A DNA stretch of 64,000 nt. Source: an uncultured Agathobacter sp. (lineage in GTDB: Bacteria; Bacillota; Clostridia; Lachnospirales; Lachnospiraceae). Made by a program: the position numbers and the translations under genes. The stretch lies in assembly GCA_944381555.1 (NCBI GenBank), contig CALWLL010000002.1:1-64000 (forward strand), written 5' to 3'. This document shows positions 1 through 64,000 of this stretch, one piece after another. The notes under the pieces were generated by a model. That model was not told where the DNA came from. It saw nothing but the letters and a program-made list of their open reading frames with translations, and did no database searches. The first letter of the stretch is position 1. Every line of letters starts with the position of its first letter.

Positions 1-49
1 TTTTTATATCTTCTAAACTGTGTCGTCTTTTCGTCATTCCTATGCAAGG

Positions 50-75
50 GTTTATCTAACGTATGTTCGATAAAC
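50..75 (-). promoter_or_regulatory. LexA/SOS-box-like operator in a 26-bp dyad
   Basis: The minus strand carries CGAACATACGTTAG (56-69), which matches 9 of the 10 defined positions of the Gram-positive LexA box CGAAC-N4-GTTCG. It sits in a larger near-palindrome bounded by GTTTATC (50-56) and GATAAAC (69-75), with about 22 of 26 positions symmetrical. It lies downstream of the rpsU terminator, so it would control a leftward gene whose start is at or beyond the window edge. A possible start ATG at 37 reads MTKRRHSLEDIK before the sequence ends. SOS control is inferred; only the dyad is seen. Confidence 0.4.
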
Positions 76-118
76 TCTTGTTCTCTTTTACTTCATAAAA
101 AATCGGAATTTCCTATTA

Positions 119-146
119 ATTAAAAAAGAACCTCGCATCTGCGAGG
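119..146 (-). terminator. Intrinsic terminator of rpsU
   Basis: On the minus strand a 7-bp stem, CCTCGCA/TGCGAGG (131-146), with a 2-nt loop is followed by TTCTTTTTTAATTA. It begins about 20 nt past the rpsU stop codon. Confidence 0.85.
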
Positions 147-165
147 CTCCTCTCTAAAATCCTTA

Positions 166-342
166 TTAGTTGAATTTTCTTTTTCTAGCTGCTTCAGATT
201 TCTTTTTACGTTTTACAGATGGTTTTTCGTAATGTTCACGTTTACGAATCTCCTGCTGAATACCTGCTTTTGCACAGTTTCTTTTAAATCTGCGTAATGC
301 GCTATCTAAAGTTTCGTTTTCTTTAACTACTACGCTTGACAT
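166..342 (-). CDS. rpsU: 30S ribosomal protein S21
   Basis: The 58-residue product begins [18 protein letters not shown] and ends in a very basic tail ([18 protein letters not shown]). This is the normal length and sequence of bacterial S21, a small-subunit protein near the anti-Shine-Dalgarno end of 16S rRNA that helps initiation. The ATG at 342 follows GAGGGAGGTT. A CAGTTG/CAACTG inverted repeat (361-378) lies just upstream of the ribosome binding site and could affect translation. The gene has its own promoter and terminator, so it looks monocistronic. Confidence 0.97.
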
Positions 343-409
343 CTAATCCTAACCTCCCTCCAGTTGTGGATTCAACTGTAAGGCAATAATAATTGCACTA
401 ACGGTATAT

Positions 410-437
410 ATTTTAGCAATAATTTCTATTTTGTCAA
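410..437 (-). promoter_or_regulatory. Sigma-A-type promoter of rpsU
   Basis: On the minus strand TTGACA (432-437) and TAAAAT (410-415) are separated by 16 nt. This gives a leader of about 60 nt before the rpsU start. Confidence 0.75.
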
Positions 438-500
438 TAGGATTTGCAACTTTTTTTCATCATAAAATGAAAATAGTGAATACCTGCTTCTCTTTAAGGG

Positions 501-2356
501 TTATCTCTTAGCCACTTTTCTATTTACGATTACCATTGCAGTTACTCCTGCTCCCGATACAAAAAGCAATGCCATCCAAAGCGTCATATTGCTGTTGTCA
601 CCGTTCTGAGGTAACTTTGTATCATCGACATCAGAAACCTCCTCAAAATCTGGATCAACCTCACCGCAGACGGTGCATTTTCCGTCCTTATAGGTGTGAC
701 CATTTGCAGGAATAATCTCTCCCTTTTCAACCACTTCTTTGCATATGCCGCATACCTTATCACCAGTATAGCCCTCCTCGGTGCAGGTTGCTGCTTTCGC
801 TGAAGTGTTGGTTAAACTGCCATGCTCCACCGTTACAGAACAGGTGTCTTCAAAACTTCCGTTCTCCGTTTTGACCGTGATGGTGACCGTGCCTGCACTT
901 ACAGCAGACACTTTTCCATTTGCGTCTACTGTAGCAACACTGGTGTTGCTGCTCTCCCATGTCACTTTTTGGTTGGCAGCATTGGTTGGCGTTACTGTAG
1001 CAGTTAGGGTATCGCTGCTGCCTTCTTTCAAGGTCAGGCTGTCCTTGTTCAGCGATACACCGGTAACAGATACAGTTCCAATCGTTATAGAAAATTCCTT
1101 GCTGTCGTTGCCGTAATCATTCTCGGCAGTCACGGTAAAGCTGTAAGTATTCGCTGTGGCAGGGGTACCGGAGATTTCTCCGGTGTTTTCGTTCAGCATC
1201 AGCCATGTAGGCAAGTCGCTGGAACTCCATGTAATTGTTTCATCGCCGGTGGCCGTAAGGGTCTGACTGTACGCTGTGTCTACTGTGCCGCCGGACAGAC
1301 CTGTGGTGGTGATGGTCGGGGCATAATTGACTGTGCCTATGATTTGCCCTGTTCCCGTCAGTGTACCGCCGTCTACGGTAAGGCTATAACTGCCCGTGTT
1401 CAGCGTGGCTCCTTCCGGGACATTCAGGCTTTCCCCCTCGCCGATAGTGAGGTCATCCTGCAAGGTCACATTGCCATACACGGTGCCCGCATCGCCGTCA
1501 AAGACAATGCCGCCGGAGTTTCCGCTGCCCGCTCCGACCTGAACATCGTTGGAAGAATTATCCGTAATCCCACTCGCATCCACTATGGCGTTGTTGCTGA
1601 CGGTCAGGGTGGCGTACCGGTGCCAGTTGTGACAGTACCAAAGGAAAACTCAATTCCTGCTGTCATACCACTGGCAGTCAGAGAGCCGCCGTCTACGGTA
1701 AGGGAGGCTGAAGAGTTCACAGCAGGTTGCAAACAAACGCCATATCCCCCAAATGTTTGATCCGCGCTGCTGGCCGTCACGCCTGCGCCTCCGCTGATGC
1801 TAAGGGTAGCGCTTTTGTTTGTGATGTTGGTATTATTTACTCCAACATAGATACCGTTAGAAAGTCCATTGCTCGCTGTTGCATTCAGTGTGCCGGAACC
1901 GTTGAAACCCTTGATCTCCAGCGTCGCATCTCCTTGTTGCGTTTGCACTTCAATGCCCTTAGACGATCCGGAAACCTTGTTGGTGCCTTCCAGATTGATG
2001 GTCAGCTTGATGTCTTGCGTCGAATCATCCCCAGTATACGCAGAAATGCCGGCGTTTCGAGTATTATTTCCCTCAATCGTGACATTATGCAGCGTCAGCC
2101 CACCGCTGCCATCGTAGTAGAAATAGGAGCCTGTGGGTGTGCCGTTTTCAGTATATTTTCCCCAATTCCCTTCGCTGTTTTGGGTGTAGTAGCCTGTGGT
2201 ATCACCCTGCTGAGGTCCGCTCAACTGGACGTTGCCCACAAACAGATTTATAGCATTTGAATTCCAAGTGGAGCCAGTATCGGTCAGCGCCGCCTGTGGC
2301 AGCAGACCGAGGCACAGGGTAAGGGTACAGATAAAGCTTAATATTCGTTTTTTCAT
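501..2356 (-). pseudogene. Sortase-anchored Ig-like surface protein, split by a -1 frameshift
   Basis: Two reading frames together make one surface protein. Part 1 (1604-2356) begins MKKRILSFICTLTLCLGLL, a signal peptide behind GAGGAGG, followed by a Thr/Ser/Gly-rich region resembling secreted carbohydrate-binding beta-solenoids. It stops at a TGA. Part 2 (501 to about 1625) continues in another frame with ATLTVSNNAIVDASG. It then has a putative-Ig domain (residues about 88-168 of its ORF), a BIG2-type Ig domain (about 170-250), a Cys-pair segment (CGIC, CTVCG), and a C-terminal LPQNGD, hydrophobic helix and RKVAKR tail typical of sorting signals. Adding one base near 1618-1622 would rejoin the frames. 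LPQNG differs from the usual LPxTG at position 4. The gene may be inactive, phase-variable or affected by a sequence error. Confidence 0.75.
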
Positions 2357-2423
2357 GTTCTTTCCTCCTCTGCTCCGGGGGGTAGTGTCAAAAACTACCT
2401 TGTACAGAAAGAAGGTAACCAAT

Positions 2424-2900
2424 ATGAAAAAAAATGAATCTATTGTTTCTGCTATTATATCTATTGTTCTGGGCTTTATGCTAACCATAATGAAAAGCGA
2501 GGTCATCAGCATAGCCATAACTATTTTGGGTATAGCAATTCTCATTTCTGCTATTATCGATTTTTTAAACAAGCTGACCAATGCTGCTATCATAAAAGGC
2601 GTCATTGGCATATGTATCCTTGTTTTCGGCTGGATGTTTGTCAATCTCGCCTTATACATTCTGGCTGCCGCCATTATTGTTATGGGACTTTTGCAGATTG
2701 CAAATATGCGTAATTTTGTCCCGGTTAATTTAACGACAATGGATAAAGTGCTGATTTATCTCAAACCGATCATTACTGTTCTGGCAGGTGCTTGTCTTCT
2801 CTTTCATCAGGGCGGCACGATCGACTGGATATTTATTGTAGCAGGTGTTCTGCTTATTATTGAAGGTATTTTAAATCTCCTATATTCCATGAAAGGGTAA
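2424..2900 (+). CDS. HdeD/DUF308-like small membrane protein
   Basis: The 158-residue protein starts MKKNESIVSAIISIVLGF at 2424, with GAAGG upstream. It is almost entirely hydrophobic, with about six transmembrane helices in closely spaced pairs, as in DUF308/HdeD-type proteins of Firmicutes. The function of these proteins is not defined here. The longer open frame upstream is antisense to the surface-protein signal peptide and was not used. The two divergent starts are only 67 bp apart, and the spacer holds a GGTAGT/ACTACC inverted repeat. A strong terminator follows. Confidence 0.8.
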   Translation: MKKNESIVSAIISIVLGFMLTIMKSEVISIAITILGIAILISAIIDFLNKLTNAAIIKGVIGICILVFGWMFVNLALYILAAAIIVMGLLQIANMRNFVPVNLTTMDKVLIYLKPIITVLAGACLLFHQGGTIDWIFIVAGVLLIIEGILNLLYSMKG

Positions 2901-2913
2901 AGTGATTTCCTAG

Positions 2914-2950
2914 AACAAAGGGGCTGTCTATTTCCGACAGCCCCTTTGTT
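2914..2950 (+). terminator. Strong intrinsic terminator, perfect 15-bp stem
   Basis: AACAAAGGGGCTGTC (2914-2928) and GACAGCCCCTTTGTT (2936-2950) are perfect inverted repeats with a 7-nt loop, followed by a T-rich tract on the plus strand. It ends the membrane-protein transcript and may also act on convergent alaS transcription. Confidence 0.9.
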
Positions 2951-2993
2951 ATCTTTCTCTTTTTAATTTAAAAACAGAGAGTGTATGATTACA

Positions 2994-5654
2994 CTATGCA
3001 ATCATGCCCTCAAGCGCAGCTTTTGCCTCTGTAATTGCGGCAGGAATACCGGCAGGATTCTTTCCTCCGGCCTGTGCCATGTTCGGGCGTCCGCCGCCGC
3101 CGCCGCCAACCTTGCCTGCAATTGCTTTGATTAAGTTTCCGGCATGTGCGCCTTTTGTCTGTGCCCCATCTGTTACCATCGCAACAAGGTTTACCTTGCC
3201 TTCACAGGAAGATGCAAGTACTACAACGCCTTCGCCTATCTTCGCTTTTAACTGGTCGCCTAAATCACGAAGACCATTCATATCAACACCATCCACGCTT
3301 GTAGCAAGGAGTTTTACGCCCTTAACTTCAACAATCTGATCCATTACATCACCAAGGGCATCCTTTGCTGCTTTGCTCTTTAAAGATTCATTTTCAGAAG
3401 CAAGCGCTTTCATCTCTGCCATTAAGTGCTCTAGTCTCTCAACCAGATTTGCCGGAGTTGCTTTTACAACTTTCGCAGCCGCATATAATCTCTCTTCTAT
3501 ATTCTGATAGTATGCAAGTACATTATCGCCTGTAAGAGCCTCAATACGACGTACACCTGCTGCTACACCGCTTTCGGATACAATCTTAAATGCTTTGATT
3601 TCCGCTGTGTTTGCCACATGAGTACCACCACAGAGTTCTTTTGAGAAGTCGCTTATGCTTACGACACGAACCGATTCGCCGTATTTTTCACCAAACAATG
3701 CCATCGCACCGGATTTTTTAGCTTCGTCAACAGACATCACTTCTGTTACAACCGGAAGGCTTTCCGCAATTTTCTCATTAACAATTGCCTCTACTTTGGC
3801 AATTTCCTCCGCTGTCATTGCCGAGAAGTGAGAGAAGTCAAAACGTGTTCTCTCTCCATCCTGATAAGAGCCGGCCTGTTCTACATGTGTTCCAAGCACT
3901 TCACGAAGTGCTTTCTGGAGCAGATGGGTTGCCGTATGGTTGCGGCAGGTATCTGTACGCAGCTCTTTATCGACTACAAGCTCTGCCTCTTCTCCAACAG
4001 AAATTATACCGGAAACCATATGTCCGATATGGCCTACTTTGCTGCCAAGTAATTTTATCGTATCAATAACCTTAAATTCACCATTTGCAGTGCGGATAAT
4101 TCCCTTATCTCCCTGCTGACCGCCCATTGTCGCATAGAAAGGCGTTTCCTCCACGATAATGGTACCGTTTTCACCATCGGACAAGGCTTCTGTAAGTTCC
4201 GTTTCTGTCGTAAGTACGGAAATCTTTGATGTATGAATCAATCTGTCATATCCTACAAATTCAGAAGTAACGGCTGAGTCAATTTCTTCATAAACCGTTG
4301 CATCCGCACCCATGTAGTTCGTTACTTTACGGGCGCTTCTTGCCTTCTGGCGCTGTTCCTCCATACAAGCCTTAAATCCGGCTTCATCATAGGTAAATCC
4401 GTTTTCTGCAAGGATTTCACCTGTTAAATCTACTGGAAATCCGTATGTATCATAGAGTTTGAATGTGTTTTCTCCTGATAATACGGTAGTACCTGCCGCT
4501 TTAGATTCATCCATCAAGGTATTTAAAATAGCAAGACCCTGATCTATGGTCTTGTTAAACTTCTCTTCTTCCTGCGTCAGAACTTTAAAGATAAATGCTT
4601 TCTTATCTTCCAATTCCTGATAACCATCCTTGCTTTCTGCAATCACGGTCTCGGAAAGTTTTGCAAGGAAGGCTCCTTCCAATCCAAGCATACGTCCGTG
4701 ACGCGCCGCGCGTCGGATAAGACGGCGGAGGACATATCCACGTCCCTCGTTAGAAGGCATTACACCGTCTGATACAAGGAAGGTTGAAGAACGGATGTGG
4801 TCTGTGATAAGACGGATGGAAATATCATCTTTTTCATTGGTCTGATAGGTCTTTCCTGACATTTCACAAATCTTATCACGGATTGCTTTCATGGTATCAA
4901 TATCAAATACGGAATCAACATCCTGCATAACTACCGCAAGTCTTTCAAGCCCCATACCGGTATCGATATTTTTCTGCGCAAGCTCTGCGTAGTTTCCTTT
5001 TCCATCGCCTTCAAACTGTGTAAATACGTTGTTCCATACTTCCATGAAACGGTCACAATCGCAGCCAACCTTACAATCCGGCTTGCCACAGCCATATTTT
5101 ATTCCTCTGTCATAATAAATCTCTGAGCATGGTCCGCACGGTCCGGCACCATGTTCCCAGAAGTTATCACATTCACCTGTTACCGGATCACGGTAGAAGC
5201 GTGTAATTCTATCTGCCGGTATGCCAATCTTCTTGTTCCAGATTTCAAACGCTTCATCGTCTTCCCCATAAATAGATGGGTATAATCTGTCTTCCTCTAA
5301 TCCAAGAACCTTGGTTAAAAATTCCCATGACCACTCAATTGCTTCTTCTTTGAAATAGTCACCAAAAGAGAAGTTACCAAGCATTTCAAAAAAGGTAAGA
5401 TGACGTGCAGTTTTGCCAACATTATCAATATCACCTGTCCGAACGCACTTCTGACAGGTCGTCACACGCTTGCGCGGCGGAATTTCCTGTCCCGTAAAGT
5501 ATGGTTTCAAAGGTGCCATACCTGCGTTGATAAGTAATAAACTGTTATCATTGTGCGGAACCAGTGAAAAACTCTTCATTGCCAAATGATCTTTGCTTTC
5601 GAAAAATTCAAGGTACATCCTGCGTAATTCGTTTACGCCTAAACTCTTTTTCAT
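2994..5654 (-). CDS. alaS: Alanyl-tRNA synthetase
   Basis: This 886-residue full-length enzyme charges tRNA-Ala and edits mischarged Ser or Gly. It shows the class II catalytic segment with HLTFFEMLGNFSFGDYF (residue about 84), the editing-domain zinc ligands HTATH (about 573) and CGGTH (about 674), and the Gly-rich C-terminal element GGGGGGRPNMAQAGG. The ATG at 5654 follows GAGGAAG. The gene lies just downstream of a small membrane-protein gene and is probably co-transcribed with it. No T-box leader was seen upstream. Confidence 0.98.
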   Translation of the reverse strand: MKKSLGVNELRRMYLEFFESKDHLAMKSFSLVPHNDNSLLLINAGMAPLKPYFTGQEIPPRKRVTTCQKCVRTGDIDNVGKTARHLTFFEMLGNFSFGDYFKEEAIEWSWEFLTKVLGLEEDRLYPSIYGEDDEAFEIWNKKIGIPADRITRFYRDPVTGECDNFWEHGAGPCGPCSEIYYDRGIKYGCGKPDCKVGCDCDRFMEVWNNVFTQFEGDGKGNYAELAQKNIDTGMGLERLAVVMQDVDSVFDIDTMKAIRDKICEMSGKTYQTNEKDDISIRLITDHIRSSTFLVSDGVMPSNEGRGYVLRRLIRRAARHGRMLGLEGAFLAKLSETVIAESKDGYQELEDKKAFIFKVLTQEEEKFNKTIDQGLAILNTLMDESKAAGTTVLSGENTFKLYDTYGFPVDLTGEILAENGFTYDEAGFKACMEEQRQKARSARKVTNYMGADATVYEEIDSAVTSEFVGYDRLIHTSKISVLTTETELTEALSDGENGTIIVEETPFYATMGGQQGDKGIIRTANGEFKVIDTIKLLGSKVGHIGHMVSGIISVGEEAELVVDKELRTDTCRNHTATHLLQKALREVLGTHVEQAGSYQDGERTRFDFSHFSAMTAEEIAKVEAIVNEKIAESLPVVTEVMSVDEAKKSGAMALFGEKYGESVRVVSISDFSKELCGGTHVANTAEIKAFKIVSESGVAAGVRRIEALTGDNVLAYYQNIEERLYAAAKVVKATPANLVERLEHLMAEMKALASENESLKSKAAKDALGDVMDQIVEVKGVKLLATSVDGVDMNGLRDLGDQLKAKIGEGVVVLASSCEGKVNLVAMVTDGAQTKGAHAGNLIKAIAGKVGGGGGGRPNMAQAGGKNPAGIPAAITEAKAALEGMIA

Positions 5655-5676
5655 TTCAAACTTCCTCTATTCCTTT

Positions 5677-5832
5677 TTATTCTTCTGTCTGTTCTGCCGT
5701 TTGGGCAGCCTTCTTTGCATCGGAGGCTTTACGCATTTTAATTCCAACAAACGCTCCGAACCCGCCAACTGCTGCTAAAACCAATGCGATTAGAAGATAC
5801 TGCACGATACATAACAAAAAATCCAACATCAT
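5677..5832 (-). CDS. Small single-pass membrane protein upstream of alaS
   Basis: A 51-residue ORF starts MMLDFLLCIVQYLLIALVLA behind a strong GGAGGTAAAG site. It has one N-terminal transmembrane helix with a Gly-rich end (AVGGFGAFVG) followed by a charged, Ala/Gln/Glu-rich cytoplasmic tail (MRKASDAKKAAQTAEQTEE). It ends 22 nt before alaS on the same strand, so the two are probably one transcript. I do not recognise a family. The good ribosome binding site and clean membrane topology support a real gene. Confidence 0.65.
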   Translation of the reverse strand: MMLDFLLCIVQYLLIALVLAAVGGFGAFVGIKMRKASDAKKAAQTAEQTEE

Positions 5833-5984
5833 CTTTACCTCCATTTTACCCAAAAATGCACTTCAAGTATTATACAGGAAAAACAAGCATATTTCAACCG
5901 TTTTAACCTCCTTAATAGGAAAACCTCTGTTAATTACGAGAATTTTTAATAATAAAATTCTCTGATTTTTTGCGTACCTTAATA

Positions 5985-6159
5985 AAGCCTTTAGGGTTAG
6001 GCTTATTTCTTTTGTTGTTTTTATCTCAAACAAATTTGCAACAGCCCCTTAGACTGTAGACAAAGCCTCCTGTTCTGCAATAAGTTTCTGCATCTTTTTA
6101 CTATTAACTCGCGCTTTTACATGAGTTGCATCTACAAAGATTTCGATTAGGCTATTCAT
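5985..6159 (-). mobile_element. Degraded IS1182-family transposase fragment and element end
   Basis: A 36-residue minus-strand frame (6049-6159) reads LIEIFVDATHVKARVNSKK. It resembles the conserved IFxDxTHxKAxxNxxK segment of IS1182-type DDE transposases. It starts directly after a stop and is truncated at both ends. Downstream is GGGGCTGTTGCAAATTTG, similar to the terminal repeats of that family as I recall them, then a GCCTAACCCTAAAGGC hairpin. This fills most of the 336-bp gap between the small membrane gene and the metallo-hydrolase. It is a decayed remnant, not an active element. Confidence 0.55.
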
Positions 6160-6168
6160 TCACACTTA

Positions 6169-6924
6169 CTACTCTTCCCCAATTAAGAATACCTGATTTT
6201 CTCTGGAAATATCCATAACCCTGTCCGCCATACCGGAATTGGTAATTTTCCGTTTATACAAAGCAATTCCCTCATAGTTTTGCCACATATGCATTGGAAA
6301 AATCAAATCCGCATCCGTTTGTTTCAAAAAATAATCAAAACCATCATACTGATATATCCCCATGCGCGGATCCATCGGCACAAACGCCAGATTAATCGGC
6401 AGCTTTGCCAAATGCTTAATCTGTGACTTGTAGCTTCTTTCCTGCATACCATTGGTCAAATCTCCTGCGCCTTCCCATTTCCAGTCCGCCAAATCTCCTG
6501 CATGGAAAAAGGACGCGCCATTGGTCTCTACATAAAAAGCCACACCTGCATCCGTAGAACGGAACGTTCTGATATTCAAATCATCCACCTTATATTTTTT
6601 GTCCGGCGAAACAAAAGTCACACGCTCGCGTACTTTCGGGTCAATGCTATGCTTAGAAAGAAAATTCGGTGAAATACGAATATCTTTTGAAAATATATAT
6701 TTGATATTCGTATATTTTTCCGCCCAGCGCAGAACATCCATATCATAATGGTCCTTATGGCTGTGGCTTGCAAACATATAAATCTTCGTACCCGGCTCAT
6801 ATTCCGGAATCTTTCCTGTAAATGTATAACCATTTACCTTGTTTCCTTCAAAATAATCAAAAATCAACACTTTATCGTCTACTTCCACAAGGAAGCAGCT
6901 ATGATGAATAAAAATAACCTGCAT
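6169..6924 (-). CDS. Metallo-beta-lactamase-fold hydrolase
   Basis: The 251-residue protein has an MBL fold of the UlaG/RomA-like type. It shows MQVIFIHHSCFLVEV at the N terminus, the metal-binding motif SHSHKDHYD (residue about 55), a later FHAGDLADW and a C-terminal MHMW histidine. Such enzymes hydrolyse phosphate or lactone substrates in the cytoplasm; the substrate cannot be told from sequence. The start at 6924 was chosen because GGAG precedes it. A further in-frame ATG at 6975 overlaps the upstream gene and lacks a ribosome binding site. It is the second gene of a pair with the YczE-like gene. Confidence 0.85.
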   Translation of the reverse strand: MQVIFIHHSCFLVEVDDKVLIFDYFEGNKVNGYTFTGKIPEYEPGTKIYMFASHSHKDHYDMDVLRWAEKYTNIKYIFSKDIRISPNFLSKHSIDPKVRERVTFVSPDKKYKVDDLNIRTFRSTDAGVAFYVETNGASFFHAGDLADWKWEGAGDLTNGMQERSYKSQIKHLAKLPINLAFVPMDPRMGIYQYDGFDYFLKQTDADLIFPMHMWQNYEGIALYKRKITNSGMADRVMDISRENQVFLIGEE

Positions 6925-6953
6925 ACTACTCCAATCCTGCTTTTTTGTATAGT

Positions 6954-7619
6954 CTAAATCTCGGAAAAATCCCATTTCTTACCAATCAGCTTACTTACCC
7001 ATTCAATCACAGGACCGAGTGCCAATACCATAAAAAATGTTACAATTCCAAGTTTTCCTCCAAATATCATACCAATAATAGTTACAACAGCATCATATCC
7101 AATACGCACTGCCTTATATGGTACCTTTGGAAGCCTTTTTGAAATAATCATCGGCATCGCATCATATGGGGAAGTCCCCATATTCATATCTATATAGACT
7201 GCTACAGCAAATACAAAAATAATCAGGGCCGGAACTGCTGCCATAGCCTTTATCGTCCACGCATCAAACAAACCTTCCGGAAGAATCCGTTCCCAAATCC
7301 ACATAAAGAAGTCAATGGAATATCCTACCAGAAACATATTTGCAAGCGTTCCAAAACCTAAGTTCCTTGCGCCGAATATCACGACTATCACAAGTAAAAC
7401 CGTATTAAATAATGCCTGCCAATTTCCAAGTGATATGCCAATCGTTTTGGCAATCGAATTGTTCATAAGCGTACATGGGTCAGTTCCCCACCCCACCAAA
7501 AGCAGCCATGATAAACAAAATCCCATGATGATAACTGCCGTCACCGTTGCAGCAAGACGCGGCCAAAAATGCTTTTTATCAAAGAAGCCTGCATATATTT
7601 CATTCAATGCTGTATCCAT
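6954..7619 (-). CDS. YczE/YitT-like integral membrane protein
   Basis: The 221-residue protein has five to six transmembrane segments and two similar loop motifs: GWGTDPCTLMNN (residue about 41) and NMGTSPYDAMPM (about 153). These G-T-x-P motifs mark the YczE/YyaS/YitT-type family of Firmicutes membrane proteins, whose function is unsettled. The start at 7619 has GAGGAACG upstream; the longer frame adds 15 residues without support. It is followed 29 bp later by the metallo-hydrolase, suggesting a two-gene operon. Confidence 0.8.
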   Translation of the reverse strand: MDTALNEIYAGFFDKKHFWPRLAATVTAVIIMGFCLSWLLLVGWGTDPCTLMNNSIAKTIGISLGNWQALFNTVLLVIVVIFGARNLGFGTLANMFLVGYSIDFFMWIWERILPEGLFDAWTIKAMAAVPALIIFVFAVAVYIDMNMGTSPYDAMPMIISKRLPKVPYKAVRIGYDAVVTIIGMIFGGKLGIVTFFMVLALGPVIEWVSKLIGKKWDFSEI

Positions 7620-7663
7620 TTCTTTACGTTCCTCATATTTCTTAAACTTAGTCCATTGTAACA

Positions 7664-7709
7664 CAAAAAAACACTATATGCCATCCCATTTCAGGACAAC
7701 ATATAGTGT
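7664..7709 (-). terminator. Intrinsic terminator after the lipoprotein gene
   Basis: ACACTATATG (7671-7680) and CATATAGTGT (7700-7709) form a 10-bp stem. On the minus strand it is followed by TTTTTTTGTG. Confidence 0.85.
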
Positions 7710-7736
7710 CATCTGTTTCATATTTCAACCTCTTCA

Positions 7737-8492
7737 CTATTCAACTGCAATATTGGATACGAAATAATATCCTTTATCATGCGCCCTAAGCGTCACTTCA
7801 AATTTTTCATTCAAATCATTAACATATTGCAGCTTAACCGTTCCATCCTTGTCCATAATGCCTGCTGTTATGGTAACCGGAAAATAATGTGTATCACCAT
7901 GCGATAAATAATATGCATCATACTCTTTAAGATATAAGAAATTCTCTATATCTACTTTATTCGTTTCTTCGAATGAGATGTCTGCATATGTACGCAACAT
8001 TTTATCCATATAGGAGGTCGCAACTTTCTGAAAATCAGTTTCATGGTCAATCGACGAGCCTTTCAACTGTACCATTTCCTCATCTGAAATAGCTACAGAA
8101 GGCTGTTCACCATCATAAAACAACTCTACAAGACTAATGTTTTTTATATCCTCATATGCACAATTCAAGAATGCATTTACTATCGATTTGCCGTCCACAT
8201 TAAAAAACTGCTCATTAAACCATTCAAGTTCATCTTCGCTAAGCTTTACCCATCCTTGCTCTAGTTCGGTTGTCTTTTGTGACTGCAACTCGCTCTCTTC
8301 TCCTGTTGAATTTTCTGTTTGTGAGTCCTCCTGTCTGTTAGATTCGCTTTGGTCTACGGAACTATTTTCTGTTCCATTTTCTCCCATCTTCGAACTATCT
8401 GATTCTCTGTCGTTCTGGCTACCTGCACAAGCCGTCAATATCAACGCTAATGCTAATACCGCAAAAATCCCACTTCGTTTAAGCTTTCTCAT
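7737..8492 (-). CDS. Putative lipoprotein of unknown function
   Basis: The 251-residue protein has a lipoprotein signal: a basic start (MRKLKRSG), a hydrophobic stretch and the lipobox LTAC (Cys at about 22). A Ser/Glu/Gln-rich linker follows (residues about 25-75), then a soluble domain of about 170 residues with no motif I recognise. The product should be tethered to the outer face of the membrane. GGAGGAGAT precedes the ATG at 8492. A terminator follows directly, so it appears to be transcribed alone. Confidence 0.8.
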   Translation of the reverse strand: MRKLKRSGIFAVLALALILTACAGSQNDRESDSSKMGENGTENSSVDQSESNRQEDSQTENSTGEESELQSQKTTELEQGWVKLSEDELEWFNEQFFNVDGKSIVNAFLNCAYEDIKNISLVELFYDGEQPSVAISDEEMVQLKGSSIDHETDFQKVATSYMDKMLRTYADISFEETNKVDIENFLYLKEYDAYYLSHGDTHYFPVTITAGIMDKDGTVKLQYVNDLNEKFEVTLRAHDKGYYFVSNIAVE

Positions 8493-8578
8493 CCCATATC
8501 TCCTCCTGTAAAGTAAATTTTATATAACCCCTACATTTACTATAACACATCCATCTCATGCCTGCAATCCAGCACTTT

Positions 8579-9951
8579 TCATTGCGTTTTACCACAATAT
8601 ACACACTTTGTATATGTCCCCATATTCTGCCATTGATGTACTACATTTGTTGTTTTATAACCACATTCACTACACTGTTTCCAGTGTTCTGTATCATTAT
8701 ACTTCCAAACATAAGAGTGCTCTTCTACTGTAGTTCCATAATTATATGCACACTCACTACATTTACTCCAATGTCCTTCTTCATTATACACCATTGTATA
8801 TGTATGATTTGTTGGCGTAGCATAATATCCACATTCTGTGCATCTGCCCCAATGACTGTTTGCATGATAACTATAATTTATAGTATGTTTCACTAATCCC
8901 GTGCTATGATTACAAGCGGAACATATTCCAGTATGATACTGGTCACTTATACTATATTCATAACTATGTGTATCATTCTCATATGCAGGACTTCCAAAAC
9001 CCAACAATTTAGTGTTTGTTAAGCTATATGTACTCCTTCTAACCTGATTCTGACTATTTCCGTGAACAACTGTAATATATGTATCATTTACTCCCTCTAC
9101 AATTCCAGTATGGGTAGCATTAGATGTACTCGTTCCATAATAAAAAATATCTCCTACTTTTGGTGTATAGTTTCCACCGTAAGCTTTACTTGCATAAAAG
9201 AGATTTTCTCCCTTAAAAAAATTCATCCCTGAATCACAACTTGCCGTCTTATTAATAATTGACGTTGAAATATTTGCTTGATTTGCACACCACGAGACAA
9301 AAATTGCACACCAAGGAACTCCATTTTGCCCATACCATTTTCCATATTTTGTATAGTTACCATTGCCAGCATTAGCAGTAAAACTGTCTAAATTTGAATT
9401 AGTTTCTTTTTCTAAATATCCGACTTGAGTAGCAGCAACACCAACAATACATTCATCTGAGCCAGCTTCATCCGTAAGAAACATTATATGTGGATTGACA
9501 TATGATGCAGAAATAAATTCAGAATATTCCTCATAATATGAATCTGCAACAACAACTGGCATATTTTTATCATTATATATCAACGATATTGTATGATATA
9601 CTAATTCCCTGCTAAACTTCCCTTCTCGTAAGTAATAAATTGTTTCCTCTAATTCGACCTCTACCTCAGTTTCATCTTCCTCCATAGAAACAATTATATA
9701 ATCAGAAGCCAATATATTTATTTTTTTATTTCTAAGTTCCTCATAATGCTTTTTCTCATCTTTAACAATCCCAAAAACCGAGCTGTCTGCTAGCTCATTT
9801 GCGTTCCAAATATTAAAGCTATTGTTCTTGTTTCCATATAATCTGCAACTACCGCATTTACCGTTGTACTTTCTGCCCCCAAAATTGTTGTAAAATTAAT
9901 AAATAATAACATCGCCACAATAAAGGCTATACCCCTATACTTTAACTTCAT
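8579..9951 (-). pseudogene. Secreted CHAP-domain protein with Cys-pair repeats, split by a -1 frameshift
   Basis: The ATG at 9951, behind GGAGGAAGG, begins a signal peptide (MKLKYRGIAFIVAMLLFINF) but this frame stops after 53 codons. The rest continues in another frame from NKNNSFNIWNANELADS. One missing base near 9836-9842 explains the break. The body has a CHAP-type amidase/endopeptidase domain with catalytic Cys in PWCAIFVSWC and His in ATHTGIV. Four to five repeats of about 35 residues follow, of the form H-x-W-x-x-C-x-x-C. Intact relatives would be exported and act on peptidoglycan. Without the fix, only a TTG start lacking a signal peptide remains. Confidence 0.75.
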
Positions 9952-9996
9952 TTTTCCTTCCTCCATTCCCTTTCCAGAAACCTAATCAATAGTATC

Positions 9997-10050
9997 TGAC
10001 CAACTAGAATAGTAGATTTTTACCTTTTTGGTATTAATTCTAGTTGGTCA
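9997..10050. repeat. 14-bp perfect inverted repeat with inner hairpin, upstream of the CHAP gene
   Basis: TGACCAACTAGAAT (9997-10010) and ATTCTAGTTGGTCA (10037-10050) are perfect inverted repeats 26 nt apart. The loop contains a second small hairpin, TACCTTTTTGGTA. It lies 46 bp before the CHAP start and about 70 bp past trmD. It could be a trmD terminator, an operator or a leader structure. No clean T-tract follows on either strand, so ordinary termination is not obvious. Confidence 0.6.
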
Positions 10051-10122
10051 ATTAAACTATACTCTTTATTCCCTTGAAAATGAATGACGTTTTATTGAAA
10101 AATAAGTGTTTCCACCAAACCT

Positions 10123-11574
10123 TTATCCTTTCCAAATCCACACTACCGGACTCTTCGACATATGAAGCCCTAAGGATTTCAAAAGCCCGATAGAAGCCTC
10201 ATTTTCTTCTATTACCTGACTATACGGAATCCAGCCCCATTCCAGAGCCATGTTGATGGCATAGGTCTGCAATGCTTTTCCGAATTTTCTGCCCCGGTAC
10301 TTTTCCGGCACATGAAGCATCCCGATACTTCCATCGTCATGAATACCGATATATCCCGCAAGCTCGTCCCCCAGGAAAGCGCCGAACATGCAGCCTCTTT
10401 CTATACGGTTAAGAATATATTCCCCTCCGTATTCCTCATCTTCACCAGCCCCCTCAAACAGTTCGTAGCTGCTCTTTACGTCTTCAATATACGCCTGACT
10501 TAACGGACGGATGACAAGCCCGCTCTCTGCCGCTTTCCCGTCTGCGTGATACAAGCCGCTTACAGACAACTTCTCTCTCTGGGTATACACCAACTGATAG
10601 CATACCATGACTTCCTTTAAGTGCAGCCATTCGCTTACTTCTTTTGCGAGTTCCCTCTGATGGAGCACCATCTTTTTTATGGATTGGCACACCGCCTTTG
10701 GAAGTTTCTGTAAAAATTCCACAGAATCTCCCGTATAAAAGAAAATACCGGTATCCTTATCCATAAGCAAAATCTTATCTTTTTCCCTTGCAACAAGAAT
10801 TGCCCTGCCTCGGTTGATTAACTCAATCATATCAATATGCAAGAGTTTCTGCTTCATCAGAAACTCTTTGCAATCCTGTAGCGCCATATATTTTTCATAC
10901 AAATCCGGACGTCGTTGTCTTGTTCTCTCTACAGAAGCCTCTATTCTCCATTTGGCAATTTTTTTCTGATTTCCGCTCAAAAGCACCTCTGGCACCCTTT
11001 TTCCACGCCATTCCTCCGGTCTTGAATACTGTGGGTGTTCTAAAAGCTCCCCATGAAAAGACTCCGTTTCTTTTGACATCTCATTGTGAAGCACTCCCGG
11101 AATCAAACGCGATATGGCATCAATCATAACCATTGCCGCCAGTTCCCCGCCTGTTAATACATAATCGCCAATCGACACATAATCGGTCACCACTTCTTCA
11201 AGCACACGCTCATCAATCCCCTCATAATGCCCGCAAATGAAAACCAGCTCGTCGTTTTTCGCAAATTCCTCCGCCATTCTCTGTGTAAAAGGATATCCCT
11301 GCGGAGTTACATATATCACACGCTTTTTCTTTCCTTCCGGTATCTGTTTTAAAACGCTCGTATACGCATCAAAAACCGGCTGTGCCTGCATCAGCATACC
11401 TGCACCGCCGCCATAGGGATAATCATCCACCTTTTTATGTTTGTTTTTGGAAAAATCCCTGATATTGACCGCCTCAACCGATATCTGTCCCGCCTCTATT
11501 GCCCTTCCGGTAATGGAAGTATAAAGACCGTTTTTTACCATTTCCGGAAACAATGTTAAAATATGAAAATTCAT
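10123..11574 (-). CDS. trmD: tRNA (guanine37-N1)-methyltransferase fused to a GNAT domain
   Basis: The 483-residue protein has two parts. Residues 1-240 are TrmD, which methylates G37 next to the anticodon using SAM: MNFHILTLFPEM, YGGGAGM, GHYEGIDER (about 113) and SIGDYVLTGGELA (about 131) of the trefoil knot. Residues about 245-483 are an added region ending in an acetyltransferase fold, with VPEKYRGRKFGKALQ as the acetyl-CoA loop. Typical TrmD is about 240-250 residues, so the length is double. The start at 11574 is 1 nt past the rimM stop, which favours coupled translation. The role of the GNAT part is unknown. Confidence 0.93.
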   Translation of the reverse strand: MNFHILTLFPEMVKNGLYTSITGRAIEAGQISVEAVNIRDFSKNKHKKVDDYPYGGGAGMLMQAQPVFDAYTSVLKQIPEGKKKRVIYVTPQGYPFTQRMAEEFAKNDELVFICGHYEGIDERVLEEVVTDYVSIGDYVLTGGELAAMVMIDAISRLIPGVLHNEMSKETESFHGELLEHPQYSRPEEWRGKRVPEVLLSGNQKKIAKWRIEASVERTRQRRPDLYEKYMALQDCKEFLMKQKLLHIDMIELINRGRAILVAREKDKILLMDKDTGIFFYTGDSVEFLQKLPKAVCQSIKKMVLHQRELAKEVSEWLHLKEVMVCYQLVYTQREKLSVSGLYHADGKAAESGLVIRPLSQAYIEDVKSSYELFEGAGEDEEYGGEYILNRIERGCMFGAFLGDELAGYIGIHDDGSIGMLHVPEKYRGRKFGKALQTYAINMALEWGWIPYSQVIEENEASIGLLKSLGLHMSKSPVVWIWKG

Positions 11575-11575
11575 C

Positions 11576-12085
11576 CTATTCTCTAAGTCCCGGAAGCAAG
11601 TGTACAAGTACTGTTTTCTCTTCTAAATTCACTTCTTTGATACAGTCTTCAATCTTCGGCACAAGAAGCTCCGGTTCTCCTTCCTTTGAAAAAATATATA
11701 CATCATTTGCACCTGTCTGAAGTACATCTGTCAGTTCACCTAAATCTTCACCTTCGTCAGAAATTCCCTTCAAACCGATTAGGTCTGCAATAAAATATTC
11801 TCCTTCTTCAAGCTTTACGGCATTTTCACGTGTTACAAGAAGGTCTGCCTTTTTATATTTTTCGATGTCATTTATATTGTCAATTCCCTTAAATTTCAAA
11901 ATAACCATATTTTTGAAGAACTTGACAGATGCAACCTCCATATCAAGTTTCTGTTTACCATCATCTAAGATGACCTTCTTTAACTGCTTAAATCTCTGTG
12001 GATCATCTGTGGTAGGAAATACCTTTACCTCCCCACGAATGCCATGTGTACTTGTAATTATGCCAACTCTTAAAAACTGTTCCAT
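11576..12085 (-). CDS. rimM: Ribosome maturation factor RimM
   Basis: The 169-residue protein has the N-terminal RimM barrel ([22 protein letters not shown]) and the C-terminal PRC barrel (YFIADLIGL...[10 protein letters not shown]...[10 protein letters not shown]). RimM binds S19 and assists 16S processing and 30S head assembly. GAGGTATAC precedes the ATG. It is directly followed by trmD, the usual partner. A terminator upstream (12158-12206) separates it from the ABC genes, so it needs its own promoter or readthrough. Confidence 0.96.
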
Positions 12086-12157
12086 GTATACCTCGTATTA
12101 TATGCCATAATTGTCTATGTTTTTTCTTTATCATACCATATTTTTGGCTTTGTGGGA

Positions 12158-12206
12158 AAAAATATAGCATTTTTTTGCTTAAAATTCACAAAAATGCTAT
12201 ATTTTT
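12158..12206 (-). terminator. Terminator between the ABC exporter and rimM
   Basis: AAAAATATAGCATTTTT (12158-12174) and its exact reverse complement (12190-12206) form a 17-bp stem ending in T runs on both strands. It overlaps the last codon of the upstream ABC gene and ends the exporter transcript. Confidence 0.85.
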
Positions 12207-14004
12207 ACGCCTCTTTTAACTTATAATTTTCTGCCTGAGACTGGAACAGCTTGTAATACAGACTTTCCGTCTTCTTCATAAGATTTTCATGGGTGTCAAA
12301 GTCTGTCACTCTTCCGTCTTCAAGTATCAGTATTCTGTCGCAGAATACAGAGGAAGACATTCTGTGCGATATATAGATTGCCGTCTTATCTTCTACAAGG
12401 CTGTTGAATTTCTCATAAATTTCTGCTTCCGCAATCGGATCTAAGGCACTGGCAGGCTCATCTAAGATAACCATAGAAGCCTTCTTATACAATGCTCTTG
12501 CAATCGCAATTTTCTGCCCCTGTCCGCCGGACATCTCTATCCCTTCTTCATCATATTCTTTTCCAAACCGACTCTCTATACCGTTTGGAAGCTCATCTAT
12601 TTTCTCACGCAGTCCAACTTCATCGATGAGTTGTTCTACTCTCTTACTTCTTTCTTTTGTATTCTCATCCTCTTTTGGACTTTCGCAGGATATGTTTTCC
12701 GCAATCGTAAAATTAAACAACCGGTAATCCTGAAATACCGCTGAAATCGCATTCATATAGGAAAGATATTCATACTCATCAATGTTCCTTCCATTAATCA
12801 GTATCTGTCCGCTGTCGGCCTGATACATCCGGCAGATTAGCTTTACCAATGTGGATTTACCTGCACCATTTAAACCAACAATAGAGATTTTCTCTCCTTT
12901 TCCAATTTGAAACGATACATTTACCAATACCGGTTCTTTTGCCTTTGGATATGTAAAAGTAACGTCCTTAAACTCCAATGTCTCAATCTCACCGGAAAAT
13001 GGCAGCTTTCCGGTCTGCTTTGTTTCCTCTGCCAGAGACATGAATTCCATATATGGGTCAAGCCAGCTTATAAACTGCATCATCGCAACTGCATTTTGTC
13101 CGAAAGTGTTAATGATTTGTGAGAAGTTAATCGCTGCGGAAACGTACATCGTCAGCGCTCCCAGCGAAAGCTGTGGGCCAAAAGTTGTTCCAAGTGTCCG
13201 GATTCCTACATACCCGTAGCTGAATGCAGCAATTCCCTCGCTGATGGCCGCAATCTTTCCCAGTGCCTTTCCTGATTCTTTCTGTATTTTTTCAAAAAAG
13301 TCACAGGTTTCCTTGGAAAATGCAAGTATCCGTTCCGTAATCATTTCTTCCATATCGTATAAACGAATATCTTTTTGCACTTCTTTATCAAATGCAAGCT
13401 GAAAATAATATGAAAAGCGGCGGTTAATCGGAATTATTTCCTCTGTAATCTTTCTCTGGTATTGGGATATGCCATAATATACCCATAGCATGAGCGCGAT
13501 TCCCACTGCAAGCACAATCAGCAAAACCGGTCCTAACGTAAGTAATACTGCTGCTAACCCCAATAATGTAGCCCCCTGGCTAACTATGTCCGAAACAACA
13601 AGAATCAAATTGGTAATAACGTTCTGATTGTTTACTGCAAATACCGCCCGTTCCTTTAAATCCAGATAAACCGGATCTTCCAGATAGGAATATTCCAGAT
13701 TCATAATCTTTTCCGACATAAGTTTCATCATACCGTTGCCGGTGTTTTCTTTTCTTACTTTGATAAAACGCCCTAACGTATTCGTAAGAAGCGTCATTCC
13801 TACATTATTTAAAACTATCAGCCCTGCATAAAAAAATAATTGTTCTATATCCTTATCTGTTGTTAATTCGTCTACCAGAAGCATAGGCAGAATGATATTT
13901 ATCAATGTCTTTGCCGCTTTGCAAAAAGCATCTGCCACTAATAAAAGAATATAGGCGGGAGACACTGACCATACCAGTTTTATAAAATGCACTAATTTCT
14001 TCAT
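12205..14004 (-). CDS. ABC exporter, fused permease-ATPase (second subunit)
   Basis: The 599-residue protein has an N-terminal six-helix membrane domain (residues about 15-310) and a C-terminal ATPase with Walker A GLNGAGKST (about 374), signature SGGQGQKIAIARAL, Walker B MVILDEPASALD and H-loop SHRMSS. Its ATG overlaps the stop of the preceding gene by 4 nt and follows AAGGAGG, so the two are translated together and probably form a heterodimer. These exporters carry peptides, lipids or drugs; the substrate is not visible. The pair sits between khpA and rimM, an unusual place. Confidence 0.9.
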   Translation of the reverse strand: MKKLVHFIKLVWSVSPAYILLLVADAFCKAAKTLINIILPMLLVDELTTDKDIEQLFFYAGLIVLNNVGMTLLTNTLGRFIKVRKENTGNGMMKLMSEKIMNLEYSYLEDPVYLDLKERAVFAVNNQNVITNLILVVSDIVSQGATLLGLAAVLLTLGPVLLIVLAVGIALMLWVYYGISQYQRKITEEIIPINRRFSYYFQLAFDKEVQKDIRLYDMEEMITERILAFSKETCDFFEKIQKESGKALGKIAAISEGIAAFSYGYVGIRTLGTTFGPQLSLGALTMYVSAAINFSQIINTFGQNAVAMMQFISWLDPYMEFMSLAEETKQTGKLPFSGEIETLEFKDVTFTYPKAKEPVLVNVSFQIGKGEKISIVGLNGAGKSTLVKLICRMYQADSGQILINGRNIDEYEYLSYMNAISAVFQDYRLFNFTIAENISCESPKEDENTKERSKRVEQLIDEVGLREKIDELPNGIESRFGKEYDEEGIEMSGGQGQKIAIARALYKKASMVILDEPASALDPIAEAEIYEKFNSLVEDKTAIYISHRMSSSVFCDRILILEDGRVTDFDTHENLMKKTESLYYKLFQSQAENYKLKEA

Positions 14005-15818
14005 GCGTATGCCTCCTTCTGATAATATTTCCCCTGTATTACGAACATCTCATAATACTTTCCTTCCTTTTTCATAAGCTCCTCATGCGTTCCGTACTCC
14101 GCCAGACCATCTCCGTCAAAGAGTGCTATCTTGTCGCAGAACCTCGTACTTGCAAGACGATGCGATATATATACGGCAGTTTTGCCTTGCACAAGGCTGT
14201 TGAAGTTTTCGTAAATTTCTGCTTCTGCAAGCGCGTCTAGTGCCGCTGTAGGCTCATCCATGATTACCATAGACGCATCCTTATATAAACCGCGCGCAAT
14301 CGACAGCTTTTGCCTTTCTCCGCCGGAAAAATCCGTTCCGTCTTCGTCAATGACCTTAAGCATCATCTGGTCTAAGCCTTTCTCAAACGCCGAAACTTTC
14401 GGCCATAATCCCACTTTGTCCAATGCAGACTGTACTCTTTTTTCATCTACACCACCTGACGCGCAGCCTACATTTTCCCGAATCGTAAATGCCAGAACAT
14501 TTACATCCTGAAATACAGCCGAATACAATTCATAAATTTCTGACTTCTTCAATTCCCTTATATCTATGCCATTTATGTAAATATGTCCCTCCGTTGGATA
14601 GAAAAGCCCCGTCATCAGCTTGACTAATGTGGATTTTCCAGCCCCGTTTACACCGACAATTGCCAGCCGCTCTCCTTCATGAATAACAAAACTTAAATCC
14701 GTAAAGATATTTTTATCCGTTCCGGGATAACGGAATGTTACATGGTCAAAAACAATTTCCAGACTATGCTGCCTGCAATTTGCCAGTACGTCTTCCTTTG
14801 TCTTTTCTCCCTCTATAATCAGCGGTTCATCCAAAAAGCGGTAAAAATCATCAACATATTCTCCCTCATTCCAAATAAAAGATAAATCAGTTCCAAATTC
14901 CAGCATCCGCGTCATAAGGGAGGTAATCGCTGCAACATACATGGTAAAAGAACTAACCGGCATTCCTGCCACCACGTTTTGGATTAAAATCCCATAGGTC
15001 AATAGATTTGTAATAAGAAGAGTAACGATTCCGAGTAATCCCAACAGATATTCTCTGTTGCAGATCTTTTTGAACAGACTTACATAGGCATTGATTTCCT
15101 CCTGATAATTTTCCATGATACGATTTCTAAGATTAAAAATACGAATATCTTTTCCATAAGAAAAATCCTGCGTAGTCCTCTGATAATACCCGATACGTCT
15201 TCCTGCTTTTGATAGTTCTTCTTTCTTGGAATACTCATAATCATGCGTCCTCTTTGACGTCCACATAATCGTCAGCACATGAAGAACCAAGGAAATGAGC
15301 AACAGGGGACTTAACGCTCCTGTCAACACCATCATTCCGGCTAATACAAGGAATTTAGACGGCAGCCGGAAAAGATTATCGTATACGCCTTCTATTCCGT
15401 TGGAATTATTATTTCCGGCATTCATTCCCTTTTCATATTCTTCAAAAAACCTTGCATCTTCGTAATGGCAATAGTCCATCGACATCAGCTTTCTGGTCAA
15501 ATCTCCTAAATACAAAACACGGATACGCGTATTGCGTGTTTTGATATACTCCTCCAGATACCTCACTAAAACCGCCAAAAAGCCTGCCGCGCACGCATAT
15601 ATTATCATAGCCGCAATAAGATTCTTTCCTGCATCAGGACCGCCCTGCTCTAATATCCCTATGGCAATCTTTGGCAGAAAAATTGCCATAAAAGGGTAAC
15701 TGGCTGCAACTACGGTATAAAGGGCAATTCTTCCGAATTGAACCTTATCCTGTTCCCACATATGTTTTAACATACGCTTTATAACGTTTCCCACATTATA
15801 TGATTTCTTTTCTTTCAT
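14001..15818 (-). CDS. ABC exporter, fused permease-ATPase (first subunit)
   Basis: The 605-residue protein has the same permease plus ATPase build as its partner downstream. Walker A is GVNGAGKST (about 380), the signature is SGGERQKLSIARGL, Walker B is MVIMDEPTAALD, and the H-loop is SHRLAS. Both subunits have complete ATPase motifs with Glu after Walker B, so neither site looks degenerate. GGAGTAAAC precedes the ATG at 15818. The gene ends in a 4-nt overlap with its partner, giving a two-gene exporter cassette. Confidence 0.9.
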   Translation of the reverse strand: MKEKKSYNVGNVIKRMLKHMWEQDKVQFGRIALYTVVAASYPFMAIFLPKIAIGILEQGGPDAGKNLIAAMIIYACAAGFLAVLVRYLEEYIKTRNTRIRVLYLGDLTRKLMSMDYCHYEDARFFEEYEKGMNAGNNNSNGIEGVYDNLFRLPSKFLVLAGMMVLTGALSPLLLISLVLHVLTIMWTSKRTHDYEYSKKEELSKAGRRIGYYQRTTQDFSYGKDIRIFNLRNRIMENYQEEINAYVSLFKKICNREYLLGLLGIVTLLITNLLTYGILIQNVVAGMPVSSFTMYVAAITSLMTRMLEFGTDLSFIWNEGEYVDDFYRFLDEPLIIEGEKTKEDVLANCRQHSLEIVFDHVTFRYPGTDKNIFTDLSFVIHEGERLAIVGVNGAGKSTLVKLMTGLFYPTEGHIYINGIDIRELKKSEIYELYSAVFQDVNVLAFTIRENVGCASGGVDEKRVQSALDKVGLWPKVSAFEKGLDQMMLKVIDEDGTDFSGGERQKLSIARGLYKDASMVIMDEPTAALDALAEAEIYENFNSLVQGKTAVYISHRLASTRFCDKIALFDGDGLAEYGTHEELMKKEGKYYEMFVIQGKYYQKEAYA

Positions 15819-15964
15819 AATCCGTTTACTCCTGACATTTTTTATATTTGAATTCTATTCTTTTTCCTATTCTACGTCAACAAATCCCCACTATAAGGTA
15901 AAAAAGGAAATGCAAGAGGTTAGAAAACAAAAGTCAAAATAAACAATGTTTCCTATAACACAAA

Positions 15965-16009
15965 AGGAGAGATACGAAAAAAGCACCAGCATCTTTACAT
16001 ATCTCTCCT
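15965..16009 (-). terminator. Probable terminator after khpA
   Basis: AGGAGAGATA (15965-15974) and TATCTCTCCT (16000-16009) form a 10-bp stem with a long 25-nt loop. On the minus strand TTTTGTGTTAT follows. The large loop makes it weaker than the other terminators here. Confidence 0.5.
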
Positions 16010-16023
16010 CCATATTTTTGTGA

Positions 16024-16254
16024 TTACTGTATGATATCTACAATAACCTTTTTATCTTCTTTTGAGGCTGCGGCTTTTACTACGGCACGAATTGCTTTTG
16101 CAATACGGCCCTGCTTGCCGATAACCTTGCCCATATCTGATTGTGCAACGCGTAATTCCAAAACGATCGCCCTATCCTTCTCTGTTTCTGTAACAACAAC
16201 TTCATCCGGACAATCCACTAAGGATTTAGCAATTACTTCTACTAATTCTTTCAT
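16024..16254 (-). CDS. khpA: KH-domain RNA-binding protein KhpA
   Basis: The 76-residue protein is a single KH domain with the GxxG loop in GKVIGKQGRIAKAIRAVV. KhpA binds RNA, commonly with KhpB, and affects cell elongation and division in other Firmicutes. The start at 16254 follows GAGAGGTAATGCA; the longer frame adds 19 residues that overlap rpsP. It lies just downstream of rpsP, its normal position in rpsP-khpA-rimM-trmD, but rimM is displaced here by about 3.9 kb. Confidence 0.94.
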   Translation of the reverse strand: MKELVEVIAKSLVDCPDEVVVTETEKDRAIVLELRVAQSDMGKVIGKQGRIAKAIRAVVKAAASKEDKKVIVDIIQ

Positions 16255-16273
16255 TGCATTACCTCTCAAATCA

Positions 16274-16519
16274 TTATTTTGTGATACCTGTTGCCTTAAA
16301 GATTCTTGCAACTGTTTCTGTTGGCTGAGCGCCGTTTGCTAACCATTTCTTAGCAGCTTCTTCATCTACATTGTAAACTGCCGGTGTTTTCATCGGATCA
16401 TATGTTCCGATTTCATCGATGAAGCGTCCATCTCTTGGAGATTTGGAATCTGCTACGATAATTCTGTAGTAAGGTGCTTTCTTCTGTCCCATTCTTCTTA
16501 ATCTGATCTTTACTGCCAT
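16274..16519 (-). CDS. rpsP: 30S ribosomal protein S16
   Basis: The 81-residue protein begins [20 protein letters not shown] and is the full usual length of S16, a primary 16S-binding protein. AGGAGG precedes the ATG. The next gene, khpA, starts 19 nt downstream. The 104-bp AT-rich gap after ffh contains an imperfect AACTGT/ACAGTT hairpin but no T-run. Confidence 0.98.
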
Positions 16520-16623
16520 TTTTGTTTCCTCCTGTAAATAAACATAAACATTTATATTTGTTATTTTTATATTAAACTGTCTTCTGTAATTACAAATAAC
16601 AGTTCATATCATTATATCTGCGG

Positions 16624-17982
16624 TTAGAACGGCAATTTGCCGAGTCCTCCGAATCCGCCCTTTCTGCCGCGCTTTCCGCCGAACATTCCGGGCATTTTCT
16701 TCATCATCTTCTGCATCTGTTCAAACTGCTTTACCAGCCTGTTTACTTCTGCAATGTCAACCCCTGCGCCCTTTGCGATACGGTTCTTGCGGCTTGGATT
16801 CATGAGCTTTGGATTGCTTCTCTCTTCGGGTGTCATGGAATAAATGATTGCTTCGGTGCGAGCCATCTGTTTTTCTGCCGCATCCGTATCAATGTCCGGC
16901 ATCTTATTGCCCATTCCCGGCATCATTCCCATCATGGCAGAAATGCCGCCCATCTTTTTCATCTGCTTCATGGATTCTAAATACATCTCGAAGTCGAATT
17001 CATTCTTGCGCATCTTACGCTCTATATTCTTTGCTGCTTCTTCGTCAATGTTCTCCTGTGCTTTTTCAATCATTGTAAGCACATCGCCCATTCCAAGAAT
17101 CCGGGAAGCCATTCTGTCCGGATAAAACTGTTCCAAATCAGAAAGTTTCTCTCCCATACCCGCAAAAAGAATTGGTTTTCCGGTTACTGCCCGGATAGAA
17201 AGTGCTGCACCGCCCCGGGTATCGCCATCTAACTTGGTAAGTACCACGCCGTCTATGCCAATCTTCCCGTCAAAGGTCTGCGCTACATTTACTGCATCCT
17301 GACCTGTCATGGCATCTACTACCAGAATGGTCTGTGTAGCTCCCGTAGCTTCTTTTATTTCAACCAATTCTGCCATCATTTCTTCATCTACATGAAGACG
17401 TCCGGCAGTATCGATGAATAACACATTAAATTCATTTTTCTTTGCATATTCTACTGCTGCTTTTGCAATGGTTGCCGGCTTTTCCTTGTCTCCCATTTCG
17501 AAGACTTCGATGCCCTGCTTATTGCCATTGACTTTTAACTGTTCAATCGCCGCCGGACGATACACGTCACAGGCCGCGAGCAGGCTTTTCTTACCCTTTA
17601 ATTTCAGTTTTCCTGCAATCTTGGCTGTGGTAGTTGTTTTACCCGCGCCCTGAAGACCGACCATCATAATAACTGTTAATGCTTTTCCCGGCTGAAACTG
17701 AATCTCTGTTGTTTCAGAGCCCATCAGTTTTACCATCTCTTCATTTACAATCTTGATAACCATCTGTCCGGGATTTAAACCGTTCATTACATCCTGACCG
17801 ACTGCCCGTTCCTGAACATCTTTGACAAACTGTTTTACCACGCGGAAGTTTACATCCGCTTCTAAAAGCGCAAGTTTTACTTCCTTAAGAGCAGTCTTAA
17901 CATCGTCCTCGGTAAGACGTCCTTTGCTCCGCAGGTTTTTAAACACGTTCTGAAGTTTCTCTGATAGACTGTCAAATGCCAT
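16624..17982 (-). CDS. ffh: Signal recognition particle GTPase
   Basis: The 452-residue protein is a full-length SRP54 homologue. An N-terminal helical bundle is followed by a G domain with GLQGAGKTTT (about 107), DTAGRLH (about 190) and TKLDGDTRGG (about 248). A Met-rich M domain (about 310-430) binds 4.5S/scRNA and signal sequences. It ends with a Gly/Arg/Lys-rich tail (GMFGGKRGRKGGFGG). It brings ribosomes translating membrane proteins to FtsY. It begins 1 nt after the ylxM stop, so the two are coupled. Confidence 0.98.
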   Translation of the reverse strand: MAFDSLSEKLQNVFKNLRSKGRLTEDDVKTALKEVKLALLEADVNFRVVKQFVKDVQERAVGQDVMNGLNPGQMVIKIVNEEMVKLMGSETTEIQFQPGKALTVIMMVGLQGAGKTTTTAKIAGKLKLKGKKSLLAACDVYRPAAIEQLKVNGNKQGIEVFEMGDKEKPATIAKAAVEYAKKNEFNVLFIDTAGRLHVDEEMMAELVEIKEATGATQTILVVDAMTGQDAVNVAQTFDGKIGIDGVVLTKLDGDTRGGAALSIRAVTGKPILFAGMGEKLSDLEQFYPDRMASRILGMGDVLTMIEKAQENIDEEAAKNIERKMRKNEFDFEMYLESMKQMKKMGGISAMMGMMPGMGNKMPDIDTDAAEKQMARTEAIIYSMTPEERSNPKLMNPSRKNRIAKGAGVDIAEVNRLVKQFEQMQKMMKKMPGMFGGKRGRKGGFGGLGKLPF

Positions 17983-17983
17983 A

Positions 17984-18328
17984 TTACAGCTCCTCTAATA
18001 TCTGATTGGAGATTGCCTCAATATCACTTAGGATACGCTCATCCGGCAATTCCTTGAACTGCTTTGCCAGTTCATGAATCTGCCCTACGTTTTCTTTTAT
18101 ATGCAGAAACTTCTCTACAAGGTGAAGTTTCTTCTCATAGTCCATAAGTTTCCTGCTGCAGCGCTTAACCATGTCATTGACGCCCTGTCTGCTGATGCCT
18201 TCTTCTGCGGCAATCTCACCGAGCGACAAATCATTGAGTACGAAATCCTCATATATGCGCCGCTGATGCTCATTTAAAAGTTCGCCGTAAAAGTCATATA
18301 AATACGCAAGTTCAACTTTGGTTTCCAT
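17984..18328 (-). CDS. ylxM: YlxM-type SRP-associated helix-turn-helix protein
   Basis: The 114-residue protein has a sigma-70 region 4-like helix-turn-helix ([21 protein letters not shown]) and is the normal neighbour of ffh in Firmicutes. Relatives are reported to modulate SRP function. The ATG at 18328 is preferred because AGGTGAG precedes it; an in-frame GTG three codons earlier overlaps that site. A consensus-like promoter lies about 60 bp upstream, so this gene may open the ylxM-ffh-rpsP-khpA transcript. Confidence 0.9.
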
Positions 18329-18390
18329 GATTCTCACCTAAATATTTATTGCCGGGGTTCTCTGACAACCCCACTCTGCACACCTTTGGT

Positions 18391-18419
18391 AGAGTAACAC
18401 ATAATAAAAGAGGTGTCAA
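18391..18419 (-). promoter_or_regulatory. Promoter of the ylxM-ffh operon
   Basis: On the minus strand TTGACA (18414-18419) is followed after exactly 17 nt by TACTCT (18391-18396). The -35 box lies inside the 3' arm of the ilvA terminator hairpin. Confidence 0.6.
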
Positions 18420-18441
18420 GTATTTTTTCTTGTCACCTCTT
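18408..18441 (-). terminator. Intrinsic terminator after ilvA
   Basis: On the minus strand AAGAGGTGACAAG and CTTGACACCTCTT pair with one mismatch around an 8-nt A/T loop. TTATTATG follows. It begins about 40 nt past the ilvA stop. Confidence 0.75.
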
Positions 18442-18482
18442 AGTATTTTATATTATTCTTATATGACTTTCAGACAATTCAA

Positions 18483-19694
18483 TTACAATGAAGTCCTTAC
18501 TACCCTCGGCTTATAACCGGCTGTTTCCAAAGACTTTAAGATACTTTTCTTATGTTCTGTTCCAAAACTCTCCATTGTAATCCGAAGTTCAACCGCATCA
18601 TTACGGTTTGTAGATACAAACTGGTTATGCTCTAATTTTATGACATTTCCCTGCGCCTTGGCAATAATATCCGCAACCATAGACAACTGGCCCGGTCTGT
18701 CCGGCAAAAGAACCGATACCGTAAATATACGGTCTCGAAAGATAAGTCCCTGCTGTACGACAGATGACATCGTAATAATATCCATGTTGCCGCCGCTTAA
18801 AATAGATACCACACGTTTGTCCTTTATATCCAGATGTTTTAGTGCCGCTACCGTCAATAGACCGGAATTTTCCACTACCATCTTATGATTTTCTACCATA
18901 TCAAGGAAGGAGCCAATCAGCTCATCATCCTCTACTGTGATAATATCATCCAGATTTTTCTGGATGTATGGGAAAATAAGGCTTCCCGGTGTTTTTACCG
19001 CAGTGCCGTCCGCAATCGTATTCACACTTGGAAGTGTTGTTACCTTCCCTGCTGCGATAGAACTCTGCATACAGTTTGCCCCTGCCGGTTCTACGCCGAT
19101 GACTTTAATCTTTGGATTTAACAGCTTAGAAAGCGTCGCAACGCCTGCTGCAAGTCCGCCGCCGCCGATTGGAACTAAAATATATTCAACTAATGGAAGC
19201 TCTTTGAAGATTTCCATCGCGATACTGCCCTGTCCGGTTGCAACCGCAGGGTCATCAAACGGATGGATAAACGTATATCCTTCTTTTTCCGCCAGTTCTA
19301 GTGCATGTGCGCACGCTTCGTCGTAGACGTCGCCGTAAAGAATTACCTCCGCGCCATAGCTTTTGGTACGGTTGATTTTAATTAACGGTGTTCCGGTTGG
19401 CATTACGATAACAGCCTTACAGCCATAGCGTTTTGCCGCATATGCCACACCCTGTGCATGGTTTCCGGCAGATGCCGTAATCAGGCCTTTGCTTCTTTCT
19501 TCGTCTGTTAAAGTGCTGATCTTATAATATGCGCCACGCACCTTATAAGCACCTGTCAACTGCATATTTTCCGGCTTCAGATATACTTTGTTGCCTGTCT
19601 GTTCACTTAAAAACTCACTGTAAATAAGCTTTGTTTCTAATGTTACCTCTTTTACTTTTTCACTCGCCTCTTCAAATTTGTCCAATGTCAACAT
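18483..19694 (-). CDS. ilvA: Threonine ammonia-lyase with C-terminal ACT domain
   Basis: The 403-residue PLP enzyme deaminates threonine to 2-oxobutanoate. It shows the PLP lysine in YKVRGAYYKI (about 56), the phosphate-binding loop VPIGGGGLAAG (about 180), and a C-terminal ACT regulatory domain (about 325-403, VLLPDRPGQLSMVADIIA). The size and single ACT domain fit the shorter threonine dehydratase group common in Clostridia, which may be biosynthetic or catabolic. The start at 19694 follows GGAGAG. It lies 13 nt after ftsY, so it shares that transcript. Confidence 0.93.
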   Translation of the reverse strand: MLTLDKFEEASEKVKEVTLETKLIYSEFLSEQTGNKVYLKPENMQLTGAYKVRGAYYKISTLTDEERSKGLITASAGNHAQGVAYAAKRYGCKAVIVMPTGTPLIKINRTKSYGAEVILYGDVYDEACAHALELAEKEGYTFIHPFDDPAVATGQGSIAMEIFKELPLVEYILVPIGGGGLAAGVATLSKLLNPKIKVIGVEPAGANCMQSSIAAGKVTTLPSVNTIADGTAVKTPGSLIFPYIQKNLDDIITVEDDELIGSFLDMVENHKMVVENSGLLTVAALKHLDIKDKRVVSILSGGNMDIITMSSVVQQGLIFRDRIFTVSVLLPDRPGQLSMVADIIAKAQGNVIKLEHNQFVSTNRNDAVELRITMESFGTEHKKSILKSLETAGYKPRVVRTSL

Positions 19695-19707
19695 AACCAG
19701 TCTCTCC

Positions 19708-20643
19708 TTATTCCTTAGAAATTGCAAATAACGCATTTACAAACTCATCTGAATCAAACTTCTGTAAATCTTCGATTGTTTCACCCACACCGATGTATTT
19801 TACCGGCACATTCAGTTCCGATTGAATCGCAACTGCAATACCGCCCTTGGCAGTTCCATCCATCTTGGTAAGAACAATGCCCGATATACCTGCCACTTCT
19901 GCAAATTCCTTCGCCTGCACCAAAGCGTTCTGTCCGGTTGTCGCATCGAGTACAATCAAAGTCTCTCTGTATGCTTCCGGGTATTCTCTTTCCAAAATAC
20001 GATTGATTTTTCCCAGCTCGTTCATAAGATTCTTTTTATTATGGAGTCTTCCCGCAGTGTCTACAATCAGCACATCTGCATTTCTCGCTTTTGCCGCCGC
20101 TACCGCATCATATACAACCGCCCCCGGATCAGACCCCTCCGGTCCGCCAATCATATCAACGCCGGAACGATTTGCCCATTCCCGCAGCTGCTCACCGGCT
20201 GCCGCGCGGAAGGTATCCGCGCCCGCGATTACCACCTTTCTGCCTTCGGCTTTTAGCTTTCCCGCCAGTTTTCCAACGGTTGTCGTTTTTCCGACTCCGT
20301 TTACGCCGATTACCAGAAGGACTGACTTTTCGCTTTCAAAACGATATGCCGTCTCTTCTACCTTCATCTGCTCTTTGATACTTTCAATCAACAGATTTTT
20401 GCATTCCGCCGGCTCTTTGATGTGATTTTCTTTTACTCTCCTGCGCAGGTCAGAAAGAATATCCTGTGTTGCACGGACGCCAAGATCTCCCATAATGAGA
20501 ATTTCTTCCAATTCCTCGTAAAAGTCATCATCAATATTGGAAAAGCCATTAAATATGGCATCAATCCCGGATACGATATTGTTTCTGGTCTTGGTTAAGC
20601 CTTCCACTAATCGGCTAAAAAAGCCCTTCTTTTCTTCACTCAT
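19708..20643 (-). CDS. ftsY: SRP receptor FtsY
   Basis: The 311-residue GTPase has an N domain and G domain with GVNGVGKTTT (about 112), DTAGRLH (about 195) and TKMDGTAKGG (about 254). It docks SRP-ribosome complexes at the membrane. The N-terminal A region is short, as in Firmicutes. The ATG at 20643 is chosen over an upstream GTG because GGTGG is correctly placed before it. It lies 25 nt downstream of smc, the usual rnc-smc-ftsY order. Confidence 0.97.
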   Translation of the reverse strand: MSEEKKGFFSRLVEGLTKTRNNIVSGIDAIFNGFSNIDDDFYEELEEILIMGDLGVRATQDILSDLRRRVKENHIKEPAECKNLLIESIKEQMKVEETAYRFESEKSVLLVIGVNGVGKTTTVGKLAGKLKAEGRKVVIAGADTFRAAAGEQLREWANRSGVDMIGGPEGSDPGAVVYDAVAAAKARNADVLIVDTAGRLHNKKNLMNELGKINRILEREYPEAYRETLIVLDATTGQNALVQAKEFAEVAGISGIVLTKMDGTAKGGIAVAIQSELNVPVKYIGVGETIEDLQKFDSDEFVNALFAISKE

Positions 20644-20668
20644 ATTTACCACCTGCTCCTAACAAAAA

Positions 20669-23600
20669 TTATTCGCTTAAATCATTCTCAATCAGATTAA
20701 CCGATACCAATGCCGATACGCCCTTTTCCTGCATCGTAATGCCGTAAAGACGGTCCGCCGCAGCCATTGTGCCTCTTCTGTGCGTTATGACAATATACTG
20801 CGTATTCTTGGTTAACTTATTAAGATAATTTGCAAATCGCGAAACGTTCGAATCATCCAGTGCAGCTTCAATTTCATCTAAGAGACAAAACGGCGAAGGC
20901 TTTAGTGACTGGATTGCAAAAAGAAGTGCAATTGCAGTAAGCGCCTTTTCCCCGCCTGATAACTGCATCATATTCTGAAGTTTCTTTCCCGGCGGCTGCG
21001 CAATAATACGAATACCGCATTCTAAGATATCTTCATCCTCAACCAGTTCTAAGGTTCCATGACCGCCGCCGAATAACTGCTTAAATGTAGCGTCAAATTC
21101 CTTTTGAATTTCAGAGAATTTTTCTTCGAACTGTTTTCTCATTCCATTATCCAGTTCCTCGATAATGCCAATCAGAGTCTGCTCCGCTTCTATCAGGTCA
21201 TCATGCTGTCCCTTTAAAAATTCATATCTTGCCGACACTTCTTTGTATTCTTCGATTGCGTTTACATTGACGTCGCCAAGTTTACGGATTTCGTCTTTGA
21301 TGCCCGCAATCCTCTTCTTTAACTCTGCCAGATTATCATAGCTTTCTTTCCGAAGCTCTGTTGAGGCATGAGGGGTAATCTCATATTCCTCCCACATGTA
21401 ATTCAACTGGAATTCTTCTGCTTCTCTTAATTTATCTAAACTGTTTCCTAAGCGGATAAGTTCGCGGTCTAAGTTATTCTTACGTTTGGAAATATCCTCC
21501 TGCTTCTGGAAAAATCCTCTGTAGGTCTCAGACATTTCATCTTTCTTTGCAAGGCTTTCCGTAAGCTGTTGTTGAAGATTTGCCATAGAATCGACAGAGG
21601 CGGCAATGGTAAGTTTGATTTCTTCAATATCATGGAGTTTTTTCTCCACATCCGCTTTTGCATTGGCTGCATTTGCGTTTAGCTCCTCACGTTCTGCATC
21701 ATATTTTTCAATCTCTCCATGAATACGGGACAGATTTTCGAATACAAACCGGATCTGCTGTTCTATTGCAGCAGCTTCTATTGCAATATTTGAAACGATT
21801 TGTTTTGCCTCTTCTTCTGAATAGCTTTCCTCTTCTAATATTTTCTGGAAATTCCTTCCTGCCTCTTCAATCTCTGCTTTGCGGTTCTTTGCATATGCAT
21901 CCTCTTCAAAAATCTTCTGTTTGTCCGCATTAATCTGGACAACCTGAAGTTCCATCTGCTCACTTTCGCTCATAAGGCTTGCAAAAGCATTTTCGCTGTC
22001 ATTTTTCTGCTGAAGGGCGCGCTCTACATTCATCTGAGCCGCTGTCTGTGCAACAACCTGCTCCTGAATCTGTGCCTTTACTGCAACAAGTTCTTCTTCG
22101 TTTAGAGCAAGGGCTGTTGCAATATCGTCTTTTCTGCTTTTCATATCCGCAAGTTCCCGTGTGATATCCGCAATTTTCTTTTCTAATTCTTCAATCTCAC
22201 GGTTTCTTGCAAGAAGGTTCGATGAATTTTTGAATGCGCCGCCGGTCATAGAGCCGCCCGGACTTAAGTATTCTCCCTCTAAGGTTACAATATGTAAAGA
22301 ATATTTATGCTTTCTCGCAATAACAAGAGCATTGTCTACGGAATCTACTACAAGAACCCTTCCTAATAAATACGCTGCTACTTCTTTATATTTGTCTTCA
22401 CAGGAAACCAGCTCATTAGCAATACCGATAACACCGTTTTCTCCCATAGCCGCTTCATTTTTGGGATTTCCCTTAGCGCTTACACTGGTAAGCGGAAGGA
22501 AAGTGGCACGTCCGAGACGATTTGCTTTTAAAAAGTCAATCATCTTCTTTGCTGTCAGTTCATCCTCTGTGACAATGTTCTGAATGTTGCCGCCGAGTGC
22601 TGTTTCAATCGCCACTTCATATTTCTTCTCAACCTGAATTAAATCCGATACAACGCCGAGAATTCCCGGATTTTCTGACTTTTGCTCCATTACCTTGCGG
22701 ATACTGTTTCCGTATCCATCATAACGTTCCGCAATATTTCTCAGCGATTCCAAACGGGACTGCTGTTTATGGTAATTTACCTGAGCCGCTTCTATCTTAC
22801 GCGTATTCTCACGGTCTTTCTCTTTCCAGCCGCGAATCCTTTCAATCAGGTCCGCTTCCTGCTTTCTTGCAGATGCCAGCCGTTCATTTACCTTTGACAA
22901 ATCCGCTTCGTATTCCTCTAATACAGAATACAAACCGACTTCCTCTGTCTTTCTGTCTAACAGACGTTTGCTAAGCTCGGCCTTACGAATGTTAATCTGC
23001 TCTAACATCGTATCAAGTCTCTGCTGGCGTGCTTTGATCGATGCATTGTTGTTTAAGAGTTCAATTAACTCTGCCTGTCCTTTTTCAATCCCTGTATTGC
23101 ATTCTGAAATCTTTGCCTGAATAGCTTCTAAGTTACTCTGTGCAATTTCTTTCTTCTCTTCTATCGCCGCATACTGTTCATCCAGTTCTTTCTTTTGCTC
23201 ATCATAGGACTGCTTTGAAAGAAGACGCTCTTTCTTTTCGTTTTCGATAGCAAAAAGGCGCGTGCTTAAATGCTCGTCCGTCATCTCTGCCGTATGAATC
23301 TGTTCATTCAATACCTGAATCTGGCTTTCTAGCTTTTCCTTGGCTACGGAAGACTGGCTGATATGCTCACGAAGGGAGTTGATATGCTCATCCATATCCT
23401 TCATTGCTTCCTCCAGCGCCATATATTCTTCCCGAATCTTCTCATATGCCGCATTGGTTTCTTCCATTTCATCATTGGCAATGCGATGCTTATCCGTCAG
23501 CTCCTTTTTGTCGCGTTCAATGCGCTCCATCTCTAAAAGGAACATATTTACATCGAGTTCTTTTAATTCACTCTTCTTGTTCAGGTAAATCTTTGCCTTT

Positions 23601-24229
23601 TCAGACTGCCTCTCTAACGGACCAACCTGACGCTCTAATTCTGCCAAAATATCATTGACACGAACTAAGTTCTCACGTTCATTTTCCAACTTTTTCTGTG
23701 CAGTTGCTTTTCTCTTTTTATATTTTACGATGCCCGCCGCTTCATCAAACAACTCACGGCGTTCCTCCGGTTTTCCGCTTAAGATACGGTCAATCTGACC
23801 CTGTCCGATGATGGAATAGCCCTCTTTTCCGATACCTGTGTCGTAAAACAGCTCTGCAACCTCTTTCAAACGGCATACATTGCCGTTGATTAAGTATTCA
23901 CTTTCCCCGGAGCGGTAAAGACGTCTTGCAATCGTTACTTCTTCAAAATCAATCGCAAGCGCATGGTCCGAGTTGTCCAATGTAATCGCAACATAAGCAT
24001 AACTTAGCGGTTTACGGTTTTCTGTTCCCGCAAAGATGACATCCTGCATGGAAGAACCACGCAGCTGCCTGGTACTCTGTTCGCCTAATACCCAGCGAAC
24101 CGCATCCGCCACATTGCTCTTACCACTTCCGTTTGGTCCCACAATTCCCGTAATACCATTATGAAAATCAAATACTATCTTATTGGCAAAGGATTTAAAT
24201 CCATGTATCTCTAAACTTTTTAAATACAT
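20669..24229 (-). CDS. smc: Chromosome segregation ATPase SMC
   Basis: The 1186-residue protein is full length. It has Walker [10 protein letters not shown] (residue about 32), long coiled coils (about 170-500 and 680-1020), a hinge near 515-640 ([13 protein letters not shown]), and C-terminal signature [14 protein letters not shown] and Walker [14 protein letters not shown]. With ScpA/B it condenses and segregates the chromosome. The gene starts 3 nt after the rnc stop, indicating coupled translation. Confidence 0.98.
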
Positions 24230-24232
24230 TCT

Positions 24233-24925
24233 CTACTCCCTTAAATTTGGTCGAAGCAGCAAGAGTGCGTGATATGCAGCTTCCTGCTCCGCAGACTTCT
24301 TTGTATGGCCTGTTCCCGTACTTACCTGTTTGTTTCCAATCATAACGCCAACCATAAAGTTCTTATCATGATCCGGACCTGTCTCTTCTAATAACACATA
24401 GCTTAACTGCTCGTGCTGTCCCTGCACTACCTCCTGCAGGATAGTCTTGCTATCATAAAAGAGCTTCTTATGTTCAACATCTGTCAAAACGAATCTCTGA
24501 ACAAACTCTTTTGCATTAGCAAAACCACCATCTAAATAGATTGCACCGATTACGGCCTCTAATGCATCTGACAAAATGGATTTTCTCTTTCTTCCGCCGG
24601 TCTGTTCTTCCCCCTTGCCTAGAAAAAGAAAATGCCCTAAATGAATTGCTTCCGTACACATTGCAAGCGTCGGTTCACAAACGATGCTTGCACGAAGCCT
24701 GGTTAATTCTCCCTCTGTAAGCTTCGGATAATTGGAAAACAAAAATTCACTGGAAGTAAGCTCTAATACCGCATCTCCCAAAAACTCCAGACGCTCATTA
24801 TCGGAGAGTTTTTTTAAATGCTTCTCATTTGCATAGGAACTGTGTGTCAGTGCCTGTCTTAATAATTCTTCATTGCTAAACTGATAGCCTATGATACTTT
24901 GAAATTTTTTCAATTCAGACATCAT
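24233..24925 (-). CDS. rnc: Ribonuclease III
   Basis: The protein of about 230 residues has the RNase III signature NERLEFLGDAVLEL (about 42), a second acidic cluster (ALEAVIGAIYLDGG) and a C-terminal double-stranded RNA-binding domain (GTGHTKKSAEQEAAYHALL). It cuts dsRNA in rRNA precursors and structured mRNAs. Adjacent ATGs at 24925 and 24922 both follow GGGGGG; the second has better spacing. The longer frame lacks a ribosome binding site. It lies between acpP and smc as in many Firmicutes. Confidence 0.96.
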   Translation of the reverse strand: MMSELKKFQSIIGYQFSNEELLRQALTHSSYANEKHLKKLSDNERLEFLGDAVLELTSSEFLFSNYPKLTEGELTRLRASIVCEPTLAMCTEAIHLGHFLFLGKGEEQTGGRKRKSILSDALEAVIGAIYLDGGFANAKEFVQRFVLTDVEHKKLFYDSKTILQEVVQGQHEQLSYVLLEETGPDHDKNFMVGVMIGNKQVSTGTGHTKKSAEQEAAYHALLLLRPNLRE

Positions 24926-25016
24926 GTCCCCCCTAATGTTTACTAATTCACAACACAAAATAGACTGCCGCACATAATTTATAAAAACTAAATGCGACAG
25001 TCAATTGCAATTATCA

Positions 25017-25253
25017 TTAGTTGTTTGCGATTGCGTTTTTAATCTGTTCAACAGCATCACCGACTGTAACGATTTTTTCTGCCTCTTCGTTTGGAATTTC
25101 AATATCAAATTCCTCTTCCACACCCATGATAATCTGGAATACGTCTAATGAATCAGCGCCCAGATCGTCGATGAATGTAGTTTCTAATTTGATATCATCT
25201 GCCTCTACGTTTAATACTTCAACAATAATTTTTTTAACTTTTTCGAATTCCAT
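25017..25253 (-). CDS. acpP: Acyl carrier protein
   Basis: The 78-residue acidic protein has the phosphopantetheine serine in [15 protein letters not shown] (about 36). It carries acyl chains during fatty acid synthesis and supplies acyl-ACP to PlsX, encoded directly upstream (14-nt gap). AGGAGTAAATC precedes the ATG. It has the usual ACP length and composition. Confidence 0.97.
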
Positions 25254-25267
25254 GATTTACTCCTTTT

Positions 25268-26296
25268 CTACTCTTCCTCAGAACTTGAGTCTTCTACAAT
25301 AATATTTTCTTTGATTTTTCCATTGATATCCTGTTCTTTAAAAGTAACACACTGGAAAATCGCATTGGTAATCTCTGTACACTTGGAATTGCCATGTGTT
25401 TTTACTACCAATCCATTCAGTCCAAGCAGCGGCGCACCGCCATACTGGGTTCCGTCAAAGCTCTTTAATGTTTTCTTTAATGCCGGTAATGCAAGCGCCG
25501 CTCCAATTTTACTGGTAAATGTACTCATAAGGCCGCCTTTGATAATATGAACAAGCGTTGAACTTAAGCCTTCATATAGCTTTAAGATAACGTTTCCTAC
25601 AAATGCTTCACAGACAATTACATCTGCGCCGCCTTTTGGAATTTCTCTTGCTTCAATACAGCCGGTAAAGTTAATGCCTTCACATGCATGAAGCTTCGGA
25701 ATTGTCTCCTTTACCAAAGCATTTCCTTTTTCCTCTTCTGCACCAATGTTGACAATTGCAACTCTTGGGTTCTTTATGCCGAGAACATTCTCCATATAAA
25801 TAGAACCCATCTGTGCAAACTGAACTAAGTGATCAGATTTGGCGTCAACATTTGCACCACAGTCAATCAGAAGAGATACGCCTGCTTCTGTTGGAATAAG
25901 CGGTGCAAGCGGCGGACGTTTGATTCCTTTGATACGTCCTACAATTACTTGTCCTCCGACAAGAAGGGCACCTGAACTTCCTGCTGAGATAAAAGCATCT
26001 GCTTCCCCCTGTTTCACCATATTCATCCCCACAACCATTGATGACTGTTTCTTTTTGCGAATAGAAATAACCGGCGGTTCTGCCATCTCAATCACCTCAG
26101 GCGCATGCACAACTTCAATTTGTTCGGCTTCATATGAATATTTTGCAAGTTCTGCCTTTACAACATCTTCCTGTCCGACTAAGAACACCTTAATGTCTTT
26201 TCTGGCAGAAACAGCGTTTACAGCACCTTTGACAATCTCTGCCGGAGCATTATCTCCGCCCATAGCATCCAGCGCTACTTTTGTTATTTCCTGCAT
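25268..26296 (-). CDS. plsX: Phosphate acyltransferase PlsX
   Basis: The 342-residue protein begins TKVALDAMGGDNAPAEIVKG, the PlsX signature. It makes acyl-phosphate from acyl-ACP, the first step of phosphatidic acid synthesis with PlsY/PlsC. Further matches are SAGSSGALLVGG and RPPLAPLIPT. AAGGAGGG precedes the ATG. A good promoter lies 30-60 bp upstream, so plsX probably starts the plsX-acpP-rnc-smc-ftsY-ilvA transcript. It ends in an acidic tail (EDSSSEEE). Confidence 0.97.
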   Translation of the reverse strand: MQEITKVALDAMGGDNAPAEIVKGAVNAVSARKDIKVFLVGQEDVVKAELAKYSYEAEQIEVVHAPEVIEMAEPPVISIRKKKQSSMVVGMNMVKQGEADAFISAGSSGALLVGGQVIVGRIKGIKRPPLAPLIPTEAGVSLLIDCGANVDAKSDHLVQFAQMGSIYMENVLGIKNPRVAIVNIGAEEEKGNALVKETIPKLHACEGINFTGCIEAREIPKGGADVIVCEAFVGNVILKLYEGLSSTLVHIIKGGLMSTFTSKIGAALALPALKKTLKSFDGTQYGGAPLLGLNGLVVKTHGNSKCTEITNAIFQCVTFKEQDINGKIKENIIVEDSSSEEE

Positions 26297-26325
26297 AGCA
26301 AACCCTCCTTATGCGTCTAATTGAA

Positions 26326-26354
26326 AATATACTATATCTTATTCTATAAATCAA
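26326..26354 (-). promoter_or_regulatory. Promoter of the plsX operon
   Basis: On the minus strand TTGATT (26349-26354) and TATATT (26326-26331) are 17 nt apart, upstream of plsX. An AT-rich partial palindrome overlaps the -10 region, but I could not match it to a FapR or FabT operator. Confidence 0.7.
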
Positions 26355-26432
26355 TTATTTTTTACGCAAATAATTCTGCCAAAAGCCATGCTCTTTCACA
26401 CGTTAATATATCGCGGTCTTTCCTATGATATG

Positions 26433-26460
26433 AAAAAAGGGCCTCCCTTCGGAAACCCTT
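26433..26460 (-). terminator. Intrinsic terminator after rpmF
   Basis: On the minus strand AAGGGTTTCC pairs with GGAGGCCCTT around a short loop, allowing G-U pairs. TTTTTTCAT follows. It separates DUF177-rpmF from plsX. Confidence 0.75.
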
Positions 26461-26477
26461 ATCCTTCATGTACTAGA

Positions 26478-26657
26478 TTAGTCCTGTGCAATAATTTCTT
26501 TCTTATTGTAGCTTCCACAGTTCTTGCAGACTCTATGAGGCATCATTAATTCGCCACATTTGCTGCATTTAACTAAAGTTGGAGCAGACATTTTCCAATT
26601 AGCTCTTCTCTTATCTCTTCTTCCCTTAGAAGATTTATTCTTTGGACAAATTGACAT
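26478..26657 (-). CDS. rpmF: 50S ribosomal protein L32
   Basis: The 59-residue protein begins MSICPKNKSSKGRRDKRRAN and has two CxxC pairs (CSKCG, CKNCG), so it is the zinc-binding form of L32. TTTAAGGAGGTG precedes the ATG and overlaps the end of the DUF177 gene. The DUF177-rpmF pair is conserved across bacteria. Confidence 0.97.
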   Translation of the reverse strand: MSICPKNKSSKGRRDKRRANWKMSAPTLVKCSKCGELMMPHRVCKNCGSYNKKEIIAQD

Positions 26658-26661
26658 TTGC

Positions 26662-27186
26662 TTACACCTCCTTAAATTTACTAAATATATCTTGGATTGC
26701 TGCCATTCTTGGATCCAGTTCTGTTCTCCGGCAATCGCAGGTACCCTTATTTAAGTTCATCCCGCAGACTTTGCAAATTCCTTTGCAATCCTCTTTGCAC
26801 AGAACTTTCATAGGCCAGTTCACCAAGATCTCGGCGTAGACTAATTTGTCTACATCCAGCTCAAATCCAATCAGGTAGTCGGTTTCTTCCATCTCTTCAT
26901 CAACAACTACGCCATTCTCAACCTTAAGCTCCTTGTCAATGTCGAAACAGATTTGCGTTGGAACCTCTTCCAAACATCTGCCACACGGTATTCCCACTTC
27001 TATATCGACACTGCCTGAAATAAGCAGCAGCTTATTCTCTCTGTTTGCAATACGAAGCTCTACCGGTGTTTTTTTCAGAATAGGAAATTCTCCTAATCTC
27101 GACTCAAAAGAGGTCATATCCATGACAACTTCTTCTGTAATCTCTTTATTAACTGATTTAATAACATTCGAAATATCGATAATCAT
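26662..27186 (-). CDS. yceD: YceD/DUF177 family protein
   Basis: The 174-residue protein has the DUF177 pattern: a CGRCL pair (residue about 73) and a C-terminal Cys-rich segment (CKEDCKGICKVCGMNLNKGTC). Family members sit before rpmF and have been linked to 23S rRNA accumulation in some organisms. TAGGAGAATATC precedes the ATG. It is followed within 5 nt by rpmF. Confidence 0.92.
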   Translation of the reverse strand: MIIDISNVIKSVNKEITEEVVMDMTSFESRLGEFPILKKTPVELRIANRENKLLLISGSVDIEVGIPCGRCLEEVPTQICFDIDKELKVENGVVVDEEMEETDYLIGFELDVDKLVYAEILVNWPMKVLCKEDCKGICKVCGMNLNKGTCDCRRTELDPRMAAIQDIFSKFKEV

Positions 27187-27292
27187 GATATTCTCCTATT
27201 CGCACCTTGTCAATTATACATACCATGCATTTGTTTGTCAACATTTTTTTCCACGAATCGCAAAGTAATCCGCGACTATCCCTTGCGCTTTC

Positions 27293-28483
27293 TTATACTA
27301 ATGCAACTGTCTCTCTACAGATTGCAAGTTCTTCGTTTGTTGGAATCGCAATACATGTTACTTTGGAATCCGCAGTAGAGATAATCGCTTCTTTGCCATG
27401 CGTTGCATCGTTTACTTCATCATTCAACTGCACACCAAGATAAGTAAGGTTTTTCATAATCATTTTTCTAATCTTGCTGTCATTCTCCCCAAGACCTGCT
27501 GTAAAGCAGATGACATCCACACCGTTCATTGCTGCTGCATATGCTCCCACATATTTGATTACGCGGTAAGCAAATGTCTGCTGCGCAAGCGCCGCCCTTT
27601 TATTTCCTGCTTGTGCGGCTGCTTCAATATCACGGAAATCACTGGATACACCCGATAAACCTTCCACACCTGATTTTTTATTTAATACGTTCATAACCTG
27701 AGAAAGCGTTATATCTTCCTTCTGTGCGATAAACTCTAAAATAGAAGGATCGACGTCCCCGGAACGTGTTCCCATGATAAGTCCTTCTAATGGAGTAAGA
27801 CCCATAGAAGTATCTACGGATTTTCCGCCATCAACCGCACATACGCTTGCACCGTTTCCTAAGTGACATACGATAATTTTTAAATCCTCGTAATTCTTTT
27901 CTACAATTTCCGCTGCTCTCTTAGATACGAAGCTGTGGCTTGTACCATGAAAACCATAACGGCGAACGCCATATTTTTCATAGTATTCATATGGAAGACC
28001 ATACATATAAGCAACATCCGGCATAGTCTGGTGGAAAGCAGTATCAAATACGGCTACCATAGGAACATTCGGCATAAGCTCCTGACATGCACGGATACCG
28101 ATTAAATTTGCCGGATTATGCAGTGGTGCAAGGTCATTGCATTCTTCAATCGCTGATATAACTTCATCCGTCAATACGGTAGCCGCTGCGAATTTCTCCC
28201 CGCCGTGTACCACACGGTGTCCGACAGCTTCAATTTCTGACAGGTTAGAAACAGCCCCTGTAGCTGGATTTACCAAAGCATCCAGCACAAGCGAAATTGC
28301 CTGTTTGTGTGTCGGCATGGCTGCTTCCGTAATTTCTTTGTCAAGACCGGTCTTCTGATATACAAGGCGTCCGTCAATACCGATTCTTTCACAAAGTCCT
28401 TTTGCGAGTACTTCTTCTGTGTCAGAGTTAATAAGCTGATACTTAAGTGAGGAACTGCCACAGTTAATTACTAATACGTTCAT
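27293..28483 (-). CDS. ackA: Acetate kinase
   Basis: The 396-residue enzyme converts acetyl phosphate and ADP to acetate and ATP. It has MNVLVINCGSSSLKYQLI, FDTAFHQTMP (about 147), YGFHGTSH and HLGNGASVCAV. The start at 28483 follows AAAAGGAG; the longer frame adds 17 unsupported residues. The gene ends 107 bp before DUF177. pta is not next to it. Its 5' region (28484-28680) can fold into at least one strong hairpin. Confidence 0.97.
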   Translation of the reverse strand: MNVLVINCGSSSLKYQLINSDTEEVLAKGLCERIGIDGRLVYQKTGLDKEITEAAMPTHKQAISLVLDALVNPATGAVSNLSEIEAVGHRVVHGGEKFAAATVLTDEVISAIEECNDLAPLHNPANLIGIRACQELMPNVPMVAVFDTAFHQTMPDVAYMYGLPYEYYEKYGVRRYGFHGTSHSFVSKRAAEIVEKNYEDLKIIVCHLGNGASVCAVDGGKSVDTSMGLTPLEGLIMGTRSGDVDPSILEFIAQKEDITLSQVMNVLNKKSGVEGLSGVSSDFRDIEAAAQAGNKRAALAQQTFAYRVIKYVGAYAAAMNGVDVICFTAGLGENDSKIRKMIMKNLTYLGVQLNDEVNDATHGKEAIISTADSKVTCIAIPTNEELAICRETVALV

Positions 28484-28524
28484 TTTAATCTCCTTTTCTG
28501 CACTGCTTTTTACGCATATGCAAC

Positions 28525-28552
28525 TTTGAGCCAAGCAGCGCGCAGGCTCAAA
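28525..28552 (-). other. Strong hairpin in the ackA leader
   Basis: TTTGAGCC (28525-28532) and GGCTCAAA (28545-28552) form a perfect 8-bp stem about 45 nt before the ackA start. A second, less regular GTGTG...CACAC hairpin lies at about 28558-28580. Neither has a following T-run on the minus strand, so they may be leader structure rather than terminators. Confidence 0.45.
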
Positions 28553-28679
28553 CTGCCGTGTGGAAAAAATTTTTCACACTATCTTATCCTTTTTCGCATG
28601 AATGATAACGCTAAAAAACTATTATAATTATACCCCCTATTTTCAGTGTATACAAGGAAAAAATAGGAGGTATCAAAAA

Positions 28680-28727
28680 ATGTACAAAGATGATATACTA
28701 AAATCAATATTTGGGAGGAAATCATGA
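28680..28727 (+). CDS. 15-residue leader ORF overlapping tmcAL
   Basis: An ATG at 28680 follows a near-perfect site (ATAGGAGGTATCAAAAA) and encodes MYKDDILKSIFGRKS. Its TGA overlaps the tmcAL ATG (ATGA). The tmcAL ribosome binding site, GGGAGG, lies inside this ORF. The arrangement suggests translational coupling or a leader peptide. The signal, spacing and overlap are seen directly; expression is inferred. Confidence 0.5.
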   Translation: MYKDDILKSIFGRKS

Positions 28728-29971
28728 AAGTCATCGGAATCATTGCGGAATACAATCCATTTCATAATGGCCATAAATATCAGATAGCCGGATTAAAAAG
28801 AAGGACGGAGGCTGATTATGTTATTATTGCCATGAGCGGCAATTTCCTGCAAAGAGGCGTTCCTGCCCTTTGTGATAAATACACCCGTACGCGCATGGCT
28901 TTATCCTGCGGTGCAGATTTGGTGCTTGAGCTTCCCTCTGTCTGGGCAACTGCTTCCGCAGAATACTTCGCTCACGGCGGTGTGCATTTGCTTCATCATA
29001 CCGGTGTTGTTACCCACTTGGGATTTGGCGCAGAAACGGACAATCCGGAGGCCTTACGCTGTCTTTCTTCTATTTTAAAAGAAGAACCCGTTTCCTATAA
29101 GAAAGCCCTGTCCGTTGAACTAAAGAAAGGGAATCCTTTCCCAACCGCCAGAAAAAATGCCCTGCTTTCCATAAAAAACGAATATCCTTTCGGGCATTTT
29201 CCTCTGGATACGCTTGACGAGTTACTGGATGCCCCGAATAATATCCTTGCATTGGAATATTTAAAGGCATTGCCGGAAACAATGATTCCTGTTCTCATCC
29301 AGCGAAAAGGCGCAGGGTATCATGACAGCGATATTAACAATCCCCTTCCCTCTGCCACAGCAATCCGCGAAGCGGTTTTTAACAGCAGCACCTCATTTGC
29401 TCAGGCTATGCCTGCCAAGGCTTATGCCATCTTACAGGAATGCGCTGCCAAAAACGCCTTGATACACAGTGATGATCTCTCTGACATAATCGGATATCGT
29501 CTTCTTTCTTCAGCGGACGAAGGCTATGCAGAATATGCCGATTGCAATCCGGAGATTTCCAACAAAATCCGAAATCACCTTAAGAATTATTCCGGTTTCG
29601 GGAACTTTTGCCAGACATTAAAATCCAGAGATTTAACCTATACCAGAATCAGCCGTCTGCTGCTGCACATTCTATTGGATATCCGGCAGACTGATTATGT
29701 TTTAGGGAAGGAACTCGGCTATGCGCCTTACTTAAGGGTTCTGGGCTTCTGTAAAGATGCCGCTCCGCTTCTGAATGCAATCAAAAAAGAAGCCAGCGTG
29801 CCGCTTATTACGAAGGCGGCGGATGCTGCTTCTCTTTTATCACCAGAGGCTTATTCTTTTTTTAAAAAGGACCTTTATGTTTCTTCTGTTTATCAACAGA
29901 TTATGACCGTACGAAAGCAGCAGCCTCCAGCCAACGATTATACCAGTCCCATTGTTATTATAGAAGCCTAG
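28724..29971 (+). CDS. tmcAL: tRNA(Met) cytidine acetate ligase (YlbM/TmcAL)
   Basis: The 415-residue nucleotidyltransferase-like protein begins MKVIGIIAEYNPFHNGHKYQI, with the HxGH-type motif FHNGH. Its B. subtilis relative uses acetate and ATP to make N4-acetylcytidine at the wobble position of elongator tRNA-Met. GGGAGGAAATC precedes the ATG. It is transcribed divergently from ackA, which is fitting because it consumes acetate. A terminator-like hairpin follows. Confidence 0.92.
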   Translation: MKVIGIIAEYNPFHNGHKYQIAGLKRRTEADYVIIAMSGNFLQRGVPALCDKYTRTRMALSCGADLVLELPSVWATASAEYFAHGGVHLLHHTGVVTHLGFGAETDNPEALRCLSSILKEEPVSYKKALSVELKKGNPFPTARKNALLSIKNEYPFGHFPLDTLDELLDAPNNILALEYLKALPETMIPVLIQRKGAGYHDSDINNPLPSATAIREAVFNSSTSFAQAMPAKAYAILQECAAKNALIHSDDLSDIIGYRLLSSADEGYAEYADCNPEISNKIRNHLKNYSGFGNFCQTLKSRDLTYTRISRLLLHILLDIRQTDYVLGKELGYAPYLRVLGFCKDAAPLLNAIKKEASVPLITKAADAASLLSPEAYSFFKKDLYVSSVYQQIMTVRKQQPPANDYTSPIVIIEA

Positions 29972-29980
29972 ATTAGGGAC

Positions 29981-30015
29981 AAAAAGACCGATACCGGGTA
30001 AATGTATCGGTCTTT
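29981..30015. terminator. Bidirectional terminator between tmcAL and aroB
   Basis: AAAGACCGATAC (29983-29994) and GTATCGGTCTTT (30004-30015) form a 12-bp stem between convergent genes. The minus-strand tail is TTTTTGTCCC, so it serves aroB best. Confidence 0.85.
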
Positions 30016-30055
30016 GCTTCAGATTCAATTGCTATACTGCTCATTTCTCATAACT

Positions 30056-31171
30056 TTACATTTTCATAATAATTTCGCGGACAACATCTTCTTCTATCGT
30101 TTTAGCATATACGCCCGGCGTAAACTCCACCACCTGGCCAATCCCCTTTTGCAGTACAAAACGAAGTTTGCCGGAACGGACTTTTTTATCGGTATAGAGT
30201 TTTCTGACCAGTTCTTCTCTATCAATGTAATCGGGAATTGCCACAGAAAGGCCTGCCTTTTCTAAAAGCGCAATAACACGCTGCACCTGTTCATGACTCA
30301 TGTATCCTAGACTTTCTGATAACAACGCCTGCGCTGCAAGCCCAATTGCTACAGCCTCCCCGTGAAGCAGACGGTAATCACTTACCGTTTCGATTGCACG
30401 GCCGACCGTATGTCCAAGATTTAATACTTCTCTAAGTCCGCTGGTTTCTCTTTCGTCCTGCATTACAATGTTGTATTTGATCTGACAGTTATTCTCTGCA
30501 ATATACTCGCAGGCAAATGGCATAAAAGCATAAATATCGTCTATGTTTTCTTCCAGAAATCCGAACATATCCTCACTGGCAAGACATGCATGCTTTATGG
30601 TTTCTGCCATTCCGCTTCTTAGCTCGCGCTCCGGGAGCGTCTTCCATGATGCAATATCAATATATACCTTTTCCGGCTGGTTGAATATGCCAATCAAATT
30701 GGTCGCAAGCGGAGTATCTACTGCCGTTTTTCCGCCAACAGAGGCATCTGCTGCTGCAAGGAGCGTTGTAGCATAATTGATAAACGGCACACCGCGTCCA
30801 TAGGTTCCTGCAACAAAGCCCGCTAAGTCTGTGACTACGCCGCCACCCACCGCAATAATGCAGCAATCCCTGCGATAGCCCTTTTCAAGCATTGCATCTT
30901 CAATTCGCGCTTTGGTTTCTCTTGTTTTGCTTTTTTCCCCCGACGGAAAAACAAACATATCTACTTCATATCCTGCACGAAGCAGGCTCTCACTGATTGG
31001 CCTTGCGTATAATTCGCTGACATTGGTGTCGGTAATTACTGCAAATTTCCGAATTTTACTGACCAGCCCTCTCTCAATATCTTCCACCAGTTTATTGGTT
31101 AAGCTGTAACCGATTTCGATTTCATAGCTATCATCTATGACTTTTTTTAGTTCTACATTTAATACGCTCAC
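30056..31171 (-). CDS. aroB: 3-dehydroquinate synthase
   Basis: The 371-residue enzyme performs the second shikimate step, converting DAHP to dehydroquinate with NAD and a divalent metal. Conserved segments include VITDTNVSELY, PSGEKSKT, GGGVVTDLAGFVAGTYGRG (about 107) and NLGHTVGRAIE with a metal-binding His. Translation appears to start at GTG (31171) behind TAGGAGATT. It lies 31 bp after rnhA and is probably co-transcribed with it. No other aro genes are in view. Confidence 0.96.
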   Translation of the reverse strand: MSVLNVELKKVIDDSYEIEIGYSLTNKLVEDIERGLVSKIRKFAVITDTNVSELYARPISESLLRAGYEVDMFVFPSGEKSKTRETKARIEDAMLEKGYRRDCCIIAVGGGVVTDLAGFVAGTYGRGVPFINYATTLLAAADASVGGKTAVDTPLATNLIGIFNQPEKVYIDIASWKTLPERELRSGMAETIKHACLASEDMFGFLEENIDDIYAFMPFACEYIAENNCQIKYNIVMQDERETSGLREVLNLGHTVGRAIETVSDYRLLHGEAVAIGLAAQALLSESLGYMSHEQVQRVIALLEKAGLSVAIPDYIDREELVRKLYTDKKVRSGKLRFVLQKGIGQVVEFTPGVYAKTIEEDVVREIIMKM

Positions 31172-31202
31172 TATAATCTCCTACTTATCTTTTCCTGCAC
31201 TT

Positions 31203-31874
31203 TTATATTTTTTTCATGTCATCAGGACTATGCCCCTGTGTTGACACGGCTAAACCCGTGACGCTTGCCCCTGACATTTTCTCTGCCGCTTCTTTCGCAA
31301 GAGCATCCGCTTCTTCATTTCCCGCAATGCCGGAGTGGCCTTTTACCTTTACAAAAACAATCTGGATTTTATCCCTTACCGACTGCATAAAATCGAAATA
31401 TGCAATCGTTCCTGCCTTATTTCGTTTCCATTTTCCCGTTGCCCACATTTCAATCCCTGCATAATCATAATAAATGGTCAGTTTTGTAAGCCCCAGCTCC
31501 AAGGCCTTGTCTACTGCCGCCATGCTTCCTAAAATTTCTCCTGCCACATTATGCATACATGCCATCTGTTCTTCATTTCCGAAGCCCTGCAAAATGTATT
31601 TCTCTCCATTTGCAAACAGAAAGCCCCCATATCCATATACACCGGTTGTTGCATTATAAGAACCGTCTACAAAGGCATAATCGCCCTCCGGTTGTTCTTC
31701 CTGCTGAAAAGTGGTCTTTTTGACATTTGCCAAAAAGCGTTCCGCCTCTTCTATATTGGTAAAACTCTTGTACACCGCACCGGGATACCCGTCTACCATA
31801 GACTTACAATCGTCCCATGTTAAATAGATTCCGGGCATCTTCCCCACGCGTACTGCATAATATTTCTTTGCCAT
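31203..31874 (-). CDS. rnhA: Ribonuclease H1 with N-terminal hybrid-binding domain
   Basis: The 223-residue protein has an N-terminal RNase H hybrid-binding (viroplasmin-like) domain (residues 1-48, KYYAVRVGKMPGIYLTWDDC). A linker leads to an RNase H fold with acidic residues in FVDGSYN, EILGSMAA, YYDYAGIE and EADALAKEAA. It removes RNA from RNA-DNA hybrids. GGGAGAT precedes the ATG. A 17-nt-spaced promoter lies upstream. Confidence 0.93.
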   Translation of the reverse strand: MAKKYYAVRVGKMPGIYLTWDDCKSMVDGYPGAVYKSFTNIEEAERFLANVKKTTFQQEEQPEGDYAFVDGSYNATTGVYGYGGFLFANGEKYILQGFGNEEQMACMHNVAGEILGSMAAVDKALELGLTKLTIYYDYAGIEMWATGKWKRNKAGTIAYFDFMQSVRDKIQIVFVKVKGHSGIAGNEEADALAKEAAEKMSGASVTGLAVSTQGHSPDDMKKI

Positions 31875-31903
31875 TCTATTACTATCTCCCTGTCCTATGT
31901 TCT

Positions 31904-31932
31904 ATTTTAGCCGTTTATGTCCAAAAAGGCAA
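31904..31932 (-). promoter_or_regulatory. Promoter of rnhA-aroB
   Basis: On the minus strand TTGCCT (31927-31932) and TAAAAT (31904-31909) are 17 nt apart, about 30 nt upstream of rnhA. The rest of the 325-bp gap to 32199 is AT-rich. It holds only a short unstarted minus frame (31936 to about 32007, ending AIRIWNRVAE) that I could not identify. Confidence 0.6.
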
Positions 31933-32199
31933 TATTCATTCCGCTACCCGATTCCAAATTCTGATGGCATAAGCTCCCTTCTCATAATGTACTAAGTGAA
32001 TTTTATCATATTATCTTCCATATTGATAGAATAAGAATCTTTATGATTTTCTCGGTTTTTAAGAATATTTTCTTCTTAGTTTGCATATTATTCTCGTATA
32101 AGCAGAATATCTTGCGGTTCATTTTCTTAGTATATAAGATTTTCCTATAGAAAAAGAAATTTGAGTGAATACTAAATAAAAGTACTGCCAGAGGTATCT

Positions 32200-32532
32200 A
32201 TGAAAAACGAACAGATTGGAAAAATGCTGAAAAAATATAGAAAAATGAATGCACTCTCTGTAAGTGACGTTGTTGTTGAATTATCTGAGAAATACAATGT
32301 AAAAGTTGCCGAAAAAACCGTATATGGCTGGGAAAGCAATCAGGCGCATCCAACAGCATCCATGCTGGTTGCTTTATGTGATATCTACAAAATAAACCAT
32401 GTCACAGATATTTTCTCTGATACCGCAGAGCCAAAGGGTTTCCCTATCACGCCGGAAGAACGGCATCTTGTAGAACAGTATCGCAGAAATCCTGATTTAC
32501 AGCCTATTATCCGCAAGATTCTTGATATATAA
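32200..32532 (+). CDS. XRE-family helix-turn-helix regulator
   Basis: The 110-residue protein has an N-terminal Cro/C1-type helix-turn-helix (residues about 5-65, with VAEKTVYGWESNQAHPTASML as recognition region). A short C-terminal segment follows (PEERHLVEQYRRNPDLQPIIRKIL). The upstream site is AGAGG. It lies next to an unknown minus-strand gene and a second XRE gene. The target is unknown. Confidence 0.8.
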   Translation: MKNEQIGKMLKKYRKMNALSVSDVVVELSEKYNVKVAEKTVYGWESNQAHPTASMLVALCDIYKINHVTDIFSDTAEPKGFPITPEERHLVEQYRRNPDLQPIIRKILDI

Positions 32533-32591
32533 AAATCATCTTAGGAATCTGCGTTTTTTCTGTAAGCACGGTAATTTCCTATTGCAGAGAA

Positions 32592-32618
32592 AAAGCGCCG
32601 CACAAATGTGCAGCGCTT
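32592..32618 (-). terminator. Terminator of the 145-residue gene
   Basis: AAGCGC-C-GCACA and TGTGC-A-GCGCTT pair with one mismatch around a 3-nt loop. TTTCTC follows on the minus strand. Confidence 0.75.
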
Positions 32619-32621
32619 AAA

Positions 32622-33032
32622 TTATTCGCAAGTTTCTGCTGAATATTTGGTCAATACATCTATGAATTTTGCCAAAGAATGGATTTCATCATCATAATTT
32701 ATTTTCTGTTCCATAAAGTCTGTCAGGTCACAATGCAGACGAGCCGGAAAATGTACATCCTTATTAAGCAAGTGAGTTATATCCATAGCCAGTTCACCTA
32801 TTATAAGCTTGAGCAATTCCTCTGCCGTTTCAAACTCTGTATAACAGTCATAGCTTTTGCACTTTTTACTAAAACGGAAAAAATACCACTTTCCTTTTAA
32901 CGAACGACAAATATCCATATCTGTTGCCTGAAACAACTCTTTGTATTGTTCTATCATTTCTTCAATTTTTTCTGCTTCGAGCATTCTTTTCATCTCCGCC
33001 GTCTTACGCATAATCTTAAACTCCTTTTTCAT
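32622..33032 (-). CDS. Hypothetical protein between two XRE genes
   Basis: The 136-residue protein (145 if the ATG at 33059 is used) begins MKKEFKIMRKTAEMKRML and is charged and mostly helical. It contains a KWYFFRFSKKCKSYDCYTEF strand-rich patch. No family is recognised. The inner ATG is preferred because GGTGG precedes it. It is divergent from the 68-residue XRE gene with a gap of about 70 bp, an arrangement seen for a repressor next to its target. Confidence 0.6.
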   Translation of the reverse strand: MKKEFKIMRKTAEMKRMLEAEKIEEMIEQYKELFQATDMDICRSLKGKWYFFRFSKKCKSYDCYTEFETAEELLKLIIGELAMDITHLLNKDVHFPARLHCDLTDFMEQKINYDDEIHSLAKFIDVLTKYSAETCE

Positions 33033-33103
33033 ATTGCCACCGTTTGGTTGCGTTTTCATTCAATTATACCACCATTTGTTATTCTTATCAATGAGGTGAG
33101 CTT

Positions 33104-33310
33104 ATGTATTTTAAAAGAATTGGTGATTTACGAGAAGACCACGATTTAACCCAGCAGCAAGTTGCTGATTTACTCAATTGCAAACGTGAAGTATACCGTC
33201 GTTATGAAAAAGGGATTCGTGAAATTCCTGTGTCATATGCTATTATTCTGGCAAGATATTATAATGTTTCCCTCGATTATTTACTGGAACAAACTGATGT
33301 TAAAAAGTAG
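33104..33310 (+). CDS. Small XRE-family regulator
   Basis: The 68-residue protein is one Cro/C1 helix-turn-helix domain: LREDHDLTQQQVADLLNCKR then VYRRYEKGIREIPVSYAIILARYYNVSLDYLL. GAGGTGAG precedes the ATG. Proteins of this size often act as simple repressors or antitoxin-like regulators. It faces away from the unknown 145-residue gene, and its end meets the convergent GGDEF gene at 14 bp. Confidence 0.82.
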   Translation: MYFKRIGDLREDHDLTQQQVADLLNCKREVYRRYEKGIREIPVSYAIILARYYNVSLDYLLEQTDVKK

Positions 33311-33324
33311 GACCGATTTTATGT

Positions 33325-35115
33325 CTATGCTTCTTCTGACACTACTTCCGCCAGTAATTTCCCAATTGTCTGCATCATACCGTTGTCTGTTACCCCGAAT
33401 TTTGGAGTACGATTGAAGAAATCAAACGACACCACAACCTCTGGTCTGCCATCTTTCTTAAGAATATACTGCATGAATTTTGTTGATTCCTGCATCACAT
33501 TCATTTGATATGCCATCGGAGAACGTTTTTCCAGATGCGACAAAATACTTTCTATATAATAGTCGTTCGTGTTAAACATTTTCTGATACTCTTCTTCAAA
33601 TATGAAACTCAGTTTTTCAATTGCATTCACATAATTGCCCCTGCTATATGTACGATGCATATCTGCGCCTGTATATATGGCAATACCATCAATATCAAAA
33701 TATGTCTGCATATCCTTCATCACATCATCAATTACATCTTTTCCGTACCGATATAATTTCAGAATCATTTCTGACACTAAAACATGCTTATCCGCATCAC
33801 TGATGGTGGCTTTTAAACCAACACTGCGTTCAGAATCACCATTTTCCACTAATTCACCATGCATGTGTTCTCTATATATAATATAACGGTTCTTGCCTTT
33901 ATCCTTCGCAATGTATAAAGCTTTATCCGCTTTTTTAAATAATCCCTCATAGGCGGTTCCATCATCCGGGTACTTTGATATCCCACATGAATAAGATACC
34001 TTAAGTCCCTCTTTCTCTCCAAACGACCAGTCTGCATGCTTTGCAATCACCTTCATAATTCTTCGCAGGTCATCCTCTGAAGGGACATTTTCCAGTACCA
34101 GCATAAATTCATCACCGCCAAATCTTCCTGCCATTCCGCGCGTCTGTGTCACACTGCGAAAGATTTCTGCGCTTTTTGCAATAACTTCATCGCCAAACAT
34201 ATGCCCATACTTGTCATTGATCTGTTTAAAATCATCTATGTCAATCAGGACAAGATAGACTTTCTGTTTGCTATTCTGGATACATTCCAATGCATACTCA
34301 TTGATGGCACGCTTATTTAAAAGCCCCGTTGCGGCGTCTTTGGCATTTTCTGATAGAAAATAAGACTTCTCGGGTTTTTTATTTCCCGCATAATGCACTA
34401 ATCCAATCATCTTATAATGCACATCTTCTTTGTAAAAAACCGCGCAATTACATTCCAGACGGATTCCCTGCATATCTTCAATGAGCACTTCTGCCTCTAT
34501 CGTCGTCTTAAAACAATCGACGTGTTTGTGTATCATGTCTCCCAACGCCAGAAATTCATCCTTCTGCTTCACAGAAAACTGTGCATTATCCCGCACTCCA
34601 TTCATCGTTTCCGTGAGATTTTTATAGAAAAGCCTTCTGCTTTTTCCATTAAAATATTCATAGATCTGCAGCATATCATCGCTGTAGCTGTATTCCAAAA
34701 AGATACCATCGTGAAGCGACATCATGGTACGATACTTATTTATCTGATCCATACACAGCTTATACCGGTCAGTAATCGCCATGATATCCGTTATCTCAAC
34801 GTCAAAAGAGCGAAAACCTTTTAATACTCTTCCGTTATAACACATCTTCATGTACACATAACGATAGGTATCATACTCTGTCAGTAATCGTACGATCAGA
34901 CATTGCGGTTCTCTGTCAAGTAAGGAAGCCGCCCTTAAAAATACTTCTACATCATCCGGGTGCAGAAGCTCCGGAATGGAAAATCCGCTCTTTTGTCCAA
35001 CAAGATGATAAAATCGTTCATCTGCATTCACAATATAAAAACCATCTCTTACAGATGCTTTCCCATAATAAATTTGAAATTCGTTCTCATTTGTTTTATA
35101 TGCGGTTATATTCAC
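33325..35115 (-). CDS. GGDEF diguanylate cyclase with PAS-like sensor
   Basis: The 596-residue protein is soluble. An N-terminal PAS-like domain (residues about 15-120) leads to a middle region (about 130-280), an intact GGDEF domain (about 283-430, with GRFGGDEFMLVLENV near 330), and a C-terminal GAF-like region of about 165 residues. The intact GGDEF motif predicts synthesis of cyclic di-GMP from GTP. The RxxD product-inhibition site normally five residues before GGDEF is absent. It starts at GTG (35115). A c-di-GMP riboswitch lies about 20 kb away in this window. Confidence 0.9.
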   Translation of the reverse strand: MNITAYKTNENEFQIYYGKASVRDGFYIVNADERFYHLVGQKSGFSIPELLHPDDVEVFLRAASLLDREPQCLIVRLLTEYDTYRYVYMKMCYNGRVLKGFRSFDVEITDIMAITDRYKLCMDQINKYRTMMSLHDGIFLEYSYSDDMLQIYEYFNGKSRRLFYKNLTETMNGVRDNAQFSVKQKDEFLALGDMIHKHVDCFKTTIEAEVLIEDMQGIRLECNCAVFYKEDVHYKMIGLVHYAGNKKPEKSYFLSENAKDAATGLLNKRAINEYALECIQNSKQKVYLVLIDIDDFKQINDKYGHMFGDEVIAKSAEIFRSVTQTRGMAGRFGGDEFMLVLENVPSEDDLRRIMKVIAKHADWSFGEKEGLKVSYSCGISKYPDDGTAYEGLFKKADKALYIAKDKGKNRYIIYREHMHGELVENGDSERSVGLKATISDADKHVLVSEMILKLYRYGKDVIDDVMKDMQTYFDIDGIAIYTGADMHRTYSRGNYVNAIEKLSFIFEEEYQKMFNTNDYYIESILSHLEKRSPMAYQMNVMQESTKFMQYILKKDGRPEVVVSFDFFNRTPKFGVTDNGMMQTIGKLLAEVVSEEA

Positions 35116-35223
35116 CGTGCAGTACCTTCCCCTCTAGTACTTTACATACTGATTTACATAAATTTCATATTCTCATTATAAATCCCTTATAAGCATTTGT
35201 AAAACGAAAGTACACGAATATTT

Positions 35224-36615
35224 CTATTCTTCAACGATATTCTGTAGCCAGACATTACTTTTAACCATAAAAAATCCGATTATTGCCTTAATAAACTCCA
35301 TCGACTGAACCAGAAAGAACACAAGCACAATATCCAGCGTGGTATATTTTGCCAATACGGTTGCCACAGGAATAACAACCACCCAGGTATATACGCTGTC
35401 AAACAGGAACGTTACCAGCGTCTTTCCTCCTGAGCGAAGCGCAAAATAACTGCAATGACAAAATGCACAAACCGGCATAACCGCCGCAGAAATCATAATA
35501 AATGTTCTTGCTAATTCCTTAATGCTCTCTTCGGTTTCGTATATATTAGGGAATCCCCTTCCTGCCAGCATCATAACCAGCGCAATCCCCACACAGCAAA
35601 CAACGCTAAAAAACGTCATCTTGCGGTTAGCATCCTTAGCTTCTTCAATCCTGCCTGCCCCAAGATACTGTCCCACTACAATAGAAATACATGACCCCAG
35701 CTGAATGTATACAACATTAAACAGATTGGTAATTGTTGATGAAATATTCTGGGCTGCAACAACTTCTAAGCCCCGGACTGCATAACACTGTGCAATTGCC
35801 GCCATACCTGCCGCCCACATCATTTCATTGATCATAAGCGGCGTACCCTTGATGAAAATATCTTTCAAAATACGTCCCGGTATGCGCGGGCTTTTGTAAG
35901 CACCGGCAATATACGGATTTTTTGCTTTATTGGTATGCGTCCATAGAATGACAATGGCGCATTCCACAAACCGGGAAATGACCGTAGCAATTGCCGCCCC
36001 CTCAACTCCCAATGCCGGAACCGGTCCCACGCCGAATATCAAAACAATATCCAGTATAAGATTTGTAAACATAGCTGCCATGCCTGCTGCCATAGGTATG
36101 ACGGTATGTCCGGTTTCCCGAATGGAGCTGATATAAGTCTGGCTGATTGCAAACGGAACCAGACCAATCATCATTATTGACAGATATTCTAATCCGAATT
36201 GAAGCGCCAGTTCTATGTTCCCGACATCACCGCTGTCACTTAAATAAAGCTGAATTAAATTTGAACCGGCAAAACTAAACAGCAAAAGGGCAATGCCTGT
36301 TATCACTACAGAAGCATACACCTTAAACCGGAATGCATATTTTTGTCCCTCATAATCTCCTTTTCCGAAAAACTGCGTTCCAAAAATCCCTGCTCCTGAA
36401 ACGCCGCCGAATATACATAAATTAAAAACAAATAAAAGCTGGTTTACAATAGCAACACCTGACATCTGCTCTGTTCCAATCATTCCAACCATGATGTTGT
36501 CTAAAAAACTAACAAAACTGGTTATGGCGTTTTGTGCAATCATTGGAACCGCAAGCAGCAATATCCGTTTATAAAAAGCTCTATCTCCTATGAATTTTCT
36601 CTTAAATCCGCTCAT
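35224..36615 (-). CDS. MATE-family efflux transporter
   Basis: The 463-residue protein has twelve predicted transmembrane helices and the MATE pattern (ILLLAVPMIAQNAITSFVSFLDNIMVG). MATE proteins export cationic drugs or metabolites using a Na+ or H+ gradient. AGGTAGGG precedes the ATG. It is flanked by a 108-bp gap to the GGDEF gene and a 221-bp gap upstream, and looks monocistronic. In the upstream gap (36616-36836) I saw no gene. Confidence 0.92.
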   Translation of the reverse strand: MSGFKRKFIGDRAFYKRILLLAVPMIAQNAITSFVSFLDNIMVGMIGTEQMSGVAIVNQLLFVFNLCIFGGVSGAGIFGTQFFGKGDYEGQKYAFRFKVYASVVITGIALLLFSFAGSNLIQLYLSDSGDVGNIELALQFGLEYLSIMMIGLVPFAISQTYISSIRETGHTVIPMAAGMAAMFTNLILDIVLIFGVGPVPALGVEGAAIATVISRFVECAIVILWTHTNKAKNPYIAGAYKSPRIPGRILKDIFIKGTPLMINEMMWAAGMAAIAQCYAVRGLEVVAAQNISSTITNLFNVVYIQLGSCISIVVGQYLGAGRIEEAKDANRKMTFFSVVCCVGIALVMMLAGRGFPNIYETEESIKELARTFIMISAAVMPVCAFCHCSYFALRSGGKTLVTFLFDSVYTWVVVIPVATVLAKYTTLDIVLVFFLVQSMEFIKAIIGFFMVKSNVWLQNIVEE

Positions 36616-36836
36616 ATTTTCCCTACCTTATACTTTTTGGTTTATACATCATTTCATTTGCCGCATATCCCGTAACAAATACAACCTTCGAAACGTAAGG
36701 CGTGCCGCAACAAAGCCGCTGTGGTGGATATGGTGCCTGGAAAAAATGTTTAAAAACGAAACAACCTATCAATTAAAAAGCATCCGGAAGCATATCTTTA
36801 AAGACCTGACGATATGCATACGAATGCTCTAAACAT

Positions 36837-38204
36837 TTACATTTTAAGTATTTTTCTTGCAACGTAAATGCCGCTTGCGGAAGCATGGGATAAGGAATGC
36901 GTTACCCCGCTGCCATCCCCTATGATATACAATCCTTTGTGCTTACATTCCAGATTTTCATCCACCTCTACTTCCATATTGTAGAATTTTACTTCCACAC
37001 CATACAAAAGCGTGTCATCGTTTGCTGTGCCGGGCGCAATCTTATCTAATGCATAAATCATCTCGATAATCGCATCCAGAATACGTTTCGGAAGCACCAG
37101 ACTTAAATCACCCGGAGTTGCTGCTAACGTAGGACGTACCAGCCCTTCTTCTATCCGGTTCTTATTACTTCTTCGTCCGCGTACCAGATCTCCGAAACGC
37201 TGAACAATAACGCCCCCACCCAGCATATTGGAAAGTCTTGCAATGCTCTCTCCGTATCCGTTGCTGTCCTTAAATGGTTCCGAGAAATGCTTTGCCACTA
37301 ATAATGCGAAGTTGGTATTCTCGGTATGTTTCTCAGGGTCCTCATAGCTGTGTCCGTTTACAGTAATGATTCCGTTCGTATTTTCATTTACAACCACACC
37401 ATGCGGATTCATACAAAAAGTACGCACACGGTCTTCAAATTTCTCTGTGCGGTATACGATTTTGCTCTCATACAGTTCATCCGTCAGATGTGAAAAAATA
37501 ACTGCCGGAAGCTCTACCCTGACGCCAATATCAACACGGTTGGATTTGGTAGGAATATCCAATTCCTGGCATACCTGCTCCATCCACTTGCTTCCGATTC
37601 GCCCAACCGAAATTACGCATTTCTCACATTCATATGTCTGTCCGTTTGCATATACGGTATATTTTTCATTATTCTTTTCTATTTTCTCTACCGGTGTTTC
37701 AAAATAGAAATCCACTTTCTCTTTTAATTCGTTGTAGAGATTTTCTAATACTATATAGTTAATATCTGTACCAAGATGCCGGACAGAAGCATTTAATAAT
37801 TTTAACTTGTTCTGCATACAGATTTTGTCAAACTGCGTGCCTGCTGTCGAGTAGATTCTGGTGCCTTCTCCTCCATGCGCCATATTGATGTCATCCACAT
37901 AATGCATCAGCTCGATTGCCTTTGCTTTTCCGACATGCTCATATAATGTTCCGCCAAAATCGTTTGTGATATTATATTTTCCATCCGAAAAAGCACCTGC
38001 ACCGCCAAATCCGCTCATAATAGAGCAGTTTTTGCATTTGATACAGGACTTTACCTTATCTCCATCTATCGGACATTTTCTGTCTGCCAGCGCATGTCCT
38101 TCTTCAAACACTGCAATCTTTAGGTCGCCGCCTCTTTTTGCCAGCTCGTATGCTGCAAAAATTCCTCCCGGGCCTGCTCCGACAATAATTACATCATATT
38201 TCAT
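36837..38204 (-). CDS. FAD-dependent dehydrogenase with a Cys cluster
   Basis: The 455-residue flavoprotein has an N-terminal FAD-binding GAGPGGIFAAYELA (about 8) and a C-terminal GLYIIGDGSGVTHSL motif. Between residues about 43 and 62 it has KCPIDGDKVKSCIKCKNCS, a Cys set that could bind a metal or Fe-S cluster, then SGFGGAGAFSDGKYN. Family members are annotated as NAD(P)/FAD-dependent or FixC-like oxidoreductases; the substrate is unknown. AGAGGTAG precedes the start. It is 27 bp downstream of ybaK and may share its transcript. Confidence 0.85.
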   Translation of the reverse strand: MKYDVIIVGAGPGGIFAAYELAKRGGDLKIAVFEEGHALADRKCPIDGDKVKSCIKCKNCSIMSGFGGAGAFSDGKYNITNDFGGTLYEHVGKAKAIELMHYVDDINMAHGGEGTRIYSTAGTQFDKICMQNKLKLLNASVRHLGTDINYIVLENLYNELKEKVDFYFETPVEKIEKNNEKYTVYANGQTYECEKCVISVGRIGSKWMEQVCQELDIPTKSNRVDIGVRVELPAVIFSHLTDELYESKIVYRTEKFEDRVRTFCMNPHGVVVNENTNGIITVNGHSYEDPEKHTENTNFALLVAKHFSEPFKDSNGYGESIARLSNMLGGGVIVQRFGDLVRGRRSNKNRIEEGLVRPTLAATPGDLSLVLPKRILDAIIEMIYALDKIAPGTANDDTLLYGVEVKFYNMEVEVDENLECKHKGLYIIGDGSGVTHSLSHASASGIYVARKILKM

Positions 38205-38231
38205 TCATTTCTACCTCTTAACATTTTCTGT

Positions 38232-38705
38232 TTAGCAGATATCCTGCAACGTGAACGGAATCACGTTCTTTAAGTTTTCTACGGTTAGTTCTACCTGATA
38301 CCCGAGTTTTCCTCCGCTGAATATGATGGTATCACATTCCAAGGCTGATTCGTGGATGACGGTTGTAAAAAATTTCTTCATTCCAATTGGTGAGCACCCG
38401 CCATGAATATAGCCTGTCAATGGCAACAGTTCTTTGGATTTTATCATCTCAATGCTTTTTTCTCCTACTGCTTTGGCTGCTTTTTTGAGATTCAGCTCCA
38501 TCTGAACCGGTATGACAAACACATAGTTTTTCTTAGATGCGCCCACCGTTACCAGCGTTTTAAACACCTGTTTTGGATTCTGATTCAGTATGGCAGCTAC
38601 TTCTGTTCCGCTAACCGCTTCCGAAGCATCATATGCATGACCTTCATAAGGAATTTTTTTCTGTTCTAAAATCCGCATCACATTCGTCTTTTCCTGCTTT
38701 TTCAT
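38232..38705 (-). CDS. ybaK: Cys-tRNA(Pro) deacylase, YbaK family
   Basis: The 157-residue protein begins MKKQEKTNVMRILEQKKIPY and contains QVFKTLVTVG, a catalytic-type Lys in VIPVQMELNLKKAAKAVG, and GYIHGGCSPIG. YbaK proteins hydrolyse Cys mischarged onto tRNA-Pro. GAGAGGTAG precedes the ATG. It is the usual length and stands alone as an editing domain. Confidence 0.92.
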   Translation of the reverse strand: MKKQEKTNVMRILEQKKIPYEGHAYDASEAVSGTEVAAILNQNPKQVFKTLVTVGASKKNYVFVIPVQMELNLKKAAKAVGEKSIEMIKSKELLPLTGYIHGGCSPIGMKKFFTTVIHESALECDTIIFSGGKLGYQVELTVENLKNVIPFTLQDIC

Positions 38706-38765
38706 TTAAACTACCTCTCATAAAAGCATATTACCCATTCCATTAGAACAAATGCGCTCTCTTTC

Positions 38766-39839
38766 CTACTCTTCCTGCATCTTTGCCAGCTTTGCGGCCT
38801 GGTCTGCCGCGATGCAGGCATCAATAATATCCTGAATATCTCCGTCCATAATCTTATCTAACTTGTACAATGTCAGGTTAATTCTATGGTCGGTACATCT
38901 TCCCTGCGGGAAGTTGTAGGTACGAATCTTTTCAGAACGGTCACCTGTACCAATCTGGCTTCTTCTTGCCGCAGATTCGGCATCCTGCTGTTTCTGGAGT
39001 TCTAAGTCATAGAGCTTTGCACGAAGCAGGGCAAATGCCTTTTCCTTGTTCTGGAGCTGTGACTTTTCTGTCTGGCTGTAGATTACAATGCCTGTCGGAT
39101 AGTGGGTTAAACGAACTGCTGAATCGGTGGTATTTACGCACTGTCCGCCGTTACCGGACGCTCTCATTACGTCAATCCGGATGTCTTTTTCGTCAATCTG
39201 TACATCTACTTCCTCTGCTTCCGGCATCACTGCCACAGTGATGGTAGACGTATGGATACGTCCCGCAGATTCTGTTTCCGGCACACGCTGTACACGATGT
39301 ACACCGGATTCATATTTCATCTTAGAATATGCCCCCTGACCGGAAATCATGAAGTTTACACTCTTCATACCACCGATACCGATGTCATCCACTTCAAGCG
39401 TTTCTACTTTCCAATGCTGACTTTCTGCATAATGGATATACATGCGATATACCTCTGCTGCAAAAAGGGCAGACTCATCACCGCCTGCACCCGCACGGAT
39501 TTCTACGATTACGTTCTTGTCATCATTAGGGTCCTTTGGAAGGAGTAAGATTTTCAGCTCTGTCTCTAACTCTGCCAGACGCTCCTTAGAATTATTTAAC
39601 TCCTCCTTTGCAAGCTCGCGCAATTCTTCATCAGATTCGATTTCTAACATTTCAAGGGAATCTTCAATGTTCTGCTTCATCTGCTTATATTCTTTGTATG
39701 CATCTACGATTGGAAGAAGGTCGCTTTGTTCCTTCATCAATTTCCGAAAACGGTTCGGGTCATTTGCCACATCCGGTTCGCTTAATGTATTCATAAGTTC
39801 TTCATAGTGGTGAAGTAAATCTTCTAATTTATCAAACAT
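38766..39839 (-). CDS. prfA: Peptide chain release factor 1
   Basis: The 357-residue protein reads UAA and UAG. It has the PET tripeptide in [14 protein letters not shown] and the methylated GGQ in [17 protein letters not shown] (about 232). GGAGGACAAGT precedes the ATG. It follows prmC, which encodes the enzyme that methylates its GGQ glutamine, 64 bp upstream. Confidence 0.97.
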
Positions 39840-39903
39840 ACTTGTCCTCCAAATTTATATACACATATAGTAACATCTAGTTCCGTTAAAGTCACGCAGA
39901 GAA

Positions 39904-40737
39904 TTACTGCAACTCTCCAATCACAACCCGGTCATTTCCTGCCAGATCCTTTATTATCCGCACTTTAGAAAAGCCCGCATAATTGAGCATTTCCGATACT
40001 GCCGCCCCCTGATCGTTACCAATTTCAAAGAAAATCCTCCCGTCTTCCTTCAAATAGTTTCTGCATTCTTTGACAATTTTACGATAAAAAAACAGTCCGT
40101 CTTCTTTTCCGTCCAACGCCTGATACGGCTCAAACTGTGCAACCTCCGGCATCAAACCACTAATATCGTCTGTTGGGATATATGGCGGGTTTGATACAAT
40201 CACATCATAGGTATCCGTGACCATCTCAAATAAATCGCTTCTTTCAAAAGCCGCCGCAACACCATTTAACTTGGCATTTTCCTTTGCTACATTAAGCACC
40301 TGTTTGGAAATATCAACTCCAAGCCCCTCCACATCCGTCACATTCTTTAAAATGCTAATCAGAATACAGCCCGAGCCGGTGCACATATCTAATACCTTCA
40401 TTCCAGGTCTTATTACCTTTAGTGCCTCTTCTACCAAAGTTTCTGTGTCCTGTCTCGGAATCAGAACCATCGGACTTACCTTAAACGGCAATCCCATAAA
40501 TTCCTGTTCTCCTGTTATGTACTGAAGAGGGACGCGCTCTGTGCGCTTTTTTAATACGTTTTCATATTCATTGACCTGTTCCATTGTGAGTTCTTCGTCC
40601 ATATGGACATAATAGTAGGTGCGGTTAATTTTGCATACCATTGCCAAAAGCAGCCATGCATCGTTTTTGGCATCTTCGATATTGGCTGATTGCAAAACCG
40701 TTTCGCCCGCTTCCATTGCTTCACGAAATGTCATCAT
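39904..40737 (-). CDS. prmC: Release factor glutamine methyltransferase
   Basis: The protein of about 277 residues has a helical N domain, a SAM-binding motif VLDMCTGSGCILISIL (about 115) and the catalytic NPPY in IVSNPPYIP (about 180). It methylates the GGQ glutamine of RF1 and RF2. The start at 40737 overlaps the stop of the DUF1385 gene (ATGA) and follows AAGGA. It is placed with prfA, its substrate gene. Confidence 0.95.
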   Translation of the reverse strand: MMTFREAMEAGETVLQSANIEDAKNDAWLLLAMVCKINRTYYYVHMDEELTMEQVNEYENVLKKRTERVPLQYITGEQEFMGLPFKVSPMVLIPRQDTETLVEEALKVIRPGMKVLDMCTGSGCILISILKNVTDVEGLGVDISKQVLNVAKENAKLNGVAAAFERSDLFEMVTDTYDVIVSNPPYIPTDDISGLMPEVAQFEPYQALDGKEDGLFFYRKIVKECRNYLKEDGRIFFEIGNDQGAAVSEMLNYAGFSKVRIIKDLAGNDRVVIGELQ

Positions 40738-41672
40738 AAATTTTCCTTTTGCCATTTTTTCCAGTCGAACACTGCCTCTACCGAAGCAATTGCGACTTCT
40801 ATCATATCATCATCCGGCTCTTTGGTTGTAAGATTCTGCATCCAGAGTCCCGGAAGACTTAAAATATTCACAAACCAGTTTTCATATCGGCCTGCCAGCC
40901 GGATAAATTCATAAGATACCCCTGCAATCACGGGGATAAGCAATAGGCGTATCACCAGTTTGAGAATACCAGATTCTACTTCAATAAACATAAAAAAGAG
41001 AATGCTGATTAACATTACGATCAGCAAAAAGCTGGTTCCGCAGCGTTTGTGCTGTTTGGAGCTCTTTCTTACGTTTTCGATGTTAAGCTCTAATCCATGT
41101 TCTATGCAGTTGATACATTTATGTTCTGCACCATGATACATATAAGTACGCCTAATGTCTTCCATAAAAGAAATCAAGCCAACATAAGCAATAAATATTC
41201 CAAGCCGGATTGCGCCCTCAATTAAGGCAATCACCAGACGCGATTCCACAAAGTTCTGAAAAAATAAGGAAATCAGATATGGCAGAATAAAAAAGATAGC
41301 GATTGCCAAAACAATGGACAACACAACCGTACCGCCCATCATCGCGTTTTCCTGTTTCTTTTCTTTCTCTTTATATGCCTTTTTTTCTTCCTCTGTCATG
41401 CCTTCGACTGCCTTTACTTCCTCTTCATCCTCAAAAAAAGAGGCAGAGTGAAAAAGGGTTGTCATTCCAAGATACAGGGAATCCACAAAGTTTAATACCC
41501 CTCGAACAATCGGTATGTTCTTTAATTTTTTATTTTTAATCGGTCCCGTGTAATCAAAGACCTGTACATCTATCTCTTTATCCGGCTTACGGACTGCCAC
41601 TGCGTATTTGCTACCGTTACGCATCATTACGCCTTCCATAACAGCCTGTCCGCCAACTCCTGAATATTTCAT
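40734..41672 (-). CDS. DUF1385 membrane protein (YqhQ-like)
   Basis: The 312-residue protein begins with the DUF1385 signature (MKYSGVGGQAVMEGVMMRNG). It has a cytoplasmic region with a charged EEEVKAVEGMTEEEKKAYKE stretch, then about four to five transmembrane helices, with MYHGAEHKCINCIEHG between them. The function is unknown; it often stands between rpmE and prmC-prfA, as here. The start at 41672 follows GAGGTG. Its stop overlaps the prmC start. Confidence 0.88.
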   Translation of the reverse strand: MKYSGVGGQAVMEGVMMRNGSKYAVAVRKPDKEIDVQVFDYTGPIKNKKLKNIPIVRGVLNFVDSLYLGMTTLFHSASFFEDEEEVKAVEGMTEEEKKAYKEKEKKQENAMMGGTVVLSIVLAIAIFFILPYLISLFFQNFVESRLVIALIEGAIRLGIFIAYVGLISFMEDIRRTYMYHGAEHKCINCIEHGLELNIENVRKSSKQHKRCGTSFLLIVMLISILFFMFIEVESGILKLVIRLLLIPVIAGVSYEFIRLAGRYENWFVNILSLPGLWMQNLTTKEPDDDMIEVAIASVEAVFDWKKWQKENL

Positions 41673-41692
41673 CTGCAAACACCTCAAAACCT

Positions 41693-41724
41693 AAAAAAGG
41701 TTGAGATTTACTAACCTCAACCTT
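41693..41724 (-). terminator. Intrinsic terminator after rpmE
   Basis: On the minus strand AAGGTTGAG and CTCAACCTT form a 9-bp stem with a loop of about 10 nt. TTTTTAGG follows. Confidence 0.8.
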
Positions 41725-41739
41725 CTCAGTAGCTTATAA

Positions 41740-41940
41740 TTATTTAACGCCGTATTTCTTATTGAACTGTTCAATACGTCCACGAGCCTGGCTTGCTTTC
41801 TGCTGTCCTGTATAGAACGGATGGCATTTTGAGCAGATTTCTACGTGGATTTCTGATTTTGTTGAACCTGTAACGAATGTGTTGCCACAGTTACATGTAA
41901 CAGTTGCCTGATAGTAATCTGGATGGATTCCTTCTCTCAT
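41740..41940 (-). CDS. rpmE: 50S ribosomal protein L31 (zinc form)
   Basis: The 66-residue protein begins [16 protein letters not shown]. It keeps the zinc-binding cysteines in TCNCGN and CSKCHPF, so it is the C+ type rather than the zinc-free paralogue. AGAGGTG precedes the ATG at 41940; an upstream in-frame GTG falls within that site. It has its own promoter (42077-42105). Confidence 0.97.
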
Positions 41941-42076
41941 GATTTTCACCTCTTTATGTTCTTATCGTTTATATAGTTGAAACATCTCTTTACACCCGTA
42001 TACCCGATCCGTATATGATGCTTACTGCAAGAGACGACACGTTACGTCCGTTTACATCCCGATAAACAGCTTAATT

Positions 42077-42105
42077 ATTGTAGCATAGCATTACAACAAA
42101 TGCAA
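42077..42105 (-). promoter_or_regulatory. Promoter of rpmE
   Basis: On the minus strand TTGCAT (42100-42105) and TACAAT (42077-42082) are 17 nt apart. This leaves a leader of about 130 nt before rpmE. Confidence 0.75.
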
Positions 42106-42122
42106 TACCATTTTGAACATTT

Positions 42123-43478
42123 TTAGAAAATCCTGGTTTTACGAATCTGCTGGATAAATTCTTTGTTATTCTTTGTATGTGCAAACATATTCAGAATGTT
42201 CTCTACCGCTTCATCTGACTTCATTCCATTAAATGCCTTGCGCATGATATCCATTGCCGCCTGCTCTTCTTCATCTAATAATAAATCGTCGCGCCGCGTG
42301 CCGGATTTTACTATATCAATCGCAGGGAAAATGCGCTTTTCAGACAGTTTCCGGTCAAGAACAAGCTCCATATTGCCTGTTCCTTTAAATTCCTCAAATA
42401 CTACGTCATCCATCTTGCTGCCTGTATCAACCAAGGCAGTTGACAAAATCGTAAGGCTTCCGCCCTCTCTCATATTTCTTGCTGCGCCAAAGAAACGTTT
42501 CGGCATATGAAGGGCGGCCGGGTCAAGACCACCGGAAAGAGTTCGTCCGCTTGGTGCTACGGTCAGGTTGTAGGCTCTTGCAAGACGCGTGATGCTGTCT
42601 AAGAGGATCATAACATCTCTCTTATGCTCTACAAGGCGTTTCGCACGCTCAATTACCATCTCAGATACGCGTTTGTGATGTTCCGGCAATTCATCAAATG
42701 TAGAATGAATAACCTCGACATTGGTGCCGCTTACGGATTCTTTCATGTCCGTAACCTCCTCCGGTCTTTCATCGATTAAAAGAATAATCAGATGCATATC
42801 CGGATTATTTACGATAACCGATTTGGCAATCTCTTTTAACAATGTGGTTTTACCTGCCTTCGGCTGGGATACAATCATGCCTCTTTGTCCTTTGCCGACC
42901 GGTGATACAAGGTCTACCACACGCATGGCTACACTTGCGCCCGGTCTTTCCATGTGAATACGCTGGTTTGGAAAAACCGGCGTTAAATCCTCAAAGCTCG
43001 GTCTTCTCGTAGCCTCTTCCGGTTTATATCCATTTACACTGCTCACATATAATAATGCAGCAAACTTCTCTCCCTGATTTTTCACGCGGATAGCGCCGCG
43101 CACCATATCGCCTGTCTTTAAATTAAATTTACGAATCTGTGCAGGTGATACATAGATATCATTTTCTCCCGGAAGAAAGTTCTCACAGCGAATGAATCCG
43201 AATCCATCCCCCATAACCTCTAAAATGCCATCTGCAATCTGTCCGCTGTCAAGATCCGAATTATCTTCACGAACTACAGAGGACTGACTATTATCTCGAT
43301 TGGAAGTGTAGGCTGTGCTTTTTTTCTCCTCCGCAGCATTTGCTTTTTCCTTTTCATCGGCTGCTAACATTGCTTCTACAAGTTCTTCCTTCTTCATTCC
43401 GCTGAGCCCTTTTAACCCTCTTGCCTTTGCAAGGTCTTTTAAAACAACAGCAGAAAGACTTTCATATTTTTCTCTCAT
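42123..43478 (-). CDS. rho: Transcription termination factor Rho
   Basis: The 451-residue hexameric RNA helicase has an N-terminal rho domain ([14 protein letters not shown]), a charged Ser/Asn-rich insert (residues about 40-80), an RNA-binding cold-shock-like fold ([20 protein letters not shown]) and an ATPase with Walker [15 protein letters not shown] (about 190) and [11 protein letters not shown]. It ends transcription of untranslated RNA. GGAG precedes the ATG. A 24-codon leader ORF overlaps its start. It is divergent from the malic enzyme gene. Confidence 0.97.
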
Positions 43479-43549
43479 ATAAAACTCCTATTCAAATCTA
43501 TATTCTCGGGAATAATGTCTGATGTGACTTTTGATACTTCGATTTCCAT
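43475..43549 (-). CDS. 24-residue leader ORF overlapping rho
   Basis: An ATG at 43549 follows GAAGAGGTG and encodes MEIEVSKVTSDIIPENIDLN plus RSFI. Its TGA overlaps the rho ATG (ATGA), and the rho site AGGAG is inside it. E. coli rho also has a leader peptide (rhoL), but I see no sequence similarity to claim. Coupled translation or autoregulation is inferred. Confidence 0.5.
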   Translation of the reverse strand: MEIEVSKVTSDIIPENIDLNRSFI

Positions 43550-43589
43550 ATTATACACCTCTTCCTTTAAAATAGGAAGTCCTTTTTTC

Positions 43590-43618
43590 TTGATTTGTAT
43601 TTTTATGAGTGATATATT
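43590..43618 (+). promoter_or_regulatory. Promoter of the malic enzyme gene
   Basis: TTGATT (43590-43595) and TATATT (43613-43618) are 17 nt apart, about 50 nt upstream of the malic enzyme ATG. Confidence 0.7.
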
Positions 43619-43666
43619 TAATTACGTGTAAATTTTATAAAATATTTTACAGACGGGAGGCAGGTC

Positions 43667-44815
43667 ATGAACCAGATGGAAAACGCACTTCTTTGCCACA
43701 AAGATTGGAATGGCAAACTAGAAACAACCGCAAAATCAAAAGTAAACTCCAGAGAGGATTTAGCAATTGCATATACTCCGGGTGTTGCAGAGCCTTGTAA
43801 AGTCATTGCGCAGGATAAAGACGCTGCATATACATACACCTGGAAAGCCAATACTGTTGCTGTCGTTTCCGACGGAAGCGCAGTTCTTGGTCTTGGAAAT
43901 ATCGGACCATACGCAGCCATGCCGGTTATGGAAGGAAAATGTGTTCTTTTCAAAGAATTTGGCAATGTAAATGCTGTGCCAATCTGTCTTGATACACAGG
44001 ATACCGAAGAGATTATTGCCGCAGTAAAAAATATCGCACCGGGCTTTGGGGGCATCAATCTGGAAGACATCTCTGCCCCACGTTGTTTTGAAATTGAACA
44101 GCGTCTGAAAGAAATGCTTGATATTCCGGTGTTCCATGATGACCAGCATGGTACTGCCATTGTAGTACTTGCCGGCATTATTAATGCACTCCGCGTAACG
44201 GGCAAGAAAAAGGAAGAATGCCGGGTAGTTGTCAACGGCGCCGGTTCCGCTGGAATTGCTATCACGAAACTGCTTCTTACCTATGGTTTTACAAACGTTA
44301 TTATGTGTGATAAAGAAGGTATCATTTGCAAAGACTATCCGAACTTAAACTGGATGCAGAAGGAAATGACTAAAATTACTAACCTTGCAGACGAAAGAGG
44401 AACACTTGCAGATGCATTAAAGGACGCAGATATTTTCGTAGGCGTTTCTGCTCCAAATATTGTTACATCAGAAATGGTTGCCTCCATGCATAAGGATGCT
44501 ATTCTGTTTGCGATGGCCAATCCTGTCCCGGAAATCATGCCGGATGTTGCAAAAGCTGCCGGCGCAAGAATTGTCGGAACAGGCAGAAGCGACTTTCCGA
44601 ATCAGATTAACAATGTCATCGCTTTCCCTGGTATTTTCAAAGGTGCTTTGGAAGGTCGTGCAAAACAGATTACGGAAGAAATGAAACTTGCTGCGGCTGA
44701 AGCACTTGCTGCACTGGTAGATGACGATAAATTAAATGAAGATTTTATTATTCCGGAAGCGTTTGACCCTCGCGTTGCAGAGGTTGTCAGCAAAGCTGTC
44801 AAAGAACATATTTAA
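43667..44815 (+). CDS. Malic enzyme (malate dehydrogenase, decarboxylating)
   Basis: The 382-residue enzyme makes pyruvate and CO2 from malate with NAD(P) reduction. It shows the Tyr motif AYTPGVAEPCK (about 35), metal-binding FGGINLEDISAPRCFEIE, FHDDQHGTAIVV and the Rossmann NGAGSAGIAITKLL (about 190). It is the short bacterial form with no C-terminal phosphotransacetylase-like domain. The cofactor is not decided by what I can see. GGGAGG precedes the ATG. It may supply pyruvate to PFOR. Confidence 0.95.
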   Translation: MNQMENALLCHKDWNGKLETTAKSKVNSREDLAIAYTPGVAEPCKVIAQDKDAAYTYTWKANTVAVVSDGSAVLGLGNIGPYAAMPVMEGKCVLFKEFGNVNAVPICLDTQDTEEIIAAVKNIAPGFGGINLEDISAPRCFEIEQRLKEMLDIPVFHDDQHGTAIVVLAGIINALRVTGKKKEECRVVVNGAGSAGIAITKLLLTYGFTNVIMCDKEGIICKDYPNLNWMQKEMTKITNLADERGTLADALKDADIFVGVSAPNIVTSEMVASMHKDAILFAMANPVPEIMPDVAKAAGARIVGTGRSDFPNQINNVIAFPGIFKGALEGRAKQITEEMKLAAAEALAALVDDDKLNEDFIIPEAFDPRVAEVVSKAVKEHI

Positions 44816-44828
44816 AGATTATTCATCT

Positions 44829-45779
44829 ATGAAAAACACTGTACCTAAACCTGCTTTTTGTCCATCCTATGGAGATAAGCGTTACTATTCTCTAAGTGAA
44901 TATTGCAAGCAGACTTTCGGCGAAAAGGTTTACCGTCTGTCTTTAAACGGAGGAATGACCTGTCCGAACCGTGATGGTTTTCTCTCCTATGGCGGCTGTG
45001 CCTTCTGCAGCGAAGGGGGGTCCGGCGATTTCGCCGCAAACTATACAGTATCCATTTCCAGGCAGATGAAAGAAGCCAAAGCAAAGATTCGGTCGAAAAC
45101 GGATTGCCGCAGGTTTATTGCCTACTTTCAGGCATATACCAATACCTATGCTCCGATTACGCATTTACGCCGCATCTTCCTTGAAGCAATTGCAGAGGAA
45201 GAAGTTGTTGCCTTATCCATTGGCACACGCAGCGACTGCCTGTCGGATGAAGTCTTAGATTTATTGACGGAACTCTCTGCGATAAAACCAGTATGGGTAG
45301 AACTCGGACTTCAGACTATCCACAACGAAACCTTAGCAATGATGAATACGCATACAACCGTAGAACAGTTTGATGAAGCTGCCAAAAGACTTCACGCCCG
45401 CAATATTCCGGTAATCGCCCATGTAATTTTAGGTCTTCCGGGTGAAACGAAGGATATGATGAAAGCAACCGTGTCCCATGTTGCTAAGCTTTCTGTTTCC
45501 GGCATAAAACTGCAACTGTTACATATATTAAAGGGTACAAAACTGGCGGACATGTATCAAAAACAGCCCTTTTTCCTATTTTCCATGGAGGAATACTGCG
45601 ATTTTGTCATTGATTGTCTGGAGCTTTTGCCTTGCGACATGGTAATACACCGGCTTACCGGCGACGGTCCAAAAAGCCTTCTTCTAGCTCCGCTTTGGAG
45701 TACGGATAAGAAACGGGTTCTGAATACCATTCAGAAAAGAATGATAGAGAGAAATACCCGGCAGGGTAAATTATTTTAG
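44829..45779 (+). CDS. Radical SAM protein, TIGR01212/YtqA family
   Basis: The 316-residue protein has the family's spaced cluster motif: CPNRDGFLSYGGCAFC, three cysteines binding a 4Fe-4S cluster, near residue 38. Further conserved pieces are YFQAYTNTYAP, SIGTRSDCLSD and VWVELGLQTIHN. The reaction of this family is not settled in what I can recall. The start at 44829 is 13 nt after the malic enzyme stop and has no clear ribosome binding site, so translation may depend on coupling. Confidence 0.87.
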   Translation: MKNTVPKPAFCPSYGDKRYYSLSEYCKQTFGEKVYRLSLNGGMTCPNRDGFLSYGGCAFCSEGGSGDFAANYTVSISRQMKEAKAKIRSKTDCRRFIAYFQAYTNTYAPITHLRRIFLEAIAEEEVVALSIGTRSDCLSDEVLDLLTELSAIKPVWVELGLQTIHNETLAMMNTHTTVEQFDEAAKRLHARNIPVIAHVILGLPGETKDMMKATVSHVAKLSVSGIKLQLLHILKGTKLADMYQKQPFFLFSMEEYCDFVIDCLELLPCDMVIHRLTGDGPKSLLLAPLWSTDKKRVLNTIQKRMIERNTRQGKLF

Positions 45780-45793
45780 AAAGAGGTTGTTAT

Positions 45794-46309
45794 ATGGCAG
45801 AACCATTTACAATATATAAACTTACCATCTTATATATGCTGGATAAGGCGGGATTCCCACTTTCCAACACACAATTATCCAACTTTTTCCTGGAACATGA
45901 CTATACGGACTATTTCCGTGTTCAGGAAGTAATCGGCAATCTGGTGGATGCGGATCTGATTCTTACGGAATCTACCCATTCCAATACACAGTACACACTT
46001 ACTGCTGCCGGAAAAGAAACTTTAGAATTTTTCAAAGATAAGATTACAGATGCAATTACACAGGATGTCATTGCATTTTTTAAAGAAAACCAGATGGAGC
46101 TTCGTCAAGAGACCTCTGTTATTGCAGATTACTACAAAACAACGGCTCAGAATTATGCTGTCCGCTGTCAGGTACGCTCTGATAACAAATCCATGATGGA
46201 TTTGACTCTTTCCGTAAAGACAAAGGAACAGGCCGAAGCCATCTGTAATAACTGGAAAAAACAGCATGAAGAGGTCTATATGTATCTTTTGGATCAGCTT
46301 CTGAAGTAG
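45794..46309 (+). CDS. DUF4364 family protein
   Basis: The 171-residue protein begins MAEPFTIYKLTILYMLDKAG and has a winged-helix-like N-terminal half (TQYTLTAAGKETLEFF as the wing). This matches DUF4364, a family of uncharacterised, probably DNA-binding Clostridia proteins. AAAGAGG precedes the ATG. It is 14 bp downstream of the radical SAM gene and is the last gene of this plus-strand operon. Confidence 0.8.
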   Translation: MAEPFTIYKLTILYMLDKAGFPLSNTQLSNFFLEHDYTDYFRVQEVIGNLVDADLILTESTHSNTQYTLTAAGKETLEFFKDKITDAITQDVIAFFKENQMELRQETSVIADYYKTTAQNYAVRCQVRSDNKSMMDLTLSVKTKEQAEAICNNWKKQHEEVYMYLLDQLLK

Positions 46310-46330
46310 TAAATAGTATGAGAAATGAAA

Positions 46331-46372
46331 AACACTGTCTACGGCAGATTTATTTCCTGCCCAGACAGTGTT
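46331..46372. terminator. Terminator after the DUF4364 gene
   Basis: AACACTGTCT and AGACAGTGTT form a 10-bp stem, extended inside by GGCAG/CTGCC. It lies between convergent transcripts and lacks a long T-run on either strand. Confidence 0.65.
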
Positions 46373-46386
46373 CGTAATACCAAGTG

Positions 46387-46497
46387 CTACGGAAAGAGTT
46401 TCTCCAATTCATTATAGAATGCCTTGTCAATTTCACGGATGACGCGCCCATTGTCCGGGCGGTCATCAATCAGATAGTATGCGCCATCCTGTTCCAT
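46387..46497 (-). CDS. Short ORF, possible gene fragment
   Basis: A 36-codon frame (MEQDGAYYLIDDRPDNGRVI to EIDKAFYNELEKLFP) lies 13 nt past the flavin reductase stop. There is no clear ribosome binding site. The composition looks protein-like, with regular acidic and aromatic residues, so it may be the tail of a decayed gene or a small downstream cistron. No family recognised. Confidence 0.3.
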   Translation of the reverse strand: MEQDGAYYLIDDRPDNGRVIREIDKAFYNELEKLFP

Positions 46498-46510
46498 TTT
46501 TAGAATAATA

Positions 46511-47074
46511 CTATTTCTTCTGTATCGAATATCCAAACTTTCCTAATCTCTCACCCATTGCAAAATACTCGCCATGCGAATACATGATAAGTCCCAGTTC
46601 ATTAATTAAAAACTTTCCCGTTTCATTCATATGCTCCTCATCAACTGTTACGCTGACTACTTCTGCAAGGAACATATGGTGGGAACCAAGTTCTTTCTTT
46701 TCCACTATCTTACAGGCAATATTTACCGGGCTTTCTGCGATTGCCGGAGCGCTGCACTTTTCTACCGCAAATGGTGTCAGATGCATTTCCTTAAATTTGT
46801 CTACATCTTTGCCGCTTACAACACCGCAGTAATCACAGGCCTTTACCAGTTCCTCTGTCGTAAGGTTAATCACAAACTCTCCTGTTTCTTCCAGCATATG
46901 ATAGGAATATCTTTCCGGTCTTACCGAAATAGATACCATTGGCGGATTGGTGCATATCGTTCCTGCCCATGCAACCGTTATGATGTTTGAATGACCGTTC
47001 TTGTCTGCAACCGACACCATCACCGCAGGTACCGGATTTAACATATTTCCCGGTTTCCAAGTTTGTTTTGCCAT
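46511..47074 (-). CDS. Flavin reductase family protein
   Basis: The 187-residue protein is a flavin reductase-like split barrel (VSVADKNGHSNIITVAWAGTICTNPPMVSISV, then the YSYHMLEETGEFVINLTT pattern). Such proteins bind FMN; partners vary from flavodoxin-like to oxygenase systems. GGAGATATAAT precedes the ATG. It stands alone between dapA and convergent plus-strand genes. Confidence 0.88.
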   Translation of the reverse strand: MAKQTWKPGNMLNPVPAVMVSVADKNGHSNIITVAWAGTICTNPPMVSISVRPERYSYHMLEETGEFVINLTTEELVKACDYCGVVSGKDVDKFKEMHLTPFAVEKCSAPAIAESPVNIACKIVEKKELGSHHMFLAEVVSVTVDEEHMNETGKFLINELGLIMYSHGEYFAMGERLGKFGYSIQKK

Positions 47075-47123
47075 TTATTATATCTCCATTTAATTTCTCT
47101 GTTTTTCTTACTTTTTACATTTT

Positions 47124-48008
47124 CTATTGTATATGTATTTTTTCCATTTCTTTCTTTAGTATCTTTGCATGTTCCTCTTCCATTTCCGTCAGTGGAAGTC
47201 TTAGGTCTCTAGTACGAAAACCCATAAATTCCATTGCTTTTTTTATTGGAATCGGGTTTACCTCGCTAAACAGGGCATGGATGAAATCCAGATACTTAAG
47301 CTGTAGGTTTAATGAACGGTTCGTATTTCCGTTTAAGTATTCCATTACCATATCATGGGTGTCTCTCGGTGCAATGTTCGATAGTACAGAAATTACACCT
47401 ATTCCTCCCAACGAAAGAATCGGAACAATCTGATCATCATTTCCGGAATACACATCCAGACAGCCGTCAGATTTATGGATAAGGTCTGCCACTTGGGAAA
47501 TATTCCCGCTCGCTTCTTTTACCGCCACAATGTTGGCAAATTCCTTTCCAAGGCTTGCTGCTGTCTGCGGCAACAAATTGACCCCGGTTCTTGACTGGAC
47601 ATTATACATGATAATCGGAAGTTCAACTGCCTCGGCAATGCTCTTATAATGCTCGTATAAGCCTTTTTGTGTTGCCTTATTATAATATGGAGTTACCACC
47701 AAGAGTCCATCCACACCGATATCCTGCACCTTTTGGGAAAACTCTACTGCGCTTTTCGTACAGTTTCCCCCGCTTCCGGCAATCACCGGAACCCGTCCCT
47801 TAACTTGTCTTTTTGCAAAGGAAATAACGGACAGACGCTCCTCCTCTGTCATTGTCGCAGGCTCGCCTGTTGTACCGCATACAATTATCGCATCTGTACC
47901 TCCTGCAATCTGATACTCAATCAAATTTGCCATCTCTTCGTAATTCACACTTTTATCCTGACGAAATGGGGTAATTAAAGCTACCCCTGCACCGGTAAAC
48001 AATGGCAT
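47124..48008 (-). CDS. dapA: 4-hydroxy-tetrahydrodipicolinate synthase
   Basis: The 294-residue aldolase condenses pyruvate and aspartate semialdehyde. It has GTTGEPATMTEEE (about 44), the Tyr in VVTPYYNKATQ, and the Schiff-base Lys in IVAVKEASGNI (about 162). GAGGTATCGCC precedes the ATG. It lies 12 nt downstream of murE and belongs with murE-dapF in a meso-DAP and cell-wall cluster. Confidence 0.96.
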   Translation of the reverse strand: MPLFTGAGVALITPFRQDKSVNYEEMANLIEYQIAGGTDAIIVCGTTGEPATMTEEERLSVISFAKRQVKGRVPVIAGSGGNCTKSAVEFSQKVQDIGVDGLLVVTPYYNKATQKGLYEHYKSIAEAVELPIIMYNVQSRTGVNLLPQTAASLGKEFANIVAVKEASGNISQVADLIHKSDGCLDVYSGNDDQIVPILSLGGIGVISVLSNIAPRDTHDMVMEYLNGNTNRSLNLQLKYLDFIHALFSEVNPIPIKKAMEFMGFRTRDLRLPLTEMEEEHAKILKKEMEKIHIQ

Positions 48009-48020
48009 AGGCGATACCTC

Positions 48021-49493
48021 TTACAATTTCATATTTGGATTCTCTTTTATGATTTCTGCAATCAGTTCTCTTTCGTCCATATGATATTTTATGCCTTTTA
48101 TCTCCTGATAGTCCTCATGTCCTTTTCCGGCAAGCACTACAATATCTCCATCCTGCGCATGTTCCATGCAATAATGGATTGCCTCTTTTCTATCCGGTAT
48201 CGTTACATAAGCACCATCTGCTTTTTCTACACCTTCAATAATATCCCTGATGATGTCCATAGGCTCTTCATCTCGCGGATTGTCAGACGTAATTACCGTC
48301 AAATCTGTCAAACGCGAGGATACCTCGCCCATCTCATATCGTCTGGATTTGGAGCGGTTCCCTCCACATCCGAACAGACACACAAGTCTTGCGGGATTGT
48401 ATTCCCGCAACGTAGTAAGCAGGCTTTCTAACGACATCGCATTATGCGCATAATCAATCATAAGCGTATACCGTTTCGTAACAGGTACTATCTCAATACG
48501 TCCCTTTACACATACATTCCTAAGTGCTTTTTTAATCGTCTCTTCTTTTACACCGAAATGGTGGCAGATTGCAATCGCAGTGAGGGAATTATATACGCTG
48601 AACGCACCTGGAACATTTACCTCAATTTCAAAGTTGACTAATCCGTTTGTCTGATATTTTACGCCAAGTGCTCCATGTTCTTTGAGAAGTTCTACATTCA
48701 CTGCACATATATCGTTCTTACTGCCATAGCCAAAGGTTTCCACCTGACAGGTGTGATCTTTTAAAATTCCTTCTATATGCCCGCTGTCGCCGTTTAAAAT
48801 ACCCAGCCTGCACTGCTGAAACAGAAGACTCTTGCAATGCATATAGTCCTCGAAATCTTTATGTTCATTGGTTCCTATATGATCCGGCTCTAAATTGGTA
48901 AACACGCCGATATCAAAGAGAATCCCGTCTACTCTGTGCAGCATCAAGGCCTGCGAAGATACCTCCATTACAACCGCTTCTAGTCCCGCATCTGCCATTT
49001 TGCGGAAATACTTCTGTACCACATAAGATTCCGGTGTGGTATTTGCAGACGGGATATGCTCCTCTCCGATAATAGTCTCAATGGTACCAATCAGACCCGT
49101 CTTAATGCCTGCCGATTCCAAAATGGATTTAACGAGATAGGTTGTCGTTGTCTTACCCTTTGTTCCTGTAATTCCAATCGTCTTAAGTTGCTCCGCCGGA
49201 TAGCCGAAATATGCCGCCGAAAGATATGCCAGCGCTTTTCTGCTGTTATCCACTTTAATAAAAGTAATTCCCTCCGCCGGCTCAACATCCTTTTCCACTA
49301 CAATGGCAGCCGCGCCTTTTTCCAATACCTCCTGAATAAAATCATGCGCATCTCTTACTGTACCGGAAATACACACAAAAATAGAATCCTTTTCCACTTT
49401 TCTCGAATCATAGACCAGTGTACTAACCTCGGTATCAAGACTTCCTGCCAGCAAAGTATATTCCAGTTTTTCAACCAATTGTCTAATCTGCAT
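48021..49493 (-). CDS. murE: UDP-MurNAc-tripeptide synthetase MurE (meso-DAP type)
   Basis: The 490-residue Mur ligase adds the third amino acid to UDP-MurNAc-Ala-Glu. It shows ATP-binding GITGTKGKTTTTYL (about 108), NTTPES substrate contacts and the DNPRDEEP motif (about 410). DNPR marks enzymes that add meso-diaminopimelate rather than lysine, which agrees with the neighbouring dapA and dapF. AGGGG precedes the ATG at 49493. Confidence 0.96.
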   Translation of the reverse strand: MQIRQLVEKLEYTLLAGSLDTEVSTLVYDSRKVEKDSIFVCISGTVRDAHDFIQEVLEKGAAAIVVEKDVEPAEGITFIKVDNSRKALAYLSAAYFGYPAEQLKTIGITGTKGKTTTTYLVKSILESAGIKTGLIGTIETIIGEEHIPSANTTPESYVVQKYFRKMADAGLEAVVMEVSSQALMLHRVDGILFDIGVFTNLEPDHIGTNEHKDFEDYMHCKSLLFQQCRLGILNGDSGHIEGILKDHTCQVETFGYGSKNDICAVNVELLKEHGALGVKYQTNGLVNFEIEVNVPGAFSVYNSLTAIAICHHFGVKEETIKKALRNVCVKGRIEIVPVTKRYTLMIDYAHNAMSLESLLTTLREYNPARLVCLFGCGGNRSKSRRYEMGEVSSRLTDLTVITSDNPRDEEPMDIIRDIIEGVEKADGAYVTIPDRKEAIHYCMEHAQDGDIVVLAGKGHEDYQEIKGIKYHMDERELIAEIIKENPNMKL

Positions 49494-49505
49494 CTTCGTA
49501 TCCCC

Positions 49506-50339
49506 TTATTCATTATATTCGCCGGAAAAAACTTCGGTAGCTGGTCCTGTCATAAAAACATGATTTGTTTCTTCGTCCCAGCGAATTTGTAAATCCCCCC
49601 CCACCAGATGAACCAGTACTTCTCTATCTGTATAGCCTTTTAAAATGCACGCAACAACGGTAGCGCAGGTTCCCGTCCCACAGGCCCATGTTTCCGCCGA
49701 GCCACGTTCCCATACACGCATATCTGCTTCTGTCCGTGAAATCACATGTACGAATTCTGTGTTTGTTCTCTTTGGAAAACGCTCATGATTTTCAAAAAGT
49801 GGTCCGTATTTTTCCAGTTCAAAGTTTTTCACATCATCGACAAAGACTACTGCATGAGGGTTTCCCATAGATACGCATGTCATCTTCCATTCCGTTCCGC
49901 CAACGGAGATTGGTTCATCGATTACCATATCGCCATCTGCGGTTACCGGAATGTCTTTTGGCGCAAGAATTGGCTCTCCCATATCTACACAGACAGTAGC
50001 CACTTTTCCATTTTCAACATTTAAAGTAAGGTACTTGATTCCTGCTTTTGATTCTACCGAAATATTAGTCTTATCCGTTAATCCGTGATCATATACATAT
50101 TTTCCCACACAGCGGATACCATTGCCGCACATCTCAGCTTCCGAACCGTCTGCATTATAAATTCTCATAGCAAAATCAGCAATATCCGATGGCCCGATGG
50201 TAATAAGACCGTCTGAGCCGATTCCAAAATGATGGTCGCTTACTTTGACAGACATCTCTGCCGGATTCTCCAGTTTCTCCTCAAATAAGTTTACATATAT
50301 ATATCCGTTTCCACATCCGTGAAGTTTCGTAAATTTCAT
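49506..50339 (-). CDS. dapF: Diaminopimelate epimerase
   Basis: The 277-residue enzyme turns LL-DAP into meso-DAP. Both catalytic cysteines are present, in [10 protein letters not shown] (about 74) and [12 protein letters not shown] (about 218). Its ATG overlaps the stop of the upstream pyrophosphatase gene (TAATG), so translation is coupled. It is 12 nt before murE, which uses its product. Confidence 0.97.
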
Positions 50340-52018
50340 TAGTTTGCCCTCTCTGTTAATGTTTTCATTAAAGCCGGAACAAGCTGTTTCTTTCTTGAAA
50401 CCATTCCGTCTACCACAATGCTGTTGCTGTCTGATGACTGGTATACAAAAGCGCCTTTCACAAGCGTTTCTGCGCCCTCACCGCAGTATACTAAAGTAGA
50501 GGATTCTGACATGATATCTGTAAGCATTACCAGTATCATGTCCACCTTTTTCGCAATCATCATGGCCGGAAGTACTTTCTCAATTCTGACATGTACTTTT
50601 TCCAACTCCGTCTGGCTCATAGCGCTTACCTGCGCCACACCAAATGCCAAATCGTTAAAATGAAATATTTTAAAATCCTGATTTAATATTTCCTCTTCTG
50701 TTTTATTTTCAAAATCGCTGCCTGCTTCAAACATCTCATGCGCCAACGTTTCAATATCTACATTCGCAATCTGTGCCAAGGCTCTTGCCGCCTGCACATC
50801 CAGGTCCGTACAGGTTGGCGAGCGGAACATCAGCGTATCTGAAATAATGGCCGCGCAGAGCAATCCTGCAATATTTGGTGCAATCTCAATCCCTTTTTCC
50901 TGATACATTTGATAGATAATGGTAGATGTACATCCCAATGGCTGGTTACGGAAATATACCGGTGAAATTGTTTCTAACGAGCCTAATCTATGATGATCAA
51001 TAATCTCTAAAATTTCTGCCTCATCAATATTATTGACCGCCTGTGATTTCTCGTTATGATCTACCAGAATTACCTGCTTTTTCTGACTGTCCAAAAGATT
51101 TCTTCTTGAGAAAATACCTACATAATTTTGATTTTCGTCCAAAAGAGGAAACGCACGGTAGCGGATTTTTGCCGTCATCTCGCGTACTTCATCTACATAA
51201 TCTTCCAATTCAAAGCATACAATATTCTCTTTTGTCATAAAGAATTTAATTGGTATACTCTGGTTAATAAGTCTTGCAACGGTATAGGAGTCGTATGGAC
51301 TGCTGATAATTACTACTTCATTTCTCACGGCTGCGGCCAAAACCTTTGCGCTGATTGCCGGTCCGTTCGTAATAATCAGACAACTGCACCCTTCTTCAAT
51401 ACAGGTAAGCTGTGTGTCTTCGTTATCTCCCACAATTACTAAATCATCCATTTCCATAACATTCCGGGTTACTTCGGCTGAGCCTGTTGCCACAATAACC
51501 TTGCCCCTTACAAAATAGCCGTGTTCATTTCCGGTAATTACCGTTCCGGCTAAGGTCTCTACAATATTCTTGTACTGTGTCCTTGCGGTAGATAAGGCCG
51601 CGCTGTCATAAACATCCATGTATGATTTTGCAATATCTCCTGTAACGATGATACCTTCAAGTTTATTGCGTTCATTGACAACCGGAAGTGTTACAACTTT
51701 TAATTCCTTCATGAGCTCCCATGCTTTTTTCATGGAAATATGTCCGCTGACACCCATAGTTTTGCTGTACGAAATATCCTTAAGCTGTGTTCCGACATCT
51801 GCAATATATTCCGGCTCCTCCATCCCAAAAAATTTTAAAACATATGCAGTTTCCGCATTTACCTCTCCTGCCCGCTTTGGAATGTATTTACACTTTGCCT
51901 GTCCATTATTATCCTTCTCTTCAAGTATATTTTTCAAATTAGCGTATGTGATAGCTGCACAGATAGAATCTGTATCCGGGTTCTTATGTCCGACTACCCA
52001 AACGTGTTTTTTTCTCAT
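50339..52018 (-). CDS. Manganese-dependent inorganic pyrophosphatase with CBS and DRTGG domains
   Basis: The 559-residue protein is a DHH-family pyrophosphatase. It begins [20 protein letters not shown] with metal ligands His and Asp, and has the DHH motif in [16 protein letters not shown] (about 345). An inserted regulatory region (about 70-300) contains a CBS pair split by a DRTGG-like domain, known in Clostridia to bind adenine nucleotides. It hydrolyses PPi made by biosynthesis. It is directly upstream of dapF with a 1-nt overlap. Confidence 0.93.
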
Positions 52019-52072
52019 ATATACACCTCATATCCTTTATTAAAACAGAAGAACAAAGCATCCTATGATAAT

Positions 52073-52104
52073 AAAAAGGGACTGTCGATTGTTCTCGGCA
52101 GTCC
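52073..52104 (-). terminator. Terminator after the coiled-coil protein gene
   Basis: On the minus strand GGACTGCCGA pairs with TCGACAGTCC (one mismatch). CTTTTTATT follows. It separates the coiled-coil gene from the pyrophosphatase operon. Confidence 0.75.
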
Positions 52105-52122
52105 TCCTAAAATCCTATTAAC

Positions 52123-52986
52123 CTATACCAACTGGAAAACGCCCAATTCATAAAGAGCTAAGGCCGTAAGTCCTAACATATTAATCACAGCCAGAACAAT
52201 AATGGCAATCGTACATTTACGAACAGTATTTACTTTCTGTTCTACGTCGTTTACTTTATCCAGTTTATCTTCCATGCTTTTGAATAAATCTGAAATATTC
52301 CGGTAACACTTCACATTTTCCGTGTGAACCTTCTCCGATAATTCCGTTTTGATCGTCTCAAGCTGTGGTGTTATAGATTCGAGCAATTCTTTTAATTCTG
52401 CAAGCTGCTTTTCATTTAACTGAAGGTTATCACTTAATTCTTTTCCTACGTTCTCGCTAATAGACGTACCGATTTCATCCATCTTGGCAGATACTTTGCC
52501 AATAAGTGTATCAATCTGCTTTGTCATTTCTTCCGTGATCCCATCCGCTTTTTTCTGGCGCTCATTTAAGATATTCTCAAGTTCTCTGGCTTTACCTTCC
52601 CTCTCATCCACGATATTCTGAAGTTCTGCAACTTTTGATTCCTTTGAAAGGAGCAGTTCCTGAAGCTGCTGTGCTTTTTCACGAAATTCATCAATCTGGT
52701 TTAACAAAAAATCTTCTCTTCCCACTTCTCTCTGTTTCCTTTCACGCTTGATGGTACGATCAAATGTTGTAGTCGCAACATCTGATGTAGTTGAACTCTT
52801 CGTCCAATCACTGGAAAAAGAGGTATCAACCGGCTTTGTCTTAAGGCTTTCACCAACTGTATTGTTTTGGCTTGACGCAGATGCATATGCTGTTTTAGGC
52901 GCTGCTGCCACAGTGGATTTAACAGTTTTCTTTGTTTCACCGGTTCCAGTCAGCCGCCTTACAATTGTCTCCAGCAAGCCCGCCAT
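52123..52986 (-). CDS. Coiled-coil protein with C-terminal membrane anchor
   Basis: The 287-residue protein starts MAGLLETIVRRLTGTGETKK. It has a low-complexity Ser/Thr/Ala region (about 15-75), a long coiled coil (about 90-255, rich in Glu, Lys, Gln, Leu) and one transmembrane helix at the end (CTIAIIVLAVINMLGLTALA). It is tail-anchored, with the coil in the cytoplasm. No family recognised; the build suggests a scaffold or spacer. GGGAGGAAACGCG precedes the ATG. Confidence 0.75.
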   Translation of the reverse strand: MAGLLETIVRRLTGTGETKKTVKSTVAAAPKTAYASASSQNNTVGESLKTKPVDTSFSSDWTKSSTTSDVATTTFDRTIKRERKQREVGREDFLLNQIDEFREKAQQLQELLLSKESKVAELQNIVDEREGKARELENILNERQKKADGITEEMTKQIDTLIGKVSAKMDEIGTSISENVGKELSDNLQLNEKQLAELKELLESITPQLETIKTELSEKVHTENVKCYRNISDLFKSMEDKLDKVNDVEQKVNTVRKCTIAIIVLAVINMLGLTALALYELGVFQLV

Positions 52987-53092
52987 CGCGTTTCCTCCCT
53001 TTTATTACTCCATTATGAATAATTGTACCATTTGAAAGCATCTTTTGCAACCATATCTTCCTTCAAGCGCTACTCTTTCGTGATTCTGTTTT

Positions 53093-53566
53093 TTATAGTA
53101 TTTTTTCCATACCGATTTTTTGCGGCGCCAGCCCGCATTTCTCGTAAAACCGCATTGCATCCCGGTTGCATGCCCAGACATTGAGCGTTATATTATAACA
53201 CCCCTGCTCCTTTGCAAAGGCTGCTACATATTCATACAGGGTTTTTCCGATATGCATTCCGCGCTTTGTCTCATCTACACACAAATCATCAATATAAAGC
53301 GTTTTAATATCTGTAAAGATGTTGCTGCCTGCATGCTGTTGAAACCTGCAGAATGCATACCCCACTACCATTTTATTCTCATCTGCCGCTACAAAAACAG
53401 GCTTTTCATTATCCGCAATAATATCTGCCAATTCCTTATCCGTGTACTTTTTGGCATTTGCCTGAAATAAGTCGGGTCTTCCTTTATGATGAACCATTAA
53501 TACTTGATACAGAAGTTTGTTGATTTCTCCGATGTCAGCAATTTCTGCCCGCCTGATGTGTATCAT
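53093..53566 (-). CDS. GNAT family N-acetyltransferase
   Basis: The 157-residue protein has the GNAT acetyl-CoA loop in DLCVDETKRGMHIGKTLYEY (about 92) and the late NVWACNRDAMRFYEKCGL motif. It transfers an acetyl group from acetyl-CoA to an unknown amine. AGAGGAAAGT precedes the ATG at 53566. It is 42 bp downstream of glyA and may be co-transcribed. Confidence 0.88.
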   Translation of the reverse strand: MIHIRRAEIADIGEINKLLYQVLMVHHKGRPDLFQANAKKYTDKELADIIADNEKPVFVAADENKMVVGYAFCRFQQHAGSNIFTDIKTLYIDDLCVDETKRGMHIGKTLYEYVAAFAKEQGCYNITLNVWACNRDAMRFYEKCGLAPQKIGMEKIL

Positions 53567-53608
53567 ACTTTCCTCTCATTCTTTCAGCAGCATTTATACT
53601 GTGGCATT

Positions 53609-54847
53609 CTATTTTAACGGATATTTTTCTGTTAAGGATTTTACAATCGCACGCGCCTTATCCGCTGCCGCTTCGCCTTCTTTAATCATCATTGCAATTG
53701 CCTCTGCGATTCTATCCATGTCTTCGGTATTCATTCCACGTGAAGTAACCGCAGGAGTTCCAAGTCTTACACCGCTTGTTACAAATGGTGATTTCGGGTC
53801 GTTTGGAATCGTGTTCTTGTTGCAGGTAATATTTACGGAATCCAATAACTTCTCCAATTCTTTTCCTGTCAGATTATAATTGGTTAAATCCACTAACATC
53901 AGATGATTGTCCGTACCATCGGATACAATCTTAATTCCGCGTTTCTTTAGTCCATCACATAATGCCTTGGCATTATCGAGAATACCCTGCTGATAAACCT
54001 TAAAAGACGGGTCTAATGCTTCTTTTAAACATACTGCCTTAGCCGCAATCACATGCATAAGCGGTCCGCCCTGAATTCCCGGGAATAACGCCTTGTTAAA
54101 ATTGTACTTGTCCGCAACTTCCTGACTGGAAAGAATCATACCGCCACGCGGTCCTCGAAGAGTTTTGTGTGTGGTTGTAGTTACCACATCTGCATAACCA
54201 AACGGACTTGGATGAAGCCCCGCAGCCACAAGCCCCGCAATATGAGCCATATCTACCATAAGAAGAGCTCCGCAGGCATCTGCAATTTCGCGGAATTTCT
54301 TAAAATCTATCGTTCTTGCATAAGCTGAAGCACCGGCAATAATCATCTGCGGTCTGCATTCCATAGCAATGTCCATCACCTTCTCATAATCAATAAAGCC
54401 CTCATCATTCACACCATAAGGCACAACCTTAAAATACGCACCCGAAAAGTTAGCAGGGCTTCCATGTGTCAGATGTCCGCCATGATCGAGATTCATACCC
54501 ATGATGGTATCCCCCGGTTTTAGCATCGCAAACTGTACCGCCATATTTGCCTGTGCCCCGGAATGTGGCTGAACATTGACATATTCACAGCCAAACAGCT
54601 TTCTTGCGCGCTCTCTTGCAAGTTCCTCTACGATATCTACACAATCACATCCTCCGTAATATCGCTTTCCCGGATACCCTTCTGCATATTTGTTGGTCAT
54701 AACGCTGCCCATTGCAGACATAACTGCCGGGCTTACCCAGTTTTCAGATGCAATCAATTCAATATGACTATTCTGTCTTTCGAATTCCCTTTCTATTGCA
54801 TTTGCTACTTCCACATCTACCGCACAGATGTCTTCCATTGTGTACAT
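53609..54847 (-). CDS. glyA: Serine hydroxymethyltransferase
   Basis: The 412-residue PLP enzyme interconverts serine and glycine with tetrahydrofolate. The PLP lysine is in [16 protein letters not shown] (about 228); [12 protein letters not shown] and [17 protein letters not shown] are also conserved. AAGGAG precedes the ATG. A TATAAT element about 20 nt upstream could be its own -10 box. It is the main one-carbon supplier in this window. Confidence 0.97.
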
Positions 54848-54917
54848 TTTTCTATTCTCCTTGTATTATAAAGTAGTAGTGTTTATAGACCCTCTCCAAG
54901 GTCTGCATACCACACTA

Positions 54918-55183
54918 TCAAAGATACTGTGGATTGTCCTTCAAAAAAATTGGTTCAAATTTCATGCGCGGATATTTTTCAATCAGGTAATCATATACCC
55001 GCCTGCTTACAGCATATTTCGGCATGACCTATTAAAGGTTTCAACTGCTTTATCATTCACAACATGCCCACATCTTTTGCACAATATTGTATCAAATTCG
55101 CCTGATGCTATGTCATCATAGGAATGTATCATAAATGCAACAGCTTCTGACAAATCACCATAATTTCTTTCATTGATATTCAT
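54918..55183 (-). pseudogene. Small Cys-pair protein under c-di-GMP riboswitch, split by a -1 frameshift
   Basis: Frame A (55007-55183) starts MNINERNYGDLSEAVAFMIH behind AGGGAG. It contains CKRCGHVVNDKAVETFNRS and then stops after 58 codons. Frame B (54918-55025), overlapping it, reads MPKYAVSRRVYDYLIEKYP and continues to FLKDNPQYL. One extra base near 55024-55027 would join them into a protein of about 89 residues, so this looks like a single gene with a -1 break. No family recognised. It is the only gene directly downstream of the riboswitch. Confidence 0.55.
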
Positions 55184-55229
55184 GGTGCTATTCTCCCTAC
55201 TGGCTTCATAACTATATATCTTTCTAGTT

Positions 55230-55272
55230 AATAAAAATTGCAGTTAAATGAACATTCTCATCCCAACTGCAA
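55230..55272 (-). terminator. Riboswitch expression-platform terminator
   Basis: On the minus strand TTGCAGTT (55265-55272) and AACTGCAA (55238-55245) form a perfect 8-bp stem with a 19-nt loop. TTTTTATTAAC follows. The 5' arm overlaps the last bases of the aptamer (GGGTTGC), so aptamer folding and termination compete. Confidence 0.7.
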
Positions 55273-55350
55273 CCCAACCATCCTATAATATAAATCATTA
55301 CTTAGATTTGTAGCTTTGTGTCCCTGCGTTTCCACAAGTTTACCCATTAT
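55262..55350 (-). promoter_or_regulatory. Cyclic di-GMP-I (GEMM) riboswitch aptamer
   Basis: The minus-strand RNA follows the GEMM-I pattern. GGGUAAAC opens a stem, CUUGUG-GAAA-CGCAGG (6 bp with a GAAA tetraloop), followed by the conserved GGGACACAAAGC, a variable P3 arm (UACAAAUCUAAG onward) and the closing AUAGGAUGGUUGGGUUGC. Compared with the usual GGGACGCAAAGCC it has one change (G to A). These RNAs bind c-di-GMP and control downstream genes. Identified by comparison with the remembered consensus; no covariance search was run. Confidence 0.78.
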
Positions 55351-55450
55351 TTATTTTTAACAATATAACGGTAGCACATTCAGCATACCTTTTCAAGCAT
55401 ACAATGCAGGTCACAGCTATGGTAATATTTCATGGCTGATATAACCAGCA

Positions 55451-55478
55451 AAAAAGGAGGAGTCAAAATGACCCCTCC
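55451..55478 (-). terminator. Intrinsic terminator after PFOR
   Basis: On the minus strand GGAGGGGTCA and TGACTCCTCC (one G-U-type mismatch) are followed by TTTTTTGCTGG, 33 nt after the PFOR stop. Confidence 0.85.
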
Positions 55479-55510
55479 CTGTTTGCGTTTCATAATCTAT
55501 GCACGCTTTA

Positions 55511-58500
55511 TTATGCGTTCTCACCGGCATAAAGTGTTACAAGTTTCTTTAAGTGTTCGTAACGGTCTTTTGCGTTAGCTTCAGAACGGGCAAATAATTC
55601 AGCAGCTCTTTGTGGGTTAGCCTTAGCAAGTGATGCATAACGGTTTTCACCCTTAAGGAATTCCTGATAATCGCCTGTTGGCTCTTTGCTGTCTAAGATA
55701 AATGCATTCTTTCCGGCAAGTTTCAATTCCGGATTGAAACGGAAGTTATGCCAGTAACCAGCCTCAACAGCAAGTTTCTCTTCTGTCTGTGCTTTGCTCA
55801 TACCCTTCTTGATGCCATGATTGATACATGGAGCATAAGCGATAATGAGTGATGGTCCCGGATAAGCTTCTGCTTCCGCTAGAGCTTTTACCGTCTGGTT
55901 CATATCAGCACCCATAGAGATATGTGCAACGTATACATAGCCGTAGCTCATTGCAATACCTGCAAGGTCTTTCTTCTTTGTTTCTTTACCGGCTGCCGCA
56001 AACTGTGCGATAGCGCCTACCGGTGTAGCTTTTGAAGACTGTCCGCCTGTGTTTGAGTAAACTTCTGTATCGAATACCATAACATTGATATCTTTACCGG
56101 AAGCTAAGATATGGTCAACACCACCGAAACCGATGTCGTATGCCCATCCGTCGCCACCGAATACCCACTGTGATTTCTTAGCAAGGAAATCTTTCTCTTT
56201 TAAGATTTCTTTTGCTTTATCGCAACCGCAAGCCTCCAAAGCAGCTACTAATTTCTCGGTAGCAGGACCGTTTGTAACACCGCTTGCAAATGTGTCGTTC
56301 CATTCAGCGATAGCAGCTTTTACATCATCATTTGCTGTTTCTGCAAGAACGTCTAATTCAGCTTTTAATCTGTCACGGATTGCTCTCTGAGCAAGTAACA
56401 TACCATAACCGAATTCAGCGGCATCCTCAAATAATGAGTTAGACCATGCCGGTCCCTGTCCCTTCTTATTAACGGTATATGGTGTAGACGGTGAAGAGTT
56501 ACCCCAGATGGATGAACATCCGGTTGCGTTAGCAATGTACATTCTATCACCAAATAACTGTGTAATCAATTTAGCATACGGAGTCTCTCCACATCCGCCG
56601 CAAGCTCCTGAGAACTCAAGCAACGGCTGTTTGAACTGAGAACCTTTTACAGAAACGAGTCTGAATTTCTCGATAACTTCTTCTTTCTCTGGGAGAGTTA
56701 CTGCATAATCAAAGTATTTCTGTTCATCTGCATTTGCTTCAAAGTTCTGCATTGTAATAGCCTGAACCTTGTCCGGACATACGTTTACGCATGAGCCGCA
56801 GCCCGTACAGTCATAAGCAGAAACAACGATAGCAAATTTGTATCCAGGCATCTGCATTAAGTCTTTCATCTGCATGCCTTCCGGTGCATTTGCAGCTTCT
56901 TCTTCTGTCATGGCTACCGGACGAATTGCAGCGTGCGGACATACATAAGAACACTGGTTACATTCGATACATTTTGTTGCATCCCAAACAGGAACGTCTA
57001 CTGCGATACCACGTTTTTCAAATGCAGATGTACCGGAAGGTGTCTGTCCTATTTCGTATTTCTTAGTCACAGATACCGGAATTGTATTGCCTAACTGTGC
57101 ATTAACCTTAGACTGAACATTTTTAACGAACTCAATTGCATCAGCCGTTCCGTGTGTTCCGATTTCAGAACCAAGAACATCATCCGGGCAGTTCTTCCAG
57201 CTTTCCGGAACTTCAACCTTAACGTAAGCAGTTGCTCCGGCATCAATTGCGTCATGATTCATCTTAACAACGTCATCACCCTTCTTAGAATAAGAGCGTG
57301 TAGCTGCGTCTTTCATTAACTTAATAACTTCTTCCTCCGGAATGAGTTTTGTTAATGAGAAGAATGCTGACTGGAGAATTGTATTGATACGGTTTCCAAG
57401 TCCGATTTCTTTACCAATCTTAACACCATCAATGATGTAGAAGTTGATATTGTTTTCAGCAATATATCTCTTAACCTGTCCAGGAAGTTTTTCATCCAGC
57501 TCTTCTACTGTCCATGGTGTGTTGAAGAGGAATGTACCGCCCGGTACAAGGTCCTGAACCATGTTGTATTTGTGGATGTATGCTGTACAGTGGCATGCTA
57601 CAAAGTTTGCCTGTGAAATAAGGTATGTTGAGTGAATTGGAGTATGTCCAAAACGCAGGTGGGAAATTGTAACACCACCGGATTTCTTTGAGTCATAATC
57701 AAAGTATGCCTGTGCATACATATCTGTGTTATCACCGATAATCTTGATAGAGTTCTTATTTGCGCCTACCGTACCGTCAGCACCAAGTCCCCAGAATTTA
57801 CAGTTTGTTGTTCCGGCAGGAGTTGTAACCGGATTTTCTTTTACCTCAAGAGAAAGATTGGTTACGTCATCAATGATACCGATTGTGAACTCTTCTTTTT
57901 CTTCGTTTCTGTATACAGCGATAATCTGTCCCGGTGTCGTATCCTTAGAACCTAAGCCATAACGGCCTCTTGTTACCTTGCAGCCTTCGAATTTTGTTCC
58001 GCGAAGCGCAGCAACAACATCAAGATACAATGGTTCTGCATAAGCGCCAGGTTCTTTTGTTCTGTCTAAAACAGCGATAGATTTTACTGTATCAGGAATA
58101 GCGTCGATTAAAGCCTCCTTAACGAATGGTCTGTAAAGACGAACTTTAACAACACCGACTTTTTCTCCCTTAGATACTAAATAATCAACTGTTTCATCGA
58201 TTGTTTCACAAACAGAACCCATTGCGATGATAACTTTCTCAGCATCAGGAGCACCATGATAGTTGAACAATTTGTAGTTAGTACCAATCTTAGCATTTAC
58301 TCTGTCCATAGCTTCCTGAACTTTTGCAGGTAATGCATCATAAGTCTGGTTGCAGGCTTCTCTTGACTGGAAGAAAAGGTCCGGGTTCTGGGCAGATCCC
58401 ATTTCACATGGATGGTTTGGATTTAATGCATTCTTACGGAATTCGTCAATTGCATTCATATCTACCATATCCTTCAGATCTTCGTAATCCCATGTTTCGA

Positions 58501-59047
58501 TTTTCTGAATTTCATGTGATGTACGGAAACCGTCAAAGAAGTTAATGAATGGAACACGTCCTTCAATTGCCGCAATGTGGGCAACCGGAGTCAAGTCCAT
58601 AACTTCCTGTACGGATGATTCACAAAGCATAGCGCAACCTGTCTGACGGCAAGCCATTACGTCTGAATGATCACCGAAAATATTTAATGCATGGGTAGCT
58701 ACGCAGCGGGCAGATACGTTAAACACGCCCGGAAGTCTTTCTCCGGCAACCTTATAAAGGTTCGGAATCATAAGTAAAAGCCCCTGAGATGCCGTAAATG
58801 TTGTAGTTAAAGCACCTGCCGCTAAAGAACCGTGTACTGTTCCGGCTGCACCCGCTTCAGACTGCATTTCTGTTACCTGAACGGTCTGGCCGAAGATATT
58901 TTTTCTTCCGGCTGTTGCCCATTCATCTGTTGCTTCTGCCATTACAGATGATGGAGTAATCGGATAGATAGCTGCAACATCTGTGTAAGCATATGACACA
59001 TGAGCTGCTGCATGGTTACCATCCATAGTTTTCATTGAACGTTTCAT
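55511..59047 (-). CDS. nifJ: Pyruvate:ferredoxin (flavodoxin) oxidoreductase
   Basis: The 1178-residue single-chain PFOR converts pyruvate and CoA to acetyl-CoA and CO2 with ferredoxin reduction. It has the N-terminal pyruvate-binding domain (YTDVAAIYPITPSSVMAE), two 4Fe-4S motifs in CIECNQCSYVCPHAA and CTGCGSCVNVCP (about 690-760), and the thiamine pyrophosphate domain (GDGWAYDIGFGGVDHILASG, then DTEVYSNTGGQ). AGGAGGAATTACC precedes the ATG. It is the central acetyl-CoA source of a fermentative anaerobe. It ends in its own terminator. Confidence 0.98.
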   Translation of the reverse strand: MKRSMKTMDGNHAAAHVSYAYTDVAAIYPITPSSVMAEATDEWATAGRKNIFGQTVQVTEMQSEAGAAGTVHGSLAAGALTTTFTASQGLLLMIPNLYKVAGERLPGVFNVSARCVATHALNIFGDHSDVMACRQTGCAMLCESSVQEVMDLTPVAHIAAIEGRVPFINFFDGFRTSHEIQKIETWDYEDLKDMVDMNAIDEFRKNALNPNHPCEMGSAQNPDLFFQSREACNQTYDALPAKVQEAMDRVNAKIGTNYKLFNYHGAPDAEKVIIAMGSVCETIDETVDYLVSKGEKVGVVKVRLYRPFVKEALIDAIPDTVKSIAVLDRTKEPGAYAEPLYLDVVAALRGTKFEGCKVTRGRYGLGSKDTTPGQIIAVYRNEEKEEFTIGIIDDVTNLSLEVKENPVTTPAGTTNCKFWGLGADGTVGANKNSIKIIGDNTDMYAQAYFDYDSKKSGGVTISHLRFGHTPIHSTYLISQANFVACHCTAYIHKYNMVQDLVPGGTFLFNTPWTVEELDEKLPGQVKRYIAENNINFYIIDGVKIGKEIGLGNRINTILQSAFFSLTKLIPEEEVIKLMKDAATRSYSKKGDDVVKMNHDAIDAGATAYVKVEVPESWKNCPDDVLGSEIGTHGTADAIEFVKNVQSKVNAQLGNTIPVSVTKKYEIGQTPSGTSAFEKRGIAVDVPVWDATKCIECNQCSYVCPHAAIRPVAMTEEEAANAPEGMQMKDLMQMPGYKFAIVVSAYDCTGCGSCVNVCPDKVQAITMQNFEANADEQKYFDYAVTLPEKEEVIEKFRLVSVKGSQFKQPLLEFSGACGGCGETPYAKLITQLFGDRMYIANATGCSSIWGNSSPSTPYTVNKKGQGPAWSNSLFEDAAEFGYGMLLAQRAIRDRLKAELDVLAETANDDVKAAIAEWNDTFASGVTNGPATEKLVAALEACGCDKAKEILKEKDFLAKKSQWVFGGDGWAYDIGFGGVDHILASGKDINVMVFDTEVYSNTGGQSSKATPVGAIAQFAAAGKETKKKDLAGIAMSYGYVYVAHISMGADMNQTVKALAEAEAYPGPSLIIAYAPCINHGIKKGMSKAQTEEKLAVEAGYWHNFRFNPELKLAGKNAFILDSKEPTGDYQEFLKGENRYASLAKANPQRAAELFARSEANAKDRYEHLKKLVTLYAGENA

Positions 59048-59337
59048 GGTAATTCCTCCTAATATAAATTATGTTCAAATAATAAGTGACAAAATATATC
59101 CCACAAATTACGCAAGTATACAATGTCTTTACTATATAATATAGGAGTTTTGTCCTAAAAAATCAAGCGCTTTGGCGATTTCTTTTGTATTTTTACCAAT
59201 GCACACAGACATGCAGTTTAGAAATTTGAAAAACACTTGCAAAAATAAGATAATGCGTTAAAATAGATACCGGTGTCTATAAATAATAGGTAGAAACAGG
59301 TTTGCCTTTTCGGGCAGTTATAAATGGAGGACATAGC

Positions 59338-60978
59338 ATGATTGCAGCAAGCAACATTACTTTAAGACTTGGAAAAAAAGCACTTTTTGAAGATGTTAAT
59401 ATCAAATTTACAGAAGGAAACTGTTATGGATTAATCGGTGCTAACGGTGCAGGTAAATCTACTTTCCTGAAAATATTATCCGGACAATTAGAGCCTACAA
59501 ACGGCGATATCATTATTACACCGGGACAGCGTCTTTCTTTCTTACAGCAGGACCACTTCAAATATGATGAATTTACCGTATTAGATACAGTTATCATGGG
59601 TAATCAGCATCTTTATGATGTTATGAAAGAAAAGGATGCCATCTACATGAAGGAAGATTTCACAGACGAAGATGGTATTCGTGCCAGTGAATTAGAGGGG
59701 GAATTTGCTGAAATGGATGGATGGAATGCGGAATCGGATGCCGCAACCCTTCTAAACGGTCTTGGCATCGAAACAGACTATCACTACTCTGTCATGGCAG
59801 ACCTTCCGGGCGCTCTTAAGGTTAAGGTTCTCCTTGCGCAGGCATTGTTTGGCAACCCTGACATTCTGCTTCTCGACGAACCTACCAACCACTTGGATTT
59901 GGATGCGATTGCATGGTTAGAGGAATTCTTAATCAACTTTGAAAATACCGTAATCGTGGTTTCCCACGACCGTTATTTCTTAAACAAGGTTTGTACCCAT
60001 ATCGCAGATATGGATTATGGAAAAATTCAGCTTTATGCCGGAAACTACGATTTCTGGTACGAATCCAGCCAGTTAATCGTCCGCCAGATGAAAGAAGCCA
60101 ACAAAAAGAAAGAAGAAAAAATCAAAGAGCTACAGGAATTTATTTCCCGCTTCTCTGCGAATGCTTCCAAATCAAAACAGGCTACATCCCGTAAGCGTGC
60201 CTTAGAAAAAATCCAGTTAGATGAAATTAAACCATCCAGCCGTAAATACCCTTACATTGATTTCCGTCCACAACGCGAAATCGGTAATGAAGTTCTTACG
60301 GTTGACGGCATTTCAAAAACAATTGACGGAGTAAAAGTATTAGATAATATTTCTTTTATCGTAGGGCGCGAAGATAAAATTGCTTTTGTAGGCGGCAACG
60401 AACTTGCAAAAACCACGCTCTTTAAGATTCTCGCAGGAGAAATGGAGCCGGATGAGGGAACTTATAAATGGGGAATCACCACAAGCCAGGCTTATTTTCC
60501 TAAGGATAATACAGAAATCTTTGATACAAACGATTTAATCGTAGACTGGCTGACCACCTACTCCGAAATCAAAGACGCAACTTATGTTCGCGGCTTTTTA
60601 GGAAGAATGCTTTTTGCCGGCGAAGACGGGGTTAAAAAAATGCGTGTGCTTTCCGGTGGCGAAAAAGTACGTGTACTGCTTTCCCGTATGATGATTCAGG
60701 CAGCAAACGTTCTTATGTTTGACGAACCGACTGACCACTTAGATATGGAATCCATCACAGCTTTAAACAACGGCATGATAAAATTCCCGGGTGTTATCCT
60801 GTTTTCCTGTCGTGACCATCAGGTTGTGCAGACTACCGCAAACCGTATCATCGAATTTCTTCCGGATGGAAGCATGATTGACAAGATGACGACTTACGAC
60901 GAATACTTAGAAAATGATGCGATGGCTAGAAAACGTACTGTCTACAATATGACTGTTGAAGACAAAGACGAAGATTAA
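59338..60978 (+). CDS. ABC-F family ATPase (YbiT-like)
   Basis: The 546-residue soluble protein has two ATPase domains and no membrane part. The first is canonical (Walker A GANGAGKST, LLLDEPTNHLDLDAI). An ABC-F linker follows (residues about 245-310, rich in Lys/Glu). The second deviates: Walker A reads GGNELAKTT, the D-loop DEPTDHLD, and the H-loop FSCRDHQ. ABC-F proteins act on the ribosome; some give antibiotic resistance, but nothing here says so. GGAGG precedes the ATG at 59338. The 290-bp gap after PFOR shows no gene. Confidence 0.88.
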   Translation: MIAASNITLRLGKKALFEDVNIKFTEGNCYGLIGANGAGKSTFLKILSGQLEPTNGDIIITPGQRLSFLQQDHFKYDEFTVLDTVIMGNQHLYDVMKEKDAIYMKEDFTDEDGIRASELEGEFAEMDGWNAESDAATLLNGLGIETDYHYSVMADLPGALKVKVLLAQALFGNPDILLLDEPTNHLDLDAIAWLEEFLINFENTVIVVSHDRYFLNKVCTHIADMDYGKIQLYAGNYDFWYESSQLIVRQMKEANKKKEEKIKELQEFISRFSANASKSKQATSRKRALEKIQLDEIKPSSRKYPYIDFRPQREIGNEVLTVDGISKTIDGVKVLDNISFIVGREDKIAFVGGNELAKTTLFKILAGEMEPDEGTYKWGITTSQAYFPKDNTEIFDTNDLIVDWLTTYSEIKDATYVRGFLGRMLFAGEDGVKKMRVLSGGEKVRVLLSRMMIQAANVLMFDEPTDHLDMESITALNNGMIKFPGVILFSCRDHQVVQTTANRIIEFLPDGSMIDKMTTYDEYLENDAMARKRTVYNMTVEDKDED

Positions 60979-60986
60979 TTCACATA

Positions 60987-61020
60987 AATTCAGGGAGAGG
61001 CTTTTGCCTCTCCCTGAATT
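60987..61020. terminator. Bidirectional terminator between ABC-F and FliD-like genes
   Basis: AATTCAGGGAGAGGC (60987-61001) and GCCTCTCCCTGAATT (61006-61020) form a perfect 15-bp stem with a 4-nt loop between convergent genes. GTTTTA follows on the plus strand. Confidence 0.88.
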
Positions 61021-61023
61021 GTT

Positions 61024-62241
61024 TTAAACCGTTCCATTTAAAATGGTACCTGTATTATAATTATTTGCGTATTTTGCATCTTCTGTATAGGTATTTGATT
61101 TTGCGCTTTCCGTCTCCGCCTGATTTACTACCATTGCCGCCTTTACGGTGGCTTTATATACAAAAGACGTATTTCCAATCAACAATGACTTTGCCTCTGA
61201 CATATCTGCTTTCAGAAAGGCATCTTCATGAAACTGTAACGTATTGTCCTCCTCATCAATGGTAATGCCGATAGCGGCAAGTTCGTTCCTGTATCCGTCT
61301 GCAATACCCGTCATGGATGCAACGGCATTGGTAATACCTGAACTCTTTGCATTTTCTGCACTGATAATCAGATTATTATAATCTTCTATGAATGCGCTCA
61401 GTTCATCTAAAATAGCCTCGGTATCATAGTTTCCATCTAAATCCTGTCTGAAAAGCGTCCTGTTTTTATACAAATCGGTGCCTGTAGCCAAAAGATTGTT
61501 GGCGTCTTCTTTTACTTTTGCAATCGTACCTGCCGAATCTTTGGACGTGCTGCTTGTTTTATCAGAATCCTTTCCTGCGCCAAACGTGACCGTTGAAGAA
61601 ACCTTATCCGCTACCATTGTGTTGATTCGGGAGGCCTTCGCACCAATCTGGTATGCAAAAGAGCCGACTCCGCTAAATATACTCTTGATATCGGTAACTC
61701 TTGCTTCCATAAACTTCTCTTTATCAATCGAAAGGGAATAATCACTCTCACTGATTGTAATACCTATCTTAGAAAACATGTCCGCATAATTAGTTGCAGC
61801 ATTTACCATATTTGCGCCTGCTTTTGCAATGGATTCTGTTTCCGCAGAACCTACGCTTTCTATTGTGGCATTATAATCTTCAATAAAAGCATTTACTTTT
61901 TCATAAATTGCTTCCATATCATATTCGCCGTCCGCGTTCTTCTCAAACAGGCTCTTGCTTCCATACAAAGCCTGTGCGCTTTCCTTTAAACTGGCCGTTG
62001 CATTTTTTATTTCTGCAAGTGTCTGGTCTGAATCATCCGTATCATTTTTTGAATTTGTTTTAGAAGCATCTGCGTCATCCATCGCATAATATGCTTTCAC
62101 TAATTTGGAATAGGAACCATTTTGGATGCTTGCATAATCCGCAAGATTGATTCCATATAACCCTCCTGATGTGGAATCTGCTTTGTTTCCCAGACTTGAA
62201 AACAATGTATTTACTGAATCATAGCCGTTTATACCTGACAT
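61024..62241 (-). CDS. FliD-like tandem-repeat protein of unknown function
   Basis: The 405-residue protein has no signal peptide. A Gly/Ser/Asn-rich head (residues 1-60) is followed by two similar modules of about 135 residues. Each has a Leu/Ala-rich helix, a LFxxxxDGxYDxEAI turn, an AFIEDYN helix and a GITI...L...F...A..xxIKSI segment (about 95-230 and 250-390). The AFIEDYN and GITI-LxxDxxxFxxA patterns recall the C-terminal part of FliD, the flagellar cap. No flagellar gene lies nearby. AGGAG is correctly spaced to the ATG at 62241. Confidence 0.6.
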   Translation of the reverse strand: MSGINGYDSVNTLFSSLGNKADSTSGGLYGINLADYASIQNGSYSKLVKAYYAMDDADASKTNSKNDTDDSDQTLAEIKNATASLKESAQALYGSKSLFEKNADGEYDMEAIYEKVNAFIEDYNATIESVGSAETESIAKAGANMVNAATNYADMFSKIGITISESDYSLSIDKEKFMEARVTDIKSIFSGVGSFAYQIGAKASRINTMVADKVSSTVTFGAGKDSDKTSSTSKDSAGTIAKVKEDANNLLATGTDLYKNRTLFRQDLDGNYDTEAILDELSAFIEDYNNLIISAENAKSSGITNAVASMTGIADGYRNELAAIGITIDEEDNTLQFHEDAFLKADMSEAKSLLIGNTSFVYKATVKAAMVVNQAETESAKSNTYTEDAKYANNYNTGTILNGTV

Positions 62242-62270
62242 AAGCATTCTCCTTTCTTCTATCTATTCCT

Positions 62271-62948
62271 TTAGATATCCGGTATCTGCCAGTCAATCGC
62301 TTCCAATCCGTTGGAAGTTAAAAACGCATTGGTCTGGCTGAAGTGTTTGCATCCGAAAAATCCACGATATGCGGATAATGGACTCGGATGAGGTGCCTTT
62401 AATATCAAATGTTTTGGATTATTTAACATTGCCGCCTTACTCTGTGCCGGTCTTCCCCACAAGAGATATACTACCGGTCTGTCAATTTTGTTCACTTCAC
62501 GAATAATCGCATCCGTAAACTGTTCCCACCCTCTGTTTTGATGGGAATTTGCCTGATGTGCACGAACAGTAAGAACTGTGTTAAGCATCAGTACTCCTTG
62601 TCTTGCCCATTTCTCCAAGTACCCATTGTTTGGGATTTTGCACCCCAGATCGTCTTCCAGCTCTTTATAAATATTCTGCAAGGATGGCGGAATCTCCGGC
62701 TGGTCCGGGAGAACAGAAAAACAAAGCCCATGCGCCTGATGCACATTGTGATATGGATCCTGTCCAAGAATTACGACTTTTACTTCATGAAGCGGAGTAT
62801 AATGCAGCGCATTAAAAATATCATCCGCCGGCGGAAATACTGTAGTTCTTGCATACTCTTCCTTCACAAAATAATATAGTTCTCTATAATAAGGCTTCTT
62901 AAATTCCCCTTCCAAAGCCTTAGCCCAGTCATTGGTAAGCATTGCCAT
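62271..62948 (-). CDS. ung: Uracil-DNA glycosylase
   Basis: The 225-residue family 1 enzyme removes uracil from DNA. It has the catalytic water-activating motif VVILGQDPYHNVHQAHGLCF (about 58), the Leu-loop HPSPLSAYRGFFGCKHF (about 185) and FTDAIIREVN. Two ATGs (62948, 62942) are possible; neither has a strong ribosome binding site. It lies 29 bp upstream of the FliD-like gene. Confidence 0.96.
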   Translation of the reverse strand: MAMLTNDWAKALEGEFKKPYYRELYYFVKEEYARTTVFPPADDIFNALHYTPLHEVKVVILGQDPYHNVHQAHGLCFSVLPDQPEIPPSLQNIYKELEDDLGCKIPNNGYLEKWARQGVLMLNTVLTVRAHQANSHQNRGWEQFTDAIIREVNKIDRPVVYLLWGRPAQSKAAMLNNPKHLILKAPHPSPLSAYRGFFGCKHFSQTNAFLTSNGLEAIDWQIPDI

Positions 62949-63017
62949 AGTCTTTCACTTTCTATCTCGGCTGATTTTGCCGGATTCTTAAGTATTTTTA
63001 AATTAAATTTACCTTTT

Positions 63018-63788
63018 TTAATTTGAATCAAGTCTTACCGGCACGCCTCTCGCTGCCAGATATTCCTTTAAATCCTTAATCTCCAATTCTTTAAAATGGA
63101 ACAAAGATGCTGCTAACGCTGCATCTGCACACCCTTGTGAAAGTGCATCATAAAAGTGTTCCTTTCTGCCGGCTCCGCCGGAAGCAATTACAGGAACGGA
63201 CACATTTTGTGAAATCAATCTCGTTAGTTCAATGTCATAGCCTGCCTTTGTTCCATCTGCATCCATACTGGTAAGAAGAATCTCTCCCGCTCCCATTTTA
63301 TCTGCTTTCATGGCCCATTCGACAGCATCTAAACCTGTATCGATTCTGCCTCCATTTTTATATACATTCCATCCTTTTCCATCCGTACGTCTGCGGGCAT
63401 CAATAGCCACAACCACACACTGGCTTCCAAAGCGGTCTGCCGCGTCACTAATCAGCTTAGGGGAGTTAATTGCGGAAGAATTGATAGAAATCTTATCCGC
63501 GCCTTCTCTAAGCAGAACTTTAAAATCTTCTACAGAACGAATCCCACCTCCAACTGTAAACGGAATGAACACTTTCTCCGCTACACTGCGCACCATATCC
63601 ACAACTGTCCCTCTGTTATCCGAGGACGCCGTAATATCAAGAAAAACCAGCTCATCCGCACCGGCTTTGTCGTAGGCCGCCGCAATTAAAACCGGGTCTC
63701 CTGCATCAACCAAATTTACAAAATTCACACCTTTTACAACACGACCGCCGTTTATATCCAGACAAGGGATAATTCTTTTTGTAAACAT
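63018..63788 (-). CDS. hisF: Imidazole glycerol phosphate synthase, cyclase subunit
   Basis: The 256-residue TIM barrel begins [20 protein letters not shown] and carries the active-site aspartates in PCLDIN and [14 protein letters not shown], with two phosphate loops ([23 protein letters not shown]). With HisH it makes IGP and AICAR in histidine synthesis. It starts 1 nt after the hisH stop, so the subunits are translated together. Confidence 0.97.
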
Positions 63789-63789
63789 G

Positions 63790-64000
63790 CTAACAACCTC
63801 CCTTAATCTGTGTAAAGTTCTTTAAGATAGCCAATCCTGTTTCACTGCTCTTTTCCGGATGGAATTGGCATGCAAATACATTATCCTTTTCTACTGACGC
63901 ATGGATGCATGTACTGTAGTCACACGTTGCTTTTACTATGGATTCATCGGAAGCTTTCAAATAATACGAATGTACAAAATATACGAATGGATTTTGTTTC
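63790..64000 (-). CDS. hisH: Imidazole glycerol phosphate synthase, glutaminase subunit (partial)
   Basis: This is the C-terminal 69 residues of HisH, cut by the window edge. It shows FVHSYYLKA and the triad His and Glu in CQFHPEKSS. The catalytic Cys lies outside the window. It is directly followed by hisF, its partner. Confidence 0.92.

What the first reader, a model, noticed from the sequence alone, without database searches (positions are those of the whole stretch)
55230..55350. Cyclic di-GMP-I riboswitch with a visible terminator switch
Seen: a minus-strand GEMM-I-like aptamer with a GAAA-capped stem, GGGACACAAAGC core and GGGUUGC closing end, followed by an 8-bp terminator stem and T-run whose 5' arm shares bases with the aptamer end. 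Known: c-di-GMP-I riboswitches control genes in Clostridia. Inference: folding of the bound aptamer should block the terminator, so c-di-GMP would turn the gene ON. The only gene downstream is a small unknown one.
Basis: partly seen in the sequence, partly recalled or inferred. Interest (0 to 1): 0.7.

Follow-up and report, generated by a model that had tools for sequence, protein, structure and literature searches.

The report
Cyclic-di-GMP ON switch before glyA
This is an ordinary cyclic-di-GMP-sensing RNA switch, built so that the signal should let transcription continue, and it sits in an unusual place: between nifJ and the serine-glycine enzyme gene glyA, in front of the remains of other genes.

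Summary
A full-length c-di-GMP-I (GEMM-I) aptamer lies at 55354-55265 (-), 69.1 bits against a cut-off of 35. The 5' arm of the terminator that follows (55272-55265 / 55245-55238, then UUUUUAUU) is the aptamer's own 3' end, including the ligand-pairing C. Shuffled sequence gave such a hairpin in 18 of 2000 trials, and 9 of 29 other fetched c-di-GMP-I loci have the same layout. Bound aptamer and terminator exclude each other, so an ON switch is the best reading; the bases at the ligand-choice positions are those of c-di-GMP binders.

The context was missed. It is the only c-di-GMP-I match found in this genome. "Only a small unknown gene" downstream is incomplete: behind a 58-aa orphan ORF come a short fragment resembling the N-terminus of an AbiEi antitoxin, a remnant of an IS110-element end, and glyA, with no U-run terminator or scan-level promoter found between. 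None of 29 other fetched glyA loci has a known RNA family beside glyA; in two of them nifJ also directly precedes glyA.

Known kind, new member; possible capture of glyA is the unusual part.

The parts
55265..55354 (-). c-di-GMP-I (GEMM-I) riboswitch aptamer, full length
   Evidence: RF01051, 69.1 bits, model positions 1-87; 22 of 22 consensus pairs are standard pairs
55344..55344 (-). G at the position of Vc2 G20 (ligand choice: c-di-GMP rather than cGAMP)
   Evidence: residue names from passages of PMC11218506; its role in choice recalled and hinted at in a passage of PMC9262584
55317..55317 (-). A at the position of Vc2 A47 (stacks in the ligand)
   Evidence: stacking role recalled
55269..55269 (-). 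C at the position of Vc2 C92 (pairs with the ligand); lies inside the terminator's 5' arm
55238..55272 (-). Intrinsic terminator: arms 55272-55265 and 55245-55238 with a stacked inner helix; the 5' arm is the last 8 nt of the aptamer match
55230..55237 (-). U-run (UUUUUAUU) of the terminator
   Evidence: sequence
55362..55367 (-). Possible -10 box TATATT just before the aptamer; no convincing -35 box
   Evidence: sequence; the promoter scan of 54800-55560 found no minus-strand site; inference
55007..55183 (-). ORF1, 58 aa, CxxC-containing orphan with a ribosome-binding-site-like AGGGAG
   Evidence: no relative at E<=1e-3 besides itself in 98 and in 392 genomes, none in genome contigs, viral contigs, phages or plasmids; borderline coding score
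54918..55025 (-). ORF2, 35 aa: fragment resembling the N-terminus of an AbiEi-type (type IV) antitoxin, overlapping ORF1 by 19 nt
   Evidence: 72% over 27 aa to G113/L162, E 2.2e-4; L162 protein is AbiEi by PADLOC, E 4e-83; 16.6 bits to a profile of 14 N-termini vs at most 7.5 for 2000 shuffles
54853..54937 (-). Remnant resembling the noncoding end of an IS110-family element, with a hairpin at 54917-54877
   Evidence: 79-94% identical to parts of 21 other places in 11 other genomes of the genus; some copies adjoin an IS110 transposase (one checked, PF01548 E 1.4e-44); model R1, 82.9 bits
53609..54847 (-). glyA, serine hydroxymethyltransferase, possibly in the switched transcript
   Evidence: PF00464, E 6e-174; no hairpin followed by a U-run found between the switch and glyA
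53093..53566 (-). GNAT acetyltransferase gene after glyA
   Evidence: PF00583, E 1.2e-19
55454..55480 (-). Terminator of the upstream nifJ gene, which separates nifJ from the switch
   Evidence: 12 pairs; -23.6 kcal/mol for a longer hairpin over the same site

Best explanation
A c-di-GMP-I riboswitch of the transcription-ON type. Shown: the aptamer, its ligand-contact residues, and a terminator whose 5' arm is the aptamer's 3' end. Inferred: without c-di-GMP the new RNA folds into the terminator, taking the C that would pair with the ligand, and transcription stops at about 55230, some 35 nt past the aptamer. With c-di-GMP bound, that C and its neighbours are held in the pocket, the lowest four base pairs of the terminator cannot form, the remaining hairpin ends 4 nt short of the U-run, and RNA polymerase reads on into ORF1, ORF2 and, with no U-run terminator in the way, possibly glyA. 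The block between nifJ and glyA looks like an insertion or replacement in this lineage: the switch with what may be its old target operon (a small orphan gene plus the apparent start of an AbiEi antitoxin gene), cut by an IS110-type insertion of which only an end remains next to glyA.
For: RF01051 match and 22/22 pairs. Ligand residues G, A, C. Terminator overlaps the aptamer, 18 of 2000 in shuffles. Same placement of the terminator arm (start 9-11 nt inside the aptamer match) in 9 of 29 other fetched c-di-GMP-I loci, 7 of them among the 12 same-genus loci. The terminator fold is favoured without ligand: -27.2 against -24.0 kcal/mol with the aptamer enforced, probability above 0.99 for the terminator pair examined. 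The genome has 9 GGDEF matches in 8 reading frames, one inside this window at 34341-33886, so the signal is likely made. Layout.
Against: No binding or termination data. With the aptamer enforced, a shortened hairpin (GCAGUU...AACUGC) still forms in the energy model, which does not know the ligand contacts, so the ON state rests on the pocket holding the G and C at 55270-55269 and on the gap to the U-run. No clear sigma-70 promoter was found before the aptamer. Of the 29 other loci, 13 have their best terminator outside the aptamer, 5 have none found and 2 have only a weak overlapping hairpin, so the ON layout is not universal. Read-through into glyA is inferred from the absence of a U-run terminator.
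Confidence: 0.82

Rival explanations
1. The aptamer is intact but the locus is a relic: the promoter is weak, the target operon is broken by an IS110 remnant, and the switch no longer controls anything that matters.
For: ORF2 matches only about 27 aa of a 216-aa reading frame and that similarity stops about where the IS110 remnant begins; ORF1 has no relative found; no minus-strand promoter-like site; the arrangement is not seen in the other fetched loci.
Against: All 22 aptamer pairs, the ligand residues and the terminator are intact, which would be unlikely after long neglect; a TATATT box lies at a fitting distance (sequence); glyA follows without a U-run terminator.
Confidence: 0.3
2. glyA is transcribed from its own start downstream of the switch, so c-di-GMP affects only ORF1/ORF2.
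For: glyA is needed for growth in most bacteria (recalled), and 24 of 29 other fetched glyA loci have an exact TATAAT within 150 nt before glyA. The IS110 remnant in the window also carries a TATAAT directly before the glyA ribosome-binding site.
Against: That TATAAT has no -35 partner and would start transcription inside the ribosome-binding site (inference from sequence); the scan found no minus-strand promoter-like site in 54800-55560, but it also found none for the switch itself, so its silence weighs little.
Confidence: 0.45
3. The RNA senses 3',3'-cGAMP (GEMM-Ib) rather than c-di-GMP.
For: A well-described ON switch with this layout, pilM, senses cGAMP (passages of PMC9262584).
Against: The window has G, not A, at the G20 position; A at that site marks cGAMP-type variants (recalled). 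The genome has GGDEF proteins; whether any of them makes cGAMP was not looked at.
Confidence: 0.05
4. An OFF switch, in which ligand helps the terminator, as in Cd1.
For: Cd1 of C. difficile is OFF (passages), and C. difficile flgB expression falls when a c-di-GMP synthase is overexpressed (passages).
Against: In Cd1 aptamer and terminator can coexist and the antiterminator takes the aptamer strand; here the terminator itself takes that strand.
Confidence: 0.04

Closest known systems
c-di-GMP-I riboswitch family (RF01051, GEMM-I)
   Same: Full-length match, structure, GAAA loop, ligand residues
   Different: U at the A18 position (also U in 10 of the 29 other loci by fixed offset); one change in the tetraloop-receptor strand (UAGG for the uAuG of the consensus, alignment); no strong outer P1 helix seen by eye
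pilM ON switch of Geobacter metallireducens (PMC9262584, passages only)
   Same: Aptamer and terminator mutually exclusive; terminator takes the C that pairs with the ligand
   Different: pilM senses cGAMP; the window has the c-di-GMP-type G
Cd1 of Clostridioides difficile (PMC9262584, passages only)
   Same: Clostridial c-di-GMP-I aptamer acting on transcription with an intrinsic terminator
   Different: Cd1 is OFF; aptamer and terminator can coexist there
Same-genus c-di-GMP-I loci L023, L027-L030, L033, L038
   Same: Same position of the terminator's 5' arm, 9-10 nt inside the aptamer match
   Different: Different downstream genes, e.g. DUF4176 and a YwqH-like protein in L027, a CBM_2 protein in L038; no nifJ or glyA match in the fetched stretches; L033 has A at the G20 position

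Membership tests
c-di-GMP-I riboswitch (RF01051) | Covariance-model score above the curated cut-off, full length | tested here: met
   69.1 bits vs 35, positions 1-87; best of its clan at this place
c-di-GMP-I riboswitch (RF01051) | Conserved secondary structure of the family | tested here: met
   22 of 22 pairs are standard pairs
c-di-GMP-I riboswitch (RF01051) | GAAA tetraloop and receptor | tested here: met
   GAAA present; receptor strand has one change (alignment)
c-di-GMP-I riboswitch (RF01051) | G20, A47 and C92 of the ligand pocket | tested here: met
   G, A and C; residue identities from passages of PMC11218506
c-di-GMP-I riboswitch (RF01051) | Binds c-di-GMP | not testable with these tools
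   needs in-line probing or calorimetry
Transcription-ON expression platform | Terminator 5' arm lies within the aptamer, so the two exclude each other | tested here: met
   a shortened hairpin remains possible beside the aptamer in the energy model
Transcription-ON expression platform | Ligand raises read-through | not testable with these tools
   needs in vitro transcription
cGAMP (GEMM-Ib) riboswitch | A at the position of G20 (criterion recalled) | tested here: not met
   G at 55344
AbiEi antitoxin (ORF2) | Full-length AbiEi domain | tested here: not met
   only about 27 aa resemble it; ORF2 itself has no Pfam, PADLOC or NCBIfam hit at E<=1; fragment similarity only
IS110 element (remnant before glyA) | Transposase gene beside the noncoding end | tested here: not met
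   no transposase signature within 1500 bases on either side of the remnant (L107); only about 85 nt of the end remain

The most novel reading that the evidence does not exclude
A mobile-element event has put the housekeeping enzyme gene glyA under a c-di-GMP riboswitch: its ordinary promoter was displaced and glyA transcription now depends on c-di-GMP-controlled read-through, linking a second messenger to one-carbon metabolism in this one lineage.
Probability: 0.3. Interest if true: 0.55.

Novelty: new member of a known kind. Interest (0 to 1): 0.3.

Why it matters
The switch is ordinary, but it is the only c-di-GMP-I match found in a genome with 8 GGDEF reading frames and it stands before glyA. 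If read-through reaches glyA, it would be a natural case of a signalling riboswitch moving onto a core metabolic gene. The two literature searches that paired c-di-GMP and riboswitch with glyA or serine hydroxymethyltransferase listed 9 and 2 papers; judged by titles and abstract openings, plus passages of two of them, none describes c-di-GMP control of glyA. In the passages of PMC12452182 glyA appears with tandem glycine riboswitches. The remains beside the switch (an AbiEi-like fragment and an IS110 end) suggest how such moves could happen.

Tried and rejected
ORF1 as a member of a known family: no match above cut-off in Pfam (best PF08271, E 0.041, 13.9 bits vs 29) or NCBIfam (best NF047912, E 0.01, 15.7 bits vs 37), none in PADLOC, PHROGs only weak (best E 0.02), and no homologue at E<=1e-3 besides itself in 98 genomes, 392 genomes, genome contigs, viral contigs, phages or plasmids. 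In one search, 12 of the 392 genomes other than the own one gave weak matches (E 0.026-0.093), judged chance.

ORF2 as something other than AbiEi: three further weak matches (E 0.0085, 0.016, 0.032) fall in frames that look unrelated (by eye a GGDEF protein, a 39-aa frame, a peptidase-like protein), so the AbiEi match (E 2.2e-4 and 0.0036) is better but not far out of reach of chance; the profile test strengthens it.

A conserved nifJ-riboswitch-glyA arrangement: rejected for what was seen. None of the 29 other fetched c-di-GMP-I loci (of 64 others listed) carries a nifJ or glyA match in its stretch. glyA was found in 57 of 62 genus genomes; 30 loci were fetched, the own one included, and the 29 others hold no Rfam family at gathering score. 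The remaining loci were not checked.

A c-di-GMP-controlled ribozyme like that of C. difficile: no group I intron or other Rfam family was found between the switch and glyA, and no c-di-GMP-II hit in the genome (whose controls also gave none). The conserved element before glyA turned out to resemble the end of IS110-family elements.

AbiE loci under c-di-GMP switches elsewhere: no Rfam family at gathering score in 14 fetched abiEi loci.

Full report
Observation. cmscan of the window against Rfam at gathering thresholds gave exactly one match: RF01051, c-di-GMP-I, at 55354-55265 on the minus strand, 69.1 bits against a gathering score of 35, full length. The more permissive scan of 54700-55520 kept it as the best of its clan. 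Mapping the family structure onto the sequence gives 22 pairs, all standard. The positions corresponding to Vc2 G20, A47 and C92 hold G (55344), A (55317) and C (55269) (residue names from passages of PMC11218506). So this is a c-di-GMP-type aptamer by sequence.

The terminator. The last 8 nt of the aptamer match, UUGCAGUU (55272-55265), are complementary to AACUGCAA (55245-55238), followed by UUUUUAUU; an inner helix makes the whole hairpin longer, -15.2 kcal/mol. When the 70 nt after the aptamer were shuffled with dinucleotides kept, 18 of 2000 gave an overlapping hairpin of at least 8 bp with a T-rich tail, 11 of 2000 at -8 kcal/mol or better. I applied the same scan to 29 other c-di-GMP-I loci: those fetched, out of 65 matches listed with the own one included. 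In 9 the best terminator starts 9-11 nt inside the aptamer match, as here (L020, L023, L026-L030, L033, L038); in 13 the best terminator lies outside the aptamer; in 5 none was found; 2 (L021, L024) gave only weak overlapping hairpins that I do not count. Of the 12 same-genus loci, 7 are of the overlapping kind. The window is therefore one of a recurrent layout.

How it should work. Without ligand the terminator fold is favoured (-27.2 versus -24.0 kcal/mol with the aptamer enforced; probability above 0.99 for the terminator pair examined). The terminator takes the C at 55269, which in the bound aptamer pairs with the ligand. The ON switch pilM is described in the same terms: aptamer and terminator mutually exclusive, with the ligand-pairing C sequestered by the terminator (passages of PMC9262584). 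By contrast Cd1 of C. difficile is OFF, with aptamer and terminator able to coexist (same passages), and C. difficile flgB expression falls when a c-di-GMP synthase is overexpressed (passages of PMC3649979). The caution is that a shortened hairpin remains possible beside the aptamer in the energy model; that the ON state really reads through is inference.

Genome setting. Only one c-di-GMP-I match was found in this genome (2.31 Mb in 66 contigs, 97.8% complete) and no c-di-GMP-II match (where the controls also gave none). Nine GGDEF matches in eight reading frames are present, one of them inside the window. In the genus, 15 of 59 other genomes had a c-di-GMP-I match (strict filters, many genomes incomplete).

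What lies downstream. On the same strand there follow: ORF1 (58 aa, 55183-55007), for which I found no relative at E<=1e-3 besides itself and whose codon score is borderline (0.026; 5th percentile of 217 gene pieces 0.001, 95th percentile of 434 out-of-frame pieces -0.011); ORF2 (35 aa, 55025-54918), overlapping ORF1 by 19 nt, with a gene-like codon score (0.175 against a gene mean of 0.184); and glyA (54847-53609; PF00464) with a GNAT gene behind it. ORF2 matches the N-terminal part of a 216-aa reading frame in two genomes of the same family (72% over 27 aa, E 2.2e-4; 62%, E 0.0036); three weaker matches (E 0.0085-0.032) fall in frames that look unrelated. Both of those 216-aa proteins are AbiEi by PADLOC (E 4e-83 and 9.4e-83), though Pfam gives only sub-threshold hits and NCBIfam's AbiEi model, tried on the first, is far below its cut-off (15.5 bits vs 150). 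Against a profile of 14 N-termini (these two and 12 of the 14 matches that one search found with the first; two weak partial matches, L177 and L178, were left out) ORF2 scores 16.6 bits, the best of 2000 shuffles 7.5. I read ORF2 as an abiEi fragment; the match is short and the label of moderate certainty. No AbiEi match at E<=0.01 appeared in this genome (the fragment itself is too short to ring there).

The IS110 remnant. The stretch 54937-54853, ending at the glyA ribosome-binding site, resembles sequences at 21 other places in 11 other genomes of the genus, 79-94% identical over 33-85 nt; a 22nd match (G056) is a 26-nt match outside this stretch. A covariance model built from 16 copies (R1; 91.7% of cells paired, 4 of 9 pairs with changes on both sides, 0 of 500 shuffles reaching these values, though related sequences inflate this test) found 26 places in 14 of 62 genus genomes and 29 in 16 of 295 genomes of the order, the window included and, in the genus, the copies it was built from. 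In 9 of 44 copies that carried the motif pattern an IS110 N-terminal signature was seen upstream on the opposite strand; many of the others have short flanks. Three of four stretches taken for a closer look hold a 402-aa transposase frame there (L157-L159; in L160 only pieces), and the one scanned, L158, has PF01548 and PF02371. In the window there is no such signature nearby (L107), so this is a remnant. Its similarity begins (54937) about where the AbiEi similarity of ORF2 ends (54930), so an insertion probably cut that gene.

Comparison with relatives. glyA was found in 57 of 62 genus genomes. Thirty loci were fetched, the own one included. None of the 29 others holds an Rfam family at gathering score; 24 of 29 have an exact TATAAT within 150 nt before glyA. 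Two of them (L064, L077) have nifJ directly before glyA, with a gap of about 200 nt against 663 nt in the window. The window appears to keep part of that gap next to the nifJ terminator (alignment with L064) but has the switch, ORF1, ORF2 and the IS110 remnant in place of the rest. This supports insertion or replacement in this lineage; the number of events cannot be told.

Does the switch control glyA? Between the switch's terminator and glyA, the scan lists four hairpins (-7.0 to -14.0 kcal/mol, the strongest being that of the IS110 remnant); their tails (ATTTGTCA, ATTTGATA, CATGTTGT, CTACTTTA) are not U-runs. The simple scan found no minus-strand promoter-like site in 54800-55560. Read-through into glyA is therefore plausible but untested. 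The promoter of the switch itself is also unconvincing: a TATATT at 55367-55362 without a -35 partner, whereas several relatives have clear TTGACA boxes before the aptamer, for example L026, L027 and L029.

Verdict. The statement on downstream genes needs correction, and the possible control of glyA is the one point worth an experiment. Searches for c-di-GMP, riboswitch and glyA or serine hydroxymethyltransferase listed 9 and 2 papers; of these I read passages of PMC12452182 and PMC9495176 only, and neither set of passages describes c-di-GMP control of glyA. A search for 'c-di-GMP riboswitch' with Lachnospiraceae listed one review, not opened.

Noticed in passing
window 54937-54853 (-); L042-L060 (not L052), L103-L156: End of an IS110-family element with a conserved hairpin (AGACC-UUGGAGAG-GGUCU, outer UAGU/ACUA helix) that usually stops at a GAGGA-like sequence just before a start codon: in 26 of 44 loci with the motif pattern, the window included, the longest reading frame starts 46-56 nt after the start of TTGGAG (10 further loci lacked the pattern and were left out). 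A few copies (before argG-like L124, potA-like L126, endonuclease-IV-like L127, dtd-like L120; names by eye) show no transposase signature in the fetched flanks. No Rfam match that I take as real. Either these elements insert at ribosome-binding sites, or the hairpin is a leader element in its own right. A search for IS110, bridge RNA and Shine-Dalgarno together listed no paper.
   Followed up: partly
L033 872-973, L035 1501-1602, L039 1501-1576: Three of 30 c-di-GMP-I loci have A instead of G at the G20 position (fixed offset), the change recalled for cGAMP-sensing or relaxed variants; L021 and L024 show U at the C92 offset.
   Followed up: no
L027 1661-2432: A c-di-GMP-I ON-type switch in a genome with seven copies (G015) stands before DUF4176 and a YwqH-like protein, which I recall as associated with type VII secretion.
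   Followed up: no
L069-L072, L074, L078, L079, L084, L085, L089 (glyA leaders): Ten of 29 other fetched glyA loci share GACA-NN-TGTTTTT in the 150 nt before glyA, after a TATAAT; I do not see it in the window's glyA leader.
   Followed up: no
window 33325-35115 (-): A GGDEF-domain gene (possible c-di-GMP synthase) lies about 20 kb from the switch.
   Followed up: no
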